Below the pieces are notes generated by a model. It saw only the letters and a list, made by a program, of their open reading frames with translations, was not told the DNA's origin and did not search any database. The position numbers and the translations under genes were made by a program. Positions 1-29,058 of a stretch of DNA of 29,058 nucleotides are shown here, one piece after another. The stretch spans positions 1-29,058 of the IMG/VR virus record IMGVR_UViG_3300013297_000194; one strand, given 5' to 3'. Origin of the DNA: a virus. Each line of letters opens with the position of its first letter. The first letter of the stretch is position 1.

Positions 1-1224
1 GAGAGCCGACAGTGCCCTTTATGTCGCCGAGATTATTCCGTAAAGGCATGGCCACAGAGTGCATGCGCCAAAGGGCTGTGTCCGGCGCTTCAAACAGCAA
101 GTGAGCAGCCCGCACGGTTTGCCGAATGCGCACACGGACGCACTACGTTTCACGGTAAGCCGGGATTGGAGGTCAGTGATTGCTGCGCGATGGATGTTAG
201 TCCACGGAGCGCGCAACCCTTGGTTGATGGCTTTGTGCCTCAAGCTAGAATAGACGAAGCAGTTGAGACACTGCGAGGACGCGGAGGCGAGCAGCCCACC
301 GAAGACGCAAAGGCCGGCGACTGGGCGACCGAGTTAGCCTCAACATTGATACCGTGTGCACTCGGAGCGGCTACGCTGGATTGGGTCGATAGAGTGGCGA
401 TGGTTCTACGACGTGTCGTCGCCCAACCGCCGATAGCCCCGACCGTTATTCCTCAAGTTCTTGCTCTCGCCCAAGCGATGCAATTCAAGCTGGACAAGAA
501 CGCGCACAAGGGCGGCTGGCAGATTTATGACGATAACGGCGTGAGGATTTGGGACCGCTCCATGCTAGCCTTCCTGAAGGATAAATTAATCGAGGAGATC
601 GATGAGCTATTCACGGAAGTTCCAGATGGCGATAAGGAAGCAATTCGCTACGAGGCAGCGGACGTGGCGAATCTAGCGATGATGATTGCTGATGTATGCC
701 GCGCGTTTGATGAAGCGGCGATAGTCTCCGACACCCTGGTAGCCGAGCACGTCTACGGCGGCAATTGCTTCCGTGGAGTTGATTACACTACCTGTTACGC
801 GCATAAGCAACGACGCGGGCACTGTTCGGAATGCGCGCTGTGTCCCGCGTGTAGCACCGAGCCGGTAGCTGAGCAAGTAGCGCCCGCTCTGAACGAAATC
901 AATCTCATACGGAAAGCGATAGCGGACGGTAACGGAATCGTTCATAAAGACGCGGCGCTGCTATTGAAGGAGCATGACTCCCAAGTATCACGAGCAGATT
1001 TCTGGCAGGAACAGCGAGTAGCTGTCGTTGATCCTTCTACGCTGTCAGCGGAACGGGCGGCGGAGATACTGAACCTGAACCGTTATCGAGGCGTAGCGGA
1101 TTGGTATGGTGGTATTACCTATTGCGGCAGCAGCGGCGTCGCCAGTGGAACGATCAGTCTGAGCGATGCGCAAATCATCGCCGTTTGGCTGCTGGAACAC
1201 GGCGGAGGGGAGGTGAGAAAATGA
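1..1224 (+). CDS. MazG-like nucleotide pyrophosphohydrolase-related protein, 5' end open
   Basis: The frame is open from the first base of the window, so the gene may start upstream. Internal starts at 166 (TTG) or 190 (ATG) are possible but neither has a well-spaced Shine-Dalgarno. The middle of the protein (about nt 460-700) matches the all-alpha NTP-pyrophosphatase (MazG-like) pattern of phages: QFKLDKN and KGGW, then LIEEIDEL and, about 20 residues later, EAADVANLAMMIAD, i.e. the EExx(E/D)...ExxD metal-binding arrangement. Such enzymes hydrolyse nucleoside triphosphates to monophosphates, and phage versions are thought to adjust host nucleotide or alarmone pools. Several Cys pairs lie outside this domain (a CPLC near the window start and a cluster after the MazG part), and the C-terminal 100 residues are unassigned. 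The stop overlaps the next start (ATGA). Domain call moderately sure, start unsure. Confidence 0.6.
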   Translation, partial: ESRQCPLCRRDYSVKAWPQSACAKGLCPALQTASEQPARFAECAHGRTTFHGKPGLEVSDCCAMDVSPRSAQPLVDGFVPQARIDEAVETLRGRGGEQPTEDAKAGDWATELASTLIPCALGAATLDWVDRVAMVLRRVVAQPPIAPTVIPQVLALAQAMQFKLDKNAHKGGWQIYDDNGVRIWDRSMLAFLKDKLIEEIDELFTEVPDGDKEAIRYEAADVANLAMMIADVCRAFDEAAIVSDTLVAEHVYGGNCFRGVDYTTCYAHKQRRGHCSECALCPACSTEPVAEQVAPALNEINLIRKAIADGNGIVHKDAALLLKEHDSQVSRADFWQEQRVAVVDPSTLSAERAAEILNLNRYRGVADWYGGITYCGSSGVASGTISLSDAQIIAVWLLEHGGGEVRK

Positions 1225-1814
1225 GATCAAGGCTTCACTGGCACGATTGCCCCGATGGTCATATGTACGCATGCCGCTGTAACAATCCGGTAATCAAAAG
1301 GCGCTACTGCTGGGGGCACGGCGCAAAATGGTTCTTTCAGCCGTTAGTAGTCTTGGTCATGCTCGCCCTCCCCGCACTACCCATCCGCGCTCAAGAGCTT
1401 CAGTATTGGAAAGGTTTCGCGCCAAACACCGTGACAAACACCGCGTCATCCTCACCGCAACAATCCGCCCAAGCTGTTGTGCCGTTGATTGTTAAGCCAG
1501 CCAAACATGGTGACAAACAGGCGGTCAAGAATGGTAGTCCGTGGAACCTGAGCGCCAAGCTGTCAGTAGTCGCCTTCGGTGCTGCGATGATCGCTGATTG
1601 TACCTCAACTAGCAACCTACGCGAGAGCAATGGGCTGTTGCGAAACGGGCATGGTCAGTTGAATCAAGGACTCTGCTTTGGACTCAATAGCGGCGTGCTT
1701 ACACTAACACTGCTCCTACAGAAGAAATACCCACGCGGAATGAACTGGCTCAGGTGGATCGGCGCAGGAGCACATGGGTCAGCAGCGATTTACAACGAGA
1801 GGATTAAGCAATGA
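1221..1814 (+). CDS. Small membrane protein with N-terminal Cys/His cluster
   Basis: The start is the ATG of an ATGA overlap with the upstream stop; this is preferred to an in-frame start at 1101 buried in the previous gene. About 197 residues. The first 33 residues contain a Cys/His cluster (HDCPDGHMYACRCNN, then YCWGHG), followed by a hydrophobic segment (PLVVLVMLALPALP) ending in a signal-peptidase-like IRAQE. A second hydrophobic stretch lies near residues 118-128 and a third near 150-163. It is therefore probably inserted in or exported across the membrane. No family recognised. It belongs to the overlapping small-gene cluster that runs to 3.8 kb. Confidence 0.65.
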   Translation: MRSRLHWHDCPDGHMYACRCNNPVIKRRYCWGHGAKWFFQPLVVLVMLALPALPIRAQELQYWKGFAPNTVTNTASSSPQQSAQAVVPLIVKPAKHGDKQAVKNGSPWNLSAKLSVVAFGAAMIADCTSTSNLRESNGLLRNGHGQLNQGLCFGLNSGVLTLTLLLQKKYPRGMNWLRWIGAGAHGSAAIYNERIKQ

Positions 1815-1954
1815 GAAGGACATCGAGCTATCTACCGCCCCGTGCATATCAGCCATGTAATATCTGCGGTAGGCCAATTTGCAGCCAAGGTTACAAGGCG
1901 CACATGTTGGCACATCAACGACGCGGAGAGGTTCAGGTGGAGCCCAAGCGATGA
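1811..1954 (+). CDS. 47-residue Cys2His2-type zinc finger protein
   Basis: Starts at the ATGA overlap with the previous gene and ends by ATGA overlap with the next, which fixes both ends. The core reads CNICGRPICSQGYKAHMLAH: two cysteines separated by two residues and, 12 residues on, two histidines separated by three, i.e. a classical Cys2His2 finger spacing. The flanks are basic, so nucleic-acid binding is plausible but not shown. It looks like a sister of the next gene. Small single-finger proteins are common in large phage genomes and their targets are usually unknown. Confidence 0.6.
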   Translation: MRRTSSYLPPRAYQPCNICGRPICSQGYKAHMLAHQRRGEVQVEPKR

Positions 1955-2094
1955 AAGCTTACAATACTAATCGCTGGCCCTACAGATTCAGCCGTGATCC
2001 TCGCCGCTGTTCATTCTGTAATCTCCGTCTCGGTAGCTTTCTCTTGGTACTCAAGCATATCATGGCGGTGCATCGCGAAAAGGAAACAGCATGA
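1951..2094 (+). CDS. 47-residue Cys2His2-like small basic protein
   Basis: Same length as the preceding gene and coupled to it by an ATGA overlap. The core has CSFC, then a hydrophobic stretch and H-IMAV-H near the C terminus, so a Cys2His2-like finger with a longer His spacing. Arg-rich N terminus. Probably a tandem duplicate that has diverged. A longer reading starting at 1879 has no ribosome binding site and is less likely. Function unknown. Confidence 0.55.
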   Translation: MKAYNTNRWPYRFSRDPRRCSFCNLRLGSFLLVLKHIMAVHREKETA

Positions 2095-2252
2095 AGCCAC
2101 GGCTGGATATCGACCGCGTCAACGTGAATACGTCGTGCCGTGCTTCACTTGAGGAATTAGCTGCTCTCTCCGATTCTCAGCGAGCAGCCTTCCTTGACGG
2201 CGTATCGAAAGTTATTGGTGCTACAAAAACCCAACAGGAGGACTCTAAATGA
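2091..2252 (+). CDS. 53-residue unknown small protein
   Basis: Start and stop are both ATGA overlaps with neighbours, the pattern of this whole cluster. Mostly helical and acidic in the middle (EELAALSDSQRAAFLDG). No cysteines of note, no membrane segment, no recognised family. It ends with CAACAGGAGG, which supplies a strong Shine-Dalgarno for the next gene. Confidence 0.5.
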   Translation: MKPRLDIDRVNVNTSCRASLEELAALSDSQRAAFLDGVSKVIGATKTQQEDSK

Positions 2253-2512
2253 AGCGAACCTTGTCCGTCGCAATTCTTAGCCTTGTGCTTCTCGCAAGCG
2301 GTATCAAATCAACCGCACAAGACACCTGTACGCCTTGCCTTCAACGCGCACAGTATGAGTTCAACGTGGCTTTCAACAGCTGCCGGGATCACGAGGGGTG
2401 CAGCGATCCCGACTGCTCGAACTGTGTAGGCGAAGGTACATCGGCAAAGTATGATTATGTCAACTCAAGCTGTCCCGTTTGTGGGAACTTATCGATCGAC
2501 GGAAAGAAATGA
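2249..2512 (+). CDS. Secreted Cys-rich small protein (signal peptide)
   Basis: 87 residues, preceded by a good Shine-Dalgarno (ACAGGAGG). The N terminus is a textbook signal peptide: MKR, then the hydrophobic VAILSLVLLASG, then a cleavage-like STAQD near residue 24. The mature part carries nine cysteines, several as CxxC pairs (CTPC, CSNC, CPVC), so it is probably an exported disulphide or metal-binding protein. No family recognised; an envelope role late in infection, or a moron altering the host surface, are guesses. Confidence 0.6.
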   Translation: MKRTLSVAILSLVLLASGIKSTAQDTCTPCLQRAQYEFNVAFNSCRDHEGCSDPDCSNCVGEGTSAKYDYVNSSCPVCGNLSIDGKK

Positions 2513-2679
2513 CCTCATCCGACTTTGCTAACTACCTACCCAAGCTGCCACGTGAACCGCGCGTGGTTGGCGCTGGCGATCTAAGCGAGATAGAGTTTCG
2601 CTGGCACGTGCTGAAGCTGCTTTGTGAGATTGGCCGGCACGTTGCGGAGATAAATGAGAGACAGAATGATAACAACTGA
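2509..2679 (+). CDS. 56-residue unknown protein
   Basis: ATG chosen from the ATGA overlap with the stop of the secreted-protein gene; an in-frame upstream ATG (2479) lies inside that gene. The N-terminal half is Pro-rich (YLPKLPREPR), the C-terminal half is one amphipathic helix (EIEFRWHVLKLLCEIGRHVAEI). No family recognised. Confidence 0.5.
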   Translation: MTSSDFANYLPKLPREPRVVGAGDLSEIEFRWHVLKLLCEIGRHVAEINERQNDNN

Positions 2680-2872
2680 TCGGGTCCATATCGCCGCTCG
2701 CGGCCTCTACTCCCTCCACCTCGCAGAGCACTCTGACTGGCCCGGCAGCTTCGACGATCTACCCGACTACATGCAAGGTATGTATATCGCAAAAGGCGAG
2801 CGAGCACTGTACGATCTGGTTTATTCGGATTGTAAGCTAGGACCGAAGGCGGTGGAGAGGTTGTTTCAATGA
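2654..2872 (+). CDS. Small unknown protein, 68-72 residues
   Basis: Two starts are possible: 2654 (GGAG six bases upstream) and 2666 (MITTDRVHIAARG, preceded by GAGAGA). Both overlap the previous gene. The sequence has a Trp-Pro turn (SDWPGSFDDLPDYMQ) followed by helices. It ends at an ATGA overlap with the next gene. No family recognised. Confidence 0.5.
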   Translation: MRDRMITTDRVHIAARGLYSLHLAEHSDWPGSFDDLPDYMQGMYIAKGERALYDLVYSDCKLGPKAVERLFQ

Positions 2873-3060
2873 CAGACCAAGAAGCAGAAATAAAGGCAGC
2901 TCGGGTATTCGGTGAACATGGCTTCGCTGAAACTGACGGTGACGGACGGTACTACGTTGGCGTATTGCCTACGATTCCCGGTCCTTATCGCGGATACATG
3001 GGGCGCTCTTACGAAGAGGCCTTTACTCTCGCGATTAACGATAGAAAAGCACAGCAATGA
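2869..3060 (+). CDS. 63-residue unknown protein
   Basis: Bounded by ATGA overlaps on both sides. The C-terminal part (GRSYEEAFTLAINDRK) resembles the corresponding part of the broken gene at 3305-3654 (SSTREEAIVKATATWR), suggesting a small shared fold: a beta-rich body then a helix. Function unknown. Confidence 0.5.
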   Translation: MTDQEAEIKAARVFGEHGFAETDGDGRYYVGVLPTIPGPYRGYMGRSYEEAFTLAINDRKAQQ

Positions 3061-3305
3061 GTTATCCTAATCCTCCACCGCCCGTCAGTCCCATCCGTGG
3101 CAGTTACTTTCTCGGTGCCGATCTTGCGAAGTATAACGCAGAGATTCGCCAGCAGCAAATCGACCGGGCGATCTACAACGCCGCCAAGCAGCTCTATCGT
3201 TCGTGGTGTATACTACAGCCGGTGTTTGCGGCGAAGTTTGAGGATGCGCCGGAACGGGAGATGTGGCTAGCGATGGCGAGAACGTTACTGATGGAGGTGG
3301 TTTGA
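3057..3305 (+). CDS. 82-residue unknown protein
   Basis: ATGA overlap at the start, TGATG overlap at the stop. The N terminus is Pro-rich (NPPPPVSPIRG); the rest looks helical (IRQQQIDRAIYNAAKQLYRSW). No family recognised. Confidence 0.5.
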   Translation: MSYPNPPPPVSPIRGSYFLGADLAKYNAEIRQQQIDRAIYNAAKQLYRSWCILQPVFAAKFEDAPEREMWLAMARTLLMEVV

Positions 3306-3654
3306 TGACCGAATCAGCCGAACCGATTCAGATTGACGGCGGACAGTTTCTTATTCGTCATCGCGGTGACGGAATGGGAAATTCTGACTGGCTAGTTACC
3401 CGTCCTGAGGGCAATCGTTCTGGGCGATAAGTTCAACTCGCGAAGAGGCGATCGTTAAAGCTACGGCGACTTGGCGCATGGCTTATGCGTCTAAGGGGGT
3501 GTCGGGCATGACTGCTGAGGAATACGAAGCACAGAAACCACCACTGAACGTAATGGACTCGCCTGAGTTTATACGTCAGATGACAGCGATCAACAGCGAT
3601 GACAACGCACGCCGTCCGGTGTTCAGGGCGGATAAGGAGAGAGAGGCACGGTAA
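3305..3654 (+). pseudogene. Frameshifted small gene (41-codon ORF continued in another frame)
   Basis: An ATG overlapping the upstream stop opens a 41-codon ORF ending at a TAA at 3428-3430 right after TCTGGGCGA. In the neighbouring frame the protein continues without interruption (ISSTREEAIVKATATWRMAY...) to a TAA at 3652-3654 that overlaps the next ATG. The two halves together look like one protein of the type at 2869-3060. This suggests a one-base indel near 3420-3428 (mutation, assembly error or, less likely, programmed frameshift at the GGGCG). Alternatively the downstream half restarts at 3478 or 3508 as a separate protein. I see no slippery heptamer. Confidence 0.45.
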
Positions 3655-3845
3655 TGTATTCGGGCAACTGGATAGTCCGATTATTCAAACGTATCGCTTG
3701 CTGGATTGAGCATGACGCACGCGGGCCAGTCGAAGGGCTCAGCTTTGAAATCGAGCCGGGCCATTATCGCCCCTACTATCAGTGTGCTAGATGTCGTCGT
3801 ATACTCAAGTGGCAATTGTCTGGTGGATGGAAGGCCGATACGTAA
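3654..3845 (+). CDS. 63-residue CxxC protein
   Basis: Starts at a TAATG overlap. Contains an amphipathic N-terminal helix (IVRLFKRIACWIEH) and a CARC motif near residue 45; with one other Cys only, a full zinc site would need His ligands or dimerisation. No family recognised. Confidence 0.5.
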   Translation: MYSGNWIVRLFKRIACWIEHDARGPVEGLSFEIEPGHYRPYYQCARCRRILKWQLSGGWKADT

Positions 3846-3968
3846 CTGGCCGTCGCAATCCTTGACACCTTCGCGGCCCTGCTCTTCCTCGCGTGCGCGG
3901 TTAGATTGGTCTACCGACTGTCTGCTGCTATGCTACTACCGCCAACGCAGCACGACACGCAACCGTGA
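3846..3968 (+). CDS. Possible 40-residue membrane peptide with non-ATG (CTG) start
   Basis: Immediately after the TAA of the previous gene, a frame begins with CTG and runs 40 codons to TGA. It encodes a strongly hydrophobic segment (ILDTFAALLFLACAV) followed by a basic turn and a Pro-rich tail. A GGAAGG lies about 12 bases upstream of the CTG. It fills an otherwise empty gap in a gap-free cluster. There is no ATG/GTG/TTG start before the hydrophobic part, so this is tentative. A holin- or spanin-like peptide would fit the place. Confidence 0.25.
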   Translation: MAVAILDTFAALLFLACAVRLVYRLSAAMLLPPTQHDTQP

Positions 3969-3976
3969 TAAAACTA

Positions 3977-4453
3977 ATGCCTGATGAAACCACCCGACTC
4001 GACGCCCTCCTAACCCATAACCGCCTCTTGAGCGAGAGCGACAAAGCCGACGCGCTTGTCCGCACGGTTCCCGCAATCTTCGTCTGGCCCGGTACTGGCA
4101 GCACGATGGAGGAGATTCTCAGCGACCCTCAGGCGGGACTTATCATTGGCACGACGTTAACCGCCGATCGTATGTTTAAGTACGAAGAAGGCGAGCTATT
4201 AGGCAAGCCGATTGAAACACTGGTGCCTGTACGATTCAGAGCAAATCATAAAATGTACTTCGCAGGCTTTGCACTCAAGCCGATCAAACGCATGATGGGC
4301 ACGGGCAAGGAAGAGCTTTATGGACTCGACCGGGACGGCAGTGAGTTTCGTGTCGAGATTGCGCTTGAGCAAAAGCTGGTCAATCGTCAGAAAACAATCA
4401 TCGCCGTAATTCAATTCGCACGGGCTAAAACCGATGTCCCGAAAGCCACCTAG
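3977..4453 (+). CDS. PAS-domain protein
   Basis: 158 residues from ATG 3977 (a GTG at 3965 is also possible). Residues about 50-148 look like a PAS fold: GLIIGTTLTADRMFKYEEGE, then LLGKPIETLVPVRFRANHKMYF, then a basic KPIKRMMGTGKEELYG and GSEFRVEIAL, ending in a beta strand (KTIIAVIQF). This matches the bacterial PAS pattern of E-LLG-P-E-LVP-RFR-H and DG-EFPVEI. No kinase, cyclase or HTH domain is attached, so it is a stand-alone sensor or protein-interaction module. The first 45 residues are helical. It overlaps the next gene by 20 bases. PAS proteins are unusual in phages, so its target may be a host signalling protein (inference). Confidence 0.6.
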   Translation: MPDETTRLDALLTHNRLLSESDKADALVRTVPAIFVWPGTGSTMEEILSDPQAGLIIGTTLTADRMFKYEEGELLGKPIETLVPVRFRANHKMYFAGFALKPIKRMMGTGKEELYGLDRDGSEFRVEIALEQKLVNRQKTIIAVIQFARAKTDVPKAT

Positions 4454-4763
4454 CACGGCGGAGCAACGCCTTCAGATACTTGAAGTCCTCAGTACGCGGG
4501 TCGATGAGGTAAGGGCAGAAACGACGAAGATTTCAGCTAAAGTAGAGACGGTGCAGTTGACGCTGTCGAATATGCAAGGTGCGAATATCATCGGGCAGAT
4601 TACGGAAAATAAGCAGAGCATTACGGAGCTAGAAAAGCGCATACGGGTACAGGAAAACTGGAAGAGGAATATGACAGGACGGATGACGGTGATAGTCTTT
4701 TTGGTTAGTCTGGTTACTGCTATACTGACTGGGTTGACGGTGAAGTTGATAGGCGGACATTGA
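4434..4763 (+). CDS. XhlA-like coiled-coil membrane protein (possible holin/lysis component)
   Basis: 109 residues: an N-terminal coiled coil (about residues 9-75, with regular heptads such as ITELEKRIRVQENWKRN) followed by one C-terminal transmembrane segment (MTVIVFLVSLVTAILTGLTV) and a short polar tail. This arrangement and size match the XhlA/haemolysin family of phage lysis accessory proteins and some holins, although the sequence is too short for certainty. Start at 4434 overlaps the PAS gene. It would act in the cytoplasmic membrane. No endolysin lies beside it in this window; the papain-like protease at 24 kb is not an obvious lysin. Confidence 0.5.
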   Translation: MSRKPPSTAEQRLQILEVLSTRVDEVRAETTKISAKVETVQLTLSNMQGANIIGQITENKQSITELEKRIRVQENWKRNMTGRMTVIVFLVSLVTAILTGLTVKLIGGH

Positions 4764-4790
4764 GCACGTTGATATCAGAGAGGTTTTGAG

Positions 4791-4903
4791 ATGACGGAAA
4801 GTGACCGACTGGAAGATTTTGTTCGCGCTGCAACGATAGCGACAAGTTGATTAAGCTTGTTGGTATTTCTTCTGGAAGAATTTCTCAAGCTCTGGGAGTT
4901 TAG
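4791..4903 (+). pseudogene. Frameshifted small ORF carrying a dyad repeat
   Basis: ATG with a weak GAGAGG upstream opens 19 codons to a TGA at 4848. In another frame the sequence continues sensibly (NDSDKLIKLVGISSGRISQALGV) to TAG at 4901. It may be a small helical protein broken by a one-base indel near 4835. The SSGRIS stretch is encoded by the dyad repeat at 4867-4880, so the coding reading may be partly illusory. Confidence 0.3.
4867..4880 (-). repeat. Dyad repeat copy 1
   Basis: TTCTTCTGGAAGAA, TG-centre orientation; in a possibly frameshifted small ORF before the gene at 4916. Confidence 0.85.
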
Positions 4904-4915
4904 GAGAATGACTGT

Positions 4916-5413
4916 ATGGAAGCTACAGCGGACCGACCTTTAGGGCTGGTGTCGCACAGGCCGTCGGTGATCGCAGTCGACTTTTGCCCCAAACCCGAAA
5001 GTGATGAATCTCACGAAGAGCCCATGACTAAAGTCGAAGAAGCTGAAATGCGGGAGTCGATACATGCACTCCTTCTCAGTAATACGTCATTAAATCGGGC
5101 ATTGAATCAGCGTGTCGAACAGCCGGCAGTGGCAGTAGCGAAGGAAAAACCATGGTGGCTCTCTCCGCTTCTGACCATAGTAGGCGCAATCATTGTGGTG
5201 TTCGGGATTAAGTATGTCCCTGCTGCTCAGAGCGATTCGGACAAGCAGATATACGGACTACAGCTCAAATTAGAGCAGAAGGAAAAGCATGAGCAGTACC
5301 TTGAACGCGAGGTACGCCTTGCGCAGCAGTATAACAGAGACCTTCATATCTGGTTTGCGGATCATGGGATGAAAGGCGTTCCTGCTCCTCCTTCCAGTTC
5401 AAGAGAGGAATAA
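4916..5413 (+). CDS. Single-pass membrane protein with coiled coil
   Basis: 165 residues, Shine-Dalgarno AGGAG about 10 bases upstream. An acidic N-terminal half (about 75 residues) is followed by one transmembrane segment near residues 80-103 (WWLSPLLTIVGAIIVVFGIKYV), then a helical, probably coiled-coil tail (KLEQKEKHEQYLEREVRLAQQY) and a Pro/Ser-rich C terminus. Lying beside the XhlA-like gene it could be a lysis (spanin-like) or envelope protein, but no lipobox or signal peptide is seen. Not assigned to a family. Confidence 0.55.
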   Translation: MEATADRPLGLVSHRPSVIAVDFCPKPESDESHEEPMTKVEEAEMRESIHALLLSNTSLNRALNQRVEQPAVAVAKEKPWWLSPLLTIVGAIIVVFGIKYVPAAQSDSDKQIYGLQLKLEQKEKHEQYLEREVRLAQQYNRDLHIWFADHGMKGVPAPPSSSREE

Positions 5414-5415
5414 AA

Positions 5416-5682
5416 ATGCCAAGCGATTGCCCCCCGTGCGATATCATCATCATCGATTACGCAGACATCCCTGCCGATTGCAGCGTAATCCAGTGGAAGT
5501 GTCAGGCTATCGAGGCGCTTTACGATAAGCCTTTCGTGCAGGCGCGACTTAAGGCGCATCCTGGAATGCATGAAGAAATCATAGCGAAGCTAGTCGCAAT
5601 GCATACACGGGAGCAGTCCGAGATTGCAATACTAAGTGGAATCATCAAAGACCTGACAGGCTCACCGCTTGCGGATCTGTAG
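5416..5682 (+). CDS. 88-residue unknown protein
   Basis: Starts 3 bases after the previous stop with GAGAGGAA just upstream. The N terminus has an Ile/Asp-rich strand and three cysteines; the C-terminal 50 residues look helical (EEIIAKLVAMHTREQSEIAILSG). No recognised family. The dyad repeat at 5684-5697 begins at its stop. Confidence 0.55.
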   Translation: MPSDCPPCDIIIIDYADIPADCSVIQWKCQAIEALYDKPFVQARLKAHPGMHEEIIAKLVAMHTREQSEIAILSGIIKDLTGSPLADL

Positions 5683-5683
5683 A

Positions 5684-5697
5684 TTCTTCCAGAAGAA
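5684..5697 (+). repeat. Dyad repeat copy 2
   Basis: TTCTTCCAGAAGAA, CA centre; begins two bases after the stop of the 5416-5682 gene. Confidence 0.9.
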
Positions 5698-5729
5698 CAA
5701 CAAAGCAAAGAGAGGATAGGTAAGATATC

Positions 5730-7277
5730 ATGTCGATGGTGATCAGCGAGATCGATCTCGGAGATAGCCCCGCAGATCAAAGTACGCAATTAGGTAGTCC
5801 CGCGATGCCGACCGAAGCATCGGGTGTTCCTCACCAAGAGCAGGCGCAGCCCCAAGGCGACGGGCAGCCAGCGGCGCAACCAGACGCGGCGGCGCAAGCG
5901 GCGGGAGCAGCCAAGCCCCTCACCGACGAGGAAGTCGAGAAGCTCGACCTTGGGCAGTCTGAGAACATCAGGCAGTTCCGCAGCACGTACGAAAAGAACA
6001 AGACACTGCTCGAAGAAGCAGTCCAAGAGCGGAACGCGCTCAAGCAGGAGCTGGAAACGCTCAGGTCCGCCCAAGGCCAAGGCGTCTACCTCGACACCAA
6101 CGTACCGTTCGAGGACTTCAATCCCTACGAGGGCCTCCAGCGCATGGCGACGGAAGAGCCTGAGTACCACGATGCCGTGGTCGACGCGATACTCGAAGCC
6201 CACCTCTGGCCGAACATGGCGACAGAGATGAAGAAGCTGGAAGGCAAGCAGCTTGGGCACGTGGAGAACGGGGCACTGATCTTCGACAATGACGAGGAGC
6301 GCACACAGTACCAGCAACTGGAGCAGACGTGGGACTTCCTCGCCCGGAGGGTGGCTGGCGTCGACGGCAAAACACTCAGCGGCCTGATCGCCATCGTCGG
6401 CCAGAGTCCGGAGATAGGCCAGATGATTGCCGAGAAGCTCAATGAAGGCTTTGCGCCAACGATACCGACAGGGCAGCAAGGATTCCAGACTGCCGCACCG
6501 CAGCAGACAGGACAGCAACCTATAGCGGGAGTCCAGACCCTTCAGCAGATAGCGCAAGAACAGGGATTCGATTTAAGCGATCCTGAACAGGTTCGCAGGG
6601 CGCAGAGGGAACAATTGCTTCAACGCCAGATAGCAGGAGAGCAGCTACAGAGGCAATCAGAGAAGCGCGCATTGGAAGGGCAGCTCCAGCAAATGCAGAC
6701 CGAGCTGGACAAGCTCAAGGGTGGACAGCAGCAGGCGCAGCAGGGGACTGTCGCTGACGCAGAGCGCCAAGCAGAGTCCCGCGTGGAGTCGCATCTGACA
6801 TCTGCTCTCGATACTGAGTTCCAGGAGAAGTACGCCAACTCGATACCGAAGGATCGTCCCGGCTTAGCAGAGCGAATCAAAAAACTCACCCGCGAGAACC
6901 TCAACGAGAATGCCACATTCAAGGAAGCACGCGCCGCCGCGATGAAATGGTTCAAGCAGGCCGCAGGCCGCCCCGCAGGGCAGGAAGAGGGGAAGAAGCG
7001 AGACGAGGAACGGGGACTGAACGCGATGGCCGTAATAGCCACGCTGCGGGCGAACGCGATGGCTGAGGAAGCGAAGGAACTGCTCGGGAAGCTTCCGACT
7101 CAAGCTGCCGCGATTAAGCAGAAAGCGGAAGCAGCAAAAGCCCGCCGCGAACTTCCCGGAGGCTCGACGGCAAGAACCCCCGCTCCCGCAGCTCCCGCCA
7201 CAGTGACGGGCGACATCGAGGGCACACGAGCGGCAATCCGCAACCGCATGAAGCAAGCTGGAATATCGATGACGTAG
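5730..7277 (+). CDS. Scaffold-like capsid assembly protein
   Basis: 515 residues, highly charged and Gln/Ala-rich, directly upstream of the capsid gene: the size, composition and place of a phage internal scaffolding protein. Residues about 30-65 are a low-complexity Ala/Gln/Pro stretch. Long helices with coiled-coil character lie near 95-115 (EKNKTLLEEAVQERNALKQE) and 310-335 (LEGQLQQMQTELDKLKGG). The C terminus is basic (IRNRMKQAGISMT), as expected of a scaffold that docks on the coat protein. No protease motif is visible. Scaffolds guide procapsid assembly and then leave or are cleaved. Codon use is more GC-rich than in the neighbours. Function is inferred mainly from composition and synteny. 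Confidence 0.6.
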   Translation: MSMVISEIDLGDSPADQSTQLGSPAMPTEASGVPHQEQAQPQGDGQPAAQPDAAAQAAGAAKPLTDEEVEKLDLGQSENIRQFRSTYEKNKTLLEEAVQERNALKQELETLRSAQGQGVYLDTNVPFEDFNPYEGLQRMATEEPEYHDAVVDAILEAHLWPNMATEMKKLEGKQLGHVENGALIFDNDEERTQYQQLEQTWDFLARRVAGVDGKTLSGLIAIVGQSPEIGQMIAEKLNEGFAPTIPTGQQGFQTAAPQQTGQQPIAGVQTLQQIAQEQGFDLSDPEQVRRAQREQLLQRQIAGEQLQRQSEKRALEGQLQQMQTELDKLKGGQQQAQQGTVADAERQAESRVESHLTSALDTEFQEKYANSIPKDRPGLAERIKKLTRENLNENATFKEARAAAMKWFKQAAGRPAGQEEGKKRDEERGLNAMAVIATLRANAMAEEAKELLGKLPTQAAAIKQKAEAAKARRELPGGSTARTPAPAAPATVTGDIEGTRAAIRNRMKQAGISMT

Positions 7278-7278
7278 G

Positions 7279-7292
7279 TTCTTCTGGAAGAA
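7279..7292 (-). repeat. Dyad repeat copy 3
   Basis: TG centre; between the scaffold stop and the promoter, 5 nt from the -35 box. Confidence 0.9.
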
Positions 7293-7297
7293 TAAAC

Positions 7298-7326
7298 TTG
7301 ACTTCGAATGCAAGTTATGTTATCAT
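7298..7326 (+). promoter_or_regulatory. Sigma70-type promoter upstream of the capsid region
   Basis: TTGACT, 17-bp spacer, TATCAT. A dyad repeat ends exactly 5 nt upstream of the -35 box. The transcript would start near 7333 and cross about 1 kb of mostly non-coding sequence before the capsid gene. Confidence 0.7.
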
Positions 7327-7524
7327 GTCCAAGCATTGTTCTTCCGGGACGTACCCCGAGAAAGGTCGGAAGAATATCGAGATGTATTGCGGCGGCGTGG
7401 AATGACACGCGACTCGGAGAGATAGGAGTACGTAATCTGAATCTCTGGGCTTTGGGTTCAATTCCCATTTGTCGCTTGACGGTGGCAACTACTGGTAGGC
7501 GGTGAACGTCTAGTTCGCTTATAC

Positions 7525-7621
7525 GGGTCGGGGGTGCGAGTAGCATAGCCGCAACGGTGAGCGCACGAACGTGGTGCGTATACGTCGCGGAAGGTTGCAG
7601 GGGTAGTTCCCTGTCCGACCC
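7525..7621 (+). ncRNA. tRNA-shaped fold of unknown identity
   Basis: A perfect 7-bp helix (GGGTCGG with CCGACCC) closes 97 nt. Two bases separate it from a GTGCG/CGCAC arm, and a GCAGGG/CCCTGT arm stacks on its 3' strand without a gap, as the T arm does in tRNA. But the T-loop-like bases (GTAGTT) are not TTCRANN, no clear anticodon arm forms, and no CCA follows. It may be a tRNA-like structure, a decayed tRNA or chance. Confidence 0.25.
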
Positions 7622-7666
7622 TCCCGTTCAATGATCTTATCCGGATCTCCGCAGCGCGACGTAGAA

Positions 7667-7680
7667 TTCTTCTGGAAGAA
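7667..7680 (-). repeat. Dyad repeat copy 4
   Basis: TG centre; within the non-coding stretch before the capsid gene. Confidence 0.9.
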
Positions 7681-8017
7681 GCAGGTAGGGAATGTTAGAC
7701 GACGTTATAGACATGCGAAAGAAGGCAGAAGACACATGGTTAAGGAGGGAGTGCGATAGCCGTAACTCCCGAAGATTACTGAGTTTTATTTTCGCTTGTT
7801 GGGTATTTGAATCCACACTTCGATAGAAGACGATCTCGTAGGAGCCGGTCAGTCGAAAGGGACGCCGAGTAGATTGTTCACTACCTGAACGTAATCGGCT
7901 ATAGCGTTCAGCCAATTGGTCACGGCGCGAGTGGGCCTAACGTACAATGCTCAAGCAGACCATTACTCTTGTGCGTGACAGCTCGGAGAGACGGGCATTA
8001 AAGATCAAGGTGTAAGC

Positions 8018-8155
8018 ATGAGCCAGCAGAAATCGAAGACAGGTCGCCATCATAATAACAAAGGCTTACGGCAAATCAAGACAGGCAAAACCCGTGAGCA
8101 AGTCGCCCGTATAGCACATAAGCTTGGAATTCCAACGCCACATAAAGTCAAATGA
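8018..8155 (+). CDS. 45-residue basic protein
   Basis: ATG with an AAGGTG Shine-Dalgarno, 45 codons to TGA. Very basic, with RHHNNKGLRQ near the start and a helical TREQVARIAHKLGI. It could bind nucleic acid. It is the only credible gene between the scaffold and capsid genes. No family recognised. Confidence 0.5.
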   Translation: MSQQKSKTGRHHNNKGLRQIKTGKTREQVARIAHKLGIPTPHKVK

Positions 8156-8374
8156 TTTCATGATCTTATTCAGATCAGGCGCAACAGCATCTTTCGCCAA
8201 GATGCATTATCGAACTCCATATCAAGGGCGCAACAGACGGTCCCGCCCGCCGTCCTAATCAACAACGGCGAAATCACGGACTCGCCAGCCGTAACAAGAA
8301 CAAACGAAGATTGCCGGTAAATTCTTCCAGAAGAACCGGCGTGAAAGTAGTGAGAAATAAAGGAGATTACGGCT
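8156..8374. other. Intergenic leader of the capsid gene
   Basis: Holds one dyad repeat (8322-8335) and, just before the capsid ATG at 8375, the Shine-Dalgarno AAAGGAG. A 32-codon ORF (8160-8258) lacks a ribosome binding site. Nothing else seen. Confidence 0.5.
8322..8335 (+). repeat. Dyad repeat copy 5
   Basis: CA centre; 40 bases before the capsid start codon. Confidence 0.9.
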
Positions 8375-11300
8375 ATGAGCGAGCTAGTTTTTAGCCAGTT
8401 CGGTCTTCGGACTCGCTCGATGGCGACATCGAGTAGTGAACCTCCTCTGATCGACTTGGACCCTGAGATCGGGAACAGGGCGGAAGGGCGTCAAAGACTC
8501 CCACCGTGAGAGAGCAAGCGAGGGGGCGCGTCTCTGACGCGATACGATGTTCCGTCCTTGCAGGAACTTGAACTGCAAGAGGTCGGCAGAAATGACCGAT
8601 CCGCGCATCTGCAAAGATGCGAGGTAACAGACGATAGCGAAGCAGTCGTTAGGACTGCCGTCAATCCGGAAATCGAGAAGCAGTTCTTCTCTTAGGACTC
8701 GCTTAGTGGCGACACTGAGTAAGAAAACCATCTCTAATTAATGGGGAAAAGCTGAGATGCTCACCCTCACCAAGCAAGTACAGACTACGCAGGTGCAGAG
8801 ACTGAACGAGATGGGGCCTCAGCCTGAGGTCATGCGACAGTCCGGCCTCATGATAACGATGAATCATGAGAGGCTGACAGAAATGATCAGCCCCGGCTCT
8901 TACGCTAAGATGCCGAGTAACAATTTGGGCGAAGAAAGCCAGACGCTATACAACCGCTTTCATAAAGGGAAAGCGATTCAGGTGAACCAGCGTGGCTATC
9001 GAATTCCGTTTTACGACAGACCGCCGGCTTCGGACAGCTTTTTCAGTGAGGGAGGGGCAATGCCGGTTGCCGATAACCCTCGACAGAACTGGGGGCGGTT
9101 GCTAGAAATAGCAGCACTGAAAACTTCTCTTAATCGACTTGGATGCTGAGAAATAGGTTGCAATTGAATCGAAAGTGTGGTATGATTACAACCTTGCAAA
9201 CAGGGGGCAAGCAGGTAGATTCTTCCAGAAGAAGCCGTGCAGCCTGAGAGACTAAACAGAGAAGGGCCTGACCGGATCAAGCCGAAGGCTATACGATAGT
9301 CCGATCTAGTAGCAACTCAACTACTAGAGGCCGAAGATGAGAGTAAAATGCTAACACCGGATGAAAAAGAACGAGCCACCATGCTTTACGAGTCAGGAGT
9401 GGCGATACGTGCAATCGCGAGGTTAATGCATCGACGTACAACAGTCGTGGGTGATTTTCTCTTACGATCCGCACATCTAGGCAGGGATTGTAGATTTGCG
9501 TCTTTAACGCAGGCACGAAAAGAAGAGGTTTGTTCTTTACATCGATCCGGATTAGCAGCACCCGCAATCGTCAAGGAGACATCCTTGAGCATCGATATCG
9601 TATACCGTGTCTTAAGAGAGTCGGGAATCGACAATGCTCCCGATAAAGTCTTTAGGACGCAGGAACAGCAGCAGGTAGTGACCGAGCTTTACTCCAAGGG
9701 ATTCACTGGTACGCAGATTGCCAAGCATCTAGGAGTTTCGCAGGGAGTTGTATACCGCGAGATTCGGAAGCTTGGCCTAACGCGTCGAAGCATAGCGGGT
9801 CCTAGAGGATACTTTGCGCGATACGTTGATTCGCAGGGACGCATTACGAAGTTCAGAAGTACTTGGGAAGCAGCGTTCGCTAGGTACCTCGATAATAACT
9901 ACCTAAAATGGGCATACGAAGCCCACGCATGGCTTCTGTCGGATGGGTCGGCTTACATTCCTGATTTCTGGGTACCATCGATAGATACGTACTTCGAAGT
10001 CAAGGGATGGATGTCCGAAGAGTCCGCTAGGAAGCTGAAGCTGTTCCAAGAAGAGTATCCCGATATCGATCTTCGTATTATCGACAAGGGGGCTTTTGAT
10101 CGGATAGGAATCGATCTAAAGTCTACGGTTGCGGATTTCGGAACATCTTCTCGTCTTATCTCGTAAGACGAGGCAGAAATGACCGGCCCTTAGCGCATGC
10201 TAAGTAACAAGCAAATGCAGTTCAATGATATGAGAATTTTTCCTGCCAGATACGCCACGGCGTTTCTGATCAGCGGAGACGTGTTCAAACAAATGGACTT
10301 ACTTAGTGGCGACACTAGGTCAAAGAAATCCCTTCTGATTGACTTGGAGACTGAGATGTCAACAGGGCGCAAGCATGCATTCTTCCAGAAGAACGCAGGG
10401 CAGCGTGAGAGAATAAGCGAAGGGACATCCCAATGGGATGATGCGGTATTCCGCTCTCATGGGAATTCTAGGAACCATGAGAAGCTGGCAGAAATGACCA
10501 GCTCCTGCGAAAGCAGAGTAACAAAAGGCGACAACATTGGGGGCGACGCCCTGATCGACAAGATCAGCGACCTCTACCTCCTACAAACAGAAGCAGCCAA
10601 GAAGACCCTTGACTATCAGGTAGCTGGTTCCAAGAACGGAGCCATTGCTGTAGTCAAGTCTGCCACGACTGGAGCGAACGGCACAGTAACCTGTGCCACA
10701 GCTCGTGTCGACGGCGGAACCTTCGGAAGCTACAAGGTCAAGGATGGAGCGCGTATTCATTTCGTCAACGGATCGACGAACATTGCAAGAGGCGCTCCCG
10801 ACGTAGGTGTGGTATCCGATCCGGGCGGCAACAACCGTTCGACCTCGGTAATCACATTCGACGCAGTTCCTGCGGGCACCACTGCTGGAGATTACCTCAC
10901 TTACGAGGGATCGGCGCTAAAAGCCCCACACGGACTGACAGACTTGATTAACAACGACACGGGTAAAGAAAGATTGCCCCGTTCAGTAGTAATACTGAAT
11001 AGAAAATCGGGTGAATTGCCGGGACGCCTAAGTTCGAAAGAATATGGTAATCGGCAGCCAAGCCGAGGGTACACCTTCGGAAGGTTCAGAGACTACTGGA
11101 GGAGTTCAGCCTCCTTAATAACCAGATCAGCGCCCGACTCTTTCACTTGCAGCTCGTTTTCTAGGATAGAGAGAACTTTCGCATCAGTATAGCCCTTACG
11201 GGCCATCCAGTAGAAGCGGTTTCGATCTATTCTAAGTTCTTCGACCCACGCGGATAAACACTGAGTTCGATCATGGTAAGTAATCATACGATTGCGACCA

Positions 11301-13223
11301 AAGTTACGATTCTGATTCTTGCGGGTATCCCACTTGCAATTATCAGGTTCGTAGTTTCCATCATTGTTAATCCGCTCGATGGTATGCTTAGGAGATGGAC
11401 GAGTTTTCATGTCCGTAATGAAATTCTCGAACCCATGTTCGCCAAGCCATCTGTCACATATCGAGATATCGCAGTAGTCTTTATAGGATGTGCGATTCTC
11501 GTTGTAGCATCGATCTATCATGCCCATGTAGACGTCGTACTCGACGGTACCAGAGAGGCCGTGAGTCCGGTTGGCTTCGGCAGCACGTTGTTGCTGGTAA
11601 CCGCACGTACCGCACGAAGAAGTGATGCCACTGAAGATGCGGTCTTTACGAGTAGTGCCTTCTTTTCCGCAGGCGCATTTAAAGGTGCAATAAACACGGT
11701 ACCTGTTGTTTTCCCAGATACGCACCTCGCCCCGCAGAGTCAAAAGACCCTTTTCAGTAGGATAGATCGCTGGATAGGTCATGGCAGTAAGTATACCACA
11801 TCGACGAAGAAAACGCAAGTGAAAGATGATGAAATAGGCCGAGCCTTATGGAAACATAAGGAGACTGACGGAAACGATCAGTCCCGATACTTTTTCCAGA
11901 AGAATCGAGTAACAAAACTGGAGATACAGGGTCAGTTGCGAGCCAATAGGCCGTACCTGAAATCCATCGCACTTAACGCACAGACTCAGCGGTTACAGGT
12001 AGCACTGCTGGTCGAGGTGCACTTCTCGCTCCGGTATCGTACCGATAATCCGGGGAACACTTTAATCCTGTCGTCCCCAACTCAGAAAGCGGCTTACATG
12101 AGCAACGGCTTTGTAAAAGAGGCCCGTCATGCGGTGACGCATGATTGTTACCGGGTGAATTCAGGAAAAACCTACAGCGAAAGCCAAGGCAATCCTGAGC
12201 CAAGTCCATCGAATGGCATGAGAGTAGATGGAAAGGTGCAGAGACTAGGACAGAGGAGCCAATCCGATAATGTCCATCAGCGCCCGGCACTCGCTTCTTG
12301 GCGAGTTGAAAAGATAGTCCGCTCTGTATGGAAACATGCAGCTAACACAAAGGACAATTTGCAACGCTTTGACGGCGGCGGCGGAACCCTTCGGATGGAC
12401 TTCACTGACGTGAAGTTCGGAGAGGGTATAACCTGGGACACCCATGTGGCGATTGATCCGGATCGCTGCTATGGGGTGAATCCCAACGACATCAATGTGT
12501 ACGAGCTAAGATCAGCATTGGCTCGCATGATAGCGATATCATGAAAACCAACTGGGTGAATTGCGGGAAGGCTAAGGATTTAATTCTATGCTAATCCGCA
12601 GCGAAGCTCATCGAATGGTATTAAGGTAGATGAGAACGTTCAGAGACTATCAGGTGAGGAACCAGACCAATAACCCTGAACCAGCGCCCGGCGACTTGAA
12701 TAAGCAAGTCGATGATATAGTCCGACACTCCAGTGAAAGCCGGAGATTACAGATGGATGAAGTTCGGTGCGTATGCAAGAGACACTCTCCAGATGAGACA
12801 ATACACGTCTGGAGGCACCTATGTATCATAGTGGGTGCCGTAGCGGTGACGCTATGTAAACAACTGGGCTATATGCTGGAAACCCCGAGTATCCTGCGGT
12901 ACGACGCAAGTCGTAACAATCCGTCAGGTGCGGACAATCAGCAGGGAAGGCTGCGCAAGCAGAACCCTCAACGACTTCACGCCCAGATCTCAATGATTTG
13001 AGAATAAGATAAAGTCTGGACTACATGGCGACATGTAGAAGTAGGCGGAAACGACCTACTCCGGTTCTTCCAGAAGAATCGAGTAACAATGTACGATTAT
13101 GATCAATGGATAGGCTTCCTCGGATGCAAGTACGATTTGGGCGCTACGCGCTTCGGATCACACTGGCTACTGAGCAACCTAGACATTACGGGCCTCCCGA
13201 GCCCGGCCATAGCTTTCGCGTAG
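8375..13223 (+). CDS. Major capsid protein gene split by eight group I introns
   Basis: Reconstructed from nine exons: 8375-8400, 8638-8685, 8930-9080, 10212-10285, 10529-10964, 11921-12130, 12353-12507, 12756-12822 and 13092-13223. Together they give 1299 nt, one uninterrupted frame of 432 residues. Start ATG has AAAGGAG upstream. The pieces join sensibly: ...VNPEIEKQF, then an EGG-containing loop, IFPARYATAFLISGDVF, a Gly-rich insertion, DTG-EIQGQL, WDTHVAIDPDRCYGVN, and a C-terminal GATRFGSHWLLSNLDITGLP. This resembles a phage coat protein with an E-loop-like segment early and an insertion domain in the middle; place (after the scaffold) and length agree, but the fold was not tested. Only about 27% of the locus is coding. 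Exon ends are read from frame, P1 and P10 pairing. The intron 6 acceptor could instead be 12361, giving 429 residues. Exon coordinates are an inference until spliced mRNA is sequenced. Confidence 0.8.
8401..8637 (+). ncRNA. Group I intron 1 of the capsid gene
   Basis: 237 nt, no ORF. P1 pairs exon AGTT with GACT, ending in U-G. P10 is supported by five pairs (exon CGAAG with CTTCG). P2 is CTCGATG-GCGA-CATCGAG (8416-8433). R lies at 8506-8518 (GAGAGAGCAAG) and S at 8541-8553 (GATGTTCC), with P8 GCGTC/GACGC between and a 7-bp P9 (CTTGCAG/CTGCAAG). The 3' end has the GGCAGAAATGACC arm, a hairpin and GGTAACA. Same family as introns 2, 3 and 4. Confidence 0.8.
8686..8929 (+). ncRNA. Group I intron 2 of the capsid gene
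   Basis: 244 nt, no ORF. It sits in CAGTT^CGAAG, the same target as intron 1. P2 is CTTAGTG-GCGA-CACTGAG (8702-8719). R contains CAGAGACTGAA and S GACAGTCC, so P7 pairs GACTG with CAGTC. P8 is CCTCA/TGAGG, P9 CTCATGA/TCATGAG. 3' module GACAGAAATGATC, hairpin and GAGTAACAA. Part of an apparent ORF from 8757 reads through it and is not a real N terminus. Confidence 0.8.
9220..9233 (+). repeat. Dyad repeat copy 6, in intron 3
   Basis: CA centre; just upstream of the R element of intron 3, in the P5/P6 region. Confidence 0.9.
9348..10166 (+). CDS. Intron-encoded homing endonuclease (HTH repeats plus PD-(D/E)XK/EDxHD-like nuclease)
   Basis: 272 residues, inside intron 3 in the sense orientation. 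Residues about 1-145 hold three helix-turn-helix-like repeats of the resolvase/LuxR look (AIRAIARLMHRRTTVV, APAIVKETSLSIDIVYRVL, GTQIAKHLGVSQGVVYREI). The C-terminal nuclease has FRSTWE (169-174), WAYE (188-191), IPDFW (204-208) and FEVKG (216-220). That order of conserved acidic residues and a Lys fits Vsr/EDxHD-type or PD-(D/E)XK nucleases, of which intron-encoded examples are known from phages. It would cut an intronless capsid allele and start homing of intron 3. The ATG follows GAAGATGAGAG; translation after splicing or from the precursor is unclear. Exact family is inferred. Confidence 0.7.
   Translation: MLTPDEKERATMLYESGVAIRAIARLMHRRTTVVGDFLLRSAHLGRDCRFASLTQARKEEVCSLHRSGLAAPAIVKETSLSIDIVYRVLRESGIDNAPDKVFRTQEQQQVVTELYSKGFTGTQIAKHLGVSQGVVYREIRKLGLTRRSIAGPRGYFARYVDSQGRITKFRSTWEAAFARYLDNNYLKWAYEAHAWLLSDGSAYIPDFWVPSIDTYFEVKGWMSEESARKLKLFQEEYPDIDLRIIDKGAFDRIGIDLKSTVADFGTSSRLIS
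10286..10528 (+). ncRNA. Group I intron 4 of the capsid gene
   Basis: 243 nt, no ORF, in a GTGTT^CGACA context like introns 1 and 2. P2 is CTTAGTG-GCGA-CACTAGG (10302-10319). R GTGAGAGAATAAG (10405-10417) pairs with S GGTATTCCG (about 10445-10453) through GAATA/TATTC, a compensated change from the usual GACTA/TAGTC. P8 CATCC/GGATG, P9 CTCATGG/CCATGAG. A dyad repeat lies at 10380. 3' module GGCAGAAATGACC, CTGC-GAAA-GCAG, AGTAACA. P1 is the weakest of the set. Confidence 0.75.
10380..10393 (+). repeat. Dyad repeat copy 7, in intron 4
   Basis: CA centre; same relative place as in intron 3, upstream of R. Confidence 0.9.
11093..11782 (-). CDS. Antisense HNH homing endonuclease inside intron 5
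   Basis: 229 residues from the ATG at 11782, chosen because a promoter -10 box lies exactly 7 nt upstream; a longer frame to 11818 would start inside the -35 box. Residues 32-60 have a Cys cluster (YCTFKCACG, SSCGTCG) likely to bind zinc. The HNH core is HTIERINNDGNYEPDNCKW (133-151), of the type found in many phage free-standing and intron-encoded nucleases. The C-terminal CLSAWVEELRIDRNRFYWMARKG (175-197) looks like a NUMOD-type DNA-binding helix. The stop codon lies in the intron's R element. Antisense placement in a group I intron is unusual: it must be transcribed separately from the capsid mRNA. Confidence 0.75.
   Translation of the reverse strand: MTYPAIYPTEKGLLTLRGEVRIWENNRYRVYCTFKCACGKEGTTRKDRIFSGITSSCGTCGYQQQRAAEANRTHGLSGTVEYDVYMGMIDRCYNENRTSYKDYCDISICDRWLGEHGFENFITDMKTRPSPKHTIERINNDGNYEPDNCKWDTRKNQNRNFGRNRMITYHDRTQCLSAWVEELRIDRNRFYWMARKGYTDAKVLSILENELQVKESGADLVIKEAELLQ
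11790..11818 (-). promoter_or_regulatory. Promoter for the antisense HNH gene
   Basis: On the minus strand: TTGCGT, 17 bp, TATACT with an upstream TGTGG (extended -10), then 7 nt to the ATG at 11782. This predicts an essentially leaderless mRNA. Confidence 0.6.
11891..11904 (+). repeat. Dyad repeat copy 8, in intron 5 (one mismatch)
   Basis: TTTTTCCAGAAGAA; near the 3' end of intron 5, directly before CGAGTAACAA. Confidence 0.8.
12131..12352 (+). ncRNA. Group I intron 6 of the capsid gene
   Basis: About 222 nt, no ORF. P1: exon CGTCAT pairs with GTGACG, closing U-G. P-element GAATTCAGGAAA (12157-12168), Q AATCCTGAGCCAAG (12191-12204), R GTGCAGAGACTA (12236-12247), S AAGATAGTCC (12311-12320): a canonical core. 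P9 CTGTATG-GAAA-CATGCAG. It lacks the shared 3' module of introns 1-5 and 8. The acceptor G is 12352 or 12361. Confidence 0.8.
12508..12755 (+). ncRNA. Group I intron 7 of the capsid gene
   Basis: 248 nt, no ORF. P1: exon CGAGCT with GGCTCG, closing U-G; P10: exon GATG with CATT. P GAATTGCGGGAA (12558-12569), Q AATCCGCAGCGAAGC (12592-12606), R GTTCAGAGACTA (12638-12649), S GATGATATAGTCC (12711-12723), P8 GACTT/AAGTC. This is the cleanest core of the set. It splits a Leu codon (CT^G). Confidence 0.85.
12823..13091 (+). ncRNA. Group I intron 8 of the capsid gene (different core subclass)
   Basis: 269 nt, no ORF. P1: GGCACCTAT pairs with GTGGGTGCC over nine positions with U-G at the splice site. 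P2 has a GTGA tetraloop (GTAGCG/CGCTAT). P TATATGCTGGAAACCCC, Q ACAATCAGCAGGGAAG (12934-12949), R CCTCAACGACTTCACGCC and S AAGATAAAGTC (13006-13016) are IB-like, unlike introns 5-7. Yet the 3' end (CTACATG-GCGA-CATGTAG, GGCGGAAACGACC, dyad hairpin at 13065, GAGTAACAA) is that of introns 1-5. Confidence 0.85.
13065..13078 (+). repeat. Dyad repeat copy 9, in intron 8
   Basis: CA centre; before TCGAGTAACAA at the 3' end of intron 8, same place as in intron 5. Confidence 0.9.
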
Positions 13224-13252
13224 TCTTAGCGTAAGCCGACGATGTCCTTAAC

Positions 13253-13290
13253 CCCGGAAACGTCCATGAATTTTCATCGACGTTTCCGGG
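13253..13290. terminator. Long hairpin after the capsid gene (terminator-like, no U-tract)
   Basis: CCCGGAAACGTC pairs perfectly with GACGTTTCCGGG, and the interior ATGAA/TTCAT extends it. It starts 30 bases after the capsid stop and overlaps the 3' end of the convergent HNH gene, so it may end or protect both transcripts. No T-run follows on either strand. Confidence 0.55.
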
Positions 13291-13837
13291 TAGTAGCTAC
13301 GATAGGACCACCAGCAGATTTTCGACGACGGCCAGTGAGAATTAAATCCACATTAGTTATAGCCATAGGATACCGTCTTGCAATCTGCGTCAGAGTCAGA
13401 CCCGTAGCGTAAAGATTACGCATTTCAACAATCTCAGCATCCGACCATAACGAATTACCATGACGCTCACCAAACGCCTTATTCCCACGACCTTCTTGCA
13501 TCATCTGCTGGAGGTTAATCTTCTGAGTATCAGGAAAGAGATGCTTGCGATTCGGATTAGGATTAACGCAGGGCGGATTATTACATCCATGAAGCATAAG
13601 CTTTTCACCGGGATCGGAATTGCCAGCAAGTACCCAAGCCATGCGGGTAGCGGAGAAGCAGATTCGTTTCCCGTTACGCCTTACGGAAGTATGCCCGTAT
13701 CCCTTGGAGTTCGCAGCGCCATGCCACGGCCAGCATTCATCTGGACCGCGCTTGGTATACTTTTGACGAAAGCGCTCGATCTCTTCGGATGTAAGAACAG
13801 GCAATGGGATTGGTGTACGGCAAGTCAGTTTGGGCAT
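13274..13837 (-). CDS. Free-standing HNH homing endonuclease
   Basis: 187 residues, minus strand, AAAGGAG about 9 bases before the ATG. Classic HNH_3-type layout: GPDECWPWHG (31-40), GYG (46-48), then LMLHGCNNPPCVNP (81-94), HLFPDT (99-104), a QKINLQQMMQEGRG helix, and a C-terminal helix-turn-helix (about 133-167, WSDAEIVEMR, LTLTQIARRYP). Such genes cut phage DNA near conserved genes and spread into their flanks. Lying beside the capsid gene it could help mobilise one of the ORF-less introns (inference). It has its own promoter (13902-13930). Confidence 0.8.
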   Translation of the reverse strand: MPKLTCRTPIPLPVLTSEEIERFRQKYTKRGPDECWPWHGAANSKGYGHTSVRRNGKRICFSATRMAWVLAGNSDPGEKLMLHGCNNPPCVNPNPNRKHLFPDTQKINLQQMMQEGRGNKAFGERHGNSLWSDAEIVEMRNLYATGLTLTQIARRYPMAITNVDLILTGRRRKSAGGPIVATTRKRR

Positions 13838-13870
13838 GTCAATTGCTCCTTTAGTAGATTGATGTGCTCA

Positions 13871-13930
13871 GGGCTATCGAGTATCAATCGATAGCCCAAT
13901 CATCTTACCACACTCACGGCATAAAGTCAA
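13871..13930 (-). promoter_or_regulatory. Promoter with +1 hairpin for the free-standing HNH gene
   Basis: On the minus strand: TTGACT (13925-13930), 17 bp, TAAGAT (13902-13907). Transcription would start near 13895, at the first bases of a perfect 10-bp inverted repeat GGGCTATCGA / TCGATAGCCC (13871-13897), so the mRNA begins with a hairpin. This may be an operator or a 5' stabiliser. Confidence 0.6.
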
Positions 13931-14024
13931 CGGTCTTTATGCTTACGGGCTATCCTAAGCGCCCATCACCTGAATTCGTTTCGTCAACCGGCCCCGCGTA
14001 ATCGGGGATTGAAGGGAGGGCATC

Positions 14025-14303
14025 ATGACATTCGTTCCAACCATTAACCCCCAAGACGCTCTTGCTCCTGACTATCAGGGCAACAGGCGCGTCGAGCGCT
14101 GGACCGCTACGGCAGCAGCAGCCGACACCGGCGTGGGCACAATCACGCCGAAGTATCTTCAGAACATCGACGACTTCAGCATTGAATACTTTGGCGGCAC
14201 TGCCCCAAACAGCGCGGCAGTTGTAAATGGCAAGCTGCTCATCTACCTGCCCGGCACCACGACCCCCACGTCGTTCCGCGTCAAGTTGTTCAGCAGGTAC
14301 TAA
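14025..14303 (+). CDS. 92-residue probable virion protein
   Basis: Strong Shine-Dalgarno (GAAGGGAGGG). The sequence looks beta-rich, with FVPTINPQDALAPDYQG at the N terminus and a strand-turn-strand C terminus (LIYLPGTTTPTSFRVKLFSRY). Directly downstream of the capsid locus, its size suits a decoration or small structural protein, but no family is recognised. A small CCCCG/CGGGG hairpin sits just before the ribosome binding site. Confidence 0.55.
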   Translation: MTFVPTINPQDALAPDYQGNRRVERWTATAAAADTGVGTITPKYLQNIDDFSIEYFGGTAPNSAAVVNGKLLIYLPGTTTPTSFRVKLFSRY

Positions 14304-14308
14304 GCTGG

Positions 14309-14343
14309 TTCCCCTTCTTCTGGAAGAATCTGGGGAAGGGGAA
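14309..14343 (+). terminator. Hairpin with a dyad repeat in its loop
   Basis: TTCCCCTTC pairs perfectly with GAAGGGGAA, enclosing the dyad repeat at 14315-14328 and followed by TTTAG. It lies between a stop codon and the next promoter, where a terminator is expected. Confidence 0.55.
14315..14328 (-). repeat. Dyad repeat copy 10
   Basis: TG centre; in the loop of a 9-bp hairpin, 23 nt before a -35 box. Confidence 0.9.
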
Positions 14344-14351
14344 TTTAGAGC

Positions 14352-14380
14352 TTGACAAAGGTCGTAAGATGTGCGATAAT
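14352..14380 (+). promoter_or_regulatory. Leaderless promoter
   Basis: TTGACA, 17 bp, GATAAT with TGTGC before the -10. Seven nt separate the -10 from the ATG at 14388. Very similar to the promoter at 15992, including the AAACATG start region. Confidence 0.75.
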
Positions 14381-14387
14381 ATCAAAC

Positions 14388-14777
14388 ATGGCTTTCACGG
14401 TTTTTGACGTAGCATCGCAAGATCGCGAGCGAGTGATTCGAAACTTCCTACAAGATGAATCTCTACGCGGATTAGCGCATACGGTCAGGTCGCACGTATT
14501 CGCACACAGTAATACCAATGATCGTAATTCATGTTACGAATTCTTTCAGACCTTTAGCTCGCAGTTGTCTCGCGATCTCGTAATCGCAGTGCTAATTCTA
14601 ATTGAGGCGGAATTCGTGAATAAGCATTTAGCTGGTAGTAAGCCAGAAGACGATATAACAGCAACCCGGAATAAGGTTAGAGAGCGATTGGAGGCTGCTC
14701 GAATTCTTCGACCTGTGTCGCGGGTTACATTAACCCAAGCAGCTATAAAACAGAAAATGAAAGCAGGTATGTACTAA
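14388..14777 (+). CDS. 129-residue unknown helical protein
   Basis: Start chosen at the ATG seven bases after the -10 box (leaderless). The protein looks all-helical (RERVIRNFLQDESLRGLAHTV, SRDLVIAVLILIEAEFVNKHL) with a basic C terminus. No family recognised. Its stop is two bases before the glycosyltransferase start, so the two are co-transcribed. Confidence 0.6.
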   Translation: MAFTVFDVASQDRERVIRNFLQDESLRGLAHTVRSHVFAHSNTNDRNSCYEFFQTFSSQLSRDLVIAVLILIEAEFVNKHLAGSKPEDDITATRNKVRERLEAARILRPVSRVTLTQAAIKQKMKAGMY

Positions 14778-14779
14778 GT

Positions 14780-15964
14780 ATGCGAATACTCACTACGGGG
14801 CATAGTCACTGGGCGCGTTCTGGTTATGGAACTCAGGGCGCGTACTTAATGCAGGCTTTTCAGGAGCTAGGACATACTGTCTTCTGCATGCCCCATTACG
14901 GACTACAGGGAGGCCCACTGAGTAAAGATGGAGTGGAGTACCTACCCTTGTATCGCGACGGATGGGGGCATGACATCATTGCTCAACATGTCAAGAATTG
15001 TAAGATCGACGCAGTCCTATCGTTTCACGACGTATGGGTACTAAGACCATCATTCCCGCGCTCATTCGACGTACCATGGATTACGTACAGTCCAGTCGAC
15101 TCAGTTCCCGTAATGCCCGCACTTACCCGAATACTGCGCGAAGCAAAGCACGTTGTCGCAATGTCGCGGTTCGGTCAAGACGAGATGCGGAAGAAGGGCA
15201 TCGACAGTTTTTATATTCCTCATGCAATTGATACCGATATTTTCCGACCGGGCGACAAGCGGGAAGCCCGTGAGGTATTAGGTATTCCGCAGGATAAGTT
15301 CATCTGCCTGATAGCAGCAGCAAACGCATACTACCCGAGCAGGAAGGCATTCCCCGAGCAGATGCTGGCGTTCGCTGAATTCCACAAGGAGTTCCCCGAT
15401 TCGATACTCTTATTCCATACCGCACTCATCCCGCATTCCCCCGCAGCGGGAGGCTTGGATATCAATGAACTAATAAGGAACCTCGAACTTCAGCATTGCA
15501 CTGGAAATACAGAGGACTACGACATCTGCATGGGGCTGCCCGATGAGCAGATGGCGCTAATGTACAGGGCGGCGGATGTTTTACTAGGAGCTTCATACGC
15601 GGAGGGGTTCGGACTCGTTCAAGCTGAATGTCAAGCATCAGGAACGCCGGTAATTGTGCATGATTTTGCAGCATCCCCAGAGTTCCTCTTTGGAGGCATT
15701 AAGGTTCCAAGCATTCAGAAGTTTTGGAACTTGGGCGGCTGCTGGCAAGCACTGCCCTCTGTCCCTGCTATTACGCGAGCCTTGCGTGAAGTTTATCTAA
15801 ACAGAGAAGAGTACGCAGAGATAGGACTAGCAGCAGCAAAGCGAGTACAGGAAGAGTTATCGCAGGTTTACGTACGGGATACATACTGGAGACCATTCCT
15901 CGAAGAAGTCGAAGTGGGTATTAGCAACGACTGGGCAGCTTCAGGAGAAGCATTTGCAGGCTAA
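14780..15964 (+). CDS. Glycosyltransferase, GT-B fold, GT4-like
   Basis: 394 residues. MRILTTGHSHWARSGYGTQG is the usual N-terminal Rossmann strand with a Gly-rich loop. The C-terminal donor domain has YYPSRKAFPEQMLAFAEF, then LPDEQMALMYRAADVLLGAS, and the signature EGFGLVQAE (E275, E283; EX7E), followed by SGTPVIVHD. This matches retaining GT4 enzymes that move a sugar from a nucleotide-sugar. In phages such genes glycosylate virion proteins or DNA, or modify the host surface. With two further glycosyltransferase-like genes at 16.8-18.8 kb, a virion sugar coat is plausible. Acceptor unknown. Confidence 0.8.
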   Translation: MRILTTGHSHWARSGYGTQGAYLMQAFQELGHTVFCMPHYGLQGGPLSKDGVEYLPLYRDGWGHDIIAQHVKNCKIDAVLSFHDVWVLRPSFPRSFDVPWITYSPVDSVPVMPALTRILREAKHVVAMSRFGQDEMRKKGIDSFYIPHAIDTDIFRPGDKREAREVLGIPQDKFICLIAAANAYYPSRKAFPEQMLAFAEFHKEFPDSILLFHTALIPHSPAAGGLDINELIRNLELQHCTGNTEDYDICMGLPDEQMALMYRAADVLLGASYAEGFGLVQAECQASGTPVIVHDFAASPEFLFGGIKVPSIQKFWNLGGCWQALPSVPAITRALREVYLNREEYAEIGLAAAKRVQEELSQVYVRDTYWRPFLEEVEVGISNDWAASGEAFAG

Positions 15965-15972
15965 AGCGGTAA

Positions 15973-15986
15973 TTCTTCCAGAAGAA
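15973..15986 (+). repeat. Dyad repeat copy 11
   Basis: CA centre with full ATTCTTCCAGAAGAAT; 5 nt before the -35 of the dnaX-like gene. Confidence 0.9.
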
Positions 15987-15991
15987 TTTGC

Positions 15992-16020
15992 TTGACAAAT
16001 AAAGCACAATGTGCGATAAT
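15992..16020 (+). promoter_or_regulatory. Leaderless promoter with upstream dyad
   Basis: TTGACA, 17 bp, GATAAT, 7 nt to the ATG at 16028. A dyad repeat ends exactly 5 nt upstream of the -35 box, as at 7298 and 18793. Confidence 0.8.
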
Positions 16021-16027
16021 GTGAAAC

Positions 16028-16753
16028 ATGCCTAACGTCATCACGGGACACTTCAGGCCCACCACGTTTGATGAGATAGTGGGCCAAGAACACATCACGC
16101 GTACGCTAAAAAACTCCATCGGGCAGGAACGCATCCATCACGCGTACTTATTTACAGGCACTCGTGGAACGGGCAAGACTACGGCGGCGAGGGTTTTAGC
16201 GAAAGCGCTCAACTGCGAGAATGGCCCGATATCGACACCATGTGATACATGCGATTCCTGTGTCGATATAGCCAGATCGGGTTCCATTGACGTACGGGAG
16301 ATAGATGCAGCTTCGAGCACGGGGGTCGAAGATATCAGGGAGATCATCGTCGACTCAGTGGCGATCAGTCCTACGCGAGATCGGTATCGTATTTTCATTA
16401 TAGACGAAGTGCACCAGCTTTCAGCAAAAGCATTTGATGCACTACTGAAGACCATAGAAGAGCCACCTGCGCATGCGATATTCATCTTAGCGACCACCGA
16501 GGCGCATAAGGTACCCGATACGATTCAATCGCGCTGCCAGATATTCGAATTTCGAACACTTCCATTGAGAGTCATCGCAAAAAGACTGCGGACTATAGTA
16601 GACGAGATGAACAATCCGTGGTTGCCACAGGATATGCTTTTAGAGCAGATAGTGACCGACGTACGAAACGGGCAGAACGCTACCGATTCCGTAGATGTAA
16701 AAGAACTGGATCGTAGATACGATCTCTTGAAAGATTTTATAATGTCGGTATAA
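16028..16753 (+). CDS. Short DnaX-like clamp-loader ATPase
   Basis: 241 residues, leaderless start. It matches the gamma/tau subunit N terminus: [15 protein letters not shown], Walker A GTRGTGKT (44-51), a zinc site from C63, C72, C75 and C78, Walker [12 protein letters not shown] (122-132), sensor-1 ILATTEAHK (153-161) and the SRC arginine finger (168-170). It stops soon after the second AAA+ subdomain, about 200 residues shorter than cellular DnaX, so it lacks most of the collar domain and the tau extension. It may assemble with host clamp-loader subunits or act as an independent AAA+ ATPase. A replication gene between glycosyltransferases in a late region, with its own promoter, suggests recent insertion. 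Confidence 0.8.
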
Positions 16754-16754
16754 C

Positions 16755-16768
16755 TTCTTCCAGAAGAA
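16755..16768 (+). repeat. Dyad repeat copy 12
   Basis: CA centre; in the 23-nt gap between the dnaX-like stop and the glycosyltransferase start. Confidence 0.9.
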
Positions 16769-16776
16769 TAAACACA

Positions 16777-17778
16777 ATGAAGATTCTAATCTTGCCGGGA
16801 CACAGCATCGAAGAATACGACACGCTTAAGCTATGGAGCGAGCTAGGATACGATTGCTTTAGTCTCGGCAGTTACATTATCCCGTCGCAGCCTCACGATC
16901 CAAAGCGACCATCGATAGCCGCGCCCGCACACCCAGATCTTAAGGCCATCGTAGACGCTCTTGGAACACCAGACAACCTCGAAGCAGCAAAGCGCCATCT
17001 ACCAGACGAACTAATCGAGTGGACGGATGTCATTAGCGTACATGCCAAGGAGCATGACTGGATTATTCCTCAGTGGAATCGAATCAAGCACAAACGAGTC
17101 GTCTGGAGAACAATTGGACAGTCTGTTGAGAATAACGAGCGAAACATAGCTCCGTTACGGACAGATGGATTACAGATTGTCCGTTACTCCCCGAAGGAGC
17201 GCAATATTCCGGGATTCGCAGGGGAAGACGCAATGATCCGCTTCTACAAAGACCCAGATGAATGGAATGGTTGGACAGGCGAGATAGCGCATGTTATCAA
17301 CTTCACGCAGCATCTGCGTCAGCGCGATCCGTACACTAATTGGGGCTTCTGGTCGGAAGCAACGCGGGGATTGCCAGTAGTAGCATTTGGCCCAGGATCA
17401 GAAGTGATAGGCGGCGATGGCGAGCTTTCAGAAGAACACATGCGAAGCGTGCTGCAAAGCAGTCGTGCATATTTATATACCGGGACACAGCCCGCATCTT
17501 ATACCCTCGGCTTAATCGAAGCCATGATGACAGGCATTCCTGTAGTATCAATAGGGCCAGCTTGGATGGAAGTATTCCCTTACGGGCCGCAGTTATTCGA
17601 GGGGCATGAGATTACGCAGCATTGGTCCAATAGCACAAGTCAGGCGAAGCGAATGCTTGATGGATTGTTAAGTAATAAGGAATTTGCCACAGCTTGGTCG
17701 GTGGCGCAACGTGAACGTGCAATTAAGCTTTTCGGGAAGCAAAAGATCGCAGCGCAATGGAAGGAGTTCCTAGATTGA
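16777..17778 (+). CDS. Glycosyltransferase-like protein (GT-B)
   Basis: 333 residues. It starts MKILILPGHSIEEYDTLKLW; the C-terminal half has RGLPVVAFGPGSEV, YLYTGTQPASYTLGLIEAM (233-250) and MTGIPVVSIGPAW. This is the donor-site arrangement of GT4-like enzymes (Ser/Thr contact, then an acidic residue, then TGIPVV). The N-terminal half is shortened and atypical. No clear ribosome binding site precedes the ATG, which lies 8 bases after a dyad repeat. It overlaps the next gene by start-stop coupling. Confidence 0.65.
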   Translation: MKILILPGHSIEEYDTLKLWSELGYDCFSLGSYIIPSQPHDPKRPSIAAPAHPDLKAIVDALGTPDNLEAAKRHLPDELIEWTDVISVHAKEHDWIIPQWNRIKHKRVVWRTIGQSVENNERNIAPLRTDGLQIVRYSPKERNIPGFAGEDAMIRFYKDPDEWNGWTGEIAHVINFTQHLRQRDPYTNWGFWSEATRGLPVVAFGPGSEVIGGDGELSEEHMRSVLQSSRAYLYTGTQPASYTLGLIEAMMTGIPVVSIGPAWMEVFPYGPQLFEGHEITQHWSNSTSQAKRMLDGLLSNKEFATAWSVAQRERAIKLFGKQKIAAQWKEFLD

Positions 17779-18791
17779 GGATTCTCGCAGATCGACATCA
17801 CTCTGACTTATTCTTCAGCCTTCAGCGTCTCTTCGAGGATCGTCTAAACATGGAGCTATATACTCCTGTCGGGCATTCTTGGTGGGACGCGGGAATATGG
17901 AGATTCGGCGAGGTATTCGGAGACGACAGGCTTGCGCAGCAGTATCTTAATACTATTCCATATCGCGAAATCGAATCGGGGATACTTCTTACTTTCGATC
18001 AGTGCCACCCGGAGCGTCCACTGTACGGAGTAACGCTCGATCGAGCAAAGAGCATGAAGTGGGACTTCGTACTGGCTTCCGTACAAGAGAACCAGGGGGG
18101 CTTCCACCGATTCGCCCAAGAGCAGAGGGCGAGATATCTTTACCACGTCGGCAATGCTAATCAGCACATTGATTGGTCGCTTGATCCATTTGTTCTAGAT
18201 TCAGCAAACGCAGTACTGCTTGGCAGGGGAGTTTGTATCGGACAGGAATTCGATTATCTTTCTACTTTCAGATACCGACCGCCAATGCGCACTGACAGGG
18301 TAGTTTCATTCATGAATCTCTTGGCCAAGATACCGGAATCGTACGCCCCGTTTAAAGAGCTAGAGACAATGCTTCCGGGGGGCGACTTTCGATCCTTCGG
18401 GCATTCATGCCCCGATGGATTCCTGACGCCCGTAGCTGCTATTGCGGAAGAAATGGCAAGAGCGGGATGGGCCTACCACGACAAGCCTACAGGCGACGGC
18501 TTTGGTCACATTATTCATAATTGGGCAGCGATAGGCAGGCCATTGATCGGACACGGAAGATATTATCAAGGTCAGCAGGCCGAGATATTCTGGCAAGACG
18601 AAGTAACCTGCATTGATCTCGATAAGCACTCAGTCGTAGAAACTGCTGAAATCGTAAAAACCATGTCACCTGAACGCCACGAATCGATGTGTCGAGCAAT
18701 ACGTACAATCTTCGAGCATTCTTACACCCCCGACGAGGATACGTATAGATTAGCAGATGCGCTCGGACTCGGATTCTTCCAGAAGAATTAA
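17775..18791 (+). CDS. Glycosyltransferase-like protein, TTG start
   Basis: 338 residues if the TTG at 17775 is used: it overlaps the upstream TGA (ATTGA) and has AAGGAG at the right distance. An ATG at 17757 would sit upstream of that Shine-Dalgarno. The body has LRILADRHHSDLFFSLQRLF at the N terminus; the middle has GRPLIGHGRYYQGQQAEIFW and SVVETAEIVKTMSPERHE, like the donor domain of GT-B enzymes, but without a clean EX7E. I class it as glycosyltransferase-like with caution. The last codons (GFFQKN) are encoded by a dyad repeat. Confidence 0.5.
   Translation: MRILADRHHSDLFFSLQRLFEDRLNMELYTPVGHSWWDAGIWRFGEVFGDDRLAQQYLNTIPYREIESGILLTFDQCHPERPLYGVTLDRAKSMKWDFVLASVQENQGGFHRFAQEQRARYLYHVGNANQHIDWSLDPFVLDSANAVLLGRGVCIGQEFDYLSTFRYRPPMRTDRVVSFMNLLAKIPESYAPFKELETMLPGGDFRSFGHSCPDGFLTPVAAIAEEMARAGWAYHDKPTGDGFGHIIHNWAAIGRPLIGHGRYYQGQQAEIFWQDEVTCIDLDKHSVVETAEIVKTMSPERHESMCRAIRTIFEHSYTPDEDTYRLADALGLGFFQKN
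18774..18787 (+). repeat. Dyad repeat copy 13
   Basis: CA centre; spans the last codons of the third glycosyltransferase-like gene, 5 nt before a -35 box. Confidence 0.9.
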
Positions 18792-18792
18792 C

Positions 18793-18821
18793 TTGACTTC
18801 CGGTCGGAATCATGGTATGAT
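18793..18821 (+). promoter_or_regulatory. Promoter with upstream dyad
   Basis: TTGACT, 17 bp, TATGAT with an upstream CATGG. A dyad repeat ends exactly 5 nt before the -35. Its transcript meets a terminator after about 65 nt. Confidence 0.75.
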
Positions 18822-18827
18822 GCTTTC

Positions 18828-18893
18828 GTGAAGTAGCATTGTTTATTTCCTTCGTGATCGGGAAGGGAAGCGAAGAGCCCTTCCCGAATTTTT
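18828..18893 (+). ncRNA. Short leader or small RNA ending in an intrinsic terminator
   Basis: Between the promoter at 18793 and the ATG at 18898 there is no ORF of note, but a perfect 9-bp stem CGGGAAGGG/CCCTTCCCG followed by AATTTTT (18859-18893). Either a small RNA of about 65 nt is made or the terminator acts as an attenuator for the downstream genes. Confidence 0.5.
18859..18893 (+). terminator. Rho-independent terminator / attenuator
   Basis: Stem CGGGAAGGG (18859-18867) with CCCTTCCCG (18878-18886), 10-nt loop, then AATTTTT. It is the best intrinsic terminator in the window and lies 5 nt before a start codon. Confidence 0.75.
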
Positions 18894-18897
18894 CAAG

Positions 18898-19440
18898 ATG
18901 AACGAAGCCATCGATCCCCAAACAATCAGCGAAGAAGAGCGGGAGCGTGTCTTTCTGCGGGCTGAAAACGACCCAGTGTTTCGGGACATTGCTCGCACTT
19001 GCGCAGACCTTGTGGATCAGTACGGATACCCGGAACGAAATGTCGAAGCAGTTTTTGGCGACAACAGAGACGTAATAGTACTGTTTCGCATGTTCCGCAC
19101 AGCGGCAATGGTCAACCGCAGACTTGCAGGTAAGCCAGTAGAGGAAAGACTTACAGAGCGAGAATGGAGCGAGCGCCGAATCCGGGAAGCGCGGCGTCAG
19201 ATGATGGCATTAGGATCTTCGCAAATGCAGGCAATGCAATCGGGATTAGGAATGGCGAATATGGCCCCGCGATGGTTGCCGCCTCCTCCTATTAAGATAC
19301 CTACTGAATGCGAATCGGTGATCGAAGACAGCGTTCTTGCAAATTTCGGCATAGCAGCCAAGCCCTCCAGTGAACTCAAAGACCGCATGCGGAATGCTTT
19401 AGGGAGCATGGTAAAGGAACTTACGAAGCTCACAGAGTAA
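18898..19440 (+). CDS. 180-residue unknown protein
   Basis: ATG five bases after the terminator's T-run. The purine-rich GAAGGGAAG that could serve as Shine-Dalgarno is inside the stem, so translation may depend on the hairpin being open. The protein is acidic/helical (SEEERERVFLRAENDPVFRD, VEERLTEREWSERRIREARR) with a Met/Gln-rich middle and a Pro-rich turn (RWLPPPPIKIP). No family recognised; a virion or assembly role is only positional. Confidence 0.55.
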   Translation: MNEAIDPQTISEEERERVFLRAENDPVFRDIARTCADLVDQYGYPERNVEAVFGDNRDVIVLFRMFRTAAMVNRRLAGKPVEERLTEREWSERRIREARRQMMALGSSQMQAMQSGLGMANMAPRWLPPPPIKIPTECESVIEDSVLANFGIAAKPSSELKDRMRNALGSMVKELTKLTE

Positions 19441-19445
19441 TTCCC

Positions 19446-20174
19446 ATGAGATTCTTCCAGAAGAAATACAAGACAGATAGCGATGGCCGCACGTATACCA
19501 TGCGATGGAGTGCAGAATGGATGAGGAAGAATCCGTGGCAATCTGGTATCGCGACAACAATCTCGCTCCTTGGTAGGACATACGGTTTTTTAATAAAGCT
19601 GAATAATTCATACGCACTACCCGAGCGGGGAGGTGGCCTACGGCAGATGTTTCATGCTCCCGAGATCGAGCTGGAAGCATGGCATGGTAAGCAGGCGACT
19701 GTAGTAAAAATTCGTCCATCGCGTTGGCGGCATGGATGGCGCAAATGTGTAGAGAGTCAGATGTTCGACGTAGGGGACATGAGTGAAAATTACGTCAGTG
19801 TCCTTGCTACGGCGTACGTTAAGGATTTCAGTCTTGGAACGAGCGTAGACTTCTACAGTGGTGGCAACCTAGCATTTTATCTTGGATTTCTAATAATTAG
19901 GAGATCTTATCGATATTGGATTCCCAACTTTAACGACCATGAGTTTCCTACAACTCCTTACGGCGAATATGTATGCTCGCTGTCGCGCAAAGAGAAGAAA
20001 CAGTTTCTAGCAGTAGAGCGAGCGCTGAAAGGGACTCCAGCTCGAAGTAATTCTGGAGGGTACTCGATAGCGCTTACAGCGATTCGTAATACGACAGGTA
20101 CGGGGATATCGTCTTCGATTCCATCTAAGCCACAGGCATTCCCGGCATCTTTTACTACTTTTATACAGCCATGA
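19446..20174 (+). CDS. Unknown protein, start uncertain
   Basis: Up to 242 residues. If the ATG at 19446 is used, residues 3-7 (FFQKK) come from a dyad repeat and no Shine-Dalgarno precedes it. An internal ATG at 19499 (MRWSAEWMRKNP) would leave the dyad in the 5' UTR, as at other boundaries, and is equally likely. The body is rich in aromatic and basic residues (SRWRHGWRKCVESQ, IRRSYRYWIPNF); the C-terminal 40 residues are Ser/Thr/Pro-rich. No family recognised. It ends in an ATGA overlap with the next gene. Confidence 0.5.
   Translation: MRFFQKKYKTDSDGRTYTMRWSAEWMRKNPWQSGIATTISLLGRTYGFLIKLNNSYALPERGGGLRQMFHAPEIELEAWHGKQATVVKIRPSRWRHGWRKCVESQMFDVGDMSENYVSVLATAYVKDFSLGTSVDFYSGGNLAFYLGFLIIRRSYRYWIPNFNDHEFPTTPYGEYVCSLSRKEKKQFLAVERALKGTPARSNSGGYSIALTAIRNTTGTGISSSIPSKPQAFPASFTTFIQP
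19452..19465 (+). repeat. Dyad repeat copy 14
   Basis: CA centre; at or just before the start of the gene at 19446. Confidence 0.9.
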
Positions 20175-21112
20175 GCGCAGACGCAAAATACATCATAGAC
20201 ACAGACAAGCCTCTCGTGCTTGGCGCACAGCCTCTGTCCGAGAATCCCTACGACATTTGGCCCCCAGTGAAGAATTTCAATCCACCTCCCGGCACGGACT
20301 GGTTCCAAAACAGTCTTAATCAAATCGCTGGACTGGCACCAAACGGTCTGCCGCTTCTGCGTTTGGAGTGGGGATCGACTTGTCAGTGGACGCCCGAATC
20401 TCCTTACCTAAAGTATCTGCAAAGAGTCATTGAAGCCGAACAAATAGGCTGGCTCGTAGACGTCAGAGATTCTTCTGGAAGAATTACGAAGACGTTAAAG
20501 ATACCATGTAGGAAAGAGAACGGCCAGATGAAGGCGACTATTCCCGATGGGGAAGAATACGGATTGCCTTATCCGTGGATGGTATACAATCAGGAAATAG
20601 GGATACCACGCCATTGGGTCAGCCAGTACATCCCCCCGGAGATCATCGGCCCATGGGATGAGGTCAGGCGACGTATCAAGCAGAACTTCGGCGACAAGGC
20701 GGACATAGGTCCATATCCCCGCCAAGGCTTCTATTTCCTTGGCATGCATTGCATCGCCCGTCGTGTTCCGCATCAGTGTTGCGCACGAGCCAAGCAAGAG
20801 AACAGAACGTGCTTCCATTTCTACAGGGAGCCCTCGGAGCTTGATCTTGAATACATAAAGGCCCGATGGCAGCAGAACTACAATGCGAGCCATACGCACG
20901 ACTGGCGAGAAGCGCCGGATGAGACCCAGATGAGGCGCAATCTCATGCGTATCATTGACGCCAAGCAGGACATTGCTAAGAAGGAACGCGAAGAGATGAA
21001 GCTGCGGATACGTGATGCATTTCAAACCCACAAGGCGCAGTTCAATAGCCGCAAACAAAAGAATACGTGGGTATTCTCGACGCTTGGTGAAAAAGAAACG
21101 AAGGTGTATTAA
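20171..21112 (+). CDS. 313-residue unknown protein
   Basis: ATGA overlap fixes the start. Notable parts: a Pro/aromatic N terminus (ENPYDIWPPVKNFNPPPGTD), a Cys/His cluster (GMHCIARRVPHQCCARAKQE, then TCFHFY) that could hold a metal, and a long basic helical C terminus (AKQDIAKKEREEMKLRIRDA). DSSGRITK near residue 105 is encoded by a dyad repeat, so the dyad is tolerated within this ORF. No family recognised. Confidence 0.6.
   Translation: MSADAKYIIDTDKPLVLGAQPLSENPYDIWPPVKNFNPPPGTDWFQNSLNQIAGLAPNGLPLLRLEWGSTCQWTPESPYLKYLQRVIEAEQIGWLVDVRDSSGRITKTLKIPCRKENGQMKATIPDGEEYGLPYPWMVYNQEIGIPRHWVSQYIPPEIIGPWDEVRRRIKQNFGDKADIGPYPRQGFYFLGMHCIARRVPHQCCARAKQENRTCFHFYREPSELDLEYIKARWQQNYNASHTHDWREAPDETQMRRNLMRIIDAKQDIAKKEREEMKLRIRDAFQTHKAQFNSRKQKNTWVFSTLGEKETKVY
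20470..20483 (-). repeat. Dyad repeat copy 15
   Basis: TG centre; inside the coding region of the 20171 gene (codons for SSGR). Confidence 0.9.
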
Positions 21113-21307
21113 GTGATTCTCGACCTTTACCCCAAAGACGGAAACGAACATGCGATTTCCGTAAACTGGAAGGATACATCGCTGCCATACATCGTAGTCT
21201 TTAATGGCCGATTTTACGTACAGCGGCGTATCGACGATGTGCCAAGTTACGACGAGTCGGTAGCGTTCTTTATTCCCGAATCTGATCGAGTACGAAAGAG
21301 TGCATGA
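21113..21307 (+). CDS. 64-residue unknown protein, GTG start
   Basis: GTG directly after the previous TAA; ends in an ATGA overlap with the next gene. Small beta-rich protein (HAISVNWKDTSLPYIVVFNGRFYVQ). Coupled translation is likely. No family recognised. Confidence 0.55.
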   Translation: MILDLYPKDGNEHAISVNWKDTSLPYIVVFNGRFYVQRRIDDVPSYDESVAFFIPESDRVRKSA

Positions 21308-22866
21308 CCTGGGAAAGATATGCATCTGACATTTACGACATCGCCAAGCAGTCCACGCCCGACGATAGGTTCACAGAGCAAGCAAGGGAAGCGCTCATTG
21401 GATGGACCGCATCTGAGGGGCACAAAGAACTAGCAGCTTCCAAGGATACATACACCACGGTAAGACGTAAGCTCGCAGAGCTTGTGGGAATCCCGCTAAA
21501 GGATTCTTCCAGAAGAAAACCACAGAAGAAAAGGGAGATTATTATGAGCAGCAGTCCAGTAGAAAGAAGCCCATTCGACGACATCTCGCAGCCTGCAAGA
21601 GTTCCGTCTGGCATGGCCCCTCGTATCACGATGACGGAAGTCAACACGGCAGAGCCCGGTCCTTATTATGTTTACATTCCCGGCATCGACGCAGAGGGCT
21701 TGAAGGAAATGCTGCATTCATTGCAGTATGCCCGCATTCCCGCAGGTGAGGTGTTTCGAATAGGAGCCATCGAGGAATCAATGCTTGCTGGACGACTGGA
21801 TGCTGCTGTACCACACAAGATGATCACCGTCATGCATCCCATCGAGCAGAAGGTAGTCGAGAGGCTTCAAGTCGTCGCCATTCCCGCCAGTACAACACTC
21901 AATGCGCTCAAGTCAGATCGCTCGATAGTGCAGCACGTATTGGCGCACATCGCCGCGTTCGACAAGGTCGACATTGACCACGTGATACTGAACGAGATGA
22001 TTCGCCCCGATGTAATCGCTGAACTGACGAAACCTGAAAAGTGGCGCAAGGAGCTGGAGTCGGTTGGCATGCTTGCAATCAGGTTACGCTGGTTACAAGA
22101 CGCCGCAGAGAAACTCGAGACTGGCCGCATGCTCGAAGCGCATCGTAGTGTCATCGACAAGCGCCCCTTCCTGCGCGACATCTGGCTGAAGGCTATCACT
22201 GACGTTTTGATTCCATCCATTGACCAGTTCCGTACGGTTGCCGAGACGAGACTGTCTGCTATCGAAGACCGCATGCGCAACCCGCAGAACTCAGATAATT
22301 ATGACCGCTATAGTTTTCGCCTGATGTGGTTATTGGGACGTCAGCCAGAAAGACAAGCTCTTGGCCGTACACTGAACTCGATGGACAGGGGCGGCTTAAG
22401 CCCAGACGAAGTCAGGACGTTCATAGCAAACGAAGTAGCTCGTCAGGGCGGCGCATTACAGCCAGCAGCTCCCGTACATGCGGCGATACAGCAAGTTCAG
22501 TGCGAGGAATGCGGTCAGGAGCTGAATTCAGTCAGAGGGGGTTATCCTCGGAAATGCTGGCGTTGTGGATTTGAATTCAGGCCAGCAGATACTCCGTTAG
22601 GAGAGCGAGCTACGCAGGCCAGGGAAGTAATCAATCGGACATTCGACGAAAACGGAAAGGTCCGGAATCTTCCAGAAGAATCACAAGTCGGTACAATGAC
22701 GGCCTCGGGAGTTGCGGCAGCGACAGAGTTGGATCAAGCGGCTCCGTTAGCTGATCCTGAAATCACAGAGGGGATTCCTGTCGAAGCAGCCCCTGCGGGA
22801 CAAGGGCTTTCAGCAGAAGACGAAGCAGAGCTTGAAGGATTAGCGGCAAGTATCCTAAAGGGTTAG
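21304..22866 (+). CDS. Large unknown protein with zinc ribbon, possible fusion of two genes across a dyad repeat
   Basis: 520 residues as one frame. A second start at 21544 has a proper Shine-Dalgarno (AAGGGAG), and a dyad repeat (21504-21517) lies just before it, as at other gene boundaries. The first 80 residues (helical, ending KDSSRRKPQKKREII) may therefore be a separate gene that lost its stop. The main part has a mixed N-terminal domain, a helical middle (LRWLQDAAEKLETGRMLEAH), then a four-Cys zinc ribbon, CEEC followed 16 residues later by CWRC, and an acidic tail (EDEAELEGLAASILKG). A second, imperfect dyad at 22667 encodes NLPEES in the tail. No family recognised. The stop overlaps that of the convergent minus-strand gene. 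Confidence 0.6.
   Translation: MTWERYASDIYDIAKQSTPDDRFTEQAREALIGWTASEGHKELAASKDTYTTVRRKLAELVGIPLKDSSRRKPQKKREIIMSSSPVERSPFDDISQPARVPSGMAPRITMTEVNTAEPGPYYVYIPGIDAEGLKEMLHSLQYARIPAGEVFRIGAIEESMLAGRLDAAVPHKMITVMHPIEQKVVERLQVVAIPASTTLNALKSDRSIVQHVLAHIAAFDKVDIDHVILNEMIRPDVIAELTKPEKWRKELESVGMLAIRLRWLQDAAEKLETGRMLEAHRSVIDKRPFLRDIWLKAITDVLIPSIDQFRTVAETRLSAIEDRMRNPQNSDNYDRYSFRLMWLLGRQPERQALGRTLNSMDRGGLSPDEVRTFIANEVARQGGALQPAAPVHAAIQQVQCEECGQELNSVRGGYPRKCWRCGFEFRPADTPLGERATQAREVINRTFDENGKVRNLPEESQVGTMTASGVAAATELDQAAPLADPEITEGIPVEAAPAGQGLSAEDEAELEGLAASILKG
21504..21517 (+). repeat. Dyad repeat copy 16
   Basis: CA centre; inside the 21304 frame, 27 bases before an internal start with Shine-Dalgarno. Confidence 0.9.
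22667..22680 (+). repeat. Dyad repeat copy 17 (one mismatch)
   Basis: ATCTTCCAGAAGAA; in the acidic tail of the 21304 gene. Confidence 0.75.
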
Positions 22867-23216
22867 GATTCGCGCCGCAGGGCGACTGGCCCGCAAGTAA
22901 AATGGGGCCAGTCGAGATCAGCGCCAAGTAGGGCGGCATGTACTCGTAACTGGTGTTCAAGTTGGGGACGTAGATCGTCGCAGGGTTCGGCGTGCTCGAT
23001 AAGATGGCGCATATCTCTGACGATCATTGAAGAATGCTTCCGATGAAATCTTGACGTTCGTATAGCATTATACAGACGCCAAGCATCCTCGCCTACGATA
23101 GACAGGTCGCCATTAACATGAACGAGAATATGATCGAGCGAAGTTGCAGAGATTATTAAAAGTCGATCGTCGTACTGCGCAACAATGTTACCGTCTGAAA
23201 TCTCTCGACACTTCAT
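22863..23216 (-). CDS. Minus-strand small unknown protein (moron-like), leaderless
   Basis: 117 residues from the ATG at 23216, chosen because a -10 box lies 6 nt upstream. Beta-rich N terminus (NIVAQYDDRLLIISATSLDHILVH), helical C terminus with several His. Its stop overlaps the stop of the plus-strand gene. It has no partner on the same strand, so it is a single-gene insertion. No family recognised. Confidence 0.6.
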   Translation of the reverse strand: MKCREISDGNIVAQYDDRLLIISATSLDHILVHVNGDLSIVGEDAWRLYNAIRTSRFHRKHSSMIVRDMRHLIEHAEPCDDLRPQLEHQLRVHAALLGADLDWPHFTCGPVALRRES

Positions 23217-23222
23217 GTACGC

Positions 23223-23251
23223 AGTGTAGCACATTCGCAGGAAAAAGTCAA
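23223..23251 (-). promoter_or_regulatory. Leaderless promoter of the minus-strand gene
   Basis: On the minus strand: TTGACT (23246-23251), 17 bp with TGTGC before the -10, TACACT (23223-23228), 6 nt to the ATG at 23216. The -35 abuts the start of the divergent gene. Confidence 0.7.
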
Positions 23252-24006
23252 TGCTTCTTTCTACCATGATCGTCGAGGTACGCAGAGCGCTTGGCCGACC
23301 TCCAGAAGCGATCTTAGACGATTCTGATGTACTAATGGAAATCTGGGGGGTAACCACATTCTACCGCTCCAAGCTCCGCATGACTCGTGAATCTTGGAGC
23401 ATAGGCCGGTGGCCGTTAGTAGTTCCAGCTTCAGCGACCGAAGCGAACATCGACTTAGGCGACTTTTCCTCGGCGATCATGATCAAGACCACCGACCCCT
23501 CGAATCCTTACCACATGCCCCGAATGGTGGATATCGTCAAGCCCGAAGAGATGTCTGCTTACTGGAGCGGCCCCGACAACCTGCCGATAGGCGGGGGTTG
23601 GGCGCATCCCCATGTGGCGGCATGCTTTTCCATCTTTAATGAAGCAGGGCAATGGAAAATAGCATGGCTTCCGCAGCATAATCAATCCTGCGTTTATACC
23701 ATGTGGTATTCGACCGGACCTAATACAGTTCCGCCGATCTTCGACGACACATCCCTTATGCCAATTGCTGAGCAGGATTTTCTAATCATAGCGAATACCG
23801 CAATAAACCTCTTCGGCCAGATAGCACATCCAGAGAAAGGATTAAACGCGCGACAGAAACTACTGGCGCAGACGCAGTTGCAGAAAATGCAGCAATGGGG
23901 GCCATTATTCGAGGAAGCGAGGTGGGACGGCTTCAGTCGCGAACCTCGTCAGCATCGTAAGATATTTGGAGAGAATCGAGAAGGACGAATCGGTAGGGGA
24001 TACTAA
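23251..24006 (+). CDS. Probable virion protein (neck/adaptor or tail), unknown family
   Basis: 251 residues; a second ATG at 23266 is possible. The start is divergent from the minus-strand gene. The N terminus (IVEVRRALGRPPEAILDDSDVLMEIWG) is helical, as in head-completion proteins; the middle has mixed strands with many Trp/Pro; the C-terminal part is helical and ends with a basic tail (REPRQHRKIFGEN). The layout recalls the later gene at 27307, which may be a distant relative. Function is positional inference only. Confidence 0.5.
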   Translation: MLLSTMIVEVRRALGRPPEAILDDSDVLMEIWGVTTFYRSKLRMTRESWSIGRWPLVVPASATEANIDLGDFSSAIMIKTTDPSNPYHMPRMVDIVKPEEMSAYWSGPDNLPIGGGWAHPHVAACFSIFNEAGQWKIAWLPQHNQSCVYTMWYSTGPNTVPPIFDDTSLMPIAEQDFLIIANTAINLFGQIAHPEKGLNARQKLLAQTQLQKMQQWGPLFEEARWDGFSREPRQHRKIFGENREGRIGRGY

Positions 24007-24008
24007 GA

Positions 24009-24022
24009 TTCTTCCAGAAGAA
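24009..24022 (+). repeat. Dyad repeat copy 18
   Basis: CA centre; between the stop at 24006 and the ribosome binding site of the next gene. Confidence 0.9.
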
Positions 24023-24033
24023 GAGGAAGTCAG

Positions 24034-24330
24034 ATGCCAAGAGCGATTCAATTTGACGGCACGAACTACGAAGACGTCATTTACTTCTCGGAGCAGGGCG
24101 AGATCGTACTAGCGAACAGAGAAGGCGATGAAGTTGACGATGACGGCAAGGTCCAGTACACTGGCACACTGCGAGTACATACACCTACGGGAATCGTAAC
24201 TGTCAATGAAGGCGACTGGATCGTAGACAGCGATAGTGCTTACCATGTCGCCTCGGGATTCCTTCCGAAAGAAAGCGATGCGGAAGCGAAGTCAACTTGC
24301 TGTCCAGAGAAAGATGGAGTGAATCAATGA
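24034..24330 (+). CDS. 98-residue unknown acidic protein
   Basis: Shine-Dalgarno GAGGAAG directly follows the dyad repeat at 24009. Beta-rich, acidic (EGDEVDDDGKVQYTGTLRVH); CC near the C terminus. The stop overlaps the next start. No family recognised. Confidence 0.6.
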   Translation: MPRAIQFDGTNYEDVIYFSEQGEIVLANREGDEVDDDGKVQYTGTLRVHTPTGIVTVNEGDWIVDSDSAYHVASGFLPKESDAEAKSTCCPEKDGVNQ

Positions 24331-25334
24331 TGTCATACGGTTTAGGTTATATCCCAGATCTTCCCGACCAGAGGGACTGGCGGCACGTCCCACCGGGCGG
24401 AGCGCCCATCCAATTGCCGCCACTGGTCGATCTAAGAACGCAGTCATACCCCAAGCCCTGCTACAATCAGGGCTCCGTGAATAGCTGCACGGCTAACAGC
24501 GTCGGCGCAATGTTTGGTTTCGTAGATCGAAAGCAAGGCGGCTCGAATATTAATCCCTCACGTCGTCAGCTTTACTACGACGCGAGGGCTTATGATGGAT
24601 TGCAGGCTATCGACCAGGGCGCGTACATACGGTCGGCACTGAGAGCGATAACAGACAGGGGCGTTGCCGACGAGTCGCTGTTCCCTTACGATGTCGTAAA
24701 GATCAACGAACAGCCTCCGCAAAATGTCTACGAAGCCGCATTGAACAAACAGGCCTTGGCTTACCTGCGTGTCGATATCACGGTGGACGCCTTCCGTGCA
24801 TGCTTGGCGGAAAGCTACCCGTTCGTGGTCGGTACCACGTTGTACCAGAATTACTACGATGCAGCTACGACCGGACGTGTCCGAATGCCAGTAGGACCAG
24901 TCATAGGCGGGCACGCGCAGATGTTCGTCGGATATAGCGACACTGAGCGCGTATTTATCGTACAGGGATCATGGGGCAGCTTTGGCGACAATGGCTTTGT
25001 CTACATGCCCTACGATTACGCTGCAAGTGAGAACTTCTCGGCGGATGCTTGGACGATAAGGTCGCTCGAAGAAGTGGTGACGCCTCCCCCGCCGCCACAA
25101 CTCGTTCCAGTCATTACTTACGTCAGTCGCTACAAAGAGAAGAAACAGATGGTCGTAGTAGACGCGGACAATACCGATCTAGACGCTGCGCTTCTTATCG
25201 ATGGCAAACGAGTAGCTAGTGGGCATGACGGAGTGTTTACCGCAAAGCATCTCGGATTAACAGCAGGTGGACATATACTGGTCGTGCAAAATGGATCAGG
25301 CGCTATGTCCCGACAGCATGTACTAACAGTTTGA
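24327..25334 (+). CDS. Papain-like (C1A-type) cysteine protease with C-terminal beta-sandwich-like domain
   Basis: 335 residues from the ATG overlapping the previous stop. The catalytic domain shows NQGSVNSCTANS with Gln48 and Cys54 (oxyanion Gln and nucleophile), the SRRQLYYDARAY helix, the GAYIRSALRAITDRGVADES segment typical of bacterial/viral C1A relatives, and GGHAQMFVGY with His196. The usual NSWG is GSWG here (214-217), so the catalytic Asn is replaced by Gly. After a Pro-rich linker (TPPPPPQ) an 85-residue beta domain follows, Ig/IPT-like in look. No signal peptide. It may be a virion-associated protease for head maturation, receptor processing or host-surface digestion; which one is not shown. 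Confidence 0.7.
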   Translation: MMSYGLGYIPDLPDQRDWRHVPPGGAPIQLPPLVDLRTQSYPKPCYNQGSVNSCTANSVGAMFGFVDRKQGGSNINPSRRQLYYDARAYDGLQAIDQGAYIRSALRAITDRGVADESLFPYDVVKINEQPPQNVYEAALNKQALAYLRVDITVDAFRACLAESYPFVVGTTLYQNYYDAATTGRVRMPVGPVIGGHAQMFVGYSDTERVFIVQGSWGSFGDNGFVYMPYDYAASENFSADAWTIRSLEEVVTPPPPPQLVPVITYVSRYKEKKQMVVVDADNTDLDAALLIDGKRVASGHDGVFTAKHLGLTAGGHILVVQNGSGAMSRQHVLTV

Positions 25335-25350
25335 GAAAAGGAGATAGTAA

Positions 25351-25857
25351 ATGAAGATTAAGCAGATTGTAGCTTTCCTACAGGTTCTAGTGCTCGTGAT
25401 CGTACTAGCATGCGCGAAGTACCTACCGCAGATACGAACCACAGAGGCATTGTTCAAGACAGTTGCGACCGATCTCGTGGCGCACAATGTTATCACCGAA
25501 GACAAGAAGAAGAAGATATTCACTGACGCAGATGATGCTATTACCGAAGCCACTACTCTTAGTTCAGCATTGGCCGTAGCGACCACACAGGCACAGAAGT
25601 TTACAGCATGGAAGAACGCTTCCGATGGATGGCTGACTATTGTCGGAAGAGGTAACTTCGTGAATGTTCCGTATCTAAGTGATGCGGTTCTGATCGTCAA
25701 CGGAGTCTTCGATGCGGCAGTGGCGTTCTATGATACAGGGAATGGGCCACCGTCGACTAAGCCGGGAGTAATGAAAGCTGCCAGCGAGAGCGAGCTGCAT
25801 TCGCATATCAAGGACGAGCTTGCACGAGCGCAGCGATTACTAAGGTCGGCGAAGTAG
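25351..25857 (+). CDS. Lipoprotein-like or membrane-anchored protein
   Basis: 168 residues, Shine-Dalgarno AAAGGAG. The N terminus is MKIKQIVAFLQVLVLVIVLAC: a basic start, a hydrophobic core and a lipobox-like VLAC at residues 18-21, so export with lipidation is likely. The rest is helical, Ala/Thr-rich, without Cys. Such proteins may block superinfection or assist lysis; no family recognised. A dyad repeat follows 7 bases after its stop. Confidence 0.6.
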   Translation: MKIKQIVAFLQVLVLVIVLACAKYLPQIRTTEALFKTVATDLVAHNVITEDKKKKIFTDADDAITEATTLSSALAVATTQAQKFTAWKNASDGWLTIVGRGNFVNVPYLSDAVLIVNGVFDAAVAFYDTGNGPPSTKPGVMKAASESELHSHIKDELARAQRLLRSAK

Positions 25858-25864
25858 CGATTTA

Positions 25865-25878
25865 TTCTTCTGGAAGAA
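25865..25878 (-). repeat. Dyad repeat copy 19
   Basis: TG centre; between the convergent lipoprotein-like and minus-strand CxxC genes. Confidence 0.9.
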
Positions 25879-25879
25879 T

Positions 25880-26224
25880 CTACTTAGGAGCTTTACGTCG
25901 CATGGCGCGAATGGCATTGCATTTAGGACAGAGTGTTCCATGCAAGGCGCTGCCGTAATACATTGTCCCGGATAGGTCTAATTCACATCGAACGAGCTGC
26001 GTGTAAAGTACTATCGGAGAGATATTACTCCAATCGCGGGGCCAGCGATGCAGCGATGGCTTGTCGCTATCCCCCACGTCCCATTTTATATAAGTAAAGT
26101 CATAACCATCGTTTTCGTTCCAGTCGAACCCGATCTCCCAAGGATGGGGCATTGTTAAGAATTGCTCGCGAATGAACTTCTTGCGCTCCATTCGTTTCGC
26201 AATGGAATTGTAGTCAATTCCCAT
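25880..26224 (-). CDS. Minus-strand CxxC-tail protein (paralog A)
   Basis: 114 residues from the ATG at 26224, 9 nt after a -10 box. The N-terminal half is basic then Trp-rich (HPWEIGFDWNENDGYDF); the C terminus is TMYYGSALHGTLCPKCNAIRAMRRK. The pattern YxxGxxxxGxxCxxCxxxRxxRR recurs in the genes at 27933 and 28265, so these are a small family. CxxC plus Arg-rich tail suggests a half zinc-ribbon, but function is unknown. It is the only gene in its operon, read against its neighbours. Confidence 0.65.
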   Translation of the reverse strand: MGIDYNSIAKRMERKKFIREQFLTMPHPWEIGFDWNENDGYDFTYIKWDVGDSDKPSLHRWPRDWSNISPIVLYTQLVRCELDLSGTMYYGSALHGTLCPKCNAIRAMRRKAPK

Positions 26225-26233
26225 TTGAGCGAC

Positions 26234-26263
26234 AGTATACCATGGATCAACCTGAAGAGTCAA
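26234..26263 (-). promoter_or_regulatory. Promoter of the minus-strand CxxC gene
   Basis: On the minus strand: TTGACT (26258-26263), 18 bp, TATACT (26234-26239), 9 nt to the ATG at 26224. It overlaps the first codons of the divergent gene at 26242. Confidence 0.65.
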
Positions 26264-26625
26264 CTGAAAAATTACCAGAACCAGAAGCTCCCGAAGGAGC
26301 AACACTGGAACGTTACAAGCATCCTCGTGGCGGACATGGCTATCTGGTAATCGATGGCCGTGAAACTACAGAGAGCGGCTTTCATGCGACCGCTCCCGGA
26401 GTATGTCCAAGTTGCGATACTAAGGCAGATGGATGGGAGCCGCCTGTAGGTAATCAGAGGTTCGAAGAACTGATTACTCGCATGAAGCAGGAGGACGTCA
26501 GTCTTGACACGGATGCAAAAGCGCACAAGCAGCATCTGATTCGAACAGGTGGCTACATCCATGAATGCAGCAAATGTGGAACAACGTTCTTCATTTCAAG
26601 CACGGCAGCGAAGGTCAAGGTCTAA
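26242..26625 (+). CDS. Zinc-ribbon protein
   Basis: 127 residues, divergent from the minus-strand gene 17 bp away. Pro/Glu-rich N terminus (EESTEKLPEPEAPEG), then CPSC at about residue 55 and CSKC at about 113, a widely spaced CxxC pair of zinc-ribbon type, with a helical insertion between. No clear Shine-Dalgarno: GACAGTATACC precedes the ATG. No family recognised. Confidence 0.6.
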   Translation: MDQPEESTEKLPEPEAPEGATLERYKHPRGGHGYLVIDGRETTESGFHATAPGVCPSCDTKADGWEPPVGNQRFEELITRMKQEDVSLDTDAKAHKQHLIRTGGYIHECSKCGTTFFISSTAAKVKV

Positions 26626-26628
26626 GCA

Positions 26629-27294
26629 ATGGCGGTATCATTAGCGACTGTAGCGACTGACTGTGTCCTGACTCTCAATGCCGGCTCACCCGGAGTCTAC
26701 AGCTCAACGGTACTCGACAGTCGCTGGAGTACTCAGGAGGTAGTCGATGCCGTACTCGCAGCAGACGCTGCTGTCGTAGCAGCGACCATGTCGAATCATG
26801 ATAATCCCAGAGCCGCGCTTTACTACACGACTCAGGCAGGACTTGCCCATGGTGGAACGATAGGACTAACAGCAGGCTCGATAGCAAGCGTAGTCTTTGT
26901 AGTAACTGGCGGAACAGCTCCTGGTAACAGGCCCGGCACGGAATGGGAGCCAGCGGAGATTCAGCGTGAAATCTTCAATGCGCTAGGACTCGACTACGAC
27001 TGTCATCATCATATAGACGGTCGCGTAATCTTTCATAACGGAGCAGCGATAGCAGCGCAGAGTGGTGGGGGATCGGTTAGTGTGAATATCACTTATCCTG
27101 CCTACACTAAGACTTCAGCTTGCCAAGCAGCAGATGAATATCAGTGGATAGTATTTTGCGGGGCGATGGCAATGCTTTCCCCAGTTGAAGGCGAAAATGT
27201 ACCAGCGATGGGTTCTTGGGCTCAGTTGTACGAACATGGACTTGGCGCAATTATGTCAGGAGCAGGACATGTCCCAAGCCAGCTTCCGCAGTAA
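26629..27294 (+). CDS. Probable virion protein, 221 residues
   Basis: Starts 3 bases after the previous stop. N terminus low-complexity and small-residue rich (SLATVATDCVLTLNAGSPGVYS), then a helix and strands, Gly/Ala/Val-rich throughout, like tail or neck proteins. A HHH cluster lies near residue 126. The next gene also starts MAV and lies 12 bases on. No family recognised. Confidence 0.5.
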   Translation: MAVSLATVATDCVLTLNAGSPGVYSSTVLDSRWSTQEVVDAVLAADAAVVAATMSNHDNPRAALYYTTQAGLAHGGTIGLTAGSIASVVFVVTGGTAPGNRPGTEWEPAEIQREIFNALGLDYDCHHHIDGRVIFHNGAAIAAQSGGGSVSVNITYPAYTKTSACQAADEYQWIVFCGAMAMLSPVEGENVPAMGSWAQLYEHGLGAIMSGAGHVPSQLPQ

Positions 27295-27306
27295 GGGTAA
27301 ATACCA

Positions 27307-27936
27307 GTGGCAGTAGACGCGGTAACAGCGACAGCGGTATATAGCGACTCGGTATGGTATCGTATTACAAAGGGCGCACCGCAGCCTGACTCTAGGCTCT
27401 GGCGAGCTGCTGTTCAGTCGACCAGAGACGCAGCACTCCAGCGTCTGGCGGACAGGGTCGCTGCTGATCCCGCGCTTTACACGCTGCTTGTACATGAGTA
27501 CGACTTGACGCTCGTAGCGGGGGAAGTAGGAATCGCCGCCCTAACTCCAGTGTTACTAGTCTCGAAAGCATCTCGCGAAAACTGGCGTGTAACCATGACT
27601 GGCGTCAGGTTCCCTTTGAAGTACAGGGAGAACAGATCGGACCTCGACAACCTACCACCCACTCAGGACTACTACTTTTACACTATTCATAACAGCAAGC
27701 TGATCGTACGGATGCCGCCCAGTGATATACCATCCGAAACAGCGGTTCAGTTCTTCAGCAACTCGATTCCATTGATAAATGATCCAGTGCTCGATCCAGC
27801 GACTGGAGAGCTCTATGACAATTTAATCGACATCGGCGTAGCCCTGATCATGGAATCAGCGAGTCTATCCGAGGTAATCAGGCAGGCGGAAATGGCTACA
27901 GGGGATGCGCCCTCGGCAGCGCAGCCTGCTGCTTAG
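27307..27936 (+). CDS. Probable virion connector-like protein, GTG start
   Basis: 209 residues from GTG (AAGGGTAAA upstream). A helical N terminus (DSRLWRAAVQSTRDAALQRLADRV), a beta-rich centre (YYFYTIHNSKLIVRMPPS) and a helical C terminus with an Ala/Pro tail. This alpha-beta-alpha layout occurs in head-tail adaptor proteins, but the assignment is only a suggestion. Its stop overlaps the stop of the convergent minus-strand gene. Confidence 0.5.
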   Translation: MAVDAVTATAVYSDSVWYRITKGAPQPDSRLWRAAVQSTRDAALQRLADRVAADPALYTLLVHEYDLTLVAGEVGIAALTPVLLVSKASRENWRVTMTGVRFPLKYRENRSDLDNLPPTQDYYFYTIHNSKLIVRMPPSDIPSETAVQFFSNSIPLINDPVLDPATGELYDNLIDIGVALIMESASLSEVIRQAEMATGDAPSAAQPAA

Positions 27937-28268
27937 GATTCTTCTTCTGGAAGAATATTCTCGCGCAGTAGGATACGTCGAGCGGCAGCACAGGTAGAAC
28001 AGCAACATCCAGAACGAGGGACAATGGATTCGCCACGGAGAAGCCTTGTGTATTCAGTGAGATTCCCATCCCATAGACGGGCATGTACGAAGATTGTCTT
28101 TAGTGCCTCATGAGTCCCATCGATTTCAATAGTAGATGCAAAGACGCCCGTCACGTCCGTGACTGTATGTATTCTCCGGCGAAGGTTTTCGAGGAGTAGA
28201 TTAGGGCCAGATGAAAACGCTGGGTCGATTACGACGGCATCTTCGACTTTGAAGATTCGATTACTCAT
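27933..28268 (-). CDS. Minus-strand CxxC-tail protein (paralog C)
   Basis: 111 residues, ATG at 28268 overlapping the stop of the upstream minus gene (AAATGAG), so the two form an operon. Ends YTRLLRGESIVPRSGCCCSTCAAARR and then ILPEEES, the last encoded by a dyad repeat. Shares the G...CxxCxxxRR tail with the genes at 25880 and 28265. Function unknown. Confidence 0.6.
   Translation of the reverse strand: MSNRIFKVEDAVVIDPAFSSGPNLLLENLRRRIHTVTDVTGVFASTIEIDGTHEALKTIFVHARLWDGNLTEYTRLLRGESIVPRSGCCCSTCAAARRILLRENILPEEES
27942..27955 (-). repeat. Dyad repeat copy 20
   Basis: TG centre; at the convergent end of the 27307 gene and the minus-strand 27933 gene, inside the latter's last codons. Confidence 0.9.
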
Positions 28269-28558
28269 TTAAGATTCTTCGCTTGTTTCCGAAGCCTTCT
28301 TATCTCATTGCACTTAACACAATGCTTCCCATGCGGAAGACGCTTACCGCGAATGTATAGAGTGAATTCAGTAAGCGGATTATCCGTGTGAAGTTTAAAT
28401 GCCCCAATCTTATCATCCACGAGTCCATCGCGATAATCAGTATCCCAAGGATGTAATTCATAGGATGCAATATCTCGCTCAAATTCTTCACGCCGCTCCT
28501 TCTTTTCTAATTCGTACTGCTCACCAGTTCCAAGTATATCTGGCTTACAGTATAGCAC
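28265..28558 (-). CDS. Minus-strand CxxC-tail protein (paralog B), start uncertain
   Basis: Up to 97 residues. The only standard start codon is a GTG at 28558, which lies within the promoter; the leaderless position would be near 28537-28541, where the frame reads CCA GAT ATA CTT, so a non-standard ATA start or a sequence error is possible. The protein is charged and helical (ELEKKERREEFERDIASYEL), then HPWDTDY and a C terminus LYIRGKRLPHGKHCVKCNE. It shares HPW and the CxxC tail with the gene at 25880. Confidence 0.5.
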   Translation of the reverse strand: MLYCKPDILGTGEQYELEKKERREEFERDIASYELHPWDTDYRDGLVDDKIGAFKLHTDNPLTEFTLYIRGKRLPHGKHCVKCNEIRRLRKQAKNLK

Positions 28559-28577
28559 AATACCATGCCTGAATCAA
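28549..28577 (-). promoter_or_regulatory. Promoter of the two-gene minus-strand operon
   Basis: On the minus strand: TTGATT (28572-28577), 17 bp with TGTGC before the -10, TATACT (28549-28554). It overlaps the start of the divergent gene at 28565. Confidence 0.6.
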
Positions 28578-29058
28578 GCAAAAATTTCCCTTACATTCCA
28601 ATAGCCGAACCGTCATCTCCTGCTGAAATGATGACGCTGACGCATGACGATGCGACACGCATCCTCGCTCAGCGCACAGAGGATGGCTCACGGACTGCGC
28701 TGGTCGACGCCCTTTGCATTATGGGTCGTTTTGATGAAGCGATGGCTATAGCGACTGATCCTGAAAAGCTGGCATGGATTCAGAAGCTAATCGACGGCGA
28801 AGCTGCTCCCGATGATGAACGTTGCGAATGCAAGCACACTGTCGATGTTGCCGACTACACGCGTAATATCAATGCCGAGCCAGTACTAGTGCCTGCCCCG
28901 AACTACCTGGTGCAATTCAGGCACTGGAGTTCCCGCTACGGGAAGATGGTCGATGCAAGATTCTGCTTCCTATGCGGGCACGCGCAGGCGATACCGGGTA
29001 GTATGGATGAAACGCACGAAGCGAACACATCGCTTCAGCGACATGCATTAGACGCCGA
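28565..29058 (+). CDS. Unknown protein, 3' end beyond the window
   Basis: Open from the ATG at 28565 to the last base (164 codons and two bases). N terminus with PYIPIAEPSSPAEMMTLTHD, then a helical segment, CECKH near residue 92 and FCFLCGHA near 139, which may form a zinc site. No Shine-Dalgarno is visible. Divergent from the minus-strand operon. No family recognised. Confidence 0.6.
   Translation, partial: MPESSKNFPYIPIAEPSSPAEMMTLTHDDATRILAQRTEDGSRTALVDALCIMGRFDEAMAIATDPEKLAWIQKLIDGEAAPDDERCECKHTVDVADYTRNINAEPVLVPAPNYLVQFRHWSSRYGKMVDARFCFLCGHAQAIPGSMDETHEANTSLQRHALDA

Follow-up and report, generated by a model that had tools for sequence, protein, structure and literature searches.

Capsid genes with group I introns are already known from phages. 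The major capsid protein (MCP) gene of a zeta-group crAss-like phage (cMAG OLRF01000054) consists of five fragments with four insertions, three of which contain group I-type domains (Yutin et al. 2021, PMC7886860). In mycobacteriophage LittleE, the capsid gene carries one intron, whose splicing was shown by RT-PCR (Pope et al. 2013, PMC3706429). Jug phages contain on average 18.5 group I introns per genome, and RNA (metatranscriptome) reads support the splicing of 37 of the 76 introns predicted in three genomes (PMC12363816). The ribonucleotide reductase gene of phage Twort harbours two group I introns, as far as can be judged from the title of a reference cited in PMC3984707.

The DNA analysed here (29,058 nucleotides of the IMG/VR virus record IMGVR_UViG_3300013297_000194, referred to as the window) contains an extreme case of this known kind. 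Positions 8375-13223 comprise one gene of nine exons and eight introns, and the joined exons encode 421 amino acids. We hold with high confidence that it is a phage major capsid gene split by eight group I introns that are spliced out, although splicing was inferred from the sequence and is not backed by RNA or protein data. This confidence covers the introns and their splicing, not the route by which the introns spread.

Exon and intron structure

Exon edges were set by colinearity with the intronless gene L006:8692-9948, which is part of a 104,444-base viral contig, was found by a search with exon 5 and forms one open frame of 419 amino acids. If several edges within a few bases were equally colinear, an edge after T and an intron ending in G were preferred. 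Introns were assigned to type A, detectable with the Rfam model RF00028 (Intron_gpI), or to type B, which comprises ten introns with a common P3-P8 core (introns 1-4 of the window and introns 1, 2, 4, 6, 7 and 10 of the relative L009, described below). R1 denotes a covariance model built from type B cores. All nine exons listed are colinear with L006; slashes mark the exon/intron border.

8375..8400 (+): exon 1, MSELVFSQ plus TT
8401..8637 (+): intron 1, type B group I, 237 nt, phase 2, CAGTT/CGAAG
8439-8554 (+): core of intron 1, based on covariation; R1 109.5 bits (training member); P10 of intron 1, 5 bp
8638..8685 (+): exon 2, 48 nt
8686..8929 (+): intron 2, type B group I, 244 nt, phase 2, CAGTT/CGAAG; core 8726-8844, based on covariation and R1
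8930..9080 (+): exon 3, 151 nt
9081..10217 (+): intron 3, type B group I, 1137 nt, phase 0; core 9122-9303; R1 76.4 bits, with intron 3 kept out of the model; P10 6 bp; endonuclease ORF inside
9348..10166 (+): ORF in intron 3, putative homing endonuclease with helix-turn-helix repeats and a Phage_endo_I-like nuclease
10218..10285 (+): exon 4, 68 nt
10286..10528 (+): intron 4, type B group I, 243 nt, phase 2, GTGTT/CGACA; core 10327-10453, based on covariation and R1
10529..10964 (+): exon 5, 436 nt
10965..11920 (+): intron 5, type A group I, 956 nt, phase 0; RF00028 78.8 bits
11093..11818 (-, opposite to the gene): HNH endonuclease ORF in intron 5; phrog_374, E 3.9e-42
11921..12110 (+): exon 6, 190 nt
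12111..12353 (+): intron 6, type A group I, 243 nt, phase 1; RF00028 97.2 bits
12354..12507 (+): exon 7, 154 nt
12508..12755 (+): intron 7, type A group I, 248 nt, phase 2; RF00028 98.6 bits; same site as L009 intron X9
12756..12820 (+): exon 8, 65 nt
12821..13095 (+): intron 8, type A group I, 275 nt, phase 1; RF00028 64.5 bits; P1 7 bp, P10 8 bp
13096..13223 (+): exon 9, stop codon TAG

Introns make up 3583 of the 4849 bases (73.9%), which agrees with the eight introns and about 73% intronic sequence proposed in an earlier note on this DNA. That note had also joined nine exons in one frame, as found here, but its product of 432 residues is reduced to 421 by colinearity with L006. Its edges for intron 7 (12508-12755) were exact; intron 8 is present as well, but its edges (12823-13091) had to be moved to 12821-13095 on the basis of L006 colinearity and the junction rule, and exon 8 measures 65 nt rather than 67 nt. 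The note had regarded an intronless homologue with a different alignment at the junctions as a possible refutation of this structure. The spliced window protein aligns colinearly with L006 over every junction (304 of 422 positions identical), without a gap at any of them; the gaps that do occur fall within exons 5 and 7. All eight window introns are preceded by T and end in G. Because junctions were picked to meet these rules where colinearity was ambiguous, the rules serve as a consistency check and not as a wholly independent test.

The second relative, L009 (part of a 104,058-base contig), was found by profile search, and its exon edges were set by the procedure used for the window. Its capsid gene contains eleven exons and ten introns, and the spliced protein of 421 amino acids is identical to that of the window at 384 of 421 positions (91%), without gaps. 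Exon 1 of L009 comprises only six bases (ATGGCT), a two-codon exon that would escape ordinary gene callers. Across the two genes, T precedes 18 of 18 introns and G stands at the end of 17 (9 of 10 in L009); the exception, L009 intron X2, ends in T unless its edges are moved by one base. With 183 nt, L009 intron X10 (9514-9696) is the shortest of the 18. These alignments demonstrate the exon structure and its colinearity, and the pairing analysis given below demonstrates conserved ribozyme pairing, as far as sequence comparison can; that splicing takes place in the cell, needs no cofactors and depends on guanosine is inferred.

Two further candidates were rejected. An assembly artefact was ruled out by two contigs from different samples that both show intact ribozyme cores and gapless splicing, and inteins were ruled out by the stops and frame changes within the inserts. 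As a separate observation, exon 2 (8638-8685; 48 nt) lies between two identical CAGTT/CGAAG sites, and its skipping would keep the frame with a loss of 16 residues.

Insertion sites and possible routes of intron spread

The proposed history is that group I introns of two kinds entered the capsid gene on eight separate occasions: four Rfam-detectable type A introns and four compact type B introns missed by the Rfam model. Each intron would fold as its own ribozyme, with an internal guide sequence pairing with the last exon bases (U-G at the 5' site), and exogenous guanosine would start the two transesterifications that remove it. One primary transcript would thus undergo eight splicing events to give the mRNA for the 421-amino-acid capsid protein. 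Two introns bear putative homing endonucleases, one of them on the opposite strand. The ORF in intron 3 matches PF02796, PF13936 and PF05367 as well as phrog_9019 and phrog_945, and the six introns without such an ORF (237-275 nt) are too short to hold one. Directly downstream of the capsid gene, at 13274-13837 (-), there is a free-standing HNH endonuclease ORF (phrog_1872).

A single insertion site is common to both intron-bearing genes, namely codon 358 in phase 2, where intron 7 of the window and intron 9 of L009 lie; these two introns are sisters in the type A intron tree (local support 0.85). Counted over both genes, 17 distinct positions within the 421 codons carry an intron. All RF00028 and R1 matches in the L009 record (104 kb) fall inside the capsid gene, and the 104-kb record of L006 gave no RF00028 or R1 match. 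Judged by this comparison, the capsid gene is a hot-spot for insertions: nine of the ten introns of the close relative L009 occupy sites that are empty in the window, and L006 lacks introns altogether. Intron numbers of zero, eight and ten in three related genes, distributed over 17 sites, offer a rare direct view of ongoing intron gain or loss.

The ORF-bearing introns are inferred to have spread by homing, and the small introns by guide-directed reverse splicing and recombination. The 10-mer CAGTTCGAAG occurs in exactly two copies in the spliced gene, both of which are occupied, by introns 1 and 2. In addition, introns 1, 2 and 4 and L009 intron 4 have a common GGACT near their 5' ends and are inserted after TT. 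Both features fit reverse splicing directed by the guide sequence and subsequent recombination, but homing of similar introns is not excluded. The main rival, which concerns only the route of spread, remains a real possibility that we rate somewhat below an even chance: the introns may have arrived by repeated homing from other phages, with the endonucleases now mostly lost and no spread within the gene. ORFs do persist in introns 3 and 5, other phages also have multi-intron structural genes, and in the type B core tree window introns 2, 3 and 4 are not grouped with one another but scattered among the introns of other phages. In the same tree, however, five L009 introns from five different sites cluster (local support 0.84); site-specific homing alone makes no new sites, and the occupation of both copies of the 10-mer likewise counts against it.

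Several other features of the window were recorded. A 14-bp palindrome, TTCTTC(CA/TG)GAAGAA, is present in 18 exact copies and two copies with one mismatch (expected, 0.03), at the following positions:

4867, 5684, 7279, 7667, 8322, 9220, 10380, 11891, 13065, 14315: palindrome copies, first ten
15973, 16755, 18774, 19452, 20470, 21504, 22667, 24009, 25865, 27942: palindrome copies, other ten

Copies lie inside introns 3, 4, 5 and 8, in the P6 region in introns 3 and 4. L009 contains a variant with the centre CG (7 copies in 12 kb, introns included), and no copy was found in L007, which belongs to the same contig as the intronless L006. An ORF for a papain-family cysteine protease is located at 24297-25334 (PF00112, E 1.7e-9).

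Coding capacity and ribozyme cores

The earlier note had called this a capsid gene. The identification of the product as a major capsid protein rests on gene context and on a weak, remote match of the spliced protein to PHROG 14242, 'major head protein' (E 2.5e-7). The intronless L006 protein matches the same family, again weakly and remotely (E 7.7e-6). Single-sequence structure prediction of the capsid protein (pLDDT 31) was unusable for recognition of an HK97 fold, and a sequence search of solved structures yielded chance-level matches only. No match was obtained by tblastn of exons 3 and 5 and the intronless homologue against 50,697 phage records, and no relative was recovered when the genomes of 84,980 bacterial and archaeal species were searched with a profile. 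Relatives of another window protein, sought for host inference, were not found.

It is very unlikely, in our assessment, that the gene is a decayed, insertion-filled copy whose working counterpart lies elsewhere in the genome, outside the 29-kb record. The record is short compared with the 104 kb of the relatives, and a second copy is not directly excludable. Nevertheless, the gene retains 421 codons without a frameshift or stop, the ribozyme cores retain their pairing, and searches gave a single capsid locus in the L009 record. Moreover, the 91% amino-acid identity between the window and L009 is found at a nucleotide identity of 75%, with a dN of 0.092 and saturated synonymous sites; therefore, selection acts on the reading frame, which has to be restored. 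This pattern of substitutions demonstrates purifying selection on the exons.

That each insert in this reading frame is a group I intron was assessed by covariance models, pairing of the cores and pairing at the splice sites. RF00028 matched introns 5-8 above the gathering score, as it did four introns of L009, but gave no Rfam group I match in the region of introns 1-4 (8300-10700) even at E<5. The type B covariation alignment contained eight of the ten introns, including window introns 1, 2 and 4; intron 3 was assigned to type B by manually placed arms and model R1. In the core structure, 97% of the alignment cells are paired, and 24 of the 29 P3-P8 pairs, those of the P3/P7 pseudoknot included, show a change of both partners in one or more of the sequences. 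Covariation scored 0.744, compared with 0.265 in shuffles (0/500 as high). Sliding the pairing partners lowered the pairing to 35-45%, but this control is biased towards the drawn structure, which was derived from the same sequences. Less dependent on the hand-drawn structure are the unaided fold, in which RNAalifold recovered P3, P4, P5, P6 and P8, and the matches of R1 to introns left out of the model (intron 3, 76.4 bits; L009 X1, 83.7 bits).

The earlier note had also reported P1 helices with U-G and P10 at several junctions. Consistent with this, P1 averaged 5.06 bp over the 18 introns (3.12 bp, sd 0.40, in random controls) and P10 averaged 3.56 bp (1.79 bp, sd 0.28), with 0/2000 control sets as high in either case. 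These values exceed the controls for the introns taken as a set, and P10 is weak (1-2 bp) in introns 2, 4 and 5. The covariance-model check of the eight segments that the note had put forward was thus met by Rfam for introns 5-8 and by covariation together with a custom covariance model for introns 1-4. Covariation supports the classification of introns 1-4 as group I, though they are missed by the Rfam model; that chiefly these four are other insertions with edges that merely look right, as the missing Rfam match might suggest, is barely credible in view of the compensatory changes, the unaided fold, the held-out R1 matches and the same junction rules.

Type B introns in other phages and comparison with known systems

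Introns of the same kind were found in dozens of other viral contigs, as judged by motif and model: the type B sequence motif gave 102 matching stretches of viral contigs, and R1 gave 72 matches in the 81 loci searched, some of which represent the same phage in several contigs. In L047, L053, L061, L083 and L042 (and also L071, L079 and L085), capsid genes of another family are each interrupted by two or three close type B introns and by other insertions, although the intron counts in these loci are not exact. The capsid family of the first five loci is PHROG 1357, distinct from that of the window, and exons of loci with this family align piecewise to the intact capsid gene of isolate Tunturi_3 (Acidobacteriota host), in which no introns were detected by RF00028 or R1. 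Type B introns also adjoin a capsid-like ORF of L021 that matches PHROG 14242. At L064 11042-11448 (-), two type B introns lie beside or within an apparent portal gene (assigned by eye). A tentative, on balance doubtful, generalization is that type B represents a mobile ribozyme lineage that moves among sites in the structural genes of phages by endonuclease-independent, guide-directed reverse splicing and makes capsid genes intron hot-spots in many uncultured phages.

R1 finds introns that the Rfam model misses; therefore, fragmented capsid genes in viral metagenomes are probably under-annotated. Few phage products are made in such quantity as the capsid protein, and eight or ten ribozyme splicings per message would be a strong test of the cost of self-splicing.

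A literature search for the number of introns in mitochondrial cox1 returned nothing usable. For phages, no gene with eight or ten introns was found to be reported, the most being four insertions (PMC7886860); subscription papers were mostly not covered, and this is no proof of a record. Against the literature consulted, the earlier view that eight introns in one structural gene are exceptional stands, and the gene is among the most intron-crowded phage genes described. The MCP gene of OLRF01000054 is similar in that it, too, encodes the major capsid protein of an uncultured phage and is interrupted by group I-type insertions, but it has four insertions, compared with eight and ten introns in the window and L009, with exact edges, an intronless control and 17 sites. 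The capsid gene of LittleE likewise has an exon ending in U and an intron ending in G, but only one intron. Twort, according to the cited title, also has several group I introns in one gene, but these number two and reside in a metabolic gene. The Jug phages, finally, have many group I introns as well, distributed over terL, nrdD and other genes, whereas in the records of the window and its relatives all detected introns lie in one gene.
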